This document shows, piece by piece, positions 1 through 64,000 of a stretch of 64,000 bases of DNA. The notes beneath the pieces are model-generated. The model saw only the letters and a program-made list of their open reading frames with translations, did no database searches and was not told the DNA's origin. The stretch's first letter is position 1, and each line of letters begins with the position of its first letter. This DNA comes from Gammaproteobacteria bacterium (GTDB lineage Bacteria > Pseudomonadota > Gammaproteobacteria > Pseudomonadales > Cellvibrionaceae): positions 248,001 to 312,000 of the forward strand of contig SEBV01000006.1 in the NCBI GenBank assembly GCA_004172865.1. Direction: 5' to 3'. The translations under genes were made by a program, and so were the position numbers.

Positions 1-1071
1 ACGATCCAGAGCGCTGTAATCGATTTGGCCGGAACTACGGCGAGTATTATCAATTACAACTTTAGTTGCAGCAGGCTTCGCGACTTCTTTTGGTGACGGC
101 GCAGCAGCTTGACCAACTACGCCCAAGCCAGTTGCAACAACTGTTACACGCAGCTCATTGCTCATATCAGGATCAATAACAGTACCAACAACGACCGTTG
201 CTTCGCCCGATGCGAACTCTTCGATGATGCTACCAACTTCAGAATATTCACCCAACGTTAAATCGATACCGGCGGTAATATTGACCAAAATACCACGAGC
301 ACCTTGAAGGTTTACATCTTCCAACAATGGACTGCGAATCGCAGCTTCAGCCGCTTCACGCGCACGATTTTCACCGCTTGCACGACCAGTGCCCATCATT
401 GCCAAGCCCATTTCCGACATAACAGTACGCACGTCGGCGAAGTCCACGTTAACCATACCGGGGCGGATAATCAGATCCGCGATACCTTGAACTGCACCGA
501 GCAACACGTTATTTGCCGCTTTGAATGCATCCAGCAGTGAAGTTTGTTTGCCCAAAACAGACAACAATTTTTCATTTGGAATAGTGATCAAAGAATCAAC
601 ACGTTCAGCCAACTCTTTGATCCCGGCGTCTGCAATTGCCATACGCTTGCGGCCTTCAAACGGGAATGGTTTAGTTACAACAGCAACCGTTAAAATTCCC
701 AATTCACGCGCGACTTCTGCAACAACTGGCGCACCACCGGTACCCGTACCACCACCCATACCGGCAGCAATAAATACCATATCTGCACCACGCAAAACTT
801 CGGCGATGCGTTCGCGATCTTCCATTGCTGCCTGACGGCCAACCTCTGGATTCGCTCCGGCACCAAGACCTTTGGTCATGGTATTACCGAGTTGTAAAAC
901 TGTGCGTGCATCAATGTCTTTCAGTGCTTGCGCATCAGTATTAGCGCAAATAAATTCTACGCCTTCTACACGATTCGCAATCATGTGCTTAACAGCGTTA
1001 CCGCCACCGCCGCCCACACCGATAACTTTGATTACAGCGCTCTGATGAATGCTATCTACTAATTCAAACAT
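1..1071 (-). CDS. ftsZ: Cell division protein FtsZ (C-terminus cut by window edge)
   Basis: This is the tubulin-like GTPase that polymerises into the Z-ring and recruits the division machinery at midcell. The translation starts [20 protein letters not shown] and contains the tubulin signature [16 protein letters not shown], the GGGGNAV loop near residue 20 and the T7-loop region (NVDFADVR), so the GTPase core is intact. About 357 codons are visible. The C-terminal linker and the conserved peptide that binds FtsA and ZipA lie beyond base 1. The ATG is at 1071-1069, preceded by a strong AAGGGGAG Shine-Dalgarno. It is the last gene of the dcw cluster, 86 bp after ftsA, a gap large enough for its own promoter, though I do not see a clear one. 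Identification is certain. Confidence 0.98.
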
Positions 1072-1157
1072 GGCTACTCCCCTTTTCCCTTAACAAGTCT
1101 GCAAATTTAAAATTGAAAAAAAATTACGTTACTAAAAAGTTATCTTTAACGCTTTCA

Positions 1158-2399
1158 TCAAAAGTTACTTTGAAAAAGCTTTTTTAACTTTCCAAAAATC
1201 GAACCCTGCGTATCTTTTATATGATGCGCAGCGCGACCGCTATCCTGGTGCTGTTGCTTCATTGCATAAATCAATAAACCGACTGCTGTCGAGTAAATTG
1301 GGTTATTCACAATATCTGACAAGCCACGCACATTTTGTGGTGCGCCTAAACGTACCGGCATATGAAAAATTTCTTCTGCCAATTCCACAACACCTTCCAT
1401 TTTTGACGTGCCGCCCGTTAATACAATTCCGGCGGCAATTAAATCTTCGTAACCACTTCGGCGCAATTCTGATTGAACCAACGTAAATAATTCGTCGTAA
1501 CGTGGCTCAACAACTTCTGCCAATGCCTGACGAGACAAATCGCGCGGTTGGCGATCACCAACACTCGGCACTTTGATGGTTTCATCAGGGCTGGTTAATT
1601 TTGCCAATGCGCACGCATATTTAATTTTAATTTCTTCTGCATTCGGCGTTGGTGTACGCAATGCCATGGCGATATCATTAGTAACCTGATCGCCTGCAAT
1701 CGGAATTACACCGGTGTGACGAATAGCACCATCTTTAAAAATCGCGATATCCGTTGTGCCGCCACCAATGTCGACAACACAAACACCTAATTCCTTTTCA
1801 TCGTCAGTTAAGACCGCATAGCTGGACGCCAGTTGCTCTAAAATAATATCTTCAACTTCAAGACCGCAACGACGAATACATTTTTCGATGTTCTGTGCCG
1901 CATTAACGGCGCAGGTCACTAAATGCACCTTTGCTTCAAGACGGACACCAGACATGCCTAAAGGTTCTTTCACACCGTCTTGATCATCAATCAAAAATTC
2001 TTGCGGCAAAATATGCAATATTTTTTGATCTGCAGGAATGGCCACCGCTTGAGCTGCATCAATTACACGCTCTAAATCCTGAGGAAATACTTCGCGATCT
2101 CTAATTGCGACAATACCATGCGAATTCAAACTGCGAATGTGGCTGCCAGCAATTCCTGCATAAACCGAATGAATTTGGCAACCTGCCATCAATTCAGCTT
2201 CTTCAACAGCGCGTTGAATTGACAAAACAGTTGATTCGATATTAACAACAACACCTTTTTTCAAACCTGTTGAACGGTGCGAACCAATACCAGCGATTTC
2301 TAAAATACCTTCGGGAGTAATAGCGCCAACGATAGCAACAACCTTGGATGTACCAATATCCAGGCCTACGATCATTTTGTTGTCACTACTACTTGCCAT
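1158..2399 (-). CDS. ftsA: Cell division protein FtsA
   Basis: This actin-fold ATPase tethers FtsZ filaments to the inner membrane and recruits later divisome proteins. The 413-residue product matches the usual length. The phosphate-1 motif GLDIGTSKVVAIVG is at residues 13-26, the phosphate-2 motif VVDIGGGTTDIAIF lies mid-protein, and the adenosine motif GIVLTGGTSKMEG follows. The C-terminus ends in an amphipathic membrane-targeting helix (GSIFGKLKKLFQSNF). It lies between ftsQ (60 bp upstream) and ftsZ, the classical ftsQAZ order. Confidence 0.98.
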   Translation of the reverse strand: MASSSDNKMIVGLDIGTSKVVAIVGAITPEGILEIAGIGSHRSTGLKKGVVVNIESTVLSIQRAVEEAELMAGCQIHSVYAGIAGSHIRSLNSHGIVAIRDREVFPQDLERVIDAAQAVAIPADQKILHILPQEFLIDDQDGVKEPLGMSGVRLEAKVHLVTCAVNAAQNIEKCIRRCGLEVEDIILEQLASSYAVLTDDEKELGVCVVDIGGGTTDIAIFKDGAIRHTGVIPIAGDQVTNDIAMALRTPTPNAEEIKIKYACALAKLTSPDETIKVPSVGDRQPRDLSRQALAEVVEPRYDELFTLVQSELRRSGYEDLIAAGIVLTGGTSKMEGVVELAEEIFHMPVRLGAPQNVRGLSDIVNNPIYSTAVGLLIYAMKQQHQDSGRAAHHIKDTQGSIFGKLKKLFQSNF

Positions 2400-2459
2400 T
2401 CGGTCAACCTCGTTAATCCGATCTTCGTCGTGAAGATCACACTTATTTTTATACTGCAG

Positions 2460-3641
2460 TTATTTCTTTGGATGATTTTGTTGTGCGCTTACATCAGGTT
2501 TCAAATACTTTTTTGCCATTTCAGAATCAGGAATCCATTGCACTGAAACACCATTGGAATATCTTACATCTATCGCTTTAACATCCGTCCAAACACTGCT
2601 TAAAAATTTATCGTATACAGTAACAAATCTACGCAATTTTTCCATCACTTCTTCACGTCCAATTGCAATTTCTTTATCATTTTTTAGTGTTAATCGCCAA
2701 GATTTTTTGTTATCGCACTTTAACGCGACTATTTCGAGTCCACGCGAGCGTAAGAGCGTAGATAAATCTTGATACTGCTGCATAATTTCTCGCGCATTTA
2801 TTTCATTTCCTTGCAACCAAGGCAGACCTAAAAGCTTATTTGTTTCTTGTACACGAATGATTTCTCCGCGTTGATTTAAAAATCCATTTGCATCCCAACG
2901 CGCAATTGGAGTTTGCTCTGCAATTTTCACGACCAAGGTATCAGGCCAACGACGACTCAAATAAACATTGTCGACCCATGGGTCTTGCTGCAATACATTT
3001 TTTAATCGGGTCAAATTTAGCTGTAGAAAATCACCGTCGATTTCTTTCTCGATTAATTCCATGGCGCGATCTTTTGGCAAATACTGAAATTGCCCTTCTA
3101 CCGCTACACTTTTTAATGGACGCTCAAGCAAATGTGCGAGTGGATCAGCAACAAAATAAGCAGCCACCGCAAATGTCACCAGCAATAATCCCAAACCAAC
3201 ACCGCGATAAATAATTTTTCGCGAAACGCTTGATCTAACTTCTTCCACCGCGCTTTTTTTGTTGGATTGGGATGTTTTGTTATTGCCGCCTTGCGGTGAA
3301 ACTTTGGTGTAACCTCTTTCCCGCCGCAAATTTGAATCTGTTCTTGGCAAAATGGGATCATCAAAAACTACCCGGCTGCGTTTTTCTGGTGGCGGTGTAT
3401 CTTTTGCTATTAGTCTTCGTCCCAATAGTCGATTTTCATTTCGGGACTCCGCTTTACTTTCTTTTCGCGCGACCGGTACATCCCGCGCCGTTAATTTTTT
3501 ATCGCCAATAATCGAAGCGCGCACACGCGGCTCACGACGCGGTTCATCTTGCAGCAACACATCTCGCTCAAATAAACGATTTGCGCCGACTAATCTGTCG
3601 GAAACTGCAGGACGATCATTAACTGGCGGTCTATTTTTCAT
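2460..3641 (-). CDS. ftsQ: Cell division protein FtsQ with long cytoplasmic extension
   Basis: This bitopic inner-membrane protein links early and late divisome parts and pairs with FtsB/FtsL. One transmembrane segment is at about residues 147-166 (GVGLGLLLVTFAVAAYFVAD). A POTRA domain follows from about 174 to 245, then the FtsQ beta domain, which ends in a hydrophilic tail. The notable feature is the N-terminal cytoplasmic part of about 145 residues, rich in Arg, Asp and Pro (for example NDRPAVSDRLVGANRLFERD). The E. coli protein has only a short cytoplasmic tail. The ATG at 3641 lies just after ddlB (19 bp gap). An internal start is possible, but the reading frame is open and polar throughout, and I see no better-placed start. 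Confidence 0.95.
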   Translation of the reverse strand: MKNRPPVNDRPAVSDRLVGANRLFERDVLLQDEPRREPRVRASIIGDKKLTARDVPVARKESKAESRNENRLLGRRLIAKDTPPPEKRSRVVFDDPILPRTDSNLRRERGYTKVSPQGGNNKTSQSNKKSAVEEVRSSVSRKIIYRGVGLGLLLVTFAVAAYFVADPLAHLLERPLKSVAVEGQFQYLPKDRAMELIEKEIDGDFLQLNLTRLKNVLQQDPWVDNVYLSRRWPDTLVVKIAEQTPIARWDANGFLNQRGEIIRVQETNKLLGLPWLQGNEINAREIMQQYQDLSTLLRSRGLEIVALKCDNKKSWRLTLKNDKEIAIGREEVMEKLRRFVTVYDKFLSSVWTDVKAIDVRYSNGVSVQWIPDSEMAKKYLKPDVSAQQNHPKK

Positions 3642-3660
3642 GCGAATTTGTTAACACTCA

Positions 3661-4602
3661 TTACAAACTGCAACGCAAAATGGTCAATACCAATTCGCTA
3701 AAGGTTAAACCGCGTGCTTTCGCCGCCATTGGGACCAAACTGTGACTTGTCATTCCGGGTGCGGTATTTACTTCGAGCAAATAAAAATTCAAATCTTTAT
3801 CTGCCATCACATCTACTCGTCCCCAGCCTTTGCAACCCACCGAAGTAAATGCTGCTAACGCCAATTCTTTTAACTCTTGTTCTTTTTCGGCAGAAATTCC
3901 GCAAGGACAAATGTAACGAGTATCTTCGGCAATATATTTCGCATCAAAATCGTAAAAATTATGATCTGTTTCCAATCTGATGGGCGGCAGAGCTTCATCG
4001 TCAAGAATTGCTACGGTAAATTCGCTTCCCACAATTAAGCGTTCAGCAATGACAGAACCGTCATAACTTTCAGCAACACTAAATGCAGCTTCTAATTCTG
4101 TAGCGGTTTTTACGCGCGCCATACCAATGCTTGAACCTTCATTGGCTGGTTTTACCATGACTTCACCGCCTAAATCGGCGAGCACTTTTTCCCAATCACT
4201 ATTTTTATTGAGTACCGCGAAGTCGGGCGTGGACAAACCAACGCCGCGCCACAATTGTTTTGTGCGTAATTTATCCATCGCAAGTGCAGAAGCTTGTACA
4301 CCGCTGCCAGTAAACGGAATGTTTAAATATTCGAGTACCGCTTGCATGCGGCCATCTTCACCACCAACACCGTGAAGAATAATAAAAGCGCGATCTATTT
4401 CTGCGGCTTGAATATCAGCAATCGCGTTTGTGCCAACATCGATAGCAACATGTTCAATGCCTGCTTCGACTAATGCCGCAACTACAGCACCACCACTTTG
4501 CAACGAAACTCCACGCTCAGATGAAGTTCCACCTAACAACACGCCAACACGGCCAAGTTTTTCTTTAAGATCATTACTCACTGGTAATTTTACTGGTTGC
4601 AT
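3661..4602 (-). CDS. ddlB: D-alanine--D-alanine ligase B
   Basis: An ATP-grasp ligase that makes the D-Ala-D-Ala dipeptide later added to UDP-MurNAc-tripeptide by MurF. The 313 residues match DdlB length. VGVLLGGTSSERGVSLQSG near the N-terminus, FTGSGVQASALAMDK, MVKPANEGSSIGMARV and the C-terminal YLLEVNTAPGMTSHSLVPMAA carry the nucleotide- and metal-binding residues of the family. It sits between murC (13 bp upstream) and ftsQ, its normal place in the dcw cluster. Cytoplasmic. Confidence 0.98.
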   Translation of the reverse strand: MQPVKLPVSNDLKEKLGRVGVLLGGTSSERGVSLQSGGAVVAALVEAGIEHVAIDVGTNAIADIQAAEIDRAFIILHGVGGEDGRMQAVLEYLNIPFTGSGVQASALAMDKLRTKQLWRGVGLSTPDFAVLNKNSDWEKVLADLGGEVMVKPANEGSSIGMARVKTATELEAAFSVAESYDGSVIAERLIVGSEFTVAILDDEALPPIRLETDHNFYDFDAKYIAEDTRYICPCGISAEKEQELKELALAAFTSVGCKGWGRVDVMADKDLNFYLLEVNTAPGMTSHSLVPMAAKARGLTFSELVLTILRCSL

Positions 4603-4615
4603 TTACTTGATGACC

Positions 4616-6052
4616 TCACTGCAAATTTCGTTTTGCTAATTCAGGCGATAACACGCCCACGTTGCCCGCACCTTGAGTGATAACAATGTCACCCGCGCGC
4701 ACTACATCTTTAATAATATCCGGCACACCATCCACAGTTTCTACAAAGATGGGTTCGATAACGCCGCGCGCGCGAATGCTTCTGCACAAATGCCGACTAT
4801 CTGCGCCAGGAATTGCATCTTCGCCCGCGCTATAAACTTCAAGCATGACTAACGAATCGACAGTTGATAAAACTTCAACAAAATCTTCGTATAAATCGCG
4901 CGTGCGTGTGTAACGATGCGGTTGATAAACCATAACCAACCGACGTTCGGGCCAACCATCGCGCACTGCTTTAATAACGGCAGCAACTTCACGGGGATGA
5001 TGACCATAATCATCAACCAACATTGCTTCGCCATTACCGATGGGAAAATTTCCGTAGACTTGAAAACGACGGCCCACACCTTGGAAGTTTGCTAAGCCCT
5101 GCTGAATCGCTTCATCACTCAAACCTTCATCGGTTGCGACCGCAATAACTGCAGTTGCGTTCAACACGTTGTGAATACCCACCGCATTTAAACGAATGGG
5201 CAACGGTTTTTCGTGGCCGGGACGAACAACATCAAATTCAGACTGCATTTTTGATTGCTTGATGTTGATTGCATGAAAATCGCACTTTTCACTAAAACCG
5301 TAGGTCAAAATCGGACGCGCAACGTCAGGAATAATGTCGCGCACAACAGGATCTTCACCGCATAACACAGCCAAACCGTAAAAGGGTAAATTGTGCAAAA
5401 AATCGATAAAGGTTTTTTTCAGCTTTGAAAAATCGCCGCCATAAGTTTCCATGTGGTCGGCGTCGATATTGGTGACGATTGCAACCATCGGTTGAAGATG
5501 CAAAAACGATGCATCGCTTTCATCCGCTTCAGCAACTAAATAACGGCTCGCCCCTAATTGCGCGTTGGTGCCCGTACTGTTAACCAATCCGCCAATAATA
5601 AAAGTGGGATCTTGTTTTGCCGCCGCTAACACGGATGCGAGTAAACTTGTCGTAGTTGTTTTGCCGTGCGTTCCTGCCACCGCAATACCATGGCGATAAC
5701 GCATTAATTCACCGAGCATTTCTGCGCGGCGAACAATTGGAATACGTAATTTGCGCGCGTGAATAATTTCTGGGTTTGTGTTGTTTACTGCGCTGGAATT
5801 TACGACCACATCAGCATTAACAACATTTTCAGATGAATGCCCGATAAATACCTTGGCACCTTTTTTTACCAAAGCTTCAGTAACGTTGGATGCTTTGATA
5901 TCTGAACCAGAAATTTCATAACCCTGATTCAGTAATACTTCTGCGATGCCACTCATGCCTGCACCGCCAATACCGATAAAATGAATGCGGCGAATACGGC
6001 GCATTTCTGGAACTTCGTAATAATCTTTTAGATTTATTGCGGCCTTATCCAC
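4616..6052 (-). CDS. murC: UDP-N-acetylmuramate--L-alanine ligase MurC
   Basis: Adds L-alanine to UDP-MurNAc, the first peptide-forming step of peptidoglycan synthesis. The Rossmann motif [18 protein letters not shown] is near the N-terminus, the Mur-ligase P-loop [16 protein letters not shown] follows, and the C-terminal domain contains [16 protein letters not shown] chose the GTG at 6052, giving 478 residues that start [19 protein letters not shown]. It has a GGAGGT ribosome-binding site 5 nt upstream, overlaps the end of murG by 8 bp, and aligns with E. coli MurC. The longer reading frame up to 6118 would add 22 unconserved residues. Coupled translation with murG is likely. Confidence 0.97.
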
Positions 6053-7181
6053 GGGCCACCTCCACACAAATAGTAGCAACGGTTTCTGCTGCTTGCGGTA
6101 ATGCAAGCGAACGCGCATTGGTTGCCATACGTTTTAAGTTGGCGCGTTCATGCAATTGATTTAATAAAATAACGGCCAACTTTTCTGCCGATAATTCGTT
6201 TTGCGCCATGGAAATACCTGCATCGGCGCGAGTTAATACTGCAGCGTTATGCGTTTGGTGATCATCAATTGCACTGGGTAATGGAATTAATAATGCAGCT
6301 ACACCCGCCGCAGTTAATTCACATACAGTCAAAGCACCAGCACGACAGATAACAATGTCTGCCCATGCATAAGCGGAAGCCATGTCATCAACAAACGCAT
6401 CGACTTTTGCATTAACTTGATGTTGCATATAGTTTGCGATTGTTGCTTCGACGTGATTTTTTCCCGCTTGATGTCGCACTAATGGACGTTCGTTAACAGG
6501 CAGCTCTGACAATGCTTTGGGTACTAATTCATTTATTGCTTTTGCACCCAAGCTTCCACCCAAGACTAATAAATGCAGCGGCTCTTTTTGCAGAGTACGG
6601 GTATCGTAACGATCAGCTGGGATAGGCAAATTTGAAATAATTGCGCGAACAGGATTACCCACCACGGCCACTTCGATCTGTGCGTTTGCAAACGCACCAT
6701 CAAATGCGGCTAATATTTTTGTGGCAATTTTTGAAAGCAATCTATTAGTGGTGCCTGCAATAGCATTTTGTTCGTGAATGACCAATGGCTTGCCGAGTAT
6801 TTTCGCAGCAACGCCGCCGGGGCCAGATGCAAAACCGCCGAACCCAATGACAACATCAGGTTTTATTTTTCTAAAGATAGAAATGGCTTGTGCGACCGCA
6901 GACAAAATTAAAAAAGGCGCTTTCACTAATCCCAAAACACCGCGACCACGAACACCTTCAATACCGATATGATGCAATTCAATATTAGCGGCAGGCACTA
7001 AGGAATTTTCAATACCGCGCGGCGTACCCAACCATTCAACATGCGCGCCGTGATTACGTAACACATCCGCAACTGCGAGCGCAGGAAATACATGCCCGCC
7101 AGTTCCGCCAGCCATAATCAGTACTGTTAGATTATTTGCGTTCAATAAAGGGGTATTAATAAAATTGGATGTGGCGATCAT
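6045..7181 (-). CDS. murG: UDP-GlcNAc:undecaprenyl-PP-MurNAc-pentapeptide transferase MurG
   Basis: A peripheral inner-membrane GT-B glycosyltransferase that converts lipid I to lipid II. The diagnostic glycine loop [16 protein letters not shown] is at about residues 23-38. The second glycine motif is in [17 protein letters not shown], and the acceptor-side [16 protein letters not shown] and [15 protein letters not shown] are present. Length is 378 residues against about 355 usual; the surplus is about 20 N-terminal residues. The ATG at 7181 forms an ATGA overlap with the ftsW stop, which supports this start. Confidence 0.97.
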
Positions 7182-8404
7182 AAAATCACCGCCTTTTTTT
7201 TGTCTTCGCTCTTTTTAGGCGCTAAAGCTTCAGCTCCATTTAAACCAGCGACTTCCCATTGCGCGCGCAATACAAACGCCATAAGCACACAGCAAATTAA
7301 TAAGCTACTGCCGCCGTAACTGATAAATGGCAAGGTCAAACCTTTGGTAGGCAATAAACCCGAGGCCACGCCAACATTCACAAAAACCTGAAAGCTAAAT
7401 AAAATCGCAACGCCAAAAGTTGCCAGCGCAGCGAATATTTTCCCTCTTGCCAAATTATTTTTAGCTACAAAAATAATACGAGTTACGAGCGCAGCGAAAA
7501 GTCCTACAACGACTATTGCTCCAATCAAACCAAATTCTTCCGCGATAATTGCAAATATAAAATCTGTGTGCGCTTCGGGTAAAAAGAATAATTTTTGCAG
7601 ACTATTGCCCAAACCTAATCCAGTCCACTCACCACGACCAAAACCAATTAGCGATTGCGTTAGCTGATAGCCGCCATTCAGAGGATCAGCCCAAGGATCT
7701 AAAAATGTTTTTAAACGTTCTAAACGGTAGGGTGAAAAAATAGCGATGGCCGCTAAACCACTACCCGCAACACTAATCAATAATAAGAAGTGGAACATTC
7801 TTACGCCCACAATAAACATCATGGAAATAACTGTAACAATTAATACTACCGAGCTGCCGAAGTCTGGCTCCAACAATAATAAAAACACAAATACGCCGAG
7901 CAACAGTAAAGGCTTCAAAAATCCTTGCCAGCCAAAATTTAATTCCTGATAACGACGAGAAAAAAAGCTGGCGAAAAATATGATGGCGCACACTTTTGCT
8001 ATCTCGGATGTTTGTACCATGATGAAACCGAGATTCAACCAACGGCGGCTACCGTTAACGCGATGTCCAATACCTGGGATCAAAACCACCAACAATAAAA
8101 CCATCGTTAGTATTAAAAAATGGCTGGAATATTTTTCCCATATGCTAATCGGTACTGCGACCACAAAGGTCGCTAAAATTAATCCCATAACTACGTAAAT
8201 ACCGTGGCGCTTTGCAAAATACCAACCATCGTTATGAGTAAATACTGATGCTGCAGAAAAAGAAATTGATGCAGATGACACCATTACTAAACCAACAGAT
8301 AACAACACGAACCATAAACACAATAGCGTCCAATCAATGCGTTGCCCCAAAGTCAAATTAGCACCTTGAGTGTAAGACAAAGAATTAGGAGCAGTTATGA
8401 TCAC
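7178..8404 (-). CDS. ftsW: Lipid II polymerase FtsW (SEDS family)
   Basis: A polytopic SEDS glycosyltransferase that polymerises septal peptidoglycan together with FtsI. About ten hydrophobic segments are visible. The SEDS signature [17 protein letters not shown] lies near the C-terminus, and [16 protein letters not shown] is the conserved periplasmic loop. I chose the GTG at 8404, giving 408 residues that start [14 protein letters not shown]. It forms a GTGA overlap with the murD stop and has AAGGAG 8 nt upstream. A frame reaching 8446 would add 14 residues inside murD. Confidence 0.96.
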
Positions 8405-9762
8405 TTGGCAATCTCCTTTTCCTGAAGCGCTAAAACTCCAGCACAAAATTGTTCGCCGCGGTCTTCGTAGTTTTTAAACATGTCGAAGCTTGCACAAGCG
8501 GGTGACAATAAAACTGCATCACCAAGATTTGCTTGTGAGAAAGATTTATTAATCGCATCGAGCAATGAATCTGCGAACTCAATGGGCACAACATCTTTTA
8601 CCGCAGTTGCAATAACCGGTGCATCTCGGCCTATCAACACCAAGCGACAGGTATTTTTTGCCAATACCGGTTTTAATTCAGAAAAGTCCTGACCTTTACC
8701 TTCACCACCAGCAATAACAATTAATTGCGATGATGCACGCGATAATCCTGCGATGGCTGCAACTGTTGCACCTATATTGGTGCCCTTGGAATCGTTATAA
8801 AAATCTACACCACTTTTGGTTGTCACAAATTCACAGCGATGATGCAACCCGCGAAACTCTTTTAAGGTTTCAACCATCGCATTGATAGGGATACCAGCAG
8901 CATCGCCTAGCGCTAAAGCTGCAAGGGCGTTATCGACATTGTGTTTTCCGCTAATTTTTAATTCGCGGGTGGAAAGTAGCGGTTTTAAATTTTTAGCAAG
9001 AAAAGTCTCGCCATCATTATCAATTATACCGAAACTTCCAAAGTCAGCTTTACCGCCGAAGTAAATAGGTTTTACATTGGCAGCTAATGGTGGATGCGTT
9101 AAAACATCATTACGGTTTACAACAATATGCGCTGCACCAAAGTAAACGCGCAGCTTTGCAAGAATATAAGCACGCATATCGGTGTAGCGATCTAAATGAT
9201 CTGCACTGATATTTAAAATGGTAGCAACCTTGGCATTAAGCTTGGTTACGGTTTCCAATTGAAAACTGGAAAGTTCCATTACGTACAACTCGATATCATC
9301 CGCTAATAATTCGAGTGCTGGCGTACCGAGATTTCCGCCAACAGCGACTTTGATTCCTGCTTTCGCTGCCATCTCACCGACTAAAGTAGTTACGGTGCTT
9401 TTTGCATTGGAACCTGTAATCGCAACAATCGGTGCTTTTGCATAACGGACAAATAACTCGATATCGCCCACTACCGGAATGCCAGCGTTTTTTGCGGCGG
9501 CAATGGCGGGAGTTTCAATAGAAATGCCTGGACTTACAATTATTTCTTCGCAATTCAATAAAGTTTCCGCATCAAGCTCACCCAATTCAATTTGGATATT
9601 AGGAAACTCAGCTTTTATTTTTTCCAGATTTGGCGGAGACGAGCGCGTATCGAGCAACACAAATGCCTGTTGTTGTTGCGCAAGAAAGCGCGCTACTGAT
9701 AAACCAGTAATACCGGTTCCGATAACAGCTTTAATGCGATTAGTGGCAATCATTTGTGTCAC
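8401..9762 (-). CDS. murD: UDP-N-acetylmuramoyl-L-alanine--D-glutamate ligase MurD
   Basis: Adds D-glutamate to UDP-MurNAc-L-Ala in the cytoplasm. The N-terminal nucleotide motif [14 protein letters not shown], the P-loop [15 protein letters not shown] (the usual GTNGKST has become GSNAKST), HRCEF and FYNDSKGTN are all recognisable. Length of 453 residues is normal. The start is either GTG 9762, with GAGAG 7 nt upstream, or the ATG three codons later at 9753. The 3' end overlaps ftsW by 4 bp. Confidence 0.97.
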
Positions 9763-9814
9763 AGCAAATCTCTCAAACTTTATTTAAAATTGCATCTCGC
9801 TACGAGGGAAAGCA

Positions 9815-10897
9815 TTAGCGAATTTTTAATGTCGCCAAACCAATCAACACCAACATCAAAGTAATAATCCAAAAGCGAACAATCACACGTGGCTCTGGCC
9901 AGCCCTTTAATTCAAAATGGTGATGAATGGGTGCCATACGAAAAATACGTTTTCCAGTTAGCTTGAATGATGCGACTTGTAAAATTACTGATACGGTTTC
10001 GAGTACAAAAATTCCGCCCATAATAAAAAGTACAATTTCGTGGCGAACAATAACGGCGATAACCCCTAATGCAGCACCTAAAGCCAAGGCACCTACATCA
10101 CCCATAAATACAGTGGCGGGATAAGTGTTAAACCATAAGAATCCCAAGCCAGCGCCAATCATTGCGCAACAAAAAACTACTAATTCGCCAGCGCCGGGAA
10201 TGTAGGCGACGTGTAAGTAATTTGCGAAATTAGTGTTGCTCACAATCCAGGAAATTAATGCGAGAGCGCCAGCTACCATGACGCAAGGCATAATTGCCAA
10301 ACCATCCAAACCATCGGTTAGATTTACCGCGTTGCTGGTGCCGACAATGACGAAGTAACTGAATACGATGTAAAACAATCCCAAATCGAGAGCGACATTT
10401 TTAAAGAAGGGAATAAATAATTGAGTCTCTGCAGGAGTAACAGCCGTTAAATATAAAAAAGTTGCGGCTCCAATACCGGCAACGGATTGCCAAAAATATT
10501 TCCAGCGCGCAGGTAAACCGCGCGAATCTTTTTTAGCAACCTTGCGATAATCGTCAACCCAACCTACTGCGCCAAATACGGCCGTAACAAATATAACCAC
10601 CCACACGTAACGATTGCTTAAGTCCGACCACAATAAAGTACTTGCAAAAATCGCCACCAAAATCAGCGCACCACCCATTGTGGGTGTACCGGATTTACTT
10701 AAATGTGATTGTGGGCCATCGGTACGAACGGACTGACCAATTTTTAATTCACTTAAACGACGAATAAACCATGGGCCAAGGATTAACGAAATGCCTAATG
10801 CGGTGAGCACACCTAAAATAGCGCGCAAGGTTAAATATTGAAAAACAGCAAAGCCGTGCACATGTTCTTTTAATTGTTCTGCAAGCCAAAATAACAT
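9815..10897 (-). CDS. mraY: Phospho-MurNAc-pentapeptide transferase MraY
   Basis: An integral inner-membrane enzyme that attaches phospho-MurNAc-pentapeptide to undecaprenyl phosphate, producing lipid I. The 360 residues carry about ten hydrophobic helices and the family motifs [43 protein letters not shown] (catalytic Asp residues) and [14 protein letters not shown]. The ATG overlaps the murF stop (TAATG), so translation is probably coupled. Confidence 0.98.
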
Positions 10898-12291
10898 TAG
10901 TGGGTGTCTCCGATATTACAAAGTGCGTTCACCACCAAATCCATTTTGGCGCTGCGAGAACCTTTGATTAAAATTGTTGTGTCAGGTGTGGCAATGTTTT
11001 TCAATCGCGCATTTAATTGTTCACGATCTGTAAAATGATGCTGTCCTTCTTGCGAACCAAAAGCATCACTTGCATATTTACTCAACACACCCAAGGTAAA
11101 AAACTGATCGATATTTTTTTGTTTTGCGTAATCACCCAAACCCGCATGCAATTCCTTTTCATGCTCACCAAGCTCACCTAAATCGCCCAGTACTAAAATT
11201 CTTTGTCCATTACGTGCTGTTAGTACATCAATAGCTGCACGAACTGATCCTGGATTCGCGTTGTAGCTGTCATCAATAATTAAGGCTTGGTTAATTCCGG
11301 AGTGACGACTCATGCGTCCGCCAACCGCGGAAAATGTAGCTAATCCTTGTTGAATATGTTGCAGGCTTGCGCCAACGGCGTAAGCCATTGCAGCAGCCAT
11401 AAGTGCGTTGCGCACACTGTGATCGCCCAATGCATTGATCACTACATTAATAGTTTTTTGATTAATCGCTTTGTTATTAATAATCAGATCAAACGAAATA
11501 GAATCTTGCGATGCTTGGATATTGCTTGCATAGCAGTTAGCGGAAGTATCGTGCAAAGAAACTTTAATAATGTTGGAGGTTGTAGAGTTTAGAAATTGCG
11601 GAGCAAAATTATCATCGATATTAATAACTGCCGTATCATCTGAAGACAGCGCTTGATAAATTTCACCTTTAGCTTGCGCAACACCTTCAATGGAACCAAA
11701 ACCTGCGATATGTGCTGGCATAACGTTATTAATCATGGTGACTTGCGGGCGAGCAAGCGAACACAAATAAGCTATTTCGCCAATTGCGCTCGCGCCCATT
11801 TCAATAACAGCAAAATCGTGCTCTGCATTTAACTGCAATAAAGTAAGTGGAACGCCAATGTGATTATTTAAATTGCCTTTTGTCGCATGAACATTTCCGC
11901 ATTCGCGTAAAATATTTGCCAACATGGTTTTCACGGTGGTTTTTCCGCTGCTGCCAGTGATAGCTAGCACAGGCTTATTAAATGAATTGCGATTCATTGC
12001 GGCGATTTGACCCAACGCAAGCAAAGTATCGCTTACCACTAATTGCGGTAACGAAATATTTTTATCAATTTTCTCAACTACTAAGCCACACACATTTTTC
12101 TCAGCTGCTTGGGCTAGAAAATTGTGGGCATCGAAATTTTCGCCGCGCAATGCTACAAATAATTCACCGGCGCTTAAAGTTCGGGTATCTGTATTGACCT
12201 GTGAAAATATTGCGTCGCCATTATGCAACTCAGCATTAATCGATTGATGGCAATATTCTGCTACTTGCGATAGACGTAGAGGCGCAATCAT
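10897..12291 (-). CDS. murF: UDP-MurNAc-tripeptide--D-Ala-D-Ala ligase MurF
   Basis: Adds the D-Ala-D-Ala made by DdlB to UDP-MurNAc-tripeptide, finishing the cytoplasmic precursor. The P-loop [27 protein letters not shown], the central-domain [13 protein letters not shown], and [16 protein letters not shown] are typical. 464 residues. Its ATG overlaps the murE end by 4 bp, and its stop overlaps the mraY start by 1 bp. Confidence 0.97.
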
Positions 12292-13889
12292 TTTTCACCT
12301 CCATGATAACTTTTTTCATTATTCGACGGTTCAAGATCACGTTTTGCCAAACGACGTTGCAGCGCTAAACGTGCTTGTTTGCTGTCGCTAAACGAAATAG
12401 TCTGATCTGCAAAGATTTGGTAATCCTCATGGCCTTTACCGGCGATTAAAATTAAATCGCCCGCTTTGGCTTGTTGTACAGCAAAGTCAATTGCTTGCGC
12501 ACGATCAGCAATAACCAGACAACCATTTGCGTTATTTAGTCCACGAATAATATCGGCAGCTATAGCAGATGGCTCTTCAGTGCGCGGATTGTCGTTGGTA
12601 ATAATCACGTAATCGCTAAATTTTTCGGCGATACTTCCCATTAGCGGGCGTTTGGTTTTATCGCGATCTCCGCCACAACCAAACACCGTCCAGATACGCG
12701 AATTTGTATGTTCGCGAATTGCGCTCAAGGTATTTTTTAATGCATCTGGCGTATGTGCATAATCCACAACCACATTGATATCTTGATTGCTATCATCCAG
12801 CGCAATAGTTTGCATGCGACCTGGAGCAGCTTGTAATTGTGGAATCAGAGCTACAACATCTGATAATTTCGCACCACCAACACAAACAGCTGCAATTACG
12901 ACGAGCAAATTACTGAGATTGAATTTCCCAATAAATGGTGATACTAAATCTGCACCGCCCCAAGGAGAATGTAATTTTGCATTTGCGCCCGTTGCCGTTA
13001 GTTGCAAATCGCTCAAATAAATATCTGCAGACGAATCACTTACGGAAAAACTTATAGCTTGGACACCTTGAGGCAATTTTTGAAGCAAGCTTTTTGCCCA
13101 TGCATCATCTGCATTAACAATGGCGTATTTTAAATTGGGTTGGCTTAAAAGCTGCGCTTTTGCTCTGCCATAACTGGCAAGGTCGCCATGAAAATCTAGA
13201 TGGTCTTGTGTGAGGTTAGTAAAAATAGCCGTTTCAAATTGCAATGCTGCAACGCGCCCTAACACCAAACTGTGCGATGAAACTTCAATCGCAATAGTTG
13301 CTGCTTTGTGTGCAACTAAATCTGCAAGAATTTTTTGTAAGTTCACAGAGTCAGGTGTTGTTAAACCTGTGGTTTGAACAGCACCAATTTGCTGTGCAAG
13401 TGGTGCTAAAGAATTTGCGTCAAGGACTCCAAAACCTAAAGTACCTACTACGCCTGCGGTGTTTTTTTCTTGCTTTGATAAGAGTGCAGACAACTGTGCA
13501 ATTAATAAAGTGCAGGAGGTTTTACCGTTAGTTCCCGTTACGCCGATTAAGCGACAAGCGCGACTTGGGTGCGAATAAAATTGCCCCGCAATTTCGCTCG
13601 TCTTTTCTGCTAATTTTTCAATAGCGATTACTGGAACATTACCGAGCCAATCAATATGTTTCCATTGCTTATCTGCTTCGACGAGCACAGCTACCGCACC
13701 CAACTCGATTGCTTTTGCAATAAATTGACGACCATCCAACTTTGCACCAACCAATGCGATAAATGCGTCGCCTGATTTGATTTCGCGGGAATCTAACTGC
13801 AACCCTGAAATCTCGATAGCCGCCGCATTACCTAATTCAGTATCAGGCAACAAAGTCTGCAGACTTATTTTTTGAATAGGAGCCGTCAT
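12288..13889 (-). CDS. murE: UDP-MurNAc-tripeptide synthetase MurE (meso-DAP type)
   Basis: Adds the third stem-peptide residue. The P-loop is GVTGTNGKTSCTLLIAQL. The DNPR sequence in TNDNPRTEEPSAIAADI is the determinant for meso-diaminopimelate rather than lysine, so the predicted product is the DAP tripeptide. The 533 residues are slightly longer than the usual 495; the surplus includes a polar C-terminal tail ([20 protein letters not shown]). The ATG overlaps the ftsI stop by 4 bp. Confidence 0.97.
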   Translation of the reverse strand: MTAPIQKISLQTLLPDTELGNAAAIEISGLQLDSREIKSGDAFIALVGAKLDGRQFIAKAIELGAVAVLVEADKQWKHIDWLGNVPVIAIEKLAEKTSEIAGQFYSHPSRACRLIGVTGTNGKTSCTLLIAQLSALLSKQEKNTAGVVGTLGFGVLDANSLAPLAQQIGAVQTTGLTTPDSVNLQKILADLVAHKAATIAIEVSSHSLVLGRVAALQFETAIFTNLTQDHLDFHGDLASYGRAKAQLLSQPNLKYAIVNADDAWAKSLLQKLPQGVQAISFSVSDSSADIYLSDLQLTATGANAKLHSPWGGADLVSPFIGKFNLSNLLVVIAAVCVGGAKLSDVVALIPQLQAAPGRMQTIALDDSNQDINVVVDYAHTPDALKNTLSAIREHTNSRIWTVFGCGGDRDKTKRPLMGSIAEKFSDYVIITNDNPRTEEPSAIAADIIRGLNNANGCLVIADRAQAIDFAVQQAKAGDLILIAGKGHEDYQIFADQTISFSDSKQARLALQRRLAKRDLEPSNNEKSYHGGEK

Positions 13890-15775
13890 TGTGGTGGCGC
13901 CTCTTCAGGGTGAATCAATACTTTTTGCGCCGCTTCTTCTTGTGCTTTTAATTTTGCTGCTGCTTTATTCGCTGCAATTTTTGCAAGTCGCGCGCTATAA
14001 GATTTCACTTCTTCAATTTGTTCGGTGGTCGCATCTGGCGGAACTTGCAACATACGCAAGGCATCTTCAGTGACTTTTGAAAACGCGGGTGCTGCAACCA
14101 CACCACCATTTGCGGTAGTGCCTGCGCCTTGCGGTTCATCAATAACAACCATGGTTACAATACGTGGATTATCTACCGGCGACATTCCCGCGAAAGAAGA
14201 AACTTGTTTACCGGTGTAACGACCACTAACGGATTTAAAGGCGGTACCAGTTTTACCTGCGACTGTGTAAGAAATTGTGCGCGCTTGTTTACCCGTGCCT
14301 TCAGCCGCAACCACTTTCTGCAGCATGACCTTCACTTGATCGGTATATTTTTTATCGACAACTCTTTTACCTTCTGGAATGGCATCTACTTTCAATAATG
14401 AAATTTGTTTTTTTATTCCACCCGCTGCGATGACTGCGTAGGCTTGCACCGCTTGCAATACAGTTGTGTGCAGCGCGTAGCCGTAAGACAAGTTAGCGCG
14501 CTCAATTAATTGTGCAGGTTTTAGTGTGGGAACAAAGCCAGTTGCTTCGCCGGGAAAACCAGTTCCAATTTGTTGACCAACACCAAGACGCGTGTACATG
14601 CTGCCCATGGTATTTGGTTCAAGTTGCAACGCAATTTTGGACATGCCGATGTTGCTTGATTTAGCAATAATCATCGCTAAATCAATCACACCTTCGTTGG
14701 AGTGATCTTTAATCGTTTTATTGCCGACTTGAAAATAACCCGGACTAGTATCAATTACATCGCTCGGTTTGAATTTCCCCGTTTCAAGCGCCGCTAAAAT
14801 CCCCAGAGGTTTAAAGGTAGAGCCTGGCTCGTACATGTCGGTAACAGCGCGATTGCGAAGTGCAGGCCCGCGAGCGTGGGCGCGATCATTTGGGTTATAG
14901 GATGGGAAGTTAGTCATTGCTAAAACTTCGCCGGATTCTACATCCAAAATCACTAAGGAGCCTGCAATGCCACCACTTTCTTCAACGGCTTTTTTTAATT
15001 CGCGGTAAGCGAGATATTGCAAACGCAAATCGATACTCAGCGTTAAATTTTGGCCGGAGCGCGCCGCTTTAATTAATTGCAATTCTTTTACGGTGCGACC
15101 TTTTAAATCTTTCAACACTTGCTTGGAACCATTTTCACCGGTTAACCATAAATCGTAGGCCATCTCCATGCCTTCCTGACCACGATCATCCACGTCGGTC
15201 ATTCCCACGATATGCGACGCAACATCCGCCGCTGGATAATAGCGGTGATATTCGGTTTGGTTGTTCACGCCAGGAATATCCAATTCCATAATTTTTTGCG
15301 CAGCGTCGGGAGACATTTGACGCTGCAAATACATAAATTCTTTATTGGCGTAGCGTCTTAAACGCGCCTCCATATCGGCTTTGTTAACACCCAGCGCTTG
15401 CGCCAATTCAGCAAAACGTTGTGGCGATTGCAGCAACACTTTTGGATTTGCCCAAATAGTCGCAACCGGTGTACTCACCGCTAATGGCGCACCGTTGCGA
15501 TCCGTAATTACACCGCGATACGCAGGAATAGTTTCCGTGCGCAAAGTGCGCGCTTCGCCTTGATCCTGTAGAAATTCAAAACCTTTGTCGGTGTTGGGCA
15601 AGACTTGCAAACTGGCGACGTGACCAATCAGCACCACAACCAAAATCGCCATAGCGCCGATGACACAATAAAAACGCCAACGCGCAACCTTTAAGGGGCT
15701 GCGCGATTGGTGAGTTTGCGGCTTTGGACGCGAGGATCGCGCGGTAGGTGATAACACCTTTGGTGGTCTAATCAT
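13886..15775 (-). CDS. ftsI: Septal transpeptidase FtsI (PBP3)
   Basis: A class B penicillin-binding protein that cross-links septal peptidoglycan in complex with FtsW. One transmembrane anchor is at about residues 35-57, followed by the dimerisation/pedestal domain and the transpeptidase domain. The active-site motifs are STFK (Ser319, Lys322), SSN (373-375) and KTGT (508-511). The protein is 629 residues, longer than E. coli PBP3, with an Ala/Lys/Glu-rich C-terminal tail after about residue 580 that looks helical. The start overlaps ftsL by 8 bp. Confidence 0.98.
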   Translation of the reverse strand: MIRPPKVLSPTARSSRPKPQTHQSRSPLKVARWRFYCVIGAMAILVVVLIGHVASLQVLPNTDKGFEFLQDQGEARTLRTETIPAYRGVITDRNGAPLAVSTPVATIWANPKVLLQSPQRFAELAQALGVNKADMEARLRRYANKEFMYLQRQMSPDAAQKIMELDIPGVNNQTEYHRYYPAADVASHIVGMTDVDDRGQEGMEMAYDLWLTGENGSKQVLKDLKGRTVKELQLIKAARSGQNLTLSIDLRLQYLAYRELKKAVEESGGIAGSLVILDVESGEVLAMTNFPSYNPNDRAHARGPALRNRAVTDMYEPGSTFKPLGILAALETGKFKPSDVIDTSPGYFQVGNKTIKDHSNEGVIDLAMIIAKSSNIGMSKIALQLEPNTMGSMYTRLGVGQQIGTGFPGEATGFVPTLKPAQLIERANLSYGYALHTTVLQAVQAYAVIAAGGIKKQISLLKVDAIPEGKRVVDKKYTDQVKVMLQKVVAAEGTGKQARTISYTVAGKTGTAFKSVSGRYTGKQVSSFAGMSPVDNPRIVTMVVIDEPQGAGTTANGGVVAAPAFSKVTEDALRMLQVPPDATTEQIEEVKSYSARLAKIAANKAAAKLKAQEEAAQKVLIHPEEAPPQ

Positions 15776-16079
15776 CGTTCGGCACCATCACAATATGTTC
15801 TGTTGTTGGTGCGATCATGTTGATTTCTTTATTGGCGATACCTTCGATGCGGCTGTAGGCAGCCCAAGTGCTTTCTTCGAGAAGATATTGACCCCATTCG
15901 ACTTGCAAGTGTGAGGCTTCGCGGCGCAGGGTTTCTAACTGGTTAACATCGCGGCGTACTTGTTGGGTGGAAGCTACTACGGCTAGCGCCGAGCCAATCA
16001 CTGAAATCCAGAGACAAGCCACCAGCAATAACGCCCAAGGCGCTATGCGTTTTGGTGCTCTGGATTTGAATAGCTTCAT
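15768..16079 (-). CDS. ftsL: Cell division protein FtsL
   Basis: A small bitopic divisome protein that forms a complex with FtsB and FtsQ. The 103 residues have a basic cytoplasmic N-terminus, one membrane span (about residues 15-37, ALLLVACLWISVIGSALAVV) and a periplasmic heptad-rich coiled coil (QQVRRDVNQLETLRREASHL). Sequence conservation in this family is low, so position between rsmH and ftsI plus topology are the main evidence. It overlaps ftsI by 8 bp. Confidence 0.93.
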   Translation of the reverse strand: MKLFKSRAPKRIAPWALLLVACLWISVIGSALAVVASTQQVRRDVNQLETLRREASHLQVEWGQYLLEESTWAAYSRIEGIANKEINMIAPTTEHIVMVPNDD

Positions 16080-16127
16080 GGTGCTCCCGTTACTGTCTAT
16101 ATCTTTGGTGGCGTTAAATGAAATTGA

Positions 16128-17060
16128 TTAAGTGATTTTTTCCGCAACTCGCATAATCGCGCTGCGAGATCGCACATTTACATCCACCTCACCGTCGCTT
16201 GCCTTAATTGCTTTACCGCAGGAACGCATACGTTTATTGAGTTGCTCATCGCGAATTGGCAATCCGCGCGGTACTGGATCACCCAGCTCCTGACGACGTA
16301 TAAAGCGCTTTACAACGCGATCCTCCAGCGAATGGAAGCTAATCACCACCAAACGACCGCCAACTGCCAAGACCTTGAGAGCTTGTTCGAGCACGGCGTC
16401 CAAATCAGTCAGCTCGTTATTGACGTAAATACGAATTGCCTGAAAAGCTCTTGTAGCTGGATGCTTTCCTTTTTCCCATGCCGGGTTTGCTTCCTTGATC
16501 ACTTCTGCCAAATGCTTGGTGCGTGTAAATGGCGTTTTCTCGCGTTCGGTAACCACTGCTCGCGCCATACGCTTGGCAAAACGCTCTTCACCAAATTCCT
16601 TGAGCACGTAAGCGATATCTGCTTCTGCTGCGGTATTAACCCAATCCGCCGCACTTTGTCCGCGGGTTTGATCCATGCGCATATCCAACGGGCCATCGTT
16701 TTGGAAGCTGAACCCACGCTCGGCTTCATCCAACTGAGGCGATGACACCCCCAAATCCAGCAGCACGCCATCAACCTTGCCAGTCAGGCCACGCGATTCG
16801 ATCAACCCTGCTAATTCAGCAAATGAACCATGGGCGATCTCAAAACGAGAATCCTGCGCAAAGCGCTCAGTAGCGACGGCGATGGCCGATAAATCCTTAT
16901 CTATGCCTAACAAGCGCCCTTCCGGCGATAAATGCTCCAATACCAGAGCACTATGGCCGCCGCGACCGAAAGTACCGTCTACATAGAAACCTGCAGGATT
17001 TGTGACTAGTGCATCAACCGCCTCGTTAAGGAGTACGGTGACATGTTGAAGTTGAGTCAT
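16128..17060 (-). CDS. rsmH: 16S rRNA (cytosine1402-N4)-methyltransferase RsmH
   Basis: An S-adenosylmethionine-dependent methyltransferase (MraW) that modifies C1402 in the decoding centre of 16S rRNA. The SAM motif [19 protein letters not shown] is at about residues 27-45, followed by [32 protein letters not shown] and [15 protein letters not shown]. 310 residues, a normal length. It lies 9 bp after mraZ and begins the conserved mraZ-rsmH-ftsL-ftsI order. RsmI, encoded at 24747-25607, modifies the 2'-O position of the same nucleotide. Confidence 0.98.
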
Positions 17061-17069
17061 GAGTTATTC

Positions 17070-17510
17070 CTAGAGCGAAAGCGATAGCATTTCGCTGGGA
17101 ATCTCGTCGTCGGCGGGCTGATCTAACACCGCAAGCCAACTTTCTTCACTCCACAACTCCAGCTTTTTACCTTGACCAACCAACATCATCTTTTTATCGA
17201 TCTTCGCGTATTCACGCAGGGTTGGCGGGACGAGTACACGGCCATTGGAATCAATCTCCAACGTCGTGGCATAACCAATCAAAATACGCTTAACGCGCTG
17301 GGATGCTTTGTTAAAGCTGGGGAGTGCTTCGATTTGCGGTAATAACTCAAGCCATTCCGGCTCTGGATATACCAGTAAGCAGCGATCTTGAGTGTGTGCA
17401 GTTATCACCAGACGCCCGCCACAAGACTCCACCAACTCCTCGCGAATGCGGGTTGGTATCGCCATGCGACCCTTGGGATCCATGCTGATAGAGTTACTGC
17501 CTGTGAACAC
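17070..17510 (-). CDS. mraZ: Transcriptional regulator MraZ
   Basis: An AbrB-fold DNA-binding protein that forms ring-shaped oligomers and represses the dcw operon. The two halves each carry a [11 protein letters not shown]-like motif: [12 protein letters not shown] at about residues 11-22, and [17 protein letters not shown] in the second half. 146 residues, close to the usual 150. It is the first gene of the cluster. Four GTGG-type boxes lie just upstream at 17551-17590, consistent with autoregulation. Confidence 0.97.
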
Positions 17511-17550
17511 GTTTCACCACTTTTTTGCTTTTGCTGTCGTTATTAGATGG

Positions 17551-17590
17551 AATTTTCCACAAAACACCACTAAAACCCACTTTTACCCAC
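17551..17590 (-). promoter_or_regulatory. MraZ-binding direct repeats
   Basis: On the minus strand four consecutive 10-bp units each begin with GTGG: GTGGGTAAAA, GTGGGTTTTA, GTGGTGTTTT, GTGGAAAATT. Two are perfect TGGGT boxes and two are degenerate. TGGG-type boxes at one-turn spacing between the promoter and mraZ are the known MraZ operator in E. coli. The array begins right after the predicted transcription start, about 40 nt before the mraZ start codon. Confidence 0.85.
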
Positions 17591-17597
17591 AGCGCTC

Positions 17598-17625
17598 ACT
17601 ATAAATCGGGGTGAGTCAAAGTCAA
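17598..17625 (-). promoter_or_regulatory. dcw (mra) operon promoter
   Basis: On the minus strand, a -35 element TTGACT (17625-17620) and a -10 element TATAGT (17603-17598) are separated by 16 bp. Transcription would begin near 17591, immediately before the MraZ boxes. The tandem TTGACTTTGACT offers a second possible -35, but its spacing is too short. Confidence 0.7.
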
Positions 17626-18074
17626 GCAAGCAATGCGCAAAAGGCACATAAAATCACGCTAAAAAACGCGAACAGGAGGGGAACATCGGCGAATTTACGG
17701 ATCGGAGCGACGAAGAAAACCATGGATAATGAGCAAAATCAAAACGATAGAACGCAAACTTAAAGTAACACGTTAAGTTTGAAACTATTTTGCATTAAAG
17801 AGGGAGATTTTATAGAAGGAAGCGGTCTAAGGCAGTCACGAACATGAGCACAGATCCAAGGAAACTCACTGAGGTAGAGATTTCGAGTGAAAAGGCTACA
17901 GACTAATGCTTTGCATGACAAGCCCTACGCCCTTCAAAACGCTGAAAATTCACACAACAATCGATTAGAGAGACGCAAAAAAAGATCTTTAATTAAACAT
18001 ATTCGCCATAAAAATCACGCTAAAATCTCAACCGAAACTCGACACGTTATTCACTTTCGCCAAAAAGAGTCCTT
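17626..18074. other. Intergenic stretch with an inverted repeat
   Basis: No convincing gene is seen here. A 63-codon frame at 17887-18078 has no homology I recognise. At 17755-17781 there is a perfect 9-bp inverted repeat, CAAACTTAA / TTAAGTTTG, around a 9-nt loop. It lacks a T-run, so an operator is more likely than a terminator; its function is unknown. The rest presumably carries the promoter of the DUF4337 gene. Confidence 0.5.
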
Positions 18075-18653
18075 ATGAGCAACACCAACGACACCAAATC
18101 TTCTTCGCCAGAAAAAAAAGAGACCTGGATTAATTATCTCGCTTTCACTACCGTTATTTTTGCCGCGCTCGCTACTTTATCCACTTTCAAAGGCGGCGGT
18201 TTTTCATCAAAAGCCGTTGTCTTTCAAGCGCAAGCTTCAGACCAGTGGGCCTACTTTCAAGCCAAAAGTATTCGCGAAAGTTTGTATAACATTCAAAAAG
18301 AAAATCTAACACTTCAATTGGGAATTTTGACGGAAACTGTCGCTGCGGATGAAAAAGAAAAAATCGCGCAAGCATTAAAGCAAGCCGAAAATAAAGTTGA
18401 AAAATACGAAGCAGAAAAAAATGATATCGAGAAAGCTGCACGTGCTTTAGAACAAAACCGTGACGAAGCTCAAACCCATTCAAAACCATTGGGATTAGCG
18501 GTTATTTTCCTACAAATCGCCATCGTTTTATCATCAATTGGAGGCTTATTAAAACGCAAAGAAGTATGGTATTTAGGCTTACCAATTGGCTTGGCCGGTA
18601 TCATTTTATTTGCAGATGGATTTTTATTATTTCTTCCGACGAGCTGGTTTTAA
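18075..18653 (+). CDS. DUF4337-like membrane protein
   Basis: A 192-residue protein of unknown function resembling the DUF4337 family. One N-terminal membrane segment lies at about residues 21-37 (INYLAFTTVIFAALATLSTF), followed by the characteristic short stretch QAQASDQWAYFQAKSIRESLY. A charged coiled coil (about residues 85-140, rich in Glu and Lys) follows, and two C-terminal hydrophobic helices (SKPLGLAVIFLQIAIVLSSI; GLPIGLAGIILFADGFLLF). The coiled coil probably projects on one side of the membrane between the spans. It stands alone, before a terminator shared with rnpB. Confidence 0.8.
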   Translation: MSNTNDTKSSSPEKKETWINYLAFTTVIFAALATLSTFKGGGFSSKAVVFQAQASDQWAYFQAKSIRESLYNIQKENLTLQLGILTETVAADEKEKIAQALKQAENKVEKYEAEKNDIEKAARALEQNRDEAQTHSKPLGLAVIFLQIAIVLSSIGGLLKRKEVWYLGLPIGLAGIILFADGFLLFLPTSWF

Positions 18654-18685
18654 TTAGCTGAAAAAAATTGGATATCTGAAACAAA

Positions 18686-18720
18686 AAAATCCCGAAGCTA
18701 TTACTAACTTCGGGATTTTC
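18686..18720. terminator. Bidirectional rho-independent terminator
   Basis: A 12-bp stem AAAATCCCGAAG / CTTCGGGATTTT closes a 10-nt loop, with A/T tracts on both sides. It can end the DUF4337 transcript (plus) and the RNase P RNA transcript (minus), which converge here. Confidence 0.85.
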
Positions 18721-18755
18721 TATGTCTCAAATTTGAGAAAAAGAGATAAAAATTA

Positions 18756-19165
<410 letters not shown>

Positions 19166-19172
19166 GGCGCGC

Positions 19173-19201
19173 ACACTAACCTTGCGCATGTAAAAGTACA
19201 A
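19173..19201 (-). promoter_or_regulatory. rnpB promoter
   Basis: On the minus strand, -35 TTGTAC (19201-19196) and -10 TAGTGT (19178-19173) are separated by 17 bp. The predicted start is 7-8 nt downstream of the -10 element, matching the first base of the P1 helix at about 19165. The GC-rich stretch GCGCGCC between -10 and start resembles a stringent discriminator. Confidence 0.65.
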
Positions 19202-19522
19202 GCGAATTGTCGCCCCATTCCTGATCACTATAGTAAACATAGCTGTTAGAATGCATTTGCCCGCTGGAGCTTGCGCAAAACTTAGTTGAGTTGCGTGCAA
19301 GATGTAATTTTTGACGTAGATTTGCGTTTAAATGTCAGAAATTACACTGGGCAGCGCGATTTGATTGATTAAAGGGAAAAGCAAAACCAACCCGCAAGAT
19401 AGAAGCAAAAACGAGCGAATGACTGGTATTTCTGTCATTTTCTACTATTACTAATCAGTGACTTACGCACTAACTCCATAACTCATCCACCAATAAAAAT
19501 ATCGTATTGAGGAGTTCACCTT
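19202..19522. other. Intergenic region upstream of TonB-dependent receptor
   Basis: About 320 bp with no gene. It must contain the promoter of the receptor gene, but I cannot assign a convincing -35/-10 pair or operator. Confidence 0.4.
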
Positions 19523-21865
19523 GTGAAATTGCCAAAACTCAGTTTACTGTCGGTCATTATCACTAGTTATATCGGTCTTCCGGCCTTTGCTGCCGAAGCG
19601 CCCTTGCTTGATGAAATTGTTGTAACCGCTCAAAAGCGCGTGCAAAAACTTGAAGACGTACCTATCTCACTCACCGCCCTCGACGGCACCAAACTTGAAG
19701 AAGCAGGCATCACCAGTATTGCTGGCATCGCCGATTACACCCCCAGTTTTAACATGACGCAAACCGGCATTGGCACCAACATCGCGATTCGCGGTATCAG
19801 CTCTGGCGTTAACCAAGGCTTTGAACAATCCGCCGCCATGTTTGTAGATGGTATTCACTACGGTCGTGCGCAATTATCGCGCGCGCCTTTTCTCGACGTA
19901 GAACGCATAGAAGTTCTGCGCGGCCCACAAAGTATTTTATTCGGCAAAAACAGCACAGCCGGTGCGATCAGCATCATCAATGCAAAGCCCGGCGATAAAC
20001 TCGAAGGCAGCTTGAACCTGAGCTATGAACCCGAATACGAAGAGAAAGAAGCTCGGCTTGTACTCTCCGGCCCTATTAGCGATACCGTCGGTGGACGCTT
20101 GGCAATCCTCAGTCGCAAAACCGATGGCTTTATCGAAAACACCACGCTGAATCGCAACGAATCAGCCGATAAAGATCAAGTTGTGCGTGCGACCATCGAA
20201 TGGAAACCTACAGATACCTGGGACATAACCCTGAAACTGGAAGACGGTTCTTTTGACAGCAACGGCCGTAATATTGAAGCGATCAAGCCCGTTACCAATG
20301 CAGCGTTGAATCCAACTAATGATCCCAACCCCTACAAAACCATATTGTCGTACCTGACCAAGGGAAATTATTTGCTGGACACCACCGAAGACGGCAAGCG
20401 CCAATCCAACGGTGACTATAGCTACAACGATACCAACAACATTACGCTCACCGCAGAACACGACATTGGCGATTTAACATTAACCTCAATTACAGGTTAC
20501 AACGGTTATAAGTATTCAGAGCTGTGCGATTGTGATTTCACTGGCGCACCGGGTTTCAATATTTTCTCTGACGAAAATTATCATCAAGTCAGCCAGGAAT
20601 TACGCTTGGCTTCATCTGCCGACCAAACTGTTAGCTGGATTGGCGGTGTTTTTTACCAAGGCAGCCATATCAAATTCCACGATAGTGTTTATGTTCCTAC
20701 GGACAGCGTTATCGCCACCGCCGTGTCGGCATTGTTACGCGGAGCATCAACTCAACGCGACTTTACCCAAGAAACGGATTTGTATGCCGTGTTTGCGCAG
20801 GCAACCTGGAATATCACCGATACCAATCGCCTGATTTTGGGTGGACGTTATTCGTCTGAAGAAAAGGAAGCTACTCGTCATCAATACCACGTGACCGCTG
20901 CTGGCGATGTCTTGCCAATTGGTACTGTGACAGATCCCTACAACCGACTTTGGGCTGGCTTCCTGGTAGATCCGCATAACATTAAAGGCGACCGCAGCGA
21001 ATCTGGTTTTGACCCGCAAATTATTTTCCAGCAAGACATCAATAAAACTGATCGTCTTTATGCAAGCTACACCACAGGCTTCAAATCTGGCGGCTACGAT
21101 GTACGCGCTAATGCCGCGCCAAATAGTTTGGGCGGCATTTACCCAAACATTGAAGGCAGCTGGGAATTTGAAAAAGAAAAAGTAAAAAACTACGAAATTG
21201 GCGGCAAGTTTTTACTCGGCGGCGCAGCTGAACTCAACGTTGCACTTTTCCGTTCCGATTTTCAAAATATGCAGACTAGCCAGTTTGACGGCAGCTTAAC
21301 CTTTAACGTAACCAACGCTGGCGAAGCGAGAGTTCAAGGTCTGGAAATCGATGGCCGTTGGGCGATTACCAGTGACTTACTGATTCGCGGCGGCGCAAGC
21401 TATTTAGATTTTGAATATCTCGATTTCCCGAATGGCCAATGTGCATTTGGCCAGGTTGCAGACAGCGGCCCAACTACTTGTAGCCAAACCGGAATGAGAC
21501 GTGAATTTGTGCCCAAGTACCAAGGCAACATAGGCGCGGACTACGATATCAACTTCAACAACGGCTGGAAAATTACCAATACCTTGGATTTGGTTTTCAA
21601 CGATGGCTATGTCACCACACCATCATTGGATAAACGTTTTGTTCAATCGTCCTACACCAAAATTAACGCGCGTATCGCATTGAGTGGTGTAGACGACAAA
21701 TGGGAAGTTGCCTTGGTGGGTAAAAACCTTACCGACGAATCGATTGTCACTTACGCAAATGGCTTGCCGGTTGCCAGCATACTTACACGCGGTGCAGGTT
21801 CTGGGTTTTATGCATTTTATGAACCTGCTAGAAGCATAGCGATTCAAGGCAGTATTAAGTTCTAA
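19523..21865 (+). CDS. TonB-dependent outer-membrane receptor
   Basis: An outer-membrane beta-barrel transporter that takes up a ligand using TonB energy. The 780 residues begin with a signal peptide (cleavage after about residue 24, LPAFAA). A TonB box follows (DEIVVTAQKR, about residues 30-39), then a plug domain (EDVPISLTALDGTKLEEAGI, RIEVLRGPQSILFGKNSTAG, at about 45-160) and a 22-strand-type barrel ending in the C-terminal Phe of IQGSIKF. There is no STN domain. The start is GTG at 19523 with GAGGAG 9 nt upstream. The ligand is unknown. This subfamily is often annotated as iron-complex receptor, and adjacency to a molybdate uptake locus gives only a weak hint. It stands alone between rnpB and mod genes and ends in its own terminator. 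Confidence 0.93.
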   Translation: MKLPKLSLLSVIITSYIGLPAFAAEAPLLDEIVVTAQKRVQKLEDVPISLTALDGTKLEEAGITSIAGIADYTPSFNMTQTGIGTNIAIRGISSGVNQGFEQSAAMFVDGIHYGRAQLSRAPFLDVERIEVLRGPQSILFGKNSTAGAISIINAKPGDKLEGSLNLSYEPEYEEKEARLVLSGPISDTVGGRLAILSRKTDGFIENTTLNRNESADKDQVVRATIEWKPTDTWDITLKLEDGSFDSNGRNIEAIKPVTNAALNPTNDPNPYKTILSYLTKGNYLLDTTEDGKRQSNGDYSYNDTNNITLTAEHDIGDLTLTSITGYNGYKYSELCDCDFTGAPGFNIFSDENYHQVSQELRLASSADQTVSWIGGVFYQGSHIKFHDSVYVPTDSVIATAVSALLRGASTQRDFTQETDLYAVFAQATWNITDTNRLILGGRYSSEEKEATRHQYHVTAAGDVLPIGTVTDPYNRLWAGFLVDPHNIKGDRSESGFDPQIIFQQDINKTDRLYASYTTGFKSGGYDVRANAAPNSLGGIYPNIEGSWEFEKEKVKNYEIGGKFLLGGAAELNVALFRSDFQNMQTSQFDGSLTFNVTNAGEARVQGLEIDGRWAITSDLLIRGGASYLDFEYLDFPNGQCAFGQVADSGPTTCSQTGMRREFVPKYQGNIGADYDINFNNGWKITNTLDLVFNDGYVTTPSLDKRFVQSSYTKINARIALSGVDDKWEVALVGKNLTDESIVTYANGLPVASILTRGAGSGFYAFYEPARSIAIQGSIKF

Positions 21866-21885
21866 GCTAAGTTAATGCCTTCAAT

Positions 21886-21923
21886 AAAAAGCCATCGTTA
21901 ATTTTAACGATGGCTTTTTTTAT
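21886..21923 (+). terminator. Rho-independent terminator of the receptor gene
   Basis: A 15-bp stem, AAAAAGCCATCGTTA pairing with TAACGATGGCTTTTT, closes an ATTT loop and runs into a seven-T tract, 20 bp after the receptor stop codon. Confidence 0.9.
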
Positions 21924-22016
21924 GCTCAATCATTTAAACCCGCTGCTTTTTGCAAGTTATTTGAAAACAATTCCCGAGAGTGTTAGCGTTCAACATTATT
22001 CGCTTGAAATTTTCCC

Positions 22017-22406
22017 ATGACTGAACCCATTTCAAAACCATCCACACAATTGCGTGCACAACTTCGTCTAATGTTGGGCGATGAAATTGCGTTTGGCCCG
22101 GGAAAAGCAGATTTATTGGATGCCATAGCCGCAACCGGTTCGATTTCGTCTGCAGGAAAAAAAATGGGGATGAGTTATCGCCGCGCATGGCTCTTAGTGG
22201 ATGCAATGAATCGCTGTTTTAGCGAACCATTAGTTACTGCGGCCAAAGGTGGCGCTAATGGCGGCGGCACCCAGTTAACTGATGCGGGCAAATATGTATT
22301 GGAAAATTATCGCTCACTACAAAAAGAAATCGCAATTGTTACCAACAAACATTTCGAAACCTTAAAACCCTTGCTGCGTAAAAAACCGCTCGACTCTGCA
22401 GTATAA
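22017..22406 (+). CDS. modE: One-domain ModE-type molybdate regulator
   Basis: A LysR-like winged-helix DNA-binding protein of the ModE N-terminal family. Visible motifs are RLMLGDEIAFGPGKADLLDAI, TGSISSAGKKMGMSYRRAW (recognition helix) and GGANGGGTQLTDAG. At 129 residues it contains only the DNA-binding domain. E. coli ModE (about 262 residues) also has two C-terminal Mop domains that bind molybdate, and these are absent. It converges on modC, with the two stop codons a few bases apart. It probably still regulates modABC, perhaps through the site at 24623-24650, but how it would sense molybdate is unclear. Confidence 0.88.
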   Translation: MTEPISKPSTQLRAQLRLMLGDEIAFGPGKADLLDAIAATGSISSAGKKMGMSYRRAWLLVDAMNRCFSEPLVTAAKGGANGGGTQLTDAGKYVLENYRSLQKEIAIVTNKHFETLKPLLRKKPLDSAV

Positions 22407-22407
22407 A

Positions 22408-23064
22408 TCACAGGCTATTTAATAGCCGACCTTCGCTCATGATAAGCTGCGTATCTGCAAGAAAATCCACTTCACGCGGCGAGTGAGTTACATAAATCAT
22501 AGGGATTTTGCACTCGCTTTTAATACGCAGAAAAAATGGCAGAATTTGATTTTTCAAACGTTCATCCAGCGCCGACAAAGGTTCATCCAACAACAATAAT
22601 TCCGGCGAATATAAAACTGCACGCCCCAAGGCAACACGTTGCTTTTCACCGCCAGAAAGCGCATTCGGTTTGCGCTCCAGCAAATCTTCAATTTCCAGTA
22701 ATTTGGCGATTTCCGCCAACTCAAAATGTCGTTGTTCCGGCATAATATTGCGATAACCGTAGAGAAGATTTTTTCGCACTGAGAGATGTGGAAGTAATTG
22801 ACCGTCTTGAAATACCAAACCAATTCGACGCTTGTGCGGCGGAATCCAAATGTTAATTTTTGCATTGGTGTCAGCGCTAAAAAGCACGCATTTCTCTAAT
22901 GAAATATTGCCTGTTTGCGGTTTTAATAAACCGGCAATCACCGCCAACAAAGTGCTTTTTCCGCTGCCAGATGCACCTAAAATTCCGGTAATAGGTGCAT
23001 CTATTTTTCTGCATACTTGCAGCAAAAAATTGTCGCGCTGAAAACTGAAATCCAACTCAAGCAC
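22408..23064 (-). CDS. modC: Molybdate ABC transporter ATP-binding protein ModC (lacks Mop domain)
   Basis: The ATPase of the molybdate importer. Walker A is GASGSGKSTLL, the Q-loop region is VFQDGQLLPHLSVRKNL, the signature is LSGGEKQRVALGRA, Walker B is LLLLDEPLSALD, and the switch His is in VTHSPREVDFL. I chose the GTG at 23064 (VLELDFSFQRDN, aligning with E. coli MLELNFSQ), preceded by GGGAG and overlapping modB by 8 bp. An upstream ATG at 23091 would add nine residues. The 218-residue product ends right after the ABC domain, so the C-terminal TOBE/Mop molybdate-binding domain of the roughly 350-residue E. coli protein is missing. Confidence 0.93.
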   Translation of the reverse strand: MLELDFSFQRDNFLLQVCRKIDAPITGILGASGSGKSTLLAVIAGLLKPQTGNISLEKCVLFSADTNAKINIWIPPHKRRIGLVFQDGQLLPHLSVRKNLLYGYRNIMPEQRHFELAEIAKLLEIEDLLERKPNALSGGEKQRVALGRAVLYSPELLLLDEPLSALDERLKNQILPFFLRIKSECKIPMIYVTHSPREVDFLADTQLIMSEGRLLNSL

Positions 23065-23752
23065 GATTGACTCCCAGCCATTTTTCAGCACGACGCGATA
23101 ATAAATTACTTAACAATAACGCAAAAAATGCAAAGCCCAAGCTAATAAAAATCAAACGCATTGCGATTCCATCACCATCAATTTGATGCGTGGCCGAATA
23201 AATAGCTAGTGGTAAAGTGCGCGTTTCACCAGCAACATTTCCAACAAAAGTTATGGTCGCACCGAACTCACCAAGAGAGCGACTGAACACCATAATTAAA
23301 CCGATTAAAATACCCGGCAACATTAACGGCAGCGTTACGGTTAACCATACTTTTAACGGGCCTGCACCCAAGGTGCTTGCTGCTTGCTCAAGGCGACGAT
23401 CAATCATTTGTATGGATAATTTTGTAGCTTGTACCATCAACGGGAATGCAATAATTGCCGACGCTAAAGCCGCGCCCTTCCAGTTAAAAACAAATTCAAT
23501 ATTGAAATTATTTTTGAGCCATTGCCCAAGGCTGCCCTGCGAACCAAATGTGACGAGTAATAAATAACCCGGCACTGTAGGCGGTAGAACCATCGGCATA
23601 AATAAAATGGCTTCGAAGGCAGGTTTAGCGAAGAAATTTTTGCGAGCGAGAACCCAGCCACAGGCGATACCTGGCAGTAAGCACAACAGCGTTGCCCACA
23701 CGCCGACTTTTGCTGAAAGTAAAAGCGCTTGCCATTCCGGTTCAGTCAACAT
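23057..23752 (-). CDS. modB: Molybdate ABC transporter permease ModB
   Basis: The inner-membrane permease of the molybdate importer. The 231 residues contain about five hydrophobic helices and the EAA loop that contacts ModC (EQAASTLGAGPLKVWLTVTLPLMLPGI). FSRSLGEFGATITFVGN is typical of ModB/CysT proteins. It overlaps modC by 8 bp and follows modA by 35 bp, so modABC forms one operon. Confidence 0.95.
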   Translation of the reverse strand: MLTEPEWQALLLSAKVGVWATLLCLLPGIACGWVLARKNFFAKPAFEAILFMPMVLPPTVPGYLLLVTFGSQGSLGQWLKNNFNIEFVFNWKGAALASAIIAFPLMVQATKLSIQMIDRRLEQAASTLGAGPLKVWLTVTLPLMLPGILIGLIMVFSRSLGEFGATITFVGNVAGETRTLPLAIYSATHQIDGDGIAMRLIFISLGFAFFALLLSNLLSRRAEKWLGVNRA

Positions 23753-23787
23753 AGATTCTTTTTAATAAGTACTGTTAATAGATAGCT

Positions 23788-24603
23788 CTAATCGATTGAA
23801 GCAAAACCATAACGTGTAAATACGGCTTTTGCATCGCTGCCTTGCAAAAAAATCCAAAAGGCTTTTGCATCGGCATTTGCAGCTTTTGTTAGCGCGCCCG
23901 GATACTCAATTGGCTTGTGGCTCGATTCAGGAAAGGTGGCGATAATTTTTACTTTTTTGCTCAGCTGCGCATCGGTTTTATATACAATTCCCAAACCACA
24001 TTCCGAGCGTTCAACGAATGCCAAAGCCGTGCGCACATCTTCAGTACCCACAATGCGAGATTCAACTTTATTCCACCAGTTATAATGAGTCAGTGATTGT
24101 TTTGCGTATTTACCAACGGGCACAGACGCTGGATCACCCGTACATAATTTCCCGTTAAAGCTGGTATTTAAATTAAACGCGGGGTCGAGTAAAACGTTAG
24201 CTTTACTCGCAATCGGTGCGATTAAAACCAATTCATTGATCAACAATTTCTTTTGGGATGCATCATCCAGCAAACCGCGCTTTTGTACATAGTTAATCCA
24301 ATCCAGATCCGCCGACATAAACAAATCTGCAGGCGCGCCATTTTCTATTTGTTTCGCCAAAGTAGACGAACCGGCAAAAGATTTTTTAATAACGACACCT
24401 GCGTGGGATTTTTCGTAGGCATCGCTCAGTTCAGTCAACACATCCGTCAAACTTGCAGCGGCGTAAAGTTTGATTTCACCGGCATGAACACTGATGCACA
24501 GCAATAATCCCGAAAAAATAACCGCCATTTTTCCACATAGGCGACGAATTTCTTTCGTACCGTAAGAGCACAGCAGAAATGATATTGACATAAGCTTTCT
24601 CAC
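23788..24603 (-). CDS. modA: Molybdate-binding periplasmic protein ModA
   Basis: The solute-binding protein that delivers molybdate or tungstate to ModBC. The mature part begins at about GEIKLYAAASLTDVLTELSDAY. The conserved SFAGSSTLAKQIENGAPADLFMSAD contains the ligand-binding Ser residues, and GTEDVRTALAFVERSECGLGIVY is typical of the family. The start is uncertain. GTG 24603, ATG 24591 and ATG 24528 are all possible. The hydrophobic signal-peptide core (MAVIFSGLLLCISVHA) begins at the last of these but has its basic n-region only if an upstream start is used. A ModE-like palindrome lies 20 bp upstream. Confidence 0.94.
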   Translation of the reverse strand: MRKLMSISFLLCSYGTKEIRRLCGKMAVIFSGLLLCISVHAGEIKLYAAASLTDVLTELSDAYEKSHAGVVIKKSFAGSSTLAKQIENGAPADLFMSADLDWINYVQKRGLLDDASQKKLLINELVLIAPIASKANVLLDPAFNLNTSFNGKLCTGDPASVPVGKYAKQSLTHYNWWNKVESRIVGTEDVRTALAFVERSECGLGIVYKTDAQLSKKVKIIATFPESSHKPIEYPGALTKAANADAKAFWIFLQGSDAKAVFTRYGFASID

Positions 24604-24622
24604 TTGATGGTCTGATTAATAC

Positions 24623-24650
24623 TCGCTGTATATGCTTAAGCATAACGATT
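24623..24650. promoter_or_regulatory. Putative ModE operator upstream of modA
   Basis: The sequence CGCTGTATATGC-TTA-AGCATAACGATT is an imperfect inverted repeat centred on GCTTAAGC. The half-site ATCGTTATGCT on the minus strand resembles the ATCGTTAT half of the E. coli modA operator, and the other half (CGCTGTATA) fits the CGCTATATA consensus. It sits between modA and its likely promoter, where ModE repression would be expected. Confidence 0.5.
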
Positions 24651-24746
24651 GGTAAGTCAACTCAATAGATGTGCCATAAGAGTGGGGAAATCACTTCGCT
24701 GAAGCATGTAAACTGCTGGAAGTTAATAACCTAAGACATTGAGAAC

Positions 24747-25607
24747 CTAGCCCTGACTTTCTTTTAAAGCCCAGTCATACAGAAAGTTTTTTTTCAAACC
24801 GGTAATCTTTGCACCCAAGGATGCCGCTTGTTTTACTGGTAAATCCTCCAACAACACACGCATGATGCGAATGTGTTCTGCGGATATTTCTGCATCCTCA
24901 GGTTTTGTGGCTCCGTGTACCAACAGCACAATTTCACCGCGCTGTTGATTCGTATCGGCTGCGACCCAATCAACCATAGCAGCAAGTTTATCGCCTTTAA
25001 TAGTTTCAAAAGTTTTTGTAATCTCACGCGCAATCACAACTTCACGGTCTGCACCAAATACCAAAAGCATATCTTGCAATGTTTCTAAAATACGATGTGG
25101 CGCTTCATAAAATATCAGCGTGCGTGTATCGCCTGCCAAAGCTTCAAGCTGAGTAGTGCGGGCGACTTGTTTTGCGGGCAAAAAACCTTCAAATGCAAAT
25201 CGGTCCGACGGCAAACCGGCTGCACTTAAGGCGGCGATCATGGCGCAAGCACCGGGAATAGGCACAACTTGAATGCCGTGTTCGCGCGCTTTACGAACCA
25301 AACGATAGCCGGGGTCGGAAACAAGTGGCGTACCCGCATCAGAAATTAGCGCTACATGTTCACCGGCTAACAAACGCGCAATTAATTGTGCAGTACGATG
25401 TTCATCGCTGTGATCGTGATAAGCGATTGCAGGCGTTTTTATGTCAAAATGAGCGAGCAAACGGGCACTATGGCGAGTATCTTCAGCGGCGATTATCGCC
25501 ACTGTTTGTAGAGTCTCTATGGCTCGCGGTACCATGTCGGCCAAATTGCCAATAGGCGTAGCAACTACATAAAGTATGCCGCCGGTTTTATCTGCAAATG
25601 TGCTCAT
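24747..25607 (-). CDS. rsmI: 16S rRNA (cytidine1402-2'-O)-methyltransferase RsmI
   Basis: A tetrapyrrole-methylase-fold SAM enzyme that 2'-O-methylates C1402 of 16S rRNA. GILYVVATPIGNLADMVPRAIETL at the N-terminus, AAEDTRHSARLL, LISDAGTPLVSDPGYRLV and PGACAMIAALSAAGLPSDRFAFEGFLP are diagnostic. 286 residues. It is divergent from lpoA with a gap of about 60 bp, the same arrangement as in E. coli (yraL/yraM) and Pseudomonas. Confidence 0.98.
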   Translation of the reverse strand: MSTFADKTGGILYVVATPIGNLADMVPRAIETLQTVAIIAAEDTRHSARLLAHFDIKTPAIAYHDHSDEHRTAQLIARLLAGEHVALISDAGTPLVSDPGYRLVRKAREHGIQVVPIPGACAMIAALSAAGLPSDRFAFEGFLPAKQVARTTQLEALAGDTRTLIFYEAPHRILETLQDMLLVFGADREVVIAREITKTFETIKGDKLAAMVDWVAADTNQQRGEIVLLVHGATKPEDAEISAEHIRIMRVLLEDLPVKQAASLGAKITGLKKNFLYDWALKESQG

Positions 25608-25668
25608 AAATTGTTCTCAAAAGGCAGAATTTGCCACCTATTTTAGTCGTGCGCCTGGAGCTGCAACT

Positions 25669-27555
25669 ATGTTAAACCGAACCACACAATGCGCATTAAT
25701 TTTGCTGGCGGTAGCGCTCGCAAGTTGTGGTGGAGCGCGTGTTAAACCTGATTCAAATGCGAGTGTGGTTGAAAGCAATTCAGCAACAAAACCCGGTACG
25801 TTAACTTCAAAAACTCAGCAAGATCCTAAAGATTTGGTGTCTCAGGCACAGCAAAAAAAATCGCCGGAACGCGAAAGTTTACTATTACGTGCCGCTGAAA
25901 TTTATGTAGCTCAAGGTCAATTGGATAAAGCGCGCAGCCTTATCGTTGATATCAATGCCGCCAAATTGCCAGATCAATATTTCGTAAAACACAGCGAAGT
26001 GCTGGCAAATATCGAATTAAAAAATAGCAATGTCGATGCAGCGCGACGCATTCTAACCGTCACACGCCTCGAACAACAATTAAAAGCATTGGAGCCTGCG
26101 CAAGAAGCTTCGCTGCGCGAACTACGAGCGCAAGCATTTGAACGCAGCGGACAATTGCAGGAAAGTATCGCGGAGCGTATCAATGCATCCGCAGTAATAA
26201 CCGATACGCAAGCTGCAAATACAAATCAGGATGCACTTTGGCAAACCTTAATGCAGGTGCCGCTAAATGATTTACAAATAAATGCACGCAAGGGCAGCGG
26301 CGGAATTACCCAAGGTTGGTACAGTTTAGCGGCACTCAGCAAAAATAATACGCAAGACGCAGCCTCACAACTTGCAGCATTAACACAATGGCAAACGCAA
26401 TGGCGCACTCATCCTGCCGCGAATAATCTGCCGAAAGATTTACGCGCGTTACAAGCCAGCATTAAAGATCAACCCAAAAAACTCGCGTTATTATTGCCAT
26501 TAAAAGGCCGTTTGGCAGAAGCAGGTGAAGCCGTGAGCGATGGTTTTTTTGCGGCTTATTATCAATCCACCAATGCGACTCTTCCCAGTATTCGCAAATA
26601 TGATTCCAGCCAAAGTGTTGCCGCCGCTTATCAACAAGCGGTTAAAGATGGTGCTGAATTAATTATTGGTCCCTTGGAAAAAGATGATGTAAACACCATT
26701 AGCCGCTTGCCTGCATTGCAAGTTCCACTGTTGAGCCTGAATTATCCTGATCAACAACCGACGCAAGCGCTTGCCAATTTTTATCAATTTGGATTGGCGG
26801 TTGAAGACGAAGCACGTCAGGTTGCGTGTCAGGGAATTCAGGATGGCTACAAACACGCCGTTGTTGTTCACACCGCGCAAGATGTGAGTGAACGTAGCGC
26901 TCAAGCATTTGCAAGTGAATGGCAAAAACTCGGTGGAACCTTGATCGGGAAAAATATTTTTGCATCGCAAGATAAGTTTTCAGAAAACTTTCGCCACCTA
27001 ATGCTGCTCGAAGAAAGTCAGGCTCGCGCGACCCTGCTACAACAACAATTAGGCACAAAAATGGAATTCACACCGCGCAGCCGCGCCGATGTAGATATGA
27101 TTTTTATTGCAGTAACGCCAGCACAAGGTCGTCAAATAAAACCAACGTTAGTGTTCCAATATGCCAACAATATTCCCGTCTACGCCACCAGCAGTATATA
27201 TTCCGGCGATACAGATGCAGCGAATAACGAAGATCTCAATGGTGTTTTATTTAATACCTTGCCTTGGGTTTTTGATAACAATAATCCTGAAAAACAAGCC
27301 ATTGCCCAAAACACAAAATCGGCCGCAGTCTACGGCCGTTTGCACGCACTAGGTGCGGATGCTTTTCATCTTTACTCGCGCTTACCACAATTGAAACGCG
27401 CTCCCGATATGCAAATTTACGGTGCGACCGGTTCGCTGAAATTGTTACCGGATGGTCGTATTGAACGCGAGCAAATGTGGGCGCGTTTTAATGAAGGTTT
27501 GGCAGAACCGCTTACGTCAGCGACCGATAAAAATTTGCCAGCAACTACCGAATAA
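25669..27555 (+). CDS. lpoA: Outer-membrane lipoprotein LpoA, activator of PBP1a
   Basis: A lipoprotein that reaches through the peptidoglycan to activate PBP1a. The lipobox LASC is in MLNRTTQCALILLAVALASCGG, with Gly after Cys, which favours outer-membrane sorting. The N-terminal half has TPR-like helices (SLLLRAAEIYVAQGQLDKARSL). The C-terminal half is a periplasmic-binding-protein fold (KKLALLLPLKGRLAEAGEAVSDGFFAA, ELIIGPLEKDDVNTISRL, MIFIAVTPAQGRQIKP). I chose the ATG at 25669 (628 residues) because GGAG lies 8 nt upstream and it starts right at the signal peptide. An open frame back to 25576 is not needed. It is the first gene of a tight run to dolP. Confidence 0.95.
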   Translation: MLNRTTQCALILLAVALASCGGARVKPDSNASVVESNSATKPGTLTSKTQQDPKDLVSQAQQKKSPERESLLLRAAEIYVAQGQLDKARSLIVDINAAKLPDQYFVKHSEVLANIELKNSNVDAARRILTVTRLEQQLKALEPAQEASLRELRAQAFERSGQLQESIAERINASAVITDTQAANTNQDALWQTLMQVPLNDLQINARKGSGGITQGWYSLAALSKNNTQDAASQLAALTQWQTQWRTHPAANNLPKDLRALQASIKDQPKKLALLLPLKGRLAEAGEAVSDGFFAAYYQSTNATLPSIRKYDSSQSVAAAYQQAVKDGAELIIGPLEKDDVNTISRLPALQVPLLSLNYPDQQPTQALANFYQFGLAVEDEARQVACQGIQDGYKHAVVVHTAQDVSERSAQAFASEWQKLGGTLIGKNIFASQDKFSENFRHLMLLEESQARATLLQQQLGTKMEFTPRSRADVDMIFIAVTPAQGRQIKPTLVFQYANNIPVYATSSIYSGDTDAANNEDLNGVLFNTLPWVFDNNNPEKQAIAQNTKSAAVYGRLHALGADAFHLYSRLPQLKRAPDMQIYGATGSLKLLPDGRIEREQMWARFNEGLAEPLTSATDKNLPATTE

Positions 27556-27556
27556 G

Positions 27557-27931
27557 ATGTTTTTTAAACCAAAATCACCCACTGAAAAAACTGCGGGCGC
27601 TCAAGCAGAAGACAATGCCGAGCGCTTTCTCACCCAGCACGGGCTGGTAATATTGGAAAAAAATTACCGCTGCAAAGCAGGCGAAATTGACCTGATAATG
27701 CAACACGCAGACATGCTGGTCTTTATCGAAGTTCGCTTGCGCACCCATCAGGCATTTGCCAACGCAGCTGAAAGCGTTACTATTCGCAAGCAGCAAAAAA
27801 TTATCAAAACAGCGCAGCATTATTTACAACAATATCAACTCACGGATAAAGCGAATTGTCGCTTTGATGTCATAGCCTTTAGCGATAATGGCAACCCGGA
27901 ATGGATAAAAGACGCATTCTCTGCCTATTAA
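27557..27931 (+). CDS. yraN: UPF0102 endonuclease-fold protein YraN
   Basis: A small Holliday-junction-resolvase-like (restriction endonuclease fold) protein of unclear role. The family core is present: GLVILEKNYRCKAGEIDLIM, then VFIEVRLRTHQAFANAAESVT, with the GEIDLI...IEVR residues resembling the catalytic Asp and Glu-x-Lys pattern (here E-V-R). The start at 27557, two bases after the lpoA stop, gives 124 residues. Longer frames reaching back into lpoA are unlikely. Confidence 0.92.
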   Translation: MFFKPKSPTEKTAGAQAEDNAERFLTQHGLVILEKNYRCKAGEIDLIMQHADMLVFIEVRLRTHQAFANAAESVTIRKQQKIIKTAQHYLQQYQLTDKANCRFDVIAFSDNGNPEWIKDAFSAY

Positions 27932-27945
27932 TTTGAATAAATATT

Positions 27946-28521
27946 ATGGATCAACGAGTCATTACGCTCTTTCACGAAAGTATCGAAGCAAAAATGCAAG
28001 CTGGCGAGCAACTCGCCCCACTGATTGCACACGCAAGTCACTGTATTGTAGAAGCGCTGCTAAATGAAAAAAAAGTGCTAACCTGTGGTAATGGAATATC
28101 GGCAGCGCACGCGCATATTTTTACCGCTAACCTGATGAACAGCCTGGAGCAAGAGCGCCCGAGCTTGCCAGCAATCAGTTTAGGTACCGATATTATTAGC
28201 AATGCCGACAATGCAATGACTAATGATATTTACGCGAAGCAAATTCGCACGCTCGGCAATCAGGGAGATGTTTTACTATTAGTAACAACTACTGGCGCTG
28301 CCAGTAATTTATTACAAGCTATTAGTGCTGCTCACGATAAACACATGCAAGTCATCGCGCTTACCGGTCGCGATGGCGGAAATGTGGCAGCATTATTGGA
28401 TGCACAAGATATTGAACTTCGCGTGCCAGTGACGGCCAAACATCGTATTCATGAAGTACATTTACTCACACTTTTTTGCATGTGTGATTTGATTGATCAA
28501 CAACTGTTTGGTGGATTCTAA
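27946..28521 (+). CDS. diaA: SIS-domain protein DiaA (DnaA initiator-associating)
   Basis: A phosphoheptose-isomerase-like SIS protein. In E. coli, DiaA forms tetramers that bind DnaA and promote orderly initiation at oriC. The 191 residues include KVLTCGNGISAAHAHIF (GmhA-like substrate loop), ISLGTDIISNADNAMTNDI and LLLVTTTGAASNLLQAI. The position yraN-diaA-dolP fixes the assignment. A true GmhA would be expected in an LPS locus instead. Confidence 0.93.
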   Translation: MDQRVITLFHESIEAKMQAGEQLAPLIAHASHCIVEALLNEKKVLTCGNGISAAHAHIFTANLMNSLEQERPSLPAISLGTDIISNADNAMTNDIYAKQIRTLGNQGDVLLLVTTTGAASNLLQAISAAHDKHMQVIALTGRDGGNVAALLDAQDIELRVPVTAKHRIHEVHLLTLFCMCDLIDQQLFGGF

Positions 28522-28523
28522 CT

Positions 28524-29108
28524 ATGAAAACTTTTAATCGAACGCTGTTAATAGGCATAACGCTTTGTACCAGCTTATTTATCAGTGGTTGCGCAGAAGT
28601 TATCAATGCCACCACCAAAAAGCCCATCGAAATGAAAGCTAACACACGCACTATGGGTGCGAAGCTTAACGATGAAGAAATTGAAACGGCGTCCAAGGTC
28701 AATATAAAGAAGGCAGATCCGCAACTTGAACATGCCCATGTGAACATCGATAGTTTCAACGGCATTGTACTTTTGACGGGACAGGTTCCTAGCGAAGAAT
28801 TGCGTAATCTTGTGGCCGATACCGTTTATAAATTAAATCCCGTGCGCGAAATCCATAATGAGTTGGTAGTAATGGAACCGACTAATTTTGTTGAGCGCAG
28901 CAAAGACACCTGGATCAGCACCAAAATCAAAGCCCAACTTTTGGCAGATAGCGAAACCGAAAGCAATCGCGTGCATTTTGTAACGGAAAACCAAAGTGTT
29001 TTTCTAATGGGCATAGTGACGCGTGCAGAAGCAGATCGCGTAGTGAACATGGTTAGTCACACGGCAGATGTACAAAAAGTCGTTAAAGTTTTTGAGTACA
29101 TCGATTAA
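28524..29108 (+). CDS. dolP: BON-domain outer-membrane lipoprotein DolP
   Basis: A lipoprotein (formerly YraP) that supports outer-membrane integrity and BAM function. The signal peptide ends in the lipobox ISGCAE, at about residues 20-25. Two BON domains follow: about 50-115 (NIKKADPQLEHAHVNIDSFNGIVLLTGQV) and 125-190 (STKIKAQLLADSETESNRVHFVTENQSVFLMGIV). 194 residues. It starts 2 bp after diaA and is the last gene of the conserved run. Confidence 0.95.
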   Translation: MKTFNRTLLIGITLCTSLFISGCAEVINATTKKPIEMKANTRTMGAKLNDEEIETASKVNIKKADPQLEHAHVNIDSFNGIVLLTGQVPSEELRNLVADTVYKLNPVREIHNELVVMEPTNFVERSKDTWISTKIKAQLLADSETESNRVHFVTENQSVFLMGIVTRAEADRVVNMVSHTADVQKVVKVFEYID

Positions 29109-29152
29109 TACACGCAGCCTTAACAAGCATTGCATACATAAAGGAAGCTCTC

Positions 29153-29749
29153 ATGGTCGCATTTATTGTTATTCTGGTTATTCTCGCGGTGCTGGTTTTT
29201 TACGTGATTGGTATTTACAACCAATTAGTATCCTTAAAAAATCGCTACCAGAATGGGTTTTCACAAATCGAAGTGCAGCTTAAACGCCGCTACGATTTAA
29301 TTCCCAATTTGGTGGAAACGGCGAAAGCTTATTTGTCCCACGAGCGCGAAACATTGGAAGCGGTTATCACCGCACGTAACCAAGCAGTCGGTGGATTGAA
29401 AGCGGCAGCAGCAGACCCAGGTAATTCTGCTGCCATCCAAAATTTAGCGGGCGCTGAGAGTGCATTAACTAGCGCGATGGGCCGTTTAAGTGTGGTGATG
29501 GAAGCTTATCCAGACTTAAAAGCATCGCAAAATATGATGCAAGTGTCAGAAGAATTAACCAGCACCGAAAACAAGGTGTCATTTGCACGTCAGGCGTTTA
29601 ATGATGCAGTAACGTCTTACAATACCTACAAACAAAGTTTTCCTCCGGTATTTTTCGCCGCCTCCTTCGGCCACAGTCAAGACGCTTCTTTATTAGTGTT
29701 TGAAGACAGCAAAGAAATTCAGGCAGCGCCCAAAGTCAGTTTCAAATAA
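29153..29749 (+). CDS. lemA: LemA family membrane protein
   Basis: A single-span inner-membrane protein with a helical-bundle domain. The N-terminal anchor is at residues 1-22 (MVAFIVILVILAVLVFYVIG). The signature NRYQNGFSQIEVQLKRRYDLIPNLVETAKAYLSHERETLEAV and the later YPDLKASQNMMQVSEELTSTENKVSFARQAFND are typical. The function is poorly defined. LemA genes are frequently paired with membrane metallopeptidases or TPM proteins, as here with the M48 peptidase downstream. 198 residues; ends in a terminator. Confidence 0.95.
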   Translation: MVAFIVILVILAVLVFYVIGIYNQLVSLKNRYQNGFSQIEVQLKRRYDLIPNLVETAKAYLSHERETLEAVITARNQAVGGLKAAAADPGNSAAIQNLAGAESALTSAMGRLSVVMEAYPDLKASQNMMQVSEELTSTENKVSFARQAFNDAVTSYNTYKQSFPPVFFAASFGHSQDASLLVFEDSKEIQAAPKVSFK

Positions 29750-29762
29750 TAATCTTTACAGA

Positions 29763-29786
29763 GGCTATCATTAGATAGCCTTTTTT
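29763..29786 (+). terminator. Rho-independent terminator after lemA
   Basis: Stem GGCTATC / GATAGCC with an ATTA loop, followed by TTTTTT. It is compact and lies 14 bp after the lemA stop, so the M48 gene probably has its own promoter in the AT-rich 75 bp that follow. Confidence 0.85.
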
Positions 29787-29862
29787 ATTTCTCTCTTCCT
29801 TTATATAACGCCTACTATTTATATAGCTTCGACTATTCTTTGTTTTTTTACACAGAGCTTCT

Positions 29863-31806
29863 ATGAATTTTTTTGAACAGCAGGATATAGCGCATCGCAA
29901 TACTAAACGCCTTGTCGTTTTATTGTGCCTCGCCGTTATTTCACTGATTGCAATCACGACTTTGTTGTTCGCCACAGCCTTCTATTATATGGAGCTAAAT
30001 ACTCATCAATATTTAGCGAACACCGGTTTATGGCAAGGCATTACCCATTCGATGAGTTGGCAAATGTTGGCAAGCATTAGCGCTGGTGTGTGCGCCGTTA
30101 TTTTTTTTGGCAGTTTATATAAACTTATCCAACTCTCAAGTGGTGGGCGCGCCGTTGCCGAATCGCTCGGTGGTCGCCTTATCAATAGCTCAAGTGCAAT
30201 AGGCGATGAAAAGAAAATCCTTAACGTTGTAGAGGAAATGGCAATCGCTTCGGGCACGCCAGTTCCGCCGGTTTATATTATTGAAGATGAAGCAATCAAT
30301 GCATTTGCCGCAGGTCACACACCACAAGATGCGGTTATAGGCGTTACGCGCGGATGCATTCGCGTATTAAACCGCGACGAACTACAAGGCGTAATCGCTC
30401 ACGAGTTCAGCCATATTTTTCACGGCGACATGAAATTAAATATGCGTTTAGTCGCTTTGCTAAACGGCATTTTATTACTCGGGTTAATCGGCGAATTTTT
30501 ACTGCGCAGCTCAAGCCAACGCGCGGCATTTCGCTCCAGTAAAGATAAATCACCTGCCGCAATGATGGGTTTGGGATTGGGGCTAATCATTATTGGCTAC
30601 GCCGGTACGTTTTTTGGCAACCTCATCAAAGCCGCCGTTAGCCGACAACGGGAGTTTTTGGCCGATGCGTCTGCAGTAAAATTTACTCGCAATCCTGATG
30701 GAATTTCCGGCGCATTAAAAAAACTGGGCGGCTATGTTGGCGGTTCGCAAATGGATGTCGCCAATGCATCTGAATTTAGCCATATGTTTTTTGGTGAGGG
30801 CACCAGTATTTTATTCACGGCGTTTGCAACACATCCTCCTTTAACTGAACGCATTAAAAGAATTGACCCACGTTGGGATGGCAAATTCACAAGTATCGAT
30901 GTGCATCAGGAAACCGAAAATAGCTATATAGAAGAAGCAAGACTTTCGGATGACTCGCCCATCGAATTTCACTCACCTAAAAATGCGGTGGAGTTTGCAG
31001 TTGCCGTTGATCAAGTTTTACAAAACGTTGGCACACCAACGCAATCACATCTTGCTTATGCACATCAAACACTCAACGCCATTAACGAAGAATTACATAA
31101 TGCGGCGCATAGCCCTTGGGAAGCTCAAGCGCTAATGCTCGGTTTGCTACTCGACAAAAATTCCGACAAGCAAACTATACAATGGCAATTGTTGAGCGAA
31201 CTCTTTTCAGAACAACAATTGCAATCGCTAAAGCCTTGGGCGCTACAAGCTTCTTCATTACAAGAAAGTTTACGTTTGCCACTAGTTGAACTTAGTTTGC
31301 CTGCGTTGAAAAATTTATCGCCCGGACAATACGATTTATTTAAAGCGGCAATGAATAAAGTCATTCACTCAGACGCTCATATCGATTTAATCGAGTGGTC
31401 GTACTTTCGCATTATCACGCACAACCTCGAACCTAAAAAATCATCGAATCGTTTGGTTGATTTGGCTCAGTTAAAAAATGAAGCGCGCATATTGTTATCT
31501 GTGATCGCAAATGCGGGAACATCGTCTGCTGCAGACGCAAACGCGGCATTTGAAGCGAGCAAAACTACTATTGATTTTAATGATGCGATTTTGATGGCAG
31601 AAGCCGAATACAGCATGATGGATTTGGATTTGGCGGTTACACGTTTAAATCATTTAAAACCATTACAAAAACCAAAATTATTGAAAGCCATGAGCCAATG
31701 CGTTTTGGCCGACCAAAAAGTTACTGTAGTGGAGGCCGAATTATTTCGCGCCATTGCCGATGCATTGAACTGCCCCGTTCCACCGCTCATCCTTCCCAAT
31801 CATTAG
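29863..31806 (+). CDS. M48-family membrane zinc metallopeptidase with C-terminal extension
   Basis: A HtpX-like integral-membrane metalloprotease. Two N-terminal spans (about residues 23-48 and 63-85) precede the catalytic domain. The zinc site is HEFSH (His180, Glu181, His184), with the third ligand Glu264 in REFLADASAV. A further hydrophobic pair flanks residues 195-210 and 235-255. The last 300 residues (from about 345) form an acidic soluble helical region with no motif I recognise, making it 647 residues against about 290 for HtpX. The gene follows lemA, a common partner. It probably acts in membrane protein quality control, but substrates are unknown. Confidence 0.9.
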   Translation: MNFFEQQDIAHRNTKRLVVLLCLAVISLIAITTLLFATAFYYMELNTHQYLANTGLWQGITHSMSWQMLASISAGVCAVIFFGSLYKLIQLSSGGRAVAESLGGRLINSSSAIGDEKKILNVVEEMAIASGTPVPPVYIIEDEAINAFAAGHTPQDAVIGVTRGCIRVLNRDELQGVIAHEFSHIFHGDMKLNMRLVALLNGILLLGLIGEFLLRSSSQRAAFRSSKDKSPAAMMGLGLGLIIIGYAGTFFGNLIKAAVSRQREFLADASAVKFTRNPDGISGALKKLGGYVGGSQMDVANASEFSHMFFGEGTSILFTAFATHPPLTERIKRIDPRWDGKFTSIDVHQETENSYIEEARLSDDSPIEFHSPKNAVEFAVAVDQVLQNVGTPTQSHLAYAHQTLNAINEELHNAAHSPWEAQALMLGLLLDKNSDKQTIQWQLLSELFSEQQLQSLKPWALQASSLQESLRLPLVELSLPALKNLSPGQYDLFKAAMNKVIHSDAHIDLIEWSYFRIITHNLEPKKSSNRLVDLAQLKNEARILLSVIANAGTSSAADANAAFEASKTTIDFNDAILMAEAEYSMMDLDLAVTRLNHLKPLQKPKLLKAMSQCVLADQKVTVVEAELFRAIADALNCPVPPLILPNH

Positions 31807-31908
31807 TTTTTAAATACAGCGCTTCAAAGCTATAACTTGGCCACGGCTAGCGGTTATAATGCGCGCCGCTTTTTTAAAACCACCAACCGCTAACAGAGGT
31901 GAATCACC

Positions 31909-33183
31909 GTGCAAGCAGATCAAACCCAATTGCGTCAATTGGAAAGCCAACTGGCCGCTGAATATCAAAGTATCCTCAGCAAAAAATTGAACCTCGATTT
32001 AACGCGTGGTAAACCATCATCAGACCAATTGGATTTATCAGATGCGCTTGATGGCATTTTGAAGGGAAACTATATCGCTGCTGACGGCACCGACACCCGT
32101 AACTACGGAGGCCTTGACGGCTTACCCGAAGCTAAGCAGTTGGGCGCAAATATTATCGGCGTTGAAGCCACCAATGTTTTGGTAGGCGGAAGCAGCAGTT
32201 TGACCTTGATGTTTCAGGTCGCTTTAACAGCTTACCTATTCGGTTTGAAAGACGCCGCAAGCGCGTGGAAAAACGAAGGCGAGGTTAAATTCCTCTGCCC
32301 GGTTCCCGGTTATGACCGTCACTTCACTATCTGCGAACAACTCGGTATCAAAATGGTAACCGTATCTATGACCGCAACGGGTCCAGATATGGATGCCGTT
32401 GAAGCGGCCATCAAAGCCGACAGCAGCATTAAAGGTCTGTGGTGCGTACCGAAATATTCCAACCCCACCGGCGTAGTTTATAGCGATGAGACTGTTGAGC
32501 GCATTGCGAAACTCGGCAAAATCGCAAGCGCAAACTTCCGCGTATTCTGGGATAACGCTTACTCAGTCCACGACCTGATCGACAACGCGCCGCAGCTTTC
32601 CAGCATTCTGGAAGCAACCCGTCGCAATGGCACTGAAGATTCTGTCATTCAGTTTGCATCTACCTCAAAAATCACCCAAGCTGGCGCGGGCGTAGCTTTC
32701 GTAGCAGCCAGCGCTGCCAACCTTGCTGGTTTTAAGAAAGCCTTGAATGCTTGCACCATCGGACCGGACAAAGTAAACCAAATTCGCCATGCTCGCTTCT
32801 TGCCTGATCAGGCAACGCTTAAAGCGCACATGAAAAAGCATGCTGAATTACTCAACCCACGTTTTGAAGCGGTGTTGTCAGCCCTTTCAGAAGCCTTTGA
32901 AGGTACAGATTTGGGTGCGTGGGAAAAACCTGTAGGCGGTTATTTTGTATCTTTCGACACTCGCAAGAACCTGGCGAAAGAAACCGTGCGCCTTGCGGCA
33001 GAAGCCGGTGTAAAGCTAACACCTGCTGGCGCAACATACCCCTATGGTAAAGACCCGGAAGATCGCAATATTCGTATCGCTCCATCCGTACCCACCGTAC
33101 CGGAAGTTGTTGAAGCAATGAAAGTGTTTGTGACCTGCGTGAAGCTTGCTTCCGTAAGACAAGAATTGGCAGCTAAGGCTTAA
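31909..33183 (+). CDS. PLP-dependent aminotransferase, aspartate-aminotransferase Ic-like
   Basis: A fold-type I aminotransferase. The N-terminus (DLTRGKPSSDQLDLSDALDGIL, then YIAADGTDTRNYGGLDGLPEAKQL) is typical of the Pfam family formerly called alanine-glyoxylate aminotransferase (PF12897), whose studied member in Corynebacterium is an aspartate aminotransferase. CVPKYSNPTGVVYSDETVERIA, FRVFWDNAYSVHDL and the PLP-lysine region FASTSKITQAGAGVAF are visible. 424 residues. The start is GTG with AGAGGTG 8 nt upstream. It stands alone with its own terminator. The likely reaction is aspartate + 2-oxoglutarate to oxaloacetate + glutamate, inferred by family. Confidence 0.88.
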   Translation: MQADQTQLRQLESQLAAEYQSILSKKLNLDLTRGKPSSDQLDLSDALDGILKGNYIAADGTDTRNYGGLDGLPEAKQLGANIIGVEATNVLVGGSSSLTLMFQVALTAYLFGLKDAASAWKNEGEVKFLCPVPGYDRHFTICEQLGIKMVTVSMTATGPDMDAVEAAIKADSSIKGLWCVPKYSNPTGVVYSDETVERIAKLGKIASANFRVFWDNAYSVHDLIDNAPQLSSILEATRRNGTEDSVIQFASTSKITQAGAGVAFVAASAANLAGFKKALNACTIGPDKVNQIRHARFLPDQATLKAHMKKHAELLNPRFEAVLSALSEAFEGTDLGAWEKPVGGYFVSFDTRKNLAKETVRLAAEAGVKLTPAGATYPYGKDPEDRNIRIAPSVPTVPEVVEAMKVFVTCVKLASVRQELAAKA

Positions 33184-33201
33184 TCACAATTTGCAGAAAA
33201 C

Positions 33202-33238
33202 AAAAGGCCTCGCGATGATTTAATCGCGGGGCCTTTTT
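33202..33238 (+). terminator. Rho-independent terminator after the aminotransferase
   Basis: Stem AAAAGGCCTCGCGAT pairing with ATCGCGGGGCCTTTTT (one G-T wobble) around a short GATTTA loop, ending in a T-run, 20 bp after the stop codon. Confidence 0.88.
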
Positions 33239-33499
33239 GTTTGTAATGAGTTTGTTAAGACGCATAAACTTCTCATCGCTCATTGAATGTTTTCCTTCTC
33301 TTATCCACATTGAGTTAATTATTTCATCTACCAAACCCTTAATTACGTCTGCTGATAACCAAAACATCTATTTCACGCGAATATGCGGAAAAAACTTTCC
33401 AACGCGCTCGCTAATCGTTCTTATACTTCAAGAGTAAAGGCTTCAAACCTTTTAACACCTTACTAATAAAATGATGTTCACTTTTTGGAGTGCAGACTT
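33239..33499. other. Intergenic region before the YbaK-like gene
   Basis: Roughly 260 bp (about 315 counting the terminator) without a credible gene. Short frames on both strands have no recognisable sequence. The only element I would use is the GGAG at 33487-33490, which serves the ATG at 33500. Confidence 0.45.
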
Positions 33500-34024
33500 A
33501 TGGGTGTCGCTAGAAATATAGAAAAATATTTAAACAGCAATCAAATCGAATACTCGCTGCTTGAACATGCCTATGCAGAAGGTTCGTTCAACACAGCACT
33601 TGTCGCAAAAATAGATAATCGCGCGCTTGCCAAAGGTGTCTTGCTACGCGATGAAGATTTCCACTACACACTTTGCGTGCTTCCCTCCAGTCACAAAATA
33701 TTACGACATACACTCAACCAAATATTTGATCGACATATGCATCTGGTAGAAGAAGACGAGCTTGTGCAATTTTTTAAAGATTGTGAGGCGGGCGCAATAC
33801 CGGTAATTGGCAAAGCCTATGGCATTGATGTGATTTGGGACGAGGAACTAAAGGAGAATGATGTCATCTATATGGAAGCAGGCGATCATCGCCATTTGAT
33901 CTGTATTAAACAACACGAATTTTTCAAGTTAATGCAAAACACCCTACACGATCATTTTAGCGCAAACCGAAATCGGCATTACCAAACGCCTGTACACGTT
34001 CGCCATACTTATGACTCAATCTGA
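33500..34024 (+). CDS. YbaK/aminoacyl-tRNA deacylase-domain protein
   Basis: A 174-residue protein of the YbaK/ProX (aminoacyl-tRNA editing) fold, which hydrolyses misacylated tRNAs in characterised members. The pattern ARNIEKYLNSNQIEYSLLEHAYAEGS, ALVAKIDNRALAKGVLLRDED, then CEAGAIPVIGKAYGIDVIWDEEL is the usual order (substrate Lys in LAKGVLL, GAIPPFG-like loop). The C-terminal 40 residues (TLHDHFSANRNRHYQTPVHV) are unconserved. ATG 33500 is chosen for its GGAG 9 nt upstream; a TTG at 33485 is less likely. The specificity cannot be told from sequence. Confidence 0.85.
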   Translation: MGVARNIEKYLNSNQIEYSLLEHAYAEGSFNTALVAKIDNRALAKGVLLRDEDFHYTLCVLPSSHKILRHTLNQIFDRHMHLVEEDELVQFFKDCEAGAIPVIGKAYGIDVIWDEELKENDVIYMEAGDHRHLICIKQHEFFKLMQNTLHDHFSANRNRHYQTPVHVRHTYDSI

Positions 34025-35538
34025 TCTCAACACATCACATGGATGTGCTAAAAAAACTCTCCCCAAATATCCAAGAATTGTTCAAACGACTGATTTGATA
34101 CTCGAAGATAAGACTGTAACAATTCTCCGCGCACTCAAAATCGCCAAGCGCAAATTCCTTAGCTATCAATAACAACGTCCACTCAAGAAGACTTGCCTAG
34201 TTTTTTGATGATGGCTAGCGAGTAAATTTAAATGGGGCCAATCTGAAATAACGTTTTCATTCCGTCCATATCATCTTTATTTAAACAATCGCACTGCGTT
34301 GCGCCGCTAACTTAAACACTTGGCTGATACAGTATATAAAGCATTAAATCGCTTATAGCTGCCCTTTTATACGTGCCATAGGTGTTAACTCATAGATCTC
34401 AATCCAACAGATGCATTAATAGTCTTAACTAAATACTCTCGCAAAATAACAAGCCCATGTATCTATGATTGGCTAATTACATAGAGCCACATTGCGATAT
34501 TTAAAAGTTATTCCCTGGTATTCAAATGAGGTGATCTCCATCACCTTCGACGATTACAAGCAATCTCAATACAACTACCTTATATTTTAATTAAAGCTTG
34601 CTATATCCATAAACATAGTTGAACGAAAGAATTAGTTAATTAATCCGCGCTCATACTGCATGCCTTCCTGCTATTCACCTATCGAAGCAAATGAACTTCG
34701 TTAATGACAAAAGCTCTATTAATTCAGTGAAAGCATAAAAGAACGTACGTTATCAAAACTAATTACGCCATCAAGCAGTCATCACAATGTAAGGCTTGAT
34801 GCGAATACCTAATTTTTTAACAAGACAGATAGCATCGACTAACAAGGCCGCATTAAAGAGTTTGTTACTGTCTGTTAATCTCAAAAGGATTTGATTTATC
34901 GATGATTAGGAATTATTGAAAGCGGGGTTCAAAGTTTCAATTTCAGTAGATGTTAATACGCATCGCAACATAGATTTTTTCAAACAGTAAAAATTTTTAA
35001 TTTATTGAACATTAATACTGTACGCATAAACAGTTAAAATTATTAATATGAATCTCTAATAGTTTTCTTAAATAAAAATTAAAACAATTTTAGGGCCCAA
35101 TAAAAATTCTTGCAGAGAATGAAATAAACCCTTTTCAAACTTTTAATCGGGTCTTTGAAGTTGGTTCAAAAGTAGTGTTAAGCGATTTTTAAAATTTAAA
35201 ATCAAGATAATTAGAACCCCAACACAAGTTGTAATATCCAATTTTATGAATCCGAAAAGGTCTCGATAAAGATTTAAATAGACCTCATCAAGAGAATTTG
35301 AAGGTAAAAATTTAAAGTTAGAAATTAATTTTTGAATATCTAAAAAAGTTCGAAAACGAAAAAATCTGCCTCTTAAAAACTCTTAAGCGGTTTAATTTAG
35401 GTTTTTTTGCAAAAAAAATGCATTTTTTGTTAAAAAACGCATTAAAAAACTTGAATTTTTTCAATAAAGTTTTAACGTATACATGTTGTAACTTTTTATC
35501 AATTTTTCGTCTAATCGAATACTTACAGGAAGCACACC
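34025..35538. other. 1.5-kb AT-rich intergenic region upstream of the H1-like gene
   Basis: No convincing gene. A 53-codon frame at 34011-34172 overlaps the previous gene by 14 bp but lacks a ribosome-binding site. The last 600 bp are strikingly A/T-rich with many A- and T-tracts and would be intrinsically curved. At 35417-35443 an imperfect hairpin AATGC-ATTTTTT-GTT-AAAAAAC-GCATT is seen. The end of the region must carry the promoter of the H1-like gene, which has the ribosome-binding site AGGAAG 7 nt before its ATG. A long 5' leader or an undetected small RNA is possible. Confidence 0.5.
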
Positions 35539-36471
35539 ATGGCTGCACGTAAACAAACTGCCGTTAATCCAATTGCGGGTTTAGAACAACAACTCGCTGC
35601 CCTAAAAACACAATTGGCAAAAGCGCGCGCTGCTCACGCTGCTGATGCTCAAAAAACAATCGCTGGTTTGGTAAAAGAAGCTGCGAAAGCTGGCGCTGCT
35701 CTTAAAGCTGCGCAAGGCAAAGTTGCTGCTGCTGCTAAAAAGAAAACTCCTGCTGCTGCAAAACAAGTTTCTGCTGCTAAAGCTGAAGTTGCTTCTGCTA
35801 AGAAAGTTGCTGACGCTGCTAAAGCTGCTGTTGCTTCCGCTAAGAAAGAAGTTGCATCTATTAAAGCTGCTAACAAAGTAGCTGTTGCTCACGACAAAGC
35901 TGTTGCTAAAGCTGAAGGCGTTGTTGCCAAGCGTTTGAGAGCTGCTGAGAAAAAAACTGCTGCTAAAAACAAAGTAGCTGCTAAGAAAGCTGCTGTTAAA
36001 TCCAAGTTAGCGGCTAAGAAAGCTGCTGTTAAAGCTAAAGCCGCTGCTAAAAAGCAATCTTTGAAAGCTAAAGCAACCGCGAAGAAAAATGCTGCGAAGA
36101 AGAAAGCAGCCGACAAGAAAACTGCTTTGCGCGCTAAAGTAGCTGCTAAAAAAGCATCTTTGAAAGCTAAAGCAACTGCCAAGAAAAATGCTGCAGCTGC
36201 TAAAAAAGCTTCTGCTAAAAAGCCAGTAGCCGCTAAGAAAGCTCCTGCTGCTAAAAAAGCGCCAGCTGCGAAGAAAGCTCCTGCAGCTAAAAAAGCTCCA
36301 GCTGTGAAGAAAGCTCCTGCTGCTAAAAAAGCTCCAGCTGTGAAGAAAGCTCCTGTTGCTAAAAAAGCGCCAGCCGCCAAGAAAGCTCCTGCTGCGCCAA
36401 AAGCTGCAACCGTTGCTAAACGTGGCCGTAAGCCAAAAGCGCCAGTTGCCGCTGCAACTCCAGCTGCTTAA
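35539..36471 (+). CDS. Histone H1-like Ala/Lys-rich DNA-binding protein (AlgP-like)
   Basis: A very basic, low-complexity protein resembling the C-terminal tail of eukaryotic histone H1 and Pseudomonas AlgP. A short N-terminal segment (about residues 10-35, NPIAGLEQQLAALKTQLAKARAAH) can form a coiled coil. The rest is built from AAKK-type repeats, ending in nine KKAP units at residues 231-284 and then an AT-hook-like KRGRKPKAP near the C-terminus. It should bind DNA nonspecifically, preferring AT-rich minor groove through the GRKP core, and compact the nucleoid. In P. aeruginosa AlgP affects alginate genes. 310 residues, single gene with terminator. Confidence 0.88.
   Translation: MAARKQTAVNPIAGLEQQLAALKTQLAKARAAHAADAQKTIAGLVKEAAKAGAALKAAQGKVAAAAKKKTPAAAKQVSAAKAEVASAKKVADAAKAAVASAKKEVASIKAANKVAVAHDKAVAKAEGVVAKRLRAAEKKTAAKNKVAAKKAAVKSKLAAKKAAVKAKAAAKKQSLKAKATAKKNAAKKKAADKKTALRAKVAAKKASLKAKATAKKNAAAAKKASAKKPVAAKKAPAAKKAPAAKKAPAAKKAPAVKKAPAAKKAPAVKKAPVAKKAPAAKKAPAAPKAATVAKRGRKPKAPVAAATPAA
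36229..36390 (+). repeat. Nine 18-bp tandem repeats encoding AAKKAP
   Basis: Nine in-frame copies of an 18-bp unit (pattern GCxGCTAAxAAAGCxCCx) encode AAKKAP with A-to-V changes in copies 5, 7 and 8. Alternate copies use AAG-AAA and AAA-AAA for the Lys pair, giving a 36-bp higher-order period. Because the unit is a multiple of three, copy-number change would alter tail length without frameshift. Confidence 0.9.
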
Positions 36472-36511
36472 TACTTACGTTTGGCCTGAGCAAGATTTTG
36501 CAAAGGCCGAA

Positions 36512-36548
36512 AATAAAAAAGGGTGCCATTTGGCACCCTTTTTTATTT
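36512..36548. terminator. Bidirectional rho-independent terminator
   Basis: Stem GGGTGCCA / TGGCACCC with a TT loop, flanked by AATAAAAAA and TTTTTTATT, so it works on both strands for the convergent H1-like (plus) and PilZ (minus) genes. Confidence 0.9.
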
Positions 36549-36569
36549 TCGTTCATCGCAAGAAAAAAT

Positions 36570-37244
36570 CTATGAGTTCCCGATAACTTCTTCGCTACCA
36601 ATTTGCGCATACACATAGGCAAATAATAAGAGACGCCTATCTTCTTCTGGCTCAATAAACTGCACACCGTATGCAATCGCACTTTGAGCATGCTGTGGAT
36701 CAACGTCGCCGCGAGAGCGAATAATCGCTTCTAGAGTCAAGTCGCGAATAATATTGGCAACTGCAACACTCATAGTGACTTGAATTTTATTTCCAATCTC
36801 ACCAAAGTCAGAAGCGGCTTCAATTCGCGCACCTGTCACACTTACATCAACAATACTGCCCGTAGAGTTTTCATTAGCCTCTGCCGTCAGGTTTAATATT
36901 TTCACGGGTTCATCAATTGCAACACGGGTTGCACCGCGAATACCTTTGAAGCTGACATTATCGGGATAACTAATATGGAGAATCGGATAAGGATCGACTG
37001 TTTGAGCTTCAACAACGCTGACAAATATTCCTATACCGTTGTCCACCATTAAACGTGCAACGATTTTCTGTCCCGCACGAAACCGCACTAGCTTTCCCGC
37101 CAATTTGGGAACTGAGAGAAGAATACTTCGTCCTGGTAGACAGCCGATTAACCGGCAAGAAAATCGTTCGGGTTGCCCAGTACTATTGCTGGTTTGCAAT
37201 TGCAATGGATAGCCGTAAATCAGCTTCATGTCTTCGAATTTCAT
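36570..37244 (-). CDS. YcgR-like PilZ-domain c-di-GMP effector
   Basis: A 224-residue cytoplasmic protein with an N-terminal YcgR-like (PilZN) domain of about 100 residues and a C-terminal PilZ domain. Both c-di-GMP-binding motifs are present: RGATR (RxxxR) at about residue 105, and DVSVTG (D/NxSxxG) at about 135. It should therefore bind c-di-GMP. YcgR relatives act on the flagellar motor, and motA/motB lie about 5 kb away on the same strand, though not in one operon. A second in-frame ATG occurs five codons in. Confidence 0.9.
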   Translation of the reverse strand: MKFEDMKLIYGYPLQLQTSNSTGQPERFSCRLIGCLPGRSILLSVPKLAGKLVRFRAGQKIVARLMVDNGIGIFVSVVEAQTVDPYPILHISYPDNVSFKGIRGATRVAIDEPVKILNLTAEANENSTGSIVDVSVTGARIEAASDFGEIGNKIQVTMSVAVANIIRDLTLEAIIRSRGDVDPQHAQSAIAYGVQFIEPEEDRRLLLFAYVYAQIGSEEVIGNS

Positions 37245-37389
37245 AGGCTCGTTTTCACAGGTTTATTTTTATAAATTTACTAACAAAATAGATAGATTCG
37301 AACGCATTAAAGTGTAGCAGTATTATCGGCTTTCTTATTTGAGCTAGAGCTTGATGATATTCATCACCATGCGACTTACTGTTTTATTT

Positions 37390-38067
37390 TTATAAGTGAT
37401 ACAAATCTTGAGGCGCACTAGTCTCTTCCGTTAATACACCAAACTCACGATTCCATTCCAACAGTAAACTTGCTAGCGCTTGCGCTTGCTCGTGCAGCGC
37501 ACGCAACTCTTCAATAGTATCTTTCACACCGGTGTAAAGCTTAACTTGGCGATGTTTATTAGCTAATTGATGCTGCAAATGTTGCGAACGATAAACTTCC
37601 AATTTCCAGCGCAAGTTGTGAACTGTATTGCGATAATAAGCGAGCTTGGTTTGAATCGTGATGGGCCGCGTTGAACTTATATCGCCAAAAATAGAAGCAT
37701 CAGTGGCTAACACCGTAGATTCACGAAAACCTTGCTCTGCCAAAACGGTCGCCGTTCGTGGCTGCCCCATTAGTTGCGCTAGATCACCGAAGACCTCACC
37801 TGGAGTAACGTAATTGACCAACTCGCCCTTGAGTGGATCATCCACGTATACGGCCAAACGACCCTTTAGTAAAAAGAACAACCATTGATCTGAATCACCG
37901 CGCTGTAAAACAACTTCTCCCGGAACATAGGTAATGACACGAGAAGCTTGTAACAATAGCTCGAACTGCCAGGCATCTTGTTGTTTTACCAATTTAAAAA
38001 ACGGAATACCAGACAACAGCTGCTCTACATAATCGCGGGACAACTTAGACAGCAATTTTATTTCCAT
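37390..38067 (-). CDS. Cyclic-nucleotide-binding-domain protein
   Basis: A 225-residue protein with a CRP-like cyclic-nucleotide-binding beta-barrel at about residues 20-135. The sequence VVLQRGDSDQWLFFLLKGRLAVYV and the phosphate-binding-cassette-like VFGDLAQLMGQPRTATVLA (Asp for Glu, Arg-Thr pair kept) suggest real ligand binding. No helix-turn-helix follows. The C-terminal 70 residues are helical and likely coiled. It lies upstream of the PilZ gene on the same strand (about 145 bp gap). Its output partner is unknown. Confidence 0.85.
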   Translation of the reverse strand: MEIKLLSKLSRDYVEQLLSGIPFFKLVKQQDAWQFELLLQASRVITYVPGEVVLQRGDSDQWLFFLLKGRLAVYVDDPLKGELVNYVTPGEVFGDLAQLMGQPRTATVLAEQGFRESTVLATDASIFGDISSTRPITIQTKLAYYRNTVHNLRWKLEVYRSQHLQHQLANKHRQVKLYTGVKDTIEELRALHEQAQALASLLLEWNREFGVLTEETSAPQDLYHL

Positions 38068-38179
38068 GTTTGCCCCTACATACGGAATTTAACAGCAATG
38101 GAATCAGGCTGGGTTAAAAGAAAACTAGCTGTTAAACAGCAAGATTTCAAATTTAACTAATTTATTTTTGTTCTATGTC

Positions 38180-38270
38180 GTTTGTTCTATACTCTAAAAA
38201 CAAACTTTTGTCAGCTATGTGACCAACCGAAAAACTGGACACACTGTCATTCGGCTTTATATATTATACT
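38180..38270 (+). promoter_or_regulatory. Possible promoter region of the TonB-fusion gene
   Basis: An inverted repeat with 7-bp arms GTTTGTT (38180-38186) and AACAAAC (38199-38205) lies upstream of a good -10-like TATACT (38265-38270). No clear -35 hexamer is found at 16-18 bp, so the promoter may depend on an activator. Function is inferred only from position. Confidence 0.3.
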
Positions 38271-38340
38271 TAAACGCCATTAAAATGGATTTTGGCCTCA
38301 ACTAACACCAACCAAAAAATAAAATGAGAGTATTTATGCC

Positions 38341-39501
38341 ATGCGTCTGAAACATATAATAAATCTTTGCATAAGTGTGTTGCTTACCGGTTTTTGTTCT
38401 TTGTCCATCGCAGCTGATCCACTTTTAAATGGTATGTCTACGCACATCGACCTTGGCAAAGAACAGTTTATTGGTGCGCTTTACTCCACCACGCTTAGCG
38501 ATAACGCTGACAAGTTACTAACAAGTACGCAACCTATGCGTATGGAGTTAAAAATTGTAGCGCCTGAAGGCATCACCACACGTCGTTTTAGCCGTTGGTG
38601 GATTGAAGGCATGGCAATCAATAACTCACCCGCGCTACTAACCGAACAAGCCGACAACATGGTTAAGTTCGATGGTTTATTTAAAGGTCGATTTGCAATA
38701 AACGATACAGTTGCGTTTTCCTATGAGCCTAGCAAAGGTGTAAATATTAGTGTTAACGATGTGTTGCTAGGCAATATCGCTAGCGAGAAATTTTTTGGCA
38801 TGTTGCTGAGAACCTGGATCGGCAAAGTACCTTTATCTTCAGAATATAAAGATGGCATTTTGAATAATGGCAAAGTGAACGCCGAACTCAAAGCTCGCTT
38901 CGATAAAATCAAACCAACTCGCGAACGCACTACCGAAGTTGCTGGCTGGAGCAAAATTAAATCACCTGCTGATATAGCGGCAGAGAAAGAAAAAGAGAAG
39001 GAAGCAAAAGAAGCCGCCTTGGCTGCAGCTACTGCAAAAACATCAAATGCATCATCTTCTGTTGATACCGCAAAGTTAGCCGCACAAAAAGCCGAATTAG
39101 CGAAAGCTGAAGCTGCAGCCAAACTTGCTGCGCAGAAAGCAGCGGCTGCCGCGCCCGCAGCAAATGATGACGATGACAAACCTGCTCTTACCGCACAATC
39201 GCTTTTGGCTCGTCAGTTCTTTGTGTCTGATCAGCTGAAAAAAATCTACGCAAACGTTCGCTACCCTAAAAAAGCGCTTGAGCGCAACCAAACTGGCAGC
39301 GTGCGGATTACGGTTGTTATTGATCGCCAAGGCAGATTAGTGGGTAGTTCGATTGCGCAGGCATCTGACGTAGATTTATTGAACGAAGCTGCACTGGAAG
39401 CAGTCGCTAAATCTGGTCCATTCTCACCGCTGCCAGATGCTATTACCGGCGCAACATTTGAATTTACTGCACCGTTGAAATTCACACTGAAAAGTAATTG
39501 A
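38341..39501 (+). CDS. Chalcone-isomerase-like domain fused to TonB C-terminal domain
   Basis: A 386-residue exported protein of unusual architecture. A signal sequence (about residues 1-24, LLTGFCSLSIA-AD) is followed by a chalcone-isomerase-like domain at about 30-175 (FIGALYSTTLSDNADKLL, MRMELKIVAPE, FSRWWIEGMAINN, GVNISVNDVLLGNI, LLRTWIGKVPLSS). Then comes an Ala/Lys/Glu-rich helical linker (about 210-280) and a TonB C-terminal domain at about 300-385 (VRYPKKALERNQTGSVRITVVIDRQGRL, AALEAVAKSGPFSPLPDAI). Classical TonB keeps an uncleaved N-terminal anchor that contacts ExbB/ExbD. Here the start looks cleavable, so the protein may be soluble in the periplasm. No exbB/exbD is nearby. Single gene with GAGAG upstream and its own terminator. 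Confidence 0.82.
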   Translation: MRLKHIINLCISVLLTGFCSLSIAADPLLNGMSTHIDLGKEQFIGALYSTTLSDNADKLLTSTQPMRMELKIVAPEGITTRRFSRWWIEGMAINNSPALLTEQADNMVKFDGLFKGRFAINDTVAFSYEPSKGVNISVNDVLLGNIASEKFFGMLLRTWIGKVPLSSEYKDGILNNGKVNAELKARFDKIKPTRERTTEVAGWSKIKSPADIAAEKEKEKEAKEAALAAATAKTSNASSSVDTAKLAAQKAELAKAEAAAKLAAQKAAAAAPAANDDDDKPALTAQSLLARQFFVSDQLKKIYANVRYPKKALERNQTGSVRITVVIDRQGRLVGSSIAQASDVDLLNEAALEAVAKSGPFSPLPDAITGATFEFTAPLKFTLKSN

Positions 39502-39514
39502 TGTAGTCGATGTG

Positions 39515-39550
39515 AAATAAAAAAAGCCACTTATGTGGCTTTTTTTATTT
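39515..39550. terminator. Rho-independent terminator after the TonB-fusion gene
   Basis: Stem AAAAAAGCCAC / GTGGCTTTTTT with a TTAT loop and flanking A/T tracts. It can also serve the convergent gene at 39565-40134 on the minus strand. Confidence 0.88.
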
Positions 39551-39564
39551 TTAAAGAGTAGAAA

Positions 39565-40134
39565 TTATAAATTACCTAAATCCGCTAATCTTTTTCTAAT
39601 GACTTTTTCGATATCGTTTTTTTCCAATGTTGAATGCGTAGTTAGTCGATTAAGATGAACTCGATGTAAGTGCAAACACGGAATAGATGCATCCAACTCA
39701 CGCAAGTCACCTTTCATCAACACAGGTAAAAACGGCTTATCGGGCGGACATTGCTTTTGCACAACGCTTAAGCCTATTTGCAGCGGCACGGTGCGAAATT
39801 TTACGGCACCGGTTTTGAAAGGAATACGTAAAAAAAGTGCAGGCTTACCTTTAAAAATACCTGGCAAAATTTCCATACCGCTTGCCGTTACCGCACTCTC
39901 AGGGATGTTATTGAAAGTATCGTGATGAGCATAGGGATTTGGCAATATCACCAACCTACGAGCTTCTTCGCGCGGAAAGAAGATGTTGTAATTGGTGTAC
40001 AACTGCTCCACCGAATCAGAAAAAACACAAAGTTTATTCTCAAAGCCCATCACAAAATCAATTGCTCGCTGGCGCTGGTTAAACGCCGCGAGATCCCAAA
40101 CCAGATCACTATTACCTTGCGCTGCTAATGTCAC
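39565..40134 (-). CDS. Conserved-looking hypothetical protein downstream of prfC
   Basis: I do not recognise this 189-residue protein. It has no signal peptide or membrane span. Its Cys (in KLCVFSD, KQCPPD, SIPCLHLHRVHLNR) and His residues are scattered, and the ordered sequence (EEARRLVILPNPYAHHDTFNN, ALFLRIPFKTGAVKFRTVPLQIG) looks like a folded cytoplasmic protein. The start is GTG at 40134. It follows prfC by about 45 bp on the same strand, so it may be cotranscribed. Function is unknown. Confidence 0.65.
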   Translation of the reverse strand: MTLAAQGNSDLVWDLAAFNQRQRAIDFVMGFENKLCVFSDSVEQLYTNYNIFFPREEARRLVILPNPYAHHDTFNNIPESAVTASGMEILPGIFKGKPALFLRIPFKTGAVKFRTVPLQIGLSVVQKQCPPDKPFLPVLMKGDLRELDASIPCLHLHRVHLNRLTTHSTLEKNDIEKVIRKRLADLGNL

Positions 40135-40179
40135 GCCTCACGGCCTCGATTAATAAAGTTAACTACTGTGGCGGCGATA

Positions 40180-41757
40180 TTAATGCTCGCGCGTCGCTCT
40201 AAATACAATATCAGGGTGACGTTCTTGTGTTAAAGATAAATTAACCCGCGACGGTGCTAAATACGTTAAATGACCGCCGCCATCCAGTGCAAGGTTTTCC
40301 GTACATTTACGTTTAAATTCTTCGAGTTTTTTCGAATCATCGCAATCGCACCAGCGCGCGGTTGTTACATTCACTGGTTCATAGACAGCTTCAACTTTGT
40401 ATTCATCTTTCAAACGATAGGCAACAACCTCAAACTGCAGCACACCAACCGCGCCCACGACAATATCATTATTATTAACAGGAAAGAAAACTTGCGTTGA
40501 ACCCTCTTCAGAAAGCTGCTGCAGACCTTTTTGCAATTGCTTCATTTTGAGTGGATCTTTCAAGCGAATACGACGAAATAATTCCGGTGCAAAATGGGGA
40601 ATGCCGGTGAATTTCAACTCTTCACCTTCAGTAAAGGTATCGCCAATTTGAATGGTGCCGTGATTGTGCAAGCCGATAATATCGCCCGCGAGTGCTTCTT
40701 CAACAGCGCTGCGGTCGCCCGCCATAAACGTAACTGCATCGGCGATTTTAATTTCTTTGCCGATGCGCACATGTTTCATTTTCATGCCTTGGCGATATAC
40801 ACCGGAACACACACGCATAAATGCAATGCGGTCGCGATGTTTAGGGTCCATATTCGCCTGGATTTTAAAAATAAAACCGCTGAACTTTTCTTCGTTTGCA
40901 TCGACTACGCGTTCTTTAGCTTCACGGCTGCGCGGCGTTGGTGCCCATTCCACAAAACCGTCCAGCATTTCACGTACGCCAAAGTTGCCGAGCGCTGTAC
41001 CAAAAAATACTGGCGTCATGCGGCCCGCTAAATATTCTTCTAAATTAAATTGATTGGTTGCGCCGCGCACAAAATCAATTTCTTCACGAATATCGGATGC
41101 GTAGTAGCCGAGCAATTTCGTAGCTTCCTCGCTATCCAAACCTTTTATTTGTACATCGTCGGGAATGGTGTGGCCCTGACCTGGTTGATAAACATGAATC
41201 ACATCGGTATAAAAATTATAAACGCCGAGAAATTCTTTTCCGCTACCTAACGGCCAATTAATGGGCGCGGCGGTAATTTTTAATACACTTTCAATTTCAT
41301 CGAGCAGCTCAACGGTGTCACGACTTTCGCGATCCATTTTGTTGAGGAACGTTAAAATCGGCGTGTCGCGCAGACGACATACTTCCATCAATTTAATCGT
41401 GCGATCTTCTACACCTTTCGCGCCGTCAATCATCATCAATACAGAGTCGACGGCGGTGAGCGTGCGATAAGTATCTTCCGAGAAATCTTCGTGACCGGGT
41501 GTGTCCAAAAGATTAACAATGCGACCCTTGTAGGGAAATTGCATCACCGAAGAGGTCACCGAAATTCCGCGCTCTTGCTCCATGCTCATCCAGTCAGATT
41601 TTGCATGAGGGCCGCGCTTACCTTTTACCGAACCAGCCAATTGAATCGCATTACCCCACAGCAGCAATTTTTCTGTGACCGTGGTTTTACCAGCATCTGG
41701 ATGCGAAATAATGGCGAAAGTGCGGCGCTTGGCGAGTTCGGTTTTTACATTAATCAT
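40180..41757 (-). CDS. prfC: Peptide chain release factor 3 (RF3)
   Basis: A translational GTPase that removes RF1/RF2 from the ribosome after termination. G1 is [19 protein letters not shown]2 lies around [12 protein letters not shown]3 is [16 protein letters not shown], and G4 is [11 protein letters not shown]. The C-terminal RF3 domain includes AEALTFMAGD-like and [22 protein letters not shown]. 525 residues, normal. Cytoplasmic. Confidence 0.98.
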
Positions 41758-41854
41758 GGGGATCTGCTTGGGGAGTCGATAAAAGGCGGCGATTATAGCC
41801 TAGTCAGGCTTGGTCGGGTAATGCGGGCGTGTGTGCAGACTGCGTGACGGCCAA

Positions 41855-41889
41855 TAAAAAACCCCTTTGATGATAGGCCAAAGGGGTTT
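41855..41889 (-). terminator. Rho-independent terminator of motAB
   Basis: On the minus strand an 11-bp stem AAACCCCTTTG / CAAAGGGGTTT closes a 9-nt loop and is followed by TTTATT. It sits about 35 bp after the motB stop codon and before the prfC promoter region. Confidence 0.85.
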
Positions 41890-41925
41890 GGGGACGAACG
41901 CTGGAATAAACTAAATCAGTATGAA

Positions 41926-42924
41926 TTAACGACCCGCATCTATAGCCGCATCAACTTCTTTTTGCGTCATGATGTGCGGCTTTGGCTCACCATCAGGTGA
42001 ATCGGATGATTTAATCAAGTCATTGGAATTCAAACCAGTTCCACCATTGCTAAGTGCATCGGCAACCGCTTTTTTCAAGACAATAATAGCAATGCGGCGG
42101 TTAATAGGCGCATCTGGCTTATCCACAATCAAGGGCGCTGCTGAACCCATACCTTGAACAGTTACCACTTTGCCTTCCGGGAAGCCGCCTTGCAGTAAAG
42201 CGCGACGTGCGGAGTTGGCGCGATCTGCCGATAATTCCCAGTTGGTGTAAGTCGCACCCGCGCCGTAAGATGTGGAGTCGGTATGCCCCGTTACGCTGAT
42301 TTTGTTTTGAACTTTATCCAGCAAAGGTGCCAATGATTTCAATACATCCTCGATGTAAGGTTTCATATGCGCACTGCCCACATCAAAACCTGGGCGTTGA
42401 TCTTTATCGACAATTTGTATGCGCAGACCGAGCGCAGTTAAATCAATCAGAATTTGATCTTTCATCTGCTGGAAAATAGGATCTTTATTAATTTCGTCCT
42501 GCACCTGAGTTTGTAGCTGCTCAAGCTGCTCTTTTTCGATGCGCTCCAATTCTTTTTTCAATTTCGCTTCAGAAATTTGCTCGGCATTTTGCGTCTGCGT
42601 ATTTTCTTCAGAATTATCGTGATCACTTTTGTCTTCGGTTTGCGGATCGTCAGAATGGGATTCGGCTTGCGGTTGTTGCATCTCAATCAAGCCGGGATTG
42701 GAGCCTCCCTCGCCTATGGCAAATTCGCTGCCGGGATCGTTGAAATAGCCAGAAATAGCTTTTTGTTCTTCTTTCGAGGTGCTGCCCAGCAGCCACATCA
42801 ACATAAAAAACGCCATCATTGCCGTCATAAAGTCGGCGAGCGCAACCTTCCAGCCGCCGCCGTGGTGACCGTGACCGTGACCTTTCTTTTTAACGATAAT
42901 GATCGACTGAGTACCCTTCTCCAT
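41926..42924 (-). CDS. motB: Flagellar motor stator protein MotB
   Basis: The peptidoglycan-anchored half of the proton-driven flagellar stator. A His/Gly/Lys-rich cytoplasmic start (KKKGHGHGHHGGGWKV) precedes one transmembrane helix (about residues 28-48) with the proton-carrying Asp in ALADFMTAMMAFFMLMWLLG. A Glu/Gln-rich linker (about 85-150) leads to an OmpA-like peptidoglycan-binding domain (about 195-290: ISVTGHTDSTSYGAG, LSADRANSARRALL, INRRIAIIVL). 332 residues. It lies 42 bp after motA. Confidence 0.96.
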   Translation of the reverse strand: MEKGTQSIIIVKKKGHGHGHHGGGWKVALADFMTAMMAFFMLMWLLGSTSKEEQKAISGYFNDPGSEFAIGEGGSNPGLIEMQQPQAESHSDDPQTEDKSDHDNSEENTQTQNAEQISEAKLKKELERIEKEQLEQLQTQVQDEINKDPIFQQMKDQILIDLTALGLRIQIVDKDQRPGFDVGSAHMKPYIEDVLKSLAPLLDKVQNKISVTGHTDSTSYGAGATYTNWELSADRANSARRALLQGGFPEGKVVTVQGMGSAAPLIVDKPDAPINRRIAIIVLKKAVADALSNGGTGLNSNDLIKSSDSPDGEPKPHIMTQKEVDAAIDAGR

Positions 42925-42966
42925 ACTCAGTTATCTCTTATCAACGCAGCGTTATTTTTTACAGAA

Positions 42967-43821
42967 TTATTTTTTAGCACGGTATTGTTCCTCTAGCTCT
43001 TTAAAGCTGGGTCGAACACTGTGATATAAAACTTTACGCCCGAACTCAACCGCGATTTGCGGCGGAACGCCGTTCATGGATGCAACGAGACAGGCTTTAA
43101 TGCAGCTATAAAAATGAGCTTCATCGCGATTTTTATGGCTCAGGTACATACCAAAAGGACCGATAAAACCGTACGCAAACAAAATACCTAACAAGGTTCC
43201 CACCAACGCCGCCGCTACGTGGTGACCCAGCACTTCTGGCGGCCCGCCAAGGCTACCCATGGTGATTACGATACCGAGAACCGCCGCTACGATACCAAAG
43301 CCCGGCAGGCCGTCTGCAGCACCGGTGATCGCGCTTGGGATGAGTGCTTGTTCTTGATGATGTCCTTCCAACTCCTGATCAATCAACGCCTCAAGCTCAT
43401 GGGGCGCCATATTGCCCGCCACCATAATCCGCAAGTAATCGCAGATAAATTCAACGGCGTGATGATCTTTAAGAATCGACGGATAATTGGAAAAAATCGG
43501 GCTGCTTTCAGGCTCTTCAATATCACCTTCGATGGCCATTAAGCCTTCGCGACGGGTTTTATTGAAAATATCGTACAGAAGAGTGAGTAAATCGAGATAA
43601 AGCTGTTTTTTATATTTCGATGGCGTCATCAAGGCACCGGCGGATTTAACTACGCCGATACTCACTGACAAAGGGTTACCAATGATCATTGCCCCTAGAG
43701 AAGCACCACAAATAATCAACACCTCGGTGGGCTGGAACAGCGCCATCACCTTACCACCGGCGAGTACGAACCCGCCGATAACGCAACCAAATATAACGAT
43801 AATGCCCAAAATGATATTCAC
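42967..43821 (-). CDS. motA: Flagellar motor stator protein MotA
   Basis: The four-span stator subunit that converts proton flow into rotor torque. The N-terminal pair of helices (NIILGIIVIFGCVIGGFVLAGG; VLIICGASLGAMIIG) and the pair after residue 165 (GLPGFGIVAAVLGIVITMG; AALVGTLLGILFAYGFIGPFG) flank a cytoplasmic charged loop with RREGLMAIEGDIEEPE. I chose the GTG at 43821 (284 residues), with GGGGAG 6 nt upstream, because it aligns with the E. coli start. A GTG at 43839 would add six residues. Forms an operon with motB. Confidence 0.96.
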   Translation of the reverse strand: MNIILGIIVIFGCVIGGFVLAGGKVMALFQPTEVLIICGASLGAMIIGNPLSVSIGVVKSAGALMTPSKYKKQLYLDLLTLLYDIFNKTRREGLMAIEGDIEEPESSPIFSNYPSILKDHHAVEFICDYLRIMVAGNMAPHELEALIDQELEGHHQEQALIPSAITGAADGLPGFGIVAAVLGIVITMGSLGGPPEVLGHHVAAALVGTLLGILFAYGFIGPFGMYLSHKNRDEAHFYSCIKACLVASMNGVPPQIAVEFGRKVLYHSVRPSFKELEEQYRAKK

Positions 43822-44093
43822 GCAGAACTCCCCGATCACTTTCCCAGCGCGTATTTTGCTTTGAGTATAGGTTGTATCGCTTGAGGTTCAAGGCGACTTC
43901 CAAGCTAAAAATGCAGCAATGTTCAATGGCGCCGAATAAATCGTTTTTTTGCGGCAAATACCGTACGTTTTTTCGCCAATCATAGAAGTTAAAGTGTATA
44001 AGGCAAAACATCAGAGACTTTGTAGGGCGGAAATTTTATAGTGCGGGCCTAATGTGAAACTTCTCTGCAAAATGCGACTGATAAGGTGCGACT

Positions 44094-44399
44094 ATGAAAA
44101 TCAACGAACTCAATTTAGAAACTCAAACTCAACTGGAAGCGGCAGTATTGCGACGTTTGATAGCGCATCTGGATAGTCGTAGCGATGTGCAAAATATCGA
44201 TTTGATGAACTTGGCGGGTTTTTGTCGCAACTGTTTAAGTAAATGGTATGTCGCTGCGGCTGAAGAAAAAAATATCGCGCTTGAATATGAAAACGCTCGC
44301 GAACGAATTTACGGAATGCCTTACGAAGACTGGAAGAATCAGCACCAAAAAACGGCGACTTCAGAACAATTGAGCGCCTTCAACAAAAATAAAGATTAA
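44094..44399 (+). CDS. DUF1244 family protein
   Basis: A small 101-residue cytoplasmic protein of the DUF1244 family. The family core is clear: LIAHLDSRSDVQNIDLMNLAGFCRNCLSKWYVAAAEE, with the conserved Cys pair in GFCRNCL, and RIYGMPYEDWKNQHQ. Function is unknown. It is preceded by AAGGTG and transcribed divergently from motA. It converges with the sensor kinase gene, the stops being 4 bp apart. Confidence 0.9.
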   Translation: MKINELNLETQTQLEAAVLRRLIAHLDSRSDVQNIDLMNLAGFCRNCLSKWYVAAAEEKNIALEYENARERIYGMPYEDWKNQHQKTATSEQLSAFNKNKD

Positions 44400-44403
44400 C
44401 GCG

Positions 44404-47400
44404 TTAAATCGTTGTTGATGATTCAATATTGATGATGCCCGCGGCGGCGAGTGAAATTAAACTATCAGTCACCGCCGGGTTTACAAATTCCATATCACTC
44501 ACACTCGCTGCGGTAACATTCACCCAGCAATTGCGACCGTGATGTTTTGCGAGATAAAGCGCGCGGTCTGCAGTATCAATAACTTGCTCCCACGTCAACG
44601 CAGCAGGTTGCGCGCGGTAAAATGGATAAGCTGCCATACCGATAGAACAGGTTTTGGAAATTTTTTGTCCTTTGCCAATATCAAATTCAAATTGCTCAAC
44701 TTTTTGCCGAATTCGTTCCGCAAGCTCGGGCACTTCTTCACGTGTGCAATAACGAACCACAATTAAAAATTCTTCGCCGCCCCAACGCACTAAATAATCC
44801 GACTCGCGCAATATGGTTTTTAAGAGCTGACTTAATTGCTCCAATAATTTATCGCCTGCAGCATGCCCGTAGGTGTCATTAACGGATTTAAATAAATCTA
44901 TGTCGAGCAGCATAAACATTAAATCTTGTTCTAGCGGTTGCGTCAGTTTCATGACTGCATCAGCTTGTGTTCTGCCCCAATCGTTGTAGCTGCGTTCAAC
45001 AATCGCAATATCGGCGGCAAGGGATTTATTTAAGAAACGACGATTGTGTAACCCAGTGAGCGGGTCCGTTAAACTTGCTTCTTCCAATTTTTGATAAGCA
45101 ACTTCAAGTTCGTGCTGCGCTTGTTTTAGCACCGCGTTACTTTTGTTTAATTCCGCAGTACGCTCGGCAACTTTTTTATCGAGGTTGCGAGTTACATCAT
45201 GCAACTGCAAATGCGTGGCGATGCGCACCATAAGCGTTTCACGGACTATAGGCTTAACCATAAAGTCATTAGCGCCGGCTTCAAACCCCATCACCAAATC
45301 ATTCATTTGGCTGCGTGCCGTGAGCAAAATAATGGGCAATTCATGAGCCGGGTAAGTTTCGCGAATAATTTTACAAGCTTCGTATCCGGAAATTCGCGGC
45401 ATCATAATATCCAGCAATACTAAATCTACTGATTCACTTGCAATGATTTTGAATGCATCTTCGGCGCAATTAGCTTCAATAACGTTGTATCCGCTAATCG
45501 ATAAATAACTTGCAATCACTCGGCGATTAATTAAGTCATCATCCACAATTAAAATATTATTTTTATATTCTTGCTGCGTTGGGTCCAGTGCTTCAGTTTC
45601 AAAATAACTTTGGTTGTTAAGAGGAGCTCTTACATAAGTATGCTTGGTAGAAAATTTTTCTGGCAAGTCGTGACTGACTGGCAAGGTAAAATAAAAAGTT
45701 GAGCCTATACCCAAGACAGATTCAACTCTTATAGTTCCGCCATGCAATTCTACTAGTTGCCTGGTAACAGAAAGCCCTAGCCCTGCACCGCCTTGAGTTC
45801 GCGTTATGCCGCCCTCGAGCTGGGTAAAACTTTCGAAAATTTCATTAATACGATTGGATGGAATACCTGTGCCTGTATCGCCAACTTCAATCTGAATAAA
45901 TTCCCCAATCACATTTGCGGTTACATTAATAACGCCGCGATCTGTAAATTTTGCGGCGTTGCCAATAAGGTTATGTAAAATTTGCAGAACGCGGTCTTCA
46001 TCTGCCAGCGCTGCTGGCAATCGTTGGGGAATATTGTTGGCAAAAATAACAGCTTTGTTGATGATCAACGGCTTTGAAAGTCTGAGTACAACATCCACCA
46101 AAACTTGAATATCTACAGCTTTTTTATTGAGTGTTAAACCTTTATTTTTAAGCTGCGAGAAATCCAGAATATCGTTAACTAAACTTGCCAAACGTTTTCC
46201 GCTGTCAGAAATTAATGACAAGTGATATTTCATCTTCGGTGAAACATCACCAGCAACGCCTTCACGTAAGGATTCAGCTAAACCAATTATTCCATTTAAC
46301 GGTGTGCGCAATTCGTGCGATGTATTAGCGAGAAATTCGTCTTTCAATTTATCGATTTGGGTGAGGCGTTTAACAATAATCCGCTCTTGTTGTAGCTTCT
46401 CCGCTTGAAATGACATTTTCAAACGATGCACATGAAAGAACCAATAAACCAGAGCCAAACCTAGGAAGCTATAAATGGCATAAGCCCACCAGGTACGCCA
46501 AAAAGGCGGCAATACAATGATTTGTAAACTCGCGGGATACAGGCCCCATACACCGTCATTATTTGACCCTTTCACTTCAAAAATATAAGTCCCGGCATTC
46601 AAATTGGTGTAAGTCGCCGAACGTTTTGTGCCAACGTAATTCCAGTTTTCGTCAAAACCCTGTAACCGATAAACGTATTGATTATCTTCGACATGGTGAT
46701 AACTTAGCGCTGAAAACTCTAGGGTAAAAACTACATCTTTATGATCCAAAGTAATGCTTGGAGTAGATTCAATAGCTTTACTTAATGGTGATTGCGGACC
46801 ACCAATAGCGACCGGTTTATTACCGATTTGCAGATTAGTGATTACAACATTGGGAGCGTAGGAATTACTTTTTATGTCTTGCGCTTTAAACAAGGTGTAG
46901 CCTTTGCTGTGTCCCAGCAAAACTTCTCCAGATTTAGTAAATAACGCAGAATTACGGTTGTATAAATTATCGGCCAGACCATGATGTTTATCGAAATTGC
47001 GAAACAGCTTTTTCTCAGGATCAAATTGTGAAATACCTTTTTGCGTTCCTAACCACAGCATGCCTTTTTCATCTTCAGTAATACTTCCGACCACATCATC
47101 AGCTAGACCATTTTTGGTTGTGAATGCAGTAAATTTCCCCGAATTTCTGTCGAGTAAATTTAAGCCTCCACCTTCGGTGCCAACCCAAAAATTGCCGCGT
47201 TTATCTTCATAGAGCGACACAATGAAATCAGCATTGATACTTTCACTATCTTTAGCATTGTGTTTATAGCGAGTAAATTTTTCTGTAGTGCGATCAAATA
47301 AATACAAACCGCGAAAAGTGCCCAGCCATAAGTTGTTTAATTTATCTTCGTAAACAACTCTCGAATACAACACCTTGTCGCCATCTAATAAATCTGCCGT

Positions 47401-48930
47401 CGGAAGAAAATAAGTGAAAGCTTTTGTCTGCGGATTAAATTTACTCAAGCCCTCTTCGGTAGCAACCCAAACATCTTTTTTATGATCCACAATGACCGAC
47501 CAAACTTCCTGACCATGCACGCTACTTGGATTGTTGGGATCGGGTAAAAAATGCGTGAATTCACGTGTTTTGGTATTGAGTAAATTTAGCCCGCCCGACC
47601 AAATTCCCAACCAGAGATTTTCATTATCAGACTCTGCTATAGATAGGATGGTACTGCCGGATAGACCCTTTGGATTTTTTTCGTCGTAACTAAACCGCGT
47701 GACCTGATTTTTTGCGCGATCTACATAATTTAAACCGTAACCAGTACCCACCCACAAATTGCCAGCCTTATCCTCCTTAACCGATGAGACGCCGCCGTCG
47801 GTAATGCTGTTTTGATTCATAGAGTTGTTAGCATAATTATTAAATGCTGATGCCTGCCGATCAACCACATCAATACCAGAAGGAAAATAACCTAACCATA
47901 CATCGCCTGCACGATCTTCAAAGATTTCGTTAACGACGTAATTTCCAGGGCTGGATGCTTCGATATCTTTATAAAAATAACGATAGAGTTGATCGCTTTG
48001 CGATGGACGAAAATGTACGTGACTGCCATCACCAACCCAGAGATTATTGCTGCGGTCCACCAGCACCGACCAAACGGTTGCACCTTTCTCGGTTGAATCG
48101 TGGTTAATTTTAATAAATTTATGTTCGCCTCTATCAAAGCGATACAAACCATCGCCATAAGTTGCGGACATTAAATTATTGTCGCCATCAACATAAAGAC
48201 GACGGGTATCGTTAAAACCGCGAGCGCCAGGCGCATTCACATCGCGCATAAAACTTTCAAATTTTTGTGTAACCGGGTCGTAACGGCTCACGCCGTAAGA
48301 TTGGTAGGCGACCCAAATATTTCCGTCGAGATCGTCCGCCACCGACCATACGACCTGACTGTTAGTGCCGGATAAGGGAATCGCTTTGTCATGAATTTTT
48401 TCGGCGGTTGCCGTAGCTCGATCAAAACTGAAAAAGCCGCCGCGTGTACCCAACCACAAGTTACCTTTGCGATCTTCCTGAACCCAGGTGATATCGTTGG
48501 TATTCGCATCTTTAGAAATCGTGAAATGGGTAAATTTATGCAGGCGCGCATCGAATAGGTTGAGGCCATCGCGGGTTGCAACCCACATGGAACCATCGCG
48601 CCCCATGGTGATGTGATTTACGTAGCTGTGACCAATGCTATTCGGGTCGGCATCATCGTGTCGGAAAATAATGAGGTCGTAGCCATCGTAACGAGCCAGT
48701 CCGTTAGCACCGCCAAACCACATAAAGCCCTGGGTATCCTGCGTGATGCTGGTGATATAACCGATTGCGGCAATTTGCGTTGGAAGGATATGTTTAAAGA
48801 AAAGTTTGGGAGAATTTTGTTCACTTGCGGGTGGTTGATCAGCGAAACATGGATAGCAAAAAGCAAACGACATTATTAGCAAAAAATGTCGCAGGCAAAT
48901 GCTAAAACTCTGTTTAACGTTCAGGCTCAC
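44404..48930 (-). CDS. Giant hybrid sensor: beta-propeller / histidine kinase / receiver / GGDEF
   Basis: A one-protein signalling cascade of about 1508 residues. Order: signal peptide (1-31, FLLIMSFAFCYPCFA); about 14 two-component-regulator propeller repeats (about 35-715; for example GFMWFGGANGLARYDG, NLWVGTGYGLNYVDR); Y_Y_Y domain (about 725-800); one membrane span (about 811-833); HisKA with His872 in NTSHELRTPLNG; HATPase (GDTGTGIP, GGAGLGLSV); receiver with Asp1174 in LVLLDIMMP; short coiled coil; GGDEF domain with GGEEF at 1384-1388 and an RxxD inhibitory site (RESD) 5 residues before it. It should sense a periplasmic ligand and make c-di-GMP. Start is uncertain: I prefer the GTG at 48930, just before the signal peptide, while a TTG at 48999 is also in frame. 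Confidence 0.92.
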   Translation of the reverse strand: MSLNVKQSFSICLRHFLLIMSFAFCYPCFADQPPASEQNSPKLFFKHILPTQIAAIGYITSITQDTQGFMWFGGANGLARYDGYDLIIFRHDDADPNSIGHSYVNHITMGRDGSMWVATRDGLNLFDARLHKFTHFTISKDANTNDITWVQEDRKGNLWLGTRGGFFSFDRATATAEKIHDKAIPLSGTNSQVVWSVADDLDGNIWVAYQSYGVSRYDPVTQKFESFMRDVNAPGARGFNDTRRLYVDGDNNLMSATYGDGLYRFDRGEHKFIKINHDSTEKGATVWSVLVDRSNNLWVGDGSHVHFRPSQSDQLYRYFYKDIEASSPGNYVVNEIFEDRAGDVWLGYFPSGIDVVDRQASAFNNYANNSMNQNSITDGGVSSVKEDKAGNLWVGTGYGLNYVDRAKNQVTRFSYDEKNPKGLSGSTILSIAESDNENLWLGIWSGGLNLLNTKTREFTHFLPDPNNPSSVHGQEVWSVIVDHKKDVWVATEEGLSKFNPQTKAFTYFLPTADLLDGDKVLYSRVVYEDKLNNLWLGTFRGLYLFDRTTEKFTRYKHNAKDSESINADFIVSLYEDKRGNFWVGTEGGGLNLLDRNSGKFTAFTTKNGLADDVVGSITEDEKGMLWLGTQKGISQFDPEKKLFRNFDKHHGLADNLYNRNSALFTKSGEVLLGHSKGYTLFKAQDIKSNSYAPNVVITNLQIGNKPVAIGGPQSPLSKAIESTPSITLDHKDVVFTLEFSALSYHHVEDNQYVYRLQGFDENWNYVGTKRSATYTNLNAGTYIFEVKGSNNDGVWGLYPASLQIIVLPPFWRTWWAYAIYSFLGLALVYWFFHVHRLKMSFQAEKLQQERIIVKRLTQIDKLKDEFLANTSHELRTPLNGIIGLAESLREGVAGDVSPKMKYHLSLISDSGKRLASLVNDILDFSQLKNKGLTLNKKAVDIQVLVDVVLRLSKPLIINKAVIFANNIPQRLPAALADEDRVLQILHNLIGNAAKFTDRGVINVTANVIGEFIQIEVGDTGTGIPSNRINEIFESFTQLEGGITRTQGGAGLGLSVTRQLVELHGGTIRVESVLGIGSTFYFTLPVSHDLPEKFSTKHTYVRAPLNNQSYFETEALDPTQQEYKNNILIVDDDLINRRVIASYLSISGYNVIEANCAEDAFKIIASESVDLVLLDIMMPRISGYEACKIIRETYPAHELPIILLTARSQMNDLVMGFEAGANDFMVKPIVRETLMVRIATHLQLHDVTRNLDKKVAERTAELNKSNAVLKQAQHELEVAYQKLEEASLTDPLTGLHNRRFLNKSLAADIAIVERSYNDWGRTQADAVMKLTQPLEQDLMFMLLDIDLFKSVNDTYGHAAGDKLLEQLSQLLKTILRESDYLVRWGGEEFLIVVRYCTREEVPELAERIRQKVEQFEFDIGKGQKISKTCSIGMAAYPFYRAQPAALTWEQVIDTADRALYLAKHHGRNCWVNVTAASVSDMEFVNPAVTDSLISLAAAGIINIESSTTI

Positions 48931-49109
48931 GCCCTCGAAATCCAACTCATTGACTCCAGGCTTGTGTTCTACCGAAATCCCGCCAGGCTGGTAAAACAAG
49001 TATTTCTTATTATGTAGAGCTTAACGTCAAACTAAAGTTTTGTAAAAATGCTAATTCTTATAAGCAATGCCAACTTGTGCTCAATTTGATTAGAATTAAA
49101 AACATAAAA

Positions 49110-49129
49110 AGTGCAAATTAATTTGCACT
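49110..49129 (-). terminator. Terminator hairpin overlapping a stop codon
   Basis: The perfect 20-bp palindrome AGTGCAAATTAATTTGCACT includes the last codons and TAA of the SMP-30-like gene. On the minus strand it is followed by TTTTATGTTTTT. The transcript would form a stem with a tight AT-rich apex before the T-rich tail. Confidence 0.6.
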
Positions 49130-49966
49130 AACTTTATAAGCAGTCACTGAATTTTTTTCAAAATTGGGAACAAAAAGAGTTTGTGTTATCGCATCAAAAC
49201 CAATATCCGCGGTATTGATTCCCTCTTTCTGAGTATCCAGCAATAATTCTATTTTGCCGTCGAGGTGGACATAGTAAATCAGACCGGGCCAGCAGGAGAC
49301 GATGAAGTCACCTTTAGCGATAGATTCAACTCCATCAATGGCTTGCGCAAATCCAGAAGCGATCTGTAAACGGTTTTTTGCTTTATCAATTAAATACAGA
49401 TGAGTACCTGCACCGACGATGACATTTGAGCCAATCGCCTTCAAACCATTTGCAGTTTCAACTTTAGTGGCGTAGTCATCGAGCGAATCATTTTGGTAGC
49501 GATGGATTTTATTAGTTTTGGTATCCGATATGTAAACCACACCTTTGGAATCTATGGTTACGTCATTCAAAAATTGCGCGCCGGGAATAACAACTTTCTT
49601 CTCAATCTCTGCGGATTTTATATTGATAATAACCAATTCATTGATATCGGCTACATACAGTTTACCGTCGAAATAAGCCATTCCTTTGGGAGCATTTAAG
49701 CCCGTCACCCATTCAGCTTCATCGATGTCGCCGTCCAAATCCAGTTTGGCAATTCCGCCTTTGCCATCGATTGCACTTGGGTCGCCGTCAATTTGCGAAA
49801 CCAATAAAAAATTTGCTTTGCCAGCACGGTAAACCAATACCGATTCCGGTACGTTTAATCCTTCGGTCAACCAGATTTGTTCAAGATGAGGCTGGGCGTT
49901 TGCAACTGAACCTAGGCAGCACAAAACCCACAGGAAACATAAACTTACTTTTTTTAAACTAATCAT
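49118..49966 (-). CDS. Exported SMP-30/gluconolactonase-like beta-propeller protein
   Basis: A 282-residue predicted periplasmic or secreted six-bladed propeller. The signal peptide (MISLKKVSLCFLWVLCCLGSVANA) is followed by repeats such as GLNAPKGMAYFDGKLYVADIN, FLNDVTIDSKGVVYISDTKTNKIHRY, and GVESIAKGDFIVSCWPGLIYYV. The repeat residues in NDVTID and SDTKTN match metal-binding positions of the SMP-30/gluconolactonase/LRE family. The substrate is unknown, possibly a sugar lactone. I chose ATG 49966 with AGAGG 8 nt upstream over GTG 49975. It is divergent from the LacI-type regulator, sharing a 130-bp regulatory gap. Confidence 0.85.
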   Translation of the reverse strand: MISLKKVSLCFLWVLCCLGSVANAQPHLEQIWLTEGLNVPESVLVYRAGKANFLLVSQIDGDPSAIDGKGGIAKLDLDGDIDEAEWVTGLNAPKGMAYFDGKLYVADINELVIINIKSAEIEKKVVIPGAQFLNDVTIDSKGVVYISDTKTNKIHRYQNDSLDDYATKVETANGLKAIGSNVIVGAGTHLYLIDKAKNRLQIASGFAQAIDGVESIAKGDFIVSCWPGLIYYVHLDGKIELLLDTQKEGINTADIGFDAITQTLFVPNFEKNSVTAYKVSAN

Positions 49967-50001
49967 TGCCGACACCTCTTATTTTATATGGACCGCATTG
50001 A

Positions 50002-50018
50002 GTTACATTAAGTGTAAC
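50002..50018. promoter_or_regulatory. Inverted repeat between SMP-30-like gene and nagR
   Basis: GTTACA-TTAAG-TGTAAC, a perfect 6-bp inverted repeat, is placed midway between the two divergent start codons. It is a candidate operator for either gene. It differs from the GACAACGTTGTC site before nagB-II, so it may not belong to NagR. Confidence 0.4.
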
Positions 50019-50097
50019 CTAGAGCAAAAGGCTTTACATTACATCGTGCAATTTAATACTCTTGCAGGTTACTGCCACGAGAGCTTCAACATAATTT

Positions 50098-51123
50098 ATG
50101 AAAGCCACTATCAAAGACGTTGCCAAACTTGCCGGAGTTTCCTTCAAAACCGTATCGCGGGTTATTAACAAAGAAGGAACCGTCGGCCAGGACCTGCAAG
50201 ATAAGGTCATGAAGGCCGTCAAGGAACTCAATTACCAGCCCAATCTTTCGGCGCGATTGCTGCGCGGCACGGCTTCATCCATAGGTTTTATTTACGATAA
50301 CCCTAACAGTAACTACGTGATCGATATGCAGCGCGGTATTTTGGGTGAATGTCATCGTCAGGGTTATGAGCTGGTCATTCACCCCTGCGATGCAAAATCG
50401 AAAACTATTATTGATGAAATTATTGGTATGGTTGATCGCAGCCGTGTTGGCGGCCTCGTGCTTACGCCGCCGGTGTCAGAAATGCCTGATGTGCTGAGCG
50501 CGCTCAACAAACGCAAACTCAAATACGTGCGCATACTTTCCGGCGCAAACCCACCCGATACTATTTCGCCTTGCGTATTTATTGATGACCGCACCGCCGC
50601 TTATAAAATCACGCAATACCTGATCGATTTGGGCCATAAGGCGATTGCGTTTTTGGGCGGAGATGAAGCGCATAAATCCAGTACTGAACGTATGGAAGGT
50701 TATAAAGCTGCGCTCAAAGAAAATAAAATCACGCTCGATAAAAAATTAATTGTCGGCGGTGAATATTCGTTTGAATCAGGCGTAAAACGCACGCGTCAAT
50801 TACTCAGCGGAAGCACCAAGCCTACCGCCATATTTGCGTGTAACGACGAAATCGCGGCGGGCACCTTATTTGCGGCTCGCATTCAAGGTATCGAAGTACC
50901 ACAACAACTTTCTATCGTCGGCTTCGAGGATTCTCCTTTCTCCCGCCAAGCCTGGCCTAACCTAACCACCGCACAACAACCGATTCGTACTATTGCCCAA
51001 CACGCTACATCCATACTGATTGACGTCATGCGTAACGGCGAAAAAAATGTGGAAAGCGAAGGTTTTTATCCGGAATTAATCGTGCGCGATTCTACTTGCC
51101 CCGTCGCCAGCAGAAAAAACTAA
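50098..51123 (+). CDS. nagR: LacI-family repressor, probable NagR
   Basis: A LacI/GalR-type regulator of 341 residues. The helix-turn-helix ATIKDVAKLAGVSFKTVSRVINKEGTV is at residues 3-29, with the hinge helix QPNLSARLLRG at about 47-57, followed by the periplasmic-binding-protein-like effector domain (AIFACNDEIAAGTLFAARI, SIVGFEDSPFSRQAWPNLTT). Its place directly upstream of nagB-II and nagA makes it the probable GlcNAc repressor, as in Alteromonadales and Xanthomonadales, where LacI-type NagR replaces the NagC of enterics. Effector identity (GlcNAc-6-P or GlcN-6-P) is inferred. Confidence 0.85.
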   Translation: MKATIKDVAKLAGVSFKTVSRVINKEGTVGQDLQDKVMKAVKELNYQPNLSARLLRGTASSIGFIYDNPNSNYVIDMQRGILGECHRQGYELVIHPCDAKSKTIIDEIIGMVDRSRVGGLVLTPPVSEMPDVLSALNKRKLKYVRILSGANPPDTISPCVFIDDRTAAYKITQYLIDLGHKAIAFLGGDEAHKSSTERMEGYKAALKENKITLDKKLIVGGEYSFESGVKRTRQLLSGSTKPTAIFACNDEIAAGTLFAARIQGIEVPQQLSIVGFEDSPFSRQAWPNLTTAQQPIRTIAQHATSILIDVMRNGEKNVESEGFYPELIVRDSTCPVASRKN

Positions 51124-51129
51124 CCTAAT

Positions 51130-51169
51130 CCAAATTCTTTTATTCGATACCAAATTCCTTTATTCAATA
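51130..51169 (+). repeat. Tandem 20-bp direct repeat after nagR
   Basis: Two adjacent 20-bp units, CCAAATTCTTTTATTCGATA and CCAAATTCCTTTATTCAATA, differ at two positions. They begin 7 bp after the nagR stop codon. Function is unknown; a recent duplication is likely. Confidence 0.8.
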
Positions 51170-51182
51170 AAAGTTGAGCGCC

Positions 51183-51231
51183 GCCGCTTTACAAGCGGCT
51201 AAACTCGGTTCACAATGACAACGTTGTCTCA
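51183..51231 (+). promoter_or_regulatory. nagB-II promoter with NagR operator
   Basis: The element TTTACA (51188-51193), 17 bp, CACAAT (51211-51216) is a reasonable promoter. The palindrome AATGACAACGTTGTCTCA (perfect core GACAACGTTGTC, 51217-51228) overlaps the -10 end and start site, so a bound LacI-type repressor would block transcription. The -35 element is also part of a 7-bp hairpin GCCGCTT-TAC-AAGCGGC (51183-51199). Confidence 0.7.
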
Positions 51232-51252
51232 AATTACATTCGGAGAACCACC

Positions 51253-52311
51253 TTGTCAGCTGTCTCGCCAATCCAAAATTTACAACCTGAAGCAACCCTC
51301 ATGTTCCAGGAAGCTGCTTCAGCATCTAAAGTGATTGCCCAACAATATCTTTCCAATCAACAACGCATTAAAGATGCAGTTGTTCGCTTGAAAGAATTTG
51401 CACCCACAGCGATTGTAACTTGCGCGCGCGGCAGCTCAGATCACGCAGCAACTTATGCGAAATATTTGTTTGAAACCCAACTCGGTTTGGTGACAGCTTC
51501 AGCAGCGCCTTCGATAACATCGGTTTATCTCGCTCAGCCAAAATTAAACGGAATGTTGTACGTAGCCATTTCACAATCTGGCAAAAGCCCGGATTTATTA
51601 GCGAGCGTAACTCAGGCAAAATCAGCAGGAGCATTAACGCTGGCATTCGTAAACGTTGAGGATTCTCCACTCGCGCAATTAGCCGATATCGTAATTCCTT
51701 TGCACGCTGGCGCTGAAAAAAGCGTAGCAGCAACCAAATCTTATTTAGCAACTCTCGCTGCCGTTTTACATTTAGTATCCGTGTGGAGCGATAGCAGCGA
51801 ATTGCAAAAAGCAGTCACAGATTTGCCAGCAGCGCTCTCACAAGCCTGGAATAAAGATTGGTCTGCCGCTGTAGAAACCTTAAAAACTTCAACCAATTTA
51901 TTTGTAATTGGTCGCGGTGTAGGTTTTGGTACCGCGCAGGAAGCTGCGTTGAAATTGAAAGAAACCTGCGGCTTACACGCTGAAGCTTTTAGCGCCGCTG
52001 AAGTTAAACACGGCCCTATGGCAATAGTGAAAGAAAATTTCCCAGTGTTAATTTTTACTCAGCAAGATCAGGCATTTAGTGGAATGGATTCACTCATTCA
52101 GGATTTCCGCGCGCGCAACGCAGCAATGCTTATCGCCAGCGAAAATATGATCGGTAGTGATTGCCTTCCGGTGGTGACAAATGTTCCCTCCATTATTGCG
52201 CCATTGCTCGCGGTGCAAAGTTTTTATCGCATGGCTAACGCATTATCTATCGCACGCGGTTACAATCCCGATGAACCACCTCATTTGCGTAAGGTTACGG
52301 AGACTGTTTAA
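51253..52311 (+). CDS. nagB-II: Glucosamine-6-phosphate deaminase, SIS type (NagB-II)
   Basis: A two-SIS-domain enzyme of 352 residues that converts glucosamine-6-phosphate to fructose-6-phosphate and ammonia, a non-orthologous replacement of NagB. Motifs: ARGSSDHAATYAKYLFE, YVAISQSGKSPDLL, EKSVAATKSYLATLAA, then IGRGVGFGTAQEAALKLKETCGLHAEAFSAAEVKHGPMAI, and the C-terminal DEPPHLRKVTETV. It lacks the glutaminase domain of GlmS. The start appears to be TTG at 51253, with GGAG 7 nt upstream, so it is weakly initiated. Its stop overlaps the nagA ATG (TAATG). Confidence 0.9.
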   Translation: MSAVSPIQNLQPEATLMFQEAASASKVIAQQYLSNQQRIKDAVVRLKEFAPTAIVTCARGSSDHAATYAKYLFETQLGLVTASAAPSITSVYLAQPKLNGMLYVAISQSGKSPDLLASVTQAKSAGALTLAFVNVEDSPLAQLADIVIPLHAGAEKSVAATKSYLATLAAVLHLVSVWSDSSELQKAVTDLPAALSQAWNKDWSAAVETLKTSTNLFVIGRGVGFGTAQEAALKLKETCGLHAEAFSAAEVKHGPMAIVKENFPVLIFTQQDQAFSGMDSLIQDFRARNAAMLIASENMIGSDCLPVVTNVPSIIAPLLAVQSFYRMANALSIARGYNPDEPPHLRKVTETV

Positions 52312-53450
52312 TGGCTATAGCGCTCGTCAATGGCAGAGTATTTACTGGAGAACAATGGCTTGTTGATCAAGCTGTTGTGATTGAAGGCGAAAAAATTATT
52401 TCGATTTGCCCTACGAATAATTTGCCGGCAGGTATAAATCAAAAAATTGATTTAGGCGGCCAACGTTTAATTCCCGGTTTAATTGATACTCAGGTTAATG
52501 GCGGCGGCGGCGCATTATTTAATGATGCACCGACGGTAGAAACATTGCGCACTATGGGTGCAGCGCATCGTAAATTCGGCACCACTGGTTTTTATCCCAC
52601 ATTAATTAGCGATGATTTATCGGTTGTTACAGCTGCAATTGCCGCGGTAAAAAGTGCCGTTGAACAAAAAGTACCGGGGGTTTTAGGCGTTCATTTGGAA
52701 GGCCCATTTTTAAACCCGGAACGCAAAGGTGTTCACGATGCATCAAAATTTAAAATTATTGATGAAGCGGCATTTGAATTATTAACCTCACTAAATGAGG
52801 GCAAAACCTTAATTACGATTGCACCCGAATTAACAACGCCAAAAATGATCAGCCGTTTTGTTAAAGCAGGCGTGGTAGTTGCGGCGGGCCACAGTGCTGC
52901 AAATTACGAACAAACTAAAACCGCACTCGCCGCCGGTTTAAGTAGCTTTACGCATTTATTTAATGCGATGACACCACTCACCAGCCGCGAGCCGGGAATG
53001 GTTGGCGCAGCCTTAGAAAATACTAATTCCTGGTGCGGAATTATTGTCGATGGTTTCCACGTTCACCCATCAACTTTAAAAATTGCGCATCAAGCGAAAA
53101 CAAAAGGCCAGCTAATTTTAGTGACGGATGCAATGCCAAGTGTTGGTGCAGACGATAAAAACTTTATGCTTAATGGCGAACTCATTCGCTGTGAAGACGG
53201 AAAGCTTTCTACCGCTAGTGGCACACTTGCCGGTTCGGATTTAGATATGCTCGCCGCGGTAAAAAATACCGTAGAACTAGTCGGCATAGAGTTAGACGAA
53301 GCAATTCGCATGGCCAGCACCTACCCTGCAGTCATGATGGGTGAAATGCAATTAGGTGCAATTAAAGTTGGTTACACCGCCAGCATGATTTTAATAGATG
53401 AGAATTTTACATTAATCCGCAGCTGGATTAATGGTAGCGAAGCACATTAA
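52311..53450 (+). CDS. nagA: N-acetylglucosamine-6-phosphate deacetylase
   Basis: An amidohydrolase-fold metalloenzyme that deacetylates GlcNAc-6-P, feeding NagB-II. The motifs LIPGLIDTQVNGGGGALFNDA, GVHLEGPFLNPERKG (metal Glu), AAGHSAAN (metal His), FTHLFNAMTPLTSREPGMVGA (metal His) and LVTDAMPSVG (catalytic Asp) are intact. 379 residues. It overlaps nagB-II by 1 bp. No GlcNAc kinase (nagK) or permease (nagP/nagX) is present in the window, so upstream steps are encoded elsewhere. Confidence 0.97.
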   Translation: MAIALVNGRVFTGEQWLVDQAVVIEGEKIISICPTNNLPAGINQKIDLGGQRLIPGLIDTQVNGGGGALFNDAPTVETLRTMGAAHRKFGTTGFYPTLISDDLSVVTAAIAAVKSAVEQKVPGVLGVHLEGPFLNPERKGVHDASKFKIIDEAAFELLTSLNEGKTLITIAPELTTPKMISRFVKAGVVVAAGHSAANYEQTKTALAAGLSSFTHLFNAMTPLTSREPGMVGAALENTNSWCGIIVDGFHVHPSTLKIAHQAKTKGQLILVTDAMPSVGADDKNFMLNGELIRCEDGKLSTASGTLAGSDLDMLAAVKNTVELVGIELDEAIRMASTYPAVMMGEMQLGAIKVGYTASMILIDENFTLIRSWINGSEAH

Positions 53451-53510
53451 TTGATTTACCCTTAGACGTTATGCAACAACTGTTTTTTCATGAGTAGTAC
53501 TAGCGATTTG

Positions 53511-53539
53511 CCCGCGCCTAAACAGCGCGGGATTTTTTT
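53511..53539 (+). terminator. Rho-independent terminator of the nag operon
   Basis: Stem CCCGCGC / GCGCGGG with a 7-nt loop, followed by ATTTTTTT. It works for the plus strand only. Confidence 0.88.
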
Positions 53540-53547
53540 GCTCGCTA

Positions 53548-56361
53548 TTATTGAAATTGATAAGTTGCGGATATGCCAGCCGTGCGCGGCGGTAGAAAAA
53601 TAGCATCGAAGCCGCCGGGGGTAATAAATGTTCCCGACGATGTTTTTATATTTTGGTTGGTAAGATTTTTTACAAAAGCTTCCAGCGCCCAACTATTCAT
53701 AGAGTCGTAACGCAAGCTTGCATCGAAAGTATTGTAGGCCTTTTGCACCGCAAGATTTTTAGCTCCATCGGGCGCGCTTTTAAAAACACCTGGGGATAAA
53801 TTTGTGCGGTTATAAATATCCAGAAAATATTTATCTGAAAAAGTAGCTTTGAGCTGCGGCGTTAATGTGCCTTCACCGAAATCAAAATCGTGTTTATAAA
53901 CAAAAGTTAGTTTCCAATCCGGCGCACGCACGGGGGAATTACCGGATAAGTTAACAATTTTTCCAGCGCGTGCTGTATCGCTATCAACATAAGGATTAAA
54001 TAAATTTCCGAACAAGGTATCTGGTGTTTGAAAATTATCGAAACGCGCACTCATTAATGTTGACGCCAAATGTAAATAATCGCGGTTTGTTATCGCCCAA
54101 TCGATTTCAATTTCTAAACCTCTCACAGTAGCCGCTGCCGCATTGCGTACTACCGTGCTGGTGATGCGATCAACTAAGCCATCGCCGTTGGTATCAAATA
54201 AATCGCGATCAGAAAATTGCAGGTTGGTGTAATCCGCTTGATAGAGTGCAGTGTTTAAACGCATATCGCCCGCCAACAAACTCGCCTTTAACCCCAACTC
54301 GTAATTAATAACTTCCTCGGGCGCCGCTTCATTGCCACGATCCTGAATATGGCCGGACTTAAAGCCCGTCGCCACTGATGCGTAACTCATCACGTCCGAG
54401 CGCACGTCATACTCGTAGCGCAATAAGCCGCTAGTATTTTTCCAGGTCGCAGAATAATCGTTCACTTGCCGCGTCCAACAGGGTTGATCGCCAATACCCT
54501 GATGGCCACCATTATCGTAAGGTAATCCTGCATTTATAGCAGCTTGCGCGCCCGTGTCCGCATAAATTTGCGCAGCGCTCGGCGCACCGTGGCCGATAGA
54601 ATTCGCGTTGAAATAAGGTCCGATGCCGGTGACACGGCAGTTAAGACTGCGGCCGCCATGATCGGATTTTGTATCGCGAGTGTGACGAATACCGGCGGTG
54701 ACGCGATTGATCTCGTCCAAATCATAAGTCGCCTGCGCAAACATAGCTTTGGATTCCACTTGCCGATCCGGCTGCACAAAATAAGCGACCGCTGCGCCGC
54801 CAAAATCGCTGATAAAACTGGTGATTTTTGTGGGATCGCCGCCGCCATCACCATCCGCCTGATCAATGGCGTAGACAATATCGTTGCGCTCTTGCGATGC
54901 AAAAGCACCCAGGATCCAACGCAAATGTTCTTTATCACTATTAATCAACTGAATTTCATGGGAGCGAAAACGAAAGGTCGAGCTATCGGTTCGGCGCTGC
55001 TCGTAATTGCCGCTGCGACCCATATCTTGATCGAACCCCTGCTGACGCCGCATCATCGCATTACCGGCGATGTAACTAAAGGTCTGCTCATTAGCGAAGG
55101 TGTAATCCATTCGCGAGCGAAAGGTATTGTTGGTTAAATTAATGTAGGACGGCGTATCTGACACAGTTGCGCGAATCCCGCGCGCGACCAGCGTTGGGTC
55201 CAGCTCGGTCACACTGGTGCCCTCATCACTGTAATGCTCCGCACTTAAAAACCAGCGAAAGTTTTCGTTGGGCTGCCAAAAGCTCGAAGCGCGAACAGCT
55301 TGCTGATCATCAGCGTCTGGCCCCTCTGCATTGATATCAGCTTTTTGATAGCTATTTAAGTCAGCTTCAGTGGCGGGATATTGCGGCCCTAAACCTGCGT
55401 AATTTTTGATGAGCTTGGTGTAGGCATCATGCTTATCGACAGCGCCTGCAATGCGCACCGCCAATTCATCACTGAGCGGCACATTAATCGCTGCCTTGAT
55501 GGCCTTGTGTTGATAATCGCCCAAGGTGATATCCACATTGGCAGATGCAAAATCCAGCATGGGCTTTTGGGTTTGAATATTAATTCCACCCGCCGTCGCA
55601 TTACGACCAAACAAAGTACCTTGCGGACCGCGCAAGACTTCAATGCGGTCGAGATCATAAAGCAGCGTCGCCGAACCTTGCGCGCGCGGCGAATACACAC
55701 CATCTATATGTAAGGCCACGGGGCCGTCGGCAATTTCGGTGATGTTAGTTTGGCCAATGCCGCGCAATTGCACCAACAGCGCAGACTGCTCACCAGTATT
55801 TGTCATTTCCAGACCGGGCACTACATCCGTTAAGTTGCGAATATCCTTTGCTTGAAATTGATTGAGCGTATTTTGATTTAACGCAGTAACAGCGATGGGC
55901 GTTTTTTGTAAATCTGTCGCGCGCTTGGTCGCAGTGACTATAACTTCTTCGATACCTTTTATAGGTTTAGTATTTTCCGACGTTAATTTTTTTGCGGGTT
56001 TTTCGGTAGCGACAATCGTAACGCGTTCTCGCTCACCTACCTTATATTGCAGTGAAGTGCCCGCTAATAATTTGTCCAGGGCATCAGTTAAAGTCATTTC
56101 ACCTTTAAGTGATGGCGAGATGAATTTCGTAACCAGCGCAGACGAAACCAACACGTCCACATTTGCCTGCGCCGATAGGCTAAGCAGCGCAACGTCTAGC
56201 GATTGCGAAGGAATATCGAAATGTATAGTTGCTGCAGACGCGATTTTTCCTTCAGGCAAAAGTGCTGCATGCGCTGAACTTACGAACGCAAATAGGCTGC
56301 AAAAACTCAGAATGAGCGCAGACAAATGCGTTGAAAACCGGCAGCTAAAAGCACTTTTCAT
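53548..56361 (-). CDS. TonB-dependent receptor with N-terminal STN signalling domain
   Basis: A 937-residue outer-membrane transducer. The signal peptide (about 1-32) is followed by an STN domain at about 46-118 (IHFDIPSQSLDVALLSLSAQANVDVLVS, GEMTLTDALDKLLAGTSLQYKV). Then come a TonB box (EEVIVTATKR, about 138-147), a plug (RIEVLRGPQGTLFGRNATAGG) and a barrel with a C-terminal SATYQFQ. STN receptors signal ligand occupancy to an anti-sigma factor of the FecR type. fecI-fecR lies divergently next to it, which makes this the natural partner. I find no copy of the FecI-like promoter motif before this gene. Ligand unknown. It has no ion- or sugar-specific neighbours except nag genes behind it. 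Confidence 0.92.
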   Translation of the reverse strand: MKSAFSCRFSTHLSALILSFCSLFAFVSSAHAALLPEGKIASAATIHFDIPSQSLDVALLSLSAQANVDVLVSSALVTKFISPSLKGEMTLTDALDKLLAGTSLQYKVGERERVTIVATEKPAKKLTSENTKPIKGIEEVIVTATKRATDLQKTPIAVTALNQNTLNQFQAKDIRNLTDVVPGLEMTNTGEQSALLVQLRGIGQTNITEIADGPVALHIDGVYSPRAQGSATLLYDLDRIEVLRGPQGTLFGRNATAGGINIQTQKPMLDFASANVDITLGDYQHKAIKAAINVPLSDELAVRIAGAVDKHDAYTKLIKNYAGLGPQYPATEADLNSYQKADINAEGPDADDQQAVRASSFWQPNENFRWFLSAEHYSDEGTSVTELDPTLVARGIRATVSDTPSYINLTNNTFRSRMDYTFANEQTFSYIAGNAMMRRQQGFDQDMGRSGNYEQRRTDSSTFRFRSHEIQLINSDKEHLRWILGAFASQERNDIVYAIDQADGDGGGDPTKITSFISDFGGAAVAYFVQPDRQVESKAMFAQATYDLDEINRVTAGIRHTRDTKSDHGGRSLNCRVTGIGPYFNANSIGHGAPSAAQIYADTGAQAAINAGLPYDNGGHQGIGDQPCWTRQVNDYSATWKNTSGLLRYEYDVRSDVMSYASVATGFKSGHIQDRGNEAAPEEVINYELGLKASLLAGDMRLNTALYQADYTNLQFSDRDLFDTNGDGLVDRITSTVVRNAAAATVRGLEIEIDWAITNRDYLHLASTLMSARFDNFQTPDTLFGNLFNPYVDSDTARAGKIVNLSGNSPVRAPDWKLTFVYKHDFDFGEGTLTPQLKATFSDKYFLDIYNRTNLSPGVFKSAPDGAKNLAVQKAYNTFDASLRYDSMNSWALEAFVKNLTNQNIKTSSGTFITPGGFDAIFLPPRTAGISATYQFQ

Positions 56362-56678
56362 AAGATATAAATAATTTATTGTTTAGGCAAATCTACTGAA
56401 AGGTCGCCATTTATATAGGAAAACCCATACCTTGTCGAAAGCTGCGTGCGTGCCGGATTTTGAATGAAGCCGCGACATCACAGAAATCGATTAGATATTT
56501 TTTATTCATTAGGGGGAGCGGATTCGTATAGCTCATACGTCTTAGTGGATGGTATAGCTTGGTTTGAAAAAAATCCCATGCATTTATCACAATCGCCCAC
56601 ACTATAACTTTATTAAACAGGCGCTTTCTATGATTTCACGTTATGCTTTGACGTTACAACTTTGAGCGCCAATCGATT
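56362..56678. other. Divergent intergenic region between STN receptor and fecI
   Basis: About 317 bp between divergent start codons. It holds the plus-strand ECF-type promoter element at 56514-56544. No recognisable promoter for the minus-strand receptor was found; its AT-rich start (TAAATAATTTATTG) is close to the ATG. Confidence 0.5.
56514..56544 (+). promoter_or_regulatory. Putative FecI-type ECF promoter of fecI-fecR
   Basis: GGGAGCGGATT (56514-56524), 13 nt, CGTCTTA (56538-56544). The same two blocks at identical spacing recur at 58456-58486 before the second TonB-dependent receptor; GTATAGCTC-like sequence between them is also largely shared. CGT in the -10 element is typical of iron-starvation-type ECF sigma promoters. 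This implies autoregulation of fecI. Confidence 0.65.
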
Positions 56679-57230
56679 ATGCGCCCATTACAAAACTCCC
56701 GGACAGATATTGTGAGCACATCCACTAAAGAAGCGTATGTGCGTGATATTTATCTTCAGCATCGCGAAGAATTGTGCTGCCATATTGTAAAAAAATGCGG
56801 CGTAAAATTTAGCGAAGCTGAAGATATTGTGCATTCGGCATTCGCACGTTTTGTTGGAATGGAATCACCTTTTGCGGTGGAAAATCCGCGTGCTTTTTTA
56901 TATACCACCAGTTACAACATTGCGATTGATTTAAAACGACACAATCAAGTGCAACACAAATATACGCAAGCGGTAGTCGACAATGATTCAGAAATTGTTG
57001 AAGCGCTTGGGCCCGAACGCGAAGTGGAAGGTAAACAGCGCTTGGGAATTATTTCGCGCGCGTTGTGGGGAATGCCGAAAAAACGTCGGCAATTATTAAT
57101 GATGAGTCGTTTTGATGGATTATCTTATGCAGAAATTGCACGCCAGGTCGGCCTGTCAGAAACCGTCGTACGTAAACATGTCTCCAACGCATTGGCAGAT
57201 TGCCATAAAGCATTACAGGCCCAAGGGTAG
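56679..57230 (+). CDS. FecI-type ECF RNA polymerase sigma factor
   Basis: A 183-residue ECF sigma factor of the FecI family. Region 2 is YLQHREELCCHIVKKCGVKFSEAEDIVHSAFARFV with NPRAFLYTTSYNIAIDLKR. Region 4 is MPKKRRQLLMMSRFDGLSYAEIARQVGLSETVVRKHVSNALADC, a canonical helix-turn-helix. It is followed within 20 bp by a FecR-type regulator. Start: ATG 56679, though a GTG at 56712 is possible. It probably recognises the twin promoter elements at 56514 and 58456. Confidence 0.93.
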   Translation: MRPLQNSRTDIVSTSTKEAYVRDIYLQHREELCCHIVKKCGVKFSEAEDIVHSAFARFVGMESPFAVENPRAFLYTTSYNIAIDLKRHNQVQHKYTQAVVDNDSEIVEALGPEREVEGKQRLGIISRALWGMPKKRRQLLMMSRFDGLSYAEIARQVGLSETVVRKHVSNALADCHKALQAQG

Positions 57231-57248
57231 AGGTTGCGGAATTTAATT

Positions 57249-58295
57249 ATGCAAGCAGATCAGATGGAACACATCAACAACCAAGCCAGAGAATGGTTCA
57301 CGTTGATGCAGTCAGGTTCCGCAAGCGAAGTGGAAAAGCTTGAGCTGCAAGAGTGGTTGCAGGCAAGCAGTGCGCATCAACAAGCTTATGGCGACTACGA
57401 ATTAATTTGGCAAGATCTTGGCAATTTGCACGCGAAAGAAATTGCTGCTCTTAAGCGTTCAGTCAAACCTTCATTTGTTGAAATTTTACAAAATGGTGTG
57501 GCAGCATTCTTTTCTGGACTACGCAATTTTACACTGAGTTCTCAGCGCGGAATTGCATTTGCGTCTGTTGCAATTCTTATTGCCGGTGCATTATTTTTTG
57601 TGCTTCAACCCGAAAAACTTGTTACGCAGGATTTCGCAACTGCAACGGGAGAAATTAAACATTTCACTCTGGAAGACGGTAGCGAAATAACGCTTGGCGC
57701 GAAATCTGAATTGAAAGCCTGGGCCACGACCAAAGAGCGCCATGTTGTGTTGCTGCAAGGTCAGGCGTTTTTCAAAGTTGCCAAAAATCCGCAGCGCCCA
57801 TTTTGGGTGGATGCCGGTGCAACAAAAATTCGTGTTGTTGGAACCCAGTTCGATGTAAGACGCGGATCAGATCGTACGCGAGTTGCTGTGCTTGAAGGTA
57901 TCGTCAATGTATCCAACGCTGAAAGCAGTAAAAGCAGCAACCTATCACCTGTAGTTCTCACAGCAGGGCAACAAGTAACGCGTTTAAATGCAGGAAAATT
58001 TGAAGCAGTAAATTCTATTTCTGTTTCTGAATTGGAATCCTGGCGCAATGGTCGATTGATTTACTTACGCGCGAGCCTTGCAGATGTTGTTGCAGATGCG
58101 AATCGCTATTTTAGCAATTCTATTACTTTAGGTTCAAAAGATTTAGCTGATTTAAAAGTAACAGCCGCAGTAAGCACTAATCAAATTGATGCATTAGCGG
58201 ATATGTTGGCAAGTTCATTACCCGTAGAAATACAAAAAGACTCACAGAACAATATTCTTATTAAATCACGCAACGACAACCTTCCAAAAAAATAA
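57249..58295 (+). CDS. FecR-type anti-sigma/signal-transducing protein
   Basis: An inner-membrane regulator of the ECF sigma factor. An N-terminal cytoplasmic DUF4880 domain (AREWFTLMQSGSASEVEKLELQEWLQASSAHQQAYGDYELIW) is followed by one span (about residues 100-119), then the periplasmic FecR domain (ITLGAKSELKAW, VLLQGQAFFKVAKNPQRPFWVDAG, IRVVGTQFDVR, VAVLEGIVNV). The C-terminus is STN-like and could dock to a receptor STN domain (LADVVADANRYFSNSITLGSKDLADLKVTAAVS). ATG 57249 gives 348 residues. A TTG at 57234 is in frame but abuts the AGAGG ribosome-binding site. Confidence 0.92.
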   Translation: MQADQMEHINNQAREWFTLMQSGSASEVEKLELQEWLQASSAHQQAYGDYELIWQDLGNLHAKEIAALKRSVKPSFVEILQNGVAAFFSGLRNFTLSSQRGIAFASVAILIAGALFFVLQPEKLVTQDFATATGEIKHFTLEDGSEITLGAKSELKAWATTKERHVVLLQGQAFFKVAKNPQRPFWVDAGATKIRVVGTQFDVRRGSDRTRVAVLEGIVNVSNAESSKSSNLSPVVLTAGQQVTRLNAGKFEAVNSISVSELESWRNGRLIYLRASLADVVADANRYFSNSITLGSKDLADLKVTAAVSTNQIDALADMLASSLPVEIQKDSQNNILIKSRNDNLPKK

Positions 58296-58302
58296 ATTTA
58301 AG

Positions 58303-58333
58303 GCGCCATTTTTTATTTACTAAAAAGTGGCGC
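58303..58333 (+). terminator. Hairpin after fecR
   Basis: A 13-bp stem GCGCCATTTTTTA / TAAAAAGTGGCGC (one G-T wobble) encloses a TTTAC loop, 7 bp after the fecR stop. The following sequence (TGATATTTATT) has no clean T-run, so it may be a weak terminator or an mRNA-stabilising end. Confidence 0.5.
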
Positions 58334-58455
58334 TGATATTTATTGGCCCTTCTAAAAATTTTATTCCTTACGATTAAAGCCACAATCTCTGGTTTTGGCT
58401 TTTACTGTCGCCAATATCATCCCGAAAAACCAATAAATTTTTATTTCGCAATCAA

Positions 58456-58486
58456 GGGAGCGGATTGTTAATAGCTCTACGTCTTA
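58456..58486 (+). promoter_or_regulatory. Putative FecI-type ECF promoter of the TonB-dependent receptor
   Basis: GGGAGCGGATT (58456-58466), 13 nt, CGTCTTA (58480-58486): the same blocks and spacing as before fecI. The start would lie near 58493, about 80 nt before the receptor ATG at 58572, which has a GGGGAA ribosome-binding site. Confidence 0.65.
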
Positions 58487-58571
58487 CTGGTGACGTATTT
58501 TTTGGCTAAAGGAATACGTTGATACAAGGATTTCCAACTATTAACAATAAATTTCAGGGGAAATAACTCAG

Positions 58572-61349
58572 ATGTTTAAAAAACGAAAACTATCCAGCGC
58601 AATTTTTGCAATTACCGCTGCAGTCTCAAGCTCACAATTTGCTTACGCTCAAAACGCGCCTGATAGCGAAGCTGATGAAGTTATTGTTCAAGGTATTCGC
58701 GGTAGCTTGATGCGTTCGCAAGATATTAAACGCGATGGCAGCGGCGTAGTCGATGCAATTTCTTCAGAAGATATAGGCAAGTTTCCCGATCAAAACCTTG
58801 CGGAGTCTTTACAGCGTATTACCGGCGTTTCTATTGACCGTGCAGGTGGTGAAGGCCAGCTAATTACGGTGCGCGGCTTCGGTCCCGACTTCAACACTGT
58901 GCTGGTTAACGGACGCCAAATGGCGTCTGAAAATGATACGCGCGCATTTAGTTTCGATACTATCTCGGCGGATATGGTTAACAGCATTAATGTATTTAAA
59001 ACTGCCACTGCAACACAACAATCCGGTGGCATTGGTGCAACAGTAAATATTACTACTGCGCGCCCATTAGCATTACATGATTTAAAAATTGCAGGTTCGA
59101 TTAAAGCCTTACACGATGATAATAGCGGTGAAACTACGCCCGAATATTCTGCATTGATTAGCGACACTTTTAATGATGAAACTTTCGGTGCGTTACTCGC
59201 CGTATCACATCGCAAAGCGGATACGCGTTTGAATCAAGCGCAAACGGACGGCTGGTTAGAAAACGCCGGTATTCCCACTGCGGAATTAAATGGTGGTGCT
59301 GGTTTTGCGGGCAATGTATTTTCGCCGCGTAACTATGACACCAAAGTGACTTTTGAAGAACGCACTCGCACCAATACCAATTTAGTTTTGCAATATAAAC
59401 CAAAAGATAATTTAACCTTAACGGCTGATGCATTATTTTCTGATTTCGATATCAAAACTGATTCAACGTCATACGGCCACTGGTTCACCGCGCCTAACAT
59501 CGAAAATGCGGTGACGGACAGCAACGGAACTGTTGTTGATCTCTATCAAGAAACGGGTTTGGCTACCGATTTCCACGCGAAAAAATTTGATCGCCTGACC
59601 AGCACCAAATCTTACGGCTTGCAAGCTGATTGGGATGTTACTGATACCTTAAATATCATTTTTGATGTATCGCAATCAAAAGCCGAACGCGAAGCCAACA
59701 ACGGTGGCGGCAATCAACTGTCATTAATTGGTTACAAAAATCGTGTGCGTTTTCAATCAGACGATAAAATTTTGCCGTGGGTAAGTGAATTTGAGGATGC
59801 GGCAACGGGCCTCGACTACGACGGTACTTTACACAATGTTTCAAATTATCTTGATCCCGCCAACGGCCGTGCGCACGTAATGTTACGTCGCGGCTGGGAA
59901 GTGGAAGATGATATTAAACAATACAAAATGGACGGCATTTGGAAAGAAGGATCTGACACGGGATTGGTCGCCGCAAAATTCGGTGCAAGCTTATCCAAAG
60001 AAACTAAATCGTTGGCCTATTGGACTAACGAAATTGGCGGCGTTCACTGTACCTATTGCGGCTACGCGGACACACCCGATTTACCTGACAGTATTCTCAC
60101 TGTATTCGATGCAGGCAATGATTTCTTAAGCAATGTCAGTGGCCACGGTAGAACGCCAACCAAATGGTTGCGTCACGATGGCGAAAAACAATTTGCGTAT
60201 CTGGAAAGTTTAAGCGGTGCAAACTTTGACGCAAAACGTTCAGATATTTCTTACGCCGTTGAAGAAGAAACTACGTCAGCTTATTTTGAATTTGATTTTG
60301 CGGGCTCAATTGCCAACATGCCATTGAAAGCAACAACGGGTGCGCGTCTTGAAAGTACTGATGTGACGGTTGTGGGAACCCAAGGTGCGCCGGAGCGTTT
60401 GGATATTCTCGACCAAACGGAAATGTCGACGGTTTATGGGGCTGCTGCAGCCATTGACACTTCAGCATCCTACAAAGCTTTGTTACCGAATGTGAGTTTA
60501 AATTTAAATGTCACCGATGATCTTATTGCACGTGTTGCAGCCTCGCGGTCTTTAACGCGCGCGCCGCTAAATAGCATGACGCCTGCAACCAATATCGTCA
60601 CTACACGCCCGGGAACACTCACCGCAAGTGCAGGGAACCCCGCGTTAAAACCATTCCTCTCCGACAATTTGGATTTATCACTGGAATGGTATTACGGCGA
60701 TGCAAGTTATGTATCTGCAGGCTATTTCTGGAAAGACGTAACCAACTTTATTATTACCGGTACCAAGAAACAAACTTTCACTACTAGTAATGGAAGTTTG
60801 TTGACCGATCCAAGTTCCGGTACTAATCCAAACGCACCCGACGCTGGCGACAACGTTGCTGAATTTACTGTAACGCTGCCAAGCAACGGTGAAGAAGCTA
60901 TTGTCGATGGTATCGAAGTCGCGTGGCAGCATACCTTTGGCGATAGCGGTTTCGGCGCAATTGTGAACGGCACCATTGTAGATAGCGATGCTCCATTAAA
61001 AGCGGGCGACATCACGCAAAAATTTGCGGTGACTGGCATTAGTAATTCTGCAAACGTTGTGGGCTTCTATGAACAAGGGCCTTATCAGTTACGAATTGCT
61101 TACAACTGGCGCGATAAATTTTTACAGTCATTAACGCAAACCAATGGTGATGGTGTTGTACACGTAGCGGCTTACGGTCAGTGGGATATGAGCGGAAGCT
61201 ACGCCATTAACGAAAATATTTCGATTCTATTTGAAGCCACCAATTTAACTGAAGAAGTGGTTACCAAATACGGTCGCTATAAAAATCAATTTTTATTGGC
61301 AGAAGATGCAGGGCGACGTTTGTCACTCGGTGTAACCGCTAAGTTTTAA
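58572..61349 (+). CDS. TonB-dependent receptor (TIGR01782-like, Xanthomonas/Caulobacter type)
   Basis: A 925-residue outer-membrane transporter without STN. Signal peptide (residues 1-26, SSQFAYA), TonB box (DEVIVQGIR, 34-42), plug with the subfamily-specific wording (VVDAISSEDIGKFPDQNLAESLQRITGVSI, TVRGFGPDFNTVLVNGRQMA), then a barrel with a C-terminal GVTAKF. Receptors of this type usually import plant- or algal-polysaccharide oligosaccharides, and the nag operon next door raises the possibility of chitooligosaccharides. The substrate is not proven. It is probably controlled by the FecI/FecR pair. Confidence 0.94.
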   Translation: MFKKRKLSSAIFAITAAVSSSQFAYAQNAPDSEADEVIVQGIRGSLMRSQDIKRDGSGVVDAISSEDIGKFPDQNLAESLQRITGVSIDRAGGEGQLITVRGFGPDFNTVLVNGRQMASENDTRAFSFDTISADMVNSINVFKTATATQQSGGIGATVNITTARPLALHDLKIAGSIKALHDDNSGETTPEYSALISDTFNDETFGALLAVSHRKADTRLNQAQTDGWLENAGIPTAELNGGAGFAGNVFSPRNYDTKVTFEERTRTNTNLVLQYKPKDNLTLTADALFSDFDIKTDSTSYGHWFTAPNIENAVTDSNGTVVDLYQETGLATDFHAKKFDRLTSTKSYGLQADWDVTDTLNIIFDVSQSKAEREANNGGGNQLSLIGYKNRVRFQSDDKILPWVSEFEDAATGLDYDGTLHNVSNYLDPANGRAHVMLRRGWEVEDDIKQYKMDGIWKEGSDTGLVAAKFGASLSKETKSLAYWTNEIGGVHCTYCGYADTPDLPDSILTVFDAGNDFLSNVSGHGRTPTKWLRHDGEKQFAYLESLSGANFDAKRSDISYAVEEETTSAYFEFDFAGSIANMPLKATTGARLESTDVTVVGTQGAPERLDILDQTEMSTVYGAAAAIDTSASYKALLPNVSLNLNVTDDLIARVAASRSLTRAPLNSMTPATNIVTTRPGTLTASAGNPALKPFLSDNLDLSLEWYYGDASYVSAGYFWKDVTNFIITGTKKQTFTTSNGSLLTDPSSGTNPNAPDAGDNVAEFTVTLPSNGEEAIVDGIEVAWQHTFGDSGFGAIVNGTIVDSDAPLKAGDITQKFAVTGISNSANVVGFYEQGPYQLRIAYNWRDKFLQSLTQTNGDGVVHVAAYGQWDMSGSYAINENISILFEATNLTEEVVTKYGRYKNQFLLAEDAGRRLSLGVTAKF

Positions 61350-61373
61350 ATTCATCGGCTATCTCCTCGCTTT

Positions 61374-61400
61374 GGGTTGCCGTTATGGCAACCCGTTTTT
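61374..61400 (+). terminator. Rho-independent terminator after the receptor gene
   Basis: Stem GGGTTGCC / GGCAACCC with a GTTAT loop, then GTTTTTCG. It may be partial, allowing some read-through into the halogenase-like gene. Confidence 0.82.
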
Positions 61401-61457
61401 CGTTAAAGATTTGCAAAATTAAATATCACCATAATAAAAATTACAGAGGATGAACTA

Positions 61458-63002
61458 ATGAATACTGCGATTAAATCGATTGTGATTGTCGGCGGTGGCA
61501 CTGCTGGCTGGATTACTGCGGGGCGCATTGCGGCAAAACATAAATCCAATACCAGCGCTGGCATTAAAGTAACGCTAATTGAATCACCAACTATAAATAT
61601 TATTGGTGTGGGCGAAGGCACTTGGCCGACCATGCGCACTACGCTTATGAAAATGGGAATTTCCGAAACTGAATTTATGCGCGAGTGCGATGCAACTTTC
61701 AAGCAAGGTGCAAAATTCGCAAAATGGGTTGATGGAACTCCGAACGATTTTTATTACCACCCACTCATGCTTCCGCAGGGATTTAACAAAGTGGATTTGC
61801 CGCCCTATTGGCAAACAGAATTCAGCCACCAATCTTTTTCAGATGCCGTGTGTTTTCAAGAACAAGTTTGTGAACATGGGCTCGCACCGAAATTAATTAC
61901 AACCGCAGAATACGCTTCAGTCGCCAACTATGCCTACCATTTAAACGCGGGGAAATTCGCTACATTTTTACAAAAACACTGCGTTAATAAACTCGGTGTA
62001 AATCATATTCTCGGCGATGTTATTCAGATCAATTCCGCCGAAAATGGCGATATAAAATCTGTAACCACTGCGCAGCAAGGCGAAATTTTCGGAGATTTAT
62101 TTATTGATTGCACCGGCTTCTCATCGCTGTTACTCGGCGAGCATTTAGCCGTGCCTTTTGTTGATAGAAGCGATGTGCTTTTTATTGATACCGCCATAGC
62201 GGCGCAAGTGCCCTACGAGCAGGAAGATGCACCTATAGCGTCGCACACCATTTCAACTGGCCAAGCCGCTGGCTGGATCTGGGATATAGGATTAATACAC
62301 AGACGTGGCACCGGCTACGTTTATTCCAGTAAACACACCAGTCATGATGAAGCAGAACAAACCTTACGCGATTACATAGGGCCTGCGGCAAAAGATTTAA
62401 ATTTTAGAAAAATTCCAATTCAATCCGGTCACCGAAAATTATTCTGGAAAAACAATTGTGTCGCGGTAGGTTTATCGGCGGGATTTTTAGAACCGCTCGA
62501 AGCATCCGCGATTGTATTAGTGGAACTGTCAGCGGAAATGATTGCAGAACAATTACCGGCTTGCAGAGAGGTAATGGATATTACCGCTAAACGCTTTAAC
62601 GAAACATTTTTGTATCGCTGGGATCGAATCGTTGATTTTTTAAAATTGCATTACATTTTAAGTAAACGCTCCGATAATAGTTTTTGGTCGGATAACCGCA
62701 ACCCGGAAACCATTCCTGAAAGTCTGCAAGAACTTATGCAACTGTGGCGCTACCGCTCACCCGGCAATCAGGATTTCACCAGCAATAACGAGGTATTTCC
62801 TGCTGCCAGTTACCAATACGTGCTCTACGGCATGGGTTTTAAAATGGATGCGAGCTTAATTGCACATACATTGGATGCAAAACATTTAGCCGCCGAGCAA
62901 ATTTCACAAAATGCCGCGACAATTAAAAAAGCACTGAATATGTTGCCAACCAATCGCGAACTTATGAAAAAAATTCACGAATTCGGTTTCGCAAGCGTTT
63001 AA
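61458..63002 (+). CDS. Flavin-dependent (tryptophan) halogenase-like protein
   Basis: A 514-residue FAD-dependent monooxygenase-fold protein of the tryptophan-halogenase family. The Rossmann motif GGGTAG is at residues 12-17. VGEGTWPTMRTTLMKMGI and ATFKQGAKFAKW carry the usual catalytic-Lys position (Lys82). The WxWxIP motif is WIWDIG (273-278), with Gly instead of Pro. FLEPLEASAIVLVE is typical. Family members next to TIGR01782-type receptors and SapC genes are common in Caulobacter and Xanthomonas relatives, and their substrates are mostly undetermined. Whether this protein halogenates at all is open. Confidence 0.88.
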   Translation: MNTAIKSIVIVGGGTAGWITAGRIAAKHKSNTSAGIKVTLIESPTINIIGVGEGTWPTMRTTLMKMGISETEFMRECDATFKQGAKFAKWVDGTPNDFYYHPLMLPQGFNKVDLPPYWQTEFSHQSFSDAVCFQEQVCEHGLAPKLITTAEYASVANYAYHLNAGKFATFLQKHCVNKLGVNHILGDVIQINSAENGDIKSVTTAQQGEIFGDLFIDCTGFSSLLLGEHLAVPFVDRSDVLFIDTAIAAQVPYEQEDAPIASHTISTGQAAGWIWDIGLIHRRGTGYVYSSKHTSHDEAEQTLRDYIGPAAKDLNFRKIPIQSGHRKLFWKNNCVAVGLSAGFLEPLEASAIVLVELSAEMIAEQLPACREVMDITAKRFNETFLYRWDRIVDFLKLHYILSKRSDNSFWSDNRNPETIPESLQELMQLWRYRSPGNQDFTSNNEVFPAASYQYVLYGMGFKMDASLIAHTLDAKHLAAEQISQNAATIKKALNMLPTNRELMKKIHEFGFASV

Positions 63003-63023
63003 TTATCATGGAGCAAAATAACT

Positions 63024-63740
63024 ATGTCTAATTTAGTAGCACTACACAATAACGCACACCAAAGCCTTAAAGTGAACACGCAACTCGCTGAAGCCCAGGG
63101 CGGCAACTTACATATGATTCCTGTGGTACTCAGCGAGTTTCTAAAATTAGCGGTACAGTTCCCTATTGTTTTAACCAAAAACAAAGATACCGGCCGCTTC
63201 TCTTGCATCACCTTGTTTGGTTTTCAAACCAATGAAAATCTCTTTGTAAAAAATGGAGAATGGGATTCACTTTATATTCCTTTGCAAATCAGACGGCAGC
63301 CATTTTTCCTAGGCAATTCCAGCGACGTTGAAAATGAATTTGTTATTTGTATTGATACGGATCATAAAAGTTTGCAGAGCGATATAGGTGAGCAAGTGTT
63401 CGATACTACTGGCAAAGAAACGCCCTATCTCGAAAATATAAAAGCGATTCTGGCTGAGCTTATGAATGGTGAAGCTAGCACTGAGAACTTTGTGAAAACC
63501 CTGGCTGAATTAAATTTATTACAGCCTATGCGTTTGGAAATTACGTTTAAAAACGAAGATTCTATGCGGGTAGACGGCCTTTACACCATCAATGAAGACC
63601 GCTTAAAAACGCTTGAAATTGAGGCGATTACGCAGTTACATCAGAAAAATTATTTAAGTTCAATTTATACAATGATCACTTCGGTTGGTCATATTTACGG
63701 GCTAATCGAACGAAAAAATAAACAGCTAAGCGGCAATTGA
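63024..63740 (+). CDS. SapC-family protein
   Basis: A 238-residue protein of the SapC family (PF07277-like; name from the Campylobacter S-layer locus). The core VVLSEFLKLAVQFPIVLTKNKDTGRFSCITLFGFQTNENLFVKNGEWDSLYIPLQIRRQPFFLG is typical. No signal peptide or membrane span is seen. It starts 22 bp after the halogenase-like gene, so the two are likely cotranscribed. Function is unknown. In many bacteria it accompanies TonB-dependent receptors and halogenase-like proteins. Confidence 0.88.
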   Translation: MSNLVALHNNAHQSLKVNTQLAEAQGGNLHMIPVVLSEFLKLAVQFPIVLTKNKDTGRFSCITLFGFQTNENLFVKNGEWDSLYIPLQIRRQPFFLGNSSDVENEFVICIDTDHKSLQSDIGEQVFDTTGKETPYLENIKAILAELMNGEASTENFVKTLAELNLLQPMRLEITFKNEDSMRVDGLYTINEDRLKTLEIEAITQLHQKNYLSSIYTMITSVGHIYGLIERKNKQLSGN

Positions 63741-63742
63741 TT

Positions 63743-64000
63743 ATGAATACTGCAACTTCACTCGTCAGCCAAATAGCTAAATCAGTAGCGGAAAATAATG
63801 TTCCTCAATTTAATTTTTCGATTAATCCCAATCTTAAAATTAATACTATTTACGTGGGAAATGAGCAGGAACCTGTTGTTATTGTGGATGACCTTTTGAA
63901 TTTTCCAGAGGCAATAATTCAATATGCGGAGACGGGTTTCCCCTTTAAAGCAGATGCTAAAGATTTTTACCCCGGCATTAGAAAACCACTCGCGCCCTCT
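63743..64000 (+). CDS. DUF6445-like protein, 3' part beyond the window
   Basis: The frame opens with ATG at 63743, 3 bp after the SapC stop, and stays open for 86 codons to the window end. The visible sequence (INTIYVGNEQEPVVIVDDLLNFPEAIIQYAETGFPFKADAKDFYPGIRKPL) matches the start of DUF6445 proteins, which look like distant 2-oxoglutarate-dependent oxygenases (the VVIVDDLLNFPE pattern). The catalytic part is cut off, so the assignment is tentative. It is a frequent partner of SapC and halogenase-like genes. Confidence 0.75.
   Translation, partial: MNTATSLVSQIAKSVAENNVPQFNFSINPNLKINTIYVGNEQEPVVIVDDLLNFPEAIIQYAETGFPFKADAKDFYPGIRKPLAPS

Follow-up and report, generated by a model that had tools for sequence, protein, structure and literature searches.

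BrvH and Xcc4156, which have been studied as biocatalysts, are structurally characterised halogenases of the PF04820 type with an open active site. According to the papers describing them, neither halogenates free tryptophan, and the natural substrate of both is unknown, a peptide having been suggested. The Xcc4156 paper ascribes the open active site to two short loops, from which the idea of a peptide substrate arose; the BrvH paper adds that a second halogenase gene lies near brvH, and that MibH-type enzymes halogenate tryptophan within a peptide. The Xcc4156 paper also refers to a structure, 2pyx, as unnamed and unpublished. TonB receptors accompanied by sugar-utilisation genes form the CUT loci of Xanthomonas and of aquatic bacteria (PMC1790865); a term count for that paper gave 0 occurrences of 'halogenase'.

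The locus described here lies in the window, which is the whole 64,000-nucleotide stretch of DNA that was analysed. Like the CUT loci, it has a receptor beside carbohydrate-utilisation genes. The gene order is FecI, FecR, TIGR01782 receptor, PF04820 flavoenzyme, SapC and the start of DUF6445.

Organisation of the locus

The features of the locus are as follows:

50098–51123, + strand: LacI-family regulator (PF00356, Peripla_BP_3), probably NagR for the adjoining GlcNAc genes, a name suggested by context
51217–51228, + strand: palindrome GACAACGTTGTC, 5′ of nagB-II, the sole match in the window at ≤1 mismatch
53548–56361, − strand: divergent TonB-dependent receptor with an STN signalling domain (PF07660, PF07715, PF00593)
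56679–57230, + strand: FecI-like ECF sigma factor (PF08281, TIGR02937)
57234–58295, + strand: FecR-like anti-sigma factor (PF04773, DUF4880)
58572–61349, + strand: TonB-dependent receptor of the TIGR01782 subfamily (647 bits)
61373–61395, + strand: intrinsic-terminator-like hairpin in the receptor–halogenase gap (hairpin scan)
61458–63002, + strand: flavin-dependent halogenase-like protein of the WxWDIG subfamily (PF04820, 413 bits; Lys82 and Glu345 kept)
63024–63740, + strand: SapC-family protein (PF07277, 227 bits)
63743–64000, + strand: DUF6445 protein (PF20043, 235 bits), first 86 codons, a predicted Fe/2-oxoglutarate oxygenase

An initial annotation of this DNA had tied the last three genes to the TonB receptor. 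The association is real, and larger than first described, with the FecI and FecR genes (56679–58295) lying upstream. The receptor scores well above the curated TIGR01782 cut-off of 310 bits, and a profile search found plug and barrel models only, with no STN domain. The three genes had also been described as packed behind the receptor. This holds within the set, where 2 bp separate SapC from DUF6445 and 21 bp separate the halogenase from SapC (22 had been given), but not at its head, where the gap is 108 bp. The terminator-like hairpin splits receptor from halogenase, so simple packing behind the receptor does not describe the enzyme genes fully. The DUF6445 gene starts at an ATG (63743), with an alternative TTG upstream at 63737, and extends beyond the window; it is whole in the adjoining sequence L009 (8737–9510), ending at the equivalent of position 64510.

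The hairpin has the most G-C pairs among the terminator-like sites of the region, which are themselves not in excess (10, against a shuffled mean of 9.2). By the analysis's own criteria, hairpins are present in 37 of 64 homologous receptor–halogenase gaps, compared with a mean of 0.6 and a maximum of 2 when these gaps are shuffled, and in 0 of 64 halogenase–SapC gaps.

The flavoenzyme and its partners

According to the initial annotation, the halogenase-like protein keeps the FAD motif and Lys82 and has WIWDIG in place of WxWxIP. Sequence inspection and alignment agree: the FAD motif GGGTAGW occupies residues 12–18, WIWDIG residues 273–278, and the catalytic residues Lys82 and Glu345 have Lys and Glu counterparts in the four solved sequences of the alignment. 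Lys82 presumably corresponds to the Lys79 position of PrnA and RebH. The replacement is, however, subfamily-wide. W-x-W-[DE]-I-[GA] is found in all 63 distinct halogenases located between a receptor and SapC, while WxWxIP is found in 36/38 halogenases placed after a Cupin_8 gene. Judged by this distribution among sequences, WIWDIG marks a position-specific subfamily and is neither decay nor a local oddity.

The closest solved sequence is 2pyx (573 bits), which we take to be a Shewanella structural-genomics halogenase; it is annotated merely as 'Tryptophan halogenase' and likewise reads GWIWDIGL. BrvH (6frl) and Xcc4156 (6y1w) show lower similarity, at 254 and 230 bits, and the peptide tryptophan halogenase 5uao, presumably the MibH-type entry, is distant (159 bits). 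A 21-residue insertion of 6nsd is missing near residue 147, in an alignment made at the first loop only and with RebH, according to the Xcc4156 paper, short there too. This gap sits near the first of the two short loops on which the Xcc4156 paper bases its peptide-substrate idea. Reading of the translations revealed no obvious export signal in the enzyme ORFs of the window.

The SapC family takes its name from a surface-layer role; to our knowledge, neither SapC nor DUF6445 is a family of known function. The AlphaFold2 model of the SapC protein gave no match at E ≤ 0.001 in the PDB or in a viral library, and comparison with solved sequences gave two chance-level matches alone (E 0.38 and 0.53). 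No signal peptide was recognisable on reading the window's SapC.

DUF6445 had been called oxygenase-like, and both its residues and its modelled fold point the same way. The iron triad HxD...H (H136, D138 and H228) is invariant in 64 sequences, and its equivalents are invariant in the five of the window's own genome. R246, also invariant in the 64, would be the 2-oxoglutarate-binding arginine. The model of a homologue (locus L037; pLDDT 94) has a predicted double-stranded beta-helix fold. In a Foldseek search the best match was HygX (E 4.4e-5), and PHD2 and OGFOD1 were also matched, so that the predicted fold and HxD...H would be shared with these proteins at 9–12% identity. Small-molecule oxygenases are thus represented among the matches by HygX, and also by AndA and OkaE. 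TM-scores are modest (query-normalised, 0.35–0.49 over 13 matches at E ≤ 0.001), and no related solved sequence was found at E ≤ 1. From model and motif together, DUF6445 is predicted to be an Fe/2-oxoglutarate oxygenase. It is not restricted to the cassette: 26/80 DUF6445 loci have no halogenase, 14 of those in 19–21 kb of sequence. No paper naming DUF6445 was found in the open-licence literature.

Linkage to receptors across genomes

Of the 67 halogenases encoded in five genomes, 54 are no more than 5 kb away from a TIGR01782 receptor, whereas placing them independently at random gave a mean of 4.2 and a maximum of 13 in 2000 runs. Matches to TIGR01782, PF04820 and SapC also occur in the control genome of Caulobacter vibrioides. 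Among 60 halogenase-first loci, chosen solely by similarity to the window's flavoenzyme, 58 have a TBDT no further than 5 kb from a halogenase (of the two that do not, one is a contig of just 3.4 kb) and 53 contain SapC. The recurrence of such cassettes beside TIGR01782-type receptors, as claimed initially, is borne out, and the gene-neighbourhood statistics suggested as a check on it find the expected co-occurrence. In the open-licence literature no paper on the receptor–halogenase–SapC set was found among the matches listed.

In the window's own genome a halogenase lies within 5 kb of 12 of the 23 TIGR01782 receptors, which indicates many copies of the cassette, not one shared pathway; 5/23 halogenases are outside any receptor cassette. 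The receptor–halogenase gaps of loci L054 and L048 measure 3–4 bp and leave no space for a precursor-peptide gene at that spot. Receptors of the window's subtype (subtype I) are conserved at 56–87% identity to the window receptor in records named Alpha-, Beta- and Gammaproteobacteria.

Across species, halogenase and receptor diverge together (111 pairs, r 0.62, 0/1000 permutations as high, common cassette ancestry still being included). Within the window's own genome their distances are uncorrelated (11 cassettes, r 0.06, 1402/5000 permutations as high). Partial correlations over 63 receptor–halogenase–SapC loci, again with cassette ancestry included, are 0.59 for SapC and receptor, 0.43 for halogenase and receptor and 0.22 for SapC and halogenase, in an order unchanged with 200 sites per protein. 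Distances among the SapC proteins and among the halogenases are tied more closely to those of the receptors than to each other. On a tree of 44 receptors, in which the dropping of duplicates lowers the share of linked receptors, halogenase association changes at least 8 times, compared with a shuffled mean of 13.8 (2/1000 as low).

In a comparison of 122 linked with 27 unlinked receptors, no tryptophan column was diagnostic of halogenase linkage. The best, W846, is present in 0.79 of linked and 0.30 of unlinked receptors, and several non-tryptophan columns differ more (R916, for example, 0.88 against 0.22). Such differences are what phylogeny alone would give. W442 was considered as a target on a first set of 58 linked and 11 unlinked receptors (0.50 against 0) and rejected, both values being ≤0.3 in the larger set. 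Because no tryptophan column marks linked receptors, none is claimed as the target. No report of a halogenated receptor was found in the open-licence literature.

Possible targets of the cassette

The receptor linkage, the rule relating subfamily to position, the active-site residues, the predicted oxygenase fold and the terminator-like hairpins were computed directly. Tentatively, and with somewhat less than even confidence, we favour a reading in which the cassette enzymes have a protein or peptide as their substrate, in the simplest case the precursor of the receptor. The set would then be a receptor-dedicated oxidative modification cassette. The receptor would be produced in quantity, and the enzymes, encoded 3′ of the terminator-like hairpin, in smaller amounts; in the window's subtype the FecI/FecR pair may switch the set on. 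The halogenase of the special subfamily, SapC and the putative Fe/2-oxoglutarate oxygenase (DUF6445 here, Cupin_8 or JmjC_2 elsewhere) would be cytoplasmic, SapC having a recruiting or accessory role. Their target would be a protein or peptide accompanying the receptor, most simply the unfolded precursor before export and not the imported sugar, and the chemistry could be halogenation or hydroxylation.

Kinship of the oxygenases counts for a protein target. The partners in related cassettes, Cupin_8 and JmjC_2, are members of, or similar to, groups in which protein hydroxylases occur, and PHD2 and OGFOD1 are among the matches to the DUF6445 model. Also on its side are the close linkage in many copies per genome, the related enzymes found with different sugars, the partial correlations, the hairpins of the receptor–halogenase gaps and, more weakly, the missing 6nsd insertion near the first short loop. 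Counted against it are the null tryptophan test, the lack of correlation within the genome, the orphan halogenases, the DUF6445 loci without a halogenase and the modest matches of DUF6445, small-molecule oxygenases among them. Doubtful in its full breadth is the wider proposal of a widespread, undescribed post-translational system, in which precursors of TonB-dependent receptors would be halogenated or hydroxylated ahead of export by cytoplasmic halogenases of two position-specific subfamilies, with SapC and DUF6445, Cupin_8 or JmjC_2. Every such receptor would have a cassette to itself, and in some cassettes degenerate paralogues of the halogenase would serve as scaffolds.

The initial annotation had instead proposed chemical processing of the imported molecule. 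The physical linkage to a receptor fits this, as does the resemblance of the DUF6445 model to small-molecule oxygenases, and the conserved subtype-I receptors may share one ligand, making ligand chemistry possible within that subtype. Related cassettes, however, adjoin genes for GlcNAc, arabinose and glucan (glucosidase) and GH95, GH9 and GH5/CBM2 genes, so that what the enzymes accompany is the receptor and no single ligand. This pattern suggests that their target is the receptor, or some other partner common to the sets, and not the nutrient taken up. GlcNAc, arabinose and glucose offer a halogenase no aromatic target. TonB-type receptors of this kind deliver cargo into the periplasm, and reading the window's ORFs gave no recognisable export signal. 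The proposal is thus unsupported, and we consider it rather unlikely. A small halogenated or hydroxylated product of the set (a co-ligand, chelator or signal), taken up by the receptor and feeding FecI/FecR signalling, is also unlikely. FecI and/or FecR in 28/32 halogenase–SapC–DUF6445 loci, and the STN domain in 11/28 receptors of that subtype and in the window's divergent receptor, speak for such a molecule, but FecI or FecR occurs in just 4/60 halogenase-first loci (single-sequence profiles). One cassette per receptor, with many per genome, is hard to reconcile with a common molecule, and the genes that recur around 29 subtype-I loci include none recognisable as making a scaffold.

Co-regulation alone, in which a general redox or halide-handling function is expressed with uptake and has no molecular tie to receptor or ligand, appears improbable, since position-specific subfamilies and a recurring gene order ask for more. 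It would accommodate the orphan halogenases, and a palindrome is common to nagB, nagK and the second cassette of the locus: L009 contains three more exact copies of GACAACGTTGTC, one between nagK and the second DUF6445 gene and two 5′ of the second receptor. These three were reached in 0/200 shuffles and are beyond chance, in contrast to the lone window match, which was reached in 12/100. That the flavoenzyme is a plain tryptophan halogenase from a natural-product pathway is very improbable. Membership of PF04820 and the retained Lys and Glu are consistent with one, but WxWxIP is missing and, in line with the initial annotation's view that no classical halogenated natural product is made, no natural-product biosynthetic gene is found among the neighbours identified; the relatives BrvH and Xcc4156, according to the papers on them, do not halogenate free tryptophan.

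The rule that a halogenase's subfamily goes with its position beside receptor and SapC opens the natural-substrate question to testing, with the receptor or a receptor-linked peptide as candidates beyond free indoles. SapC and DUF6445 are placed in a common setting, and for DUF6445 a likely chemical class emerges as well. If receptors are modified, nutrient uptake in glycan-using bacteria would be subject to a new level of control.

As a separate observation on the receptors, those of subtype I have a conserved HCxxC motif, which is probably a loop disulphide.

Gene order in the nag locus

The window closes within a cassette for a halogenase-like flavoenzyme (PF04820), SapC and a DUF6445 protein beside a TIGR01782 TonB receptor.

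Features at the window end and beyond (plus-strand genes assigned by family profile; the window is C227:248001-312000 of its genome; L009 is the locus that continues past the window end)
53548-56361, minus strand, divergent STN-type TonB receptor facing FecI
56679-57230, plus strand, FecI
57234-58295, plus strand, FecR
58572-61349, plus strand, TIGR01782 receptor
61458-63002, plus strand, PF04820 halogenase-like flavoenzyme
63024-63740, plus strand, SapC
window end, plus strand, DUF6445 gene, first 86 codons within the window
L009:13429-18441 (C227:316429-321441), second cassette in this locus: a DUF6445 gene transcribed away from nagK, followed by a halogenase reading WTWDIP and by a TIGR01782 receptor

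Past the window, the rest of DUF6445 is followed by GlcNAc genes and then by the second DUF6445, halogenase and TIGR01782 receptor. The GlcNAc set around the cassette comprises nagA (TIGR00221) and nagK (NF046058) above cut-off, matches to the NagB-II and NagP models that fall under their cut-offs, an HGSNAT_cat (NagX-like) protein and a LacI-type regulator. Proteins of the same BLAST cluster as the divergent STN-type receptor stand at the equal place in L037, L038 and L044, and the cluster also contains an L046 protein.

Linkage to TIGR01782 receptors

The genome carrying the window has 23 halogenase genes, from 25 PF04820 rows less two that were halves of one split, weak 425-aa protein; 18 have a TIGR01782 receptor no more than 5 kb away, and the other five are found at L021, L028 (two genes), L029 and L033. 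Among the 23 TIGR01782 rows above cut-off, which include one half of a two-frame receptor, 12 stand at most 5 kb from a halogenase. The other 11 receptors fall in ten fetched stretches, where own-built profiles recognised neither a halogenase nor a SapC, DUF6445 or Cupin_8 gene. At L032 (C195:1803-4510), a receptor match in two frames, likely a disrupted gene or assembly error, adjoins a halogenase. The genome has five SapC and five DUF6445 matches, and further cassette partners are Cupin_8 and one JmjC_2 protein. A JmjC_2-type gene, a third oxygenase type, lies inside SapC-Cupin_8-halogenase-DUF6445 cassettes at L026:11219-12517 (Pfam) and in L108 (own profile).

Elsewhere, genes were named by profiles built from this genome's members, those for FecI, FecR, JmjC_2 and the nag genes each resting on a single sequence. 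Two partly overlapping samples were used. For sample (a), the five DUF6445 proteins of the own genome served as queries; of the 444 relatives they found, the 80 best were fetched, and the choice of ORFs recovered DUF6445 itself in 73 of these 80 loci. A halogenase is present in 54 and absent from 26, 14 of which span 19–21 kb (L068, L079, L107 and L110 are among the 26). The exact run halogenase-SapC-DUF6445 occurs in 28/80 loci, among them records named Cellvibrio, Colwellia, Rheinheimera, Shewanella, Pseudoduganella, Steroidobacter, Marinicaulis and Emcibacter, with a receptor directly 5' in 26 (L053 meets a contig edge and L059 is without a receptor).

Sample (b) came from a whole-genome search with the window halogenase (E ≤ 1e-120), to avoid a choice based on neighbours. 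Matches were found in 3/185, 30/293 and 25/398 genomes of class, order and phylum samples, counts that include the own genome each time and rest on a small number of scored candidates per genome. The 60 loci fetched are every one of the 36 non-own order-sample matches and 24 of 41 further phylum-sample matches, leaving out four non-own class-sample matches. In 58/60 there is a TonB receptor, each time no more than 5 kb from a halogenase. The two loci that lack one are L162, a contig of 3.4 kb, and L164, whose gene string is that of L059. SapC occurs in 53 loci, Cupin_8 in 32, DUF6445 in 12 and FecI or FecR in four, the commonest core run being receptor-halogenase-SapC-Cupin_8-halogenase (18 loci).

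In five whole genomes, the own genome and four others searched with cut-offs of 1e-100 (receptors) and 1e-50 (halogenases), a TIGR01782 receptor stands within 5 kb of 54/67 halogenases and 16/21 SapC genes. When every halogenase was placed at random and independently, 2000 runs averaged 4.2 such halogenases and reached 13 at most. Of the receptors, 39/95 have a halogenase within 5 kb. The neighbourhood statistics proposed in the initial annotation thus find receptor co-occurrence in other genomes too, and its claim that such cassettes recur beside TIGR01782-type receptors stands. Each of the five genomes has exactly one SapC away from these receptors, in the own genome at L035:9831-10631.

The flavoenzyme motif and the partner proteins

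As first described, the window halogenase keeps the FAD motif (GGGTAGW, residues 12-18) and Lys82 and has WIWDIG (273-278) in place of WxWxIP. It also has Glu345; the closest solved sequence, 2pyx, likewise has GWIWDIGL. In sample (a) plus the own genome, W[IV]WDIG is found in 28/28 full-length halogenases preceding SapC-DUF6445, the window's among them, and six more WxWDIG halogenases sit elsewhere. A motif scan over a fixed residue range scored one receptor-SapC halogenase of sample (a) as 'other', and on re-examination the whole group had the motif. Over all loci, the 63 distinct halogenases placed between receptor and SapC comprise 52 WIWDIG, six WVWDIG, one WFWDIG, two WIWDIA and two WIWEIG, with WxWxIP in none; sample (b), unlike (a), had been seeded with a halogenase of this type. 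Halogenases directly 3' of Cupin_8, by contrast, have WxWxIP in 7/7 (sample (a)), 3/3 (own) and 26/28 (sample (b); exceptions WVWDIA and WQWRIG). Because the motif differs by position, WIWDIG is not the product of decay but the mark of a subfamily linked to gene position.

Other paralogues do show decay. Among 95 halogenases of at least 430 aa (sample (a) and own genome), Lys is kept in 90 and Glu in 93, and seven have lost one or other; four of the seven directly adjoin intact halogenases, and they may possibly be scaffolding pseudoenzymes.

Degenerate halogenase paralogues (Lys or Glu lost, FAD motif broken in some)
L020:10525-11970
L027:10965-12449, Lys to Ser, FAD motif broken
L074:3169-4635
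L076:15860-17287
L082:10741-12204
L096:10713-12194
L103:15881-17302

The suggestion that DUF6445 is oxygenase-like gains support from an AlphaFold2 model of the L037 homologue (pLDDT 94), which matches 2-oxoglutarate oxygenases (best HygX, E 4.4e-5). Thirteen matches at E ≤ 0.001, including OGFOD1, PHD2, AndA, OkaE and a DNA-methylation-lesion complex, have modest query-normalised TM-scores (0.35–0.49), and H136, D138, H228 and R246 are invariant in 64 DUF6445 proteins. The SapC model (pLDDT 95.6) gave no match at E ≤ 0.001 in the PDB or viral library.

Candidate targets and control signals

The initial annotation suggested that the cassette processes the imported molecule chemically. The sugar genes beside own cassettes, among selected neighbours scanned, differ (GH95, GH9-type hydrolases, arabinose isomerase, glucan 1,4-alpha-glucosidase, GlcNAc), and no export signal was recognised on reading the ORFs of the window's enzymes. 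This speaks against processing of the import and, together with the many copies per genome, favours a common target linked to the receptor. Oxygenase partner families include protein hydroxylases. An H-C-x-x-C motif (residues 492-496, in the barrel of the L009:3572-6349 receptor), probably a loop disulphide, is invariant in 28 receptors directly 5' of halogenase-SapC-DUF6445 and seldom found in other receptors. In 63 loci, distance correlations, which still contain shared ancestry, are 0.77 for receptor-SapC, 0.70 for receptor-halogenase and 0.64 for halogenase-SapC (partial r 0.59, 0.43 and 0.22); with 200 sites each they are 0.75, 0.67 and 0.62 (partial 0.57, 0.40 and 0.24).

Our best explanation, tentative and placed a little short of an even chance, is that the enzymes modify a receptor-linked protein or peptide, most simply the receptor precursor. 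It is placed no higher because comparison of linked with unlinked receptors gave no Trp diagnostic of halogenase linkage, receptor and halogenase distances did not correlate within the own genome, shared ancestry remains in the correlations, and the DUF6445 family also works outside receptor cassettes, given the 26/80 loci whose fetched sequence contains no halogenase. In the portions available, the structure papers suggest peptide substrates for BrvH (PMC5945002) and Xcc4156 (PMC7336383), and halogenase transcripts have been assigned to Colwellia and phages (PMC11337851); a description of the cassette was not found in the available portions of these three or of PMC8269204, PMC12645471, PMC12871659 and PMC1790865.

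A terminator-like hairpin (61373-61395) lies between the window receptor and halogenase; the scan that gave it counts 10 sites of this kind in the region, where shuffled sequence averages 9.2. With near-identical loci all counted, our scan found hairpins in 37/64 receptor-halogenase gaps (mean 0.6, maximum 2 in 40 shuffles) and in 0/64 halogenase-SapC gaps, a contrast that is partly a length effect since the latter are shorter (median 30 versus 123). FecI and/or FecR accompany 28/32 halogenase-SapC-DUF6445 loci (own included; L059 and L164 both counted), and 11/28 of their receptors carry STN. The palindrome GACAACGTTGTC occurs 5' of nagB-II, between nagK and the second DUF6445, and in two exact copies 5' of the second receptor; at up to one mismatch there is none from 51229 to the window end. 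From this, the second cassette is predicted to belong to the GlcNAc regulon, whereas FecI/FecR probably control the first. TGACAACGTTGTC has ten matches across the genome, four of them in this nag locus.
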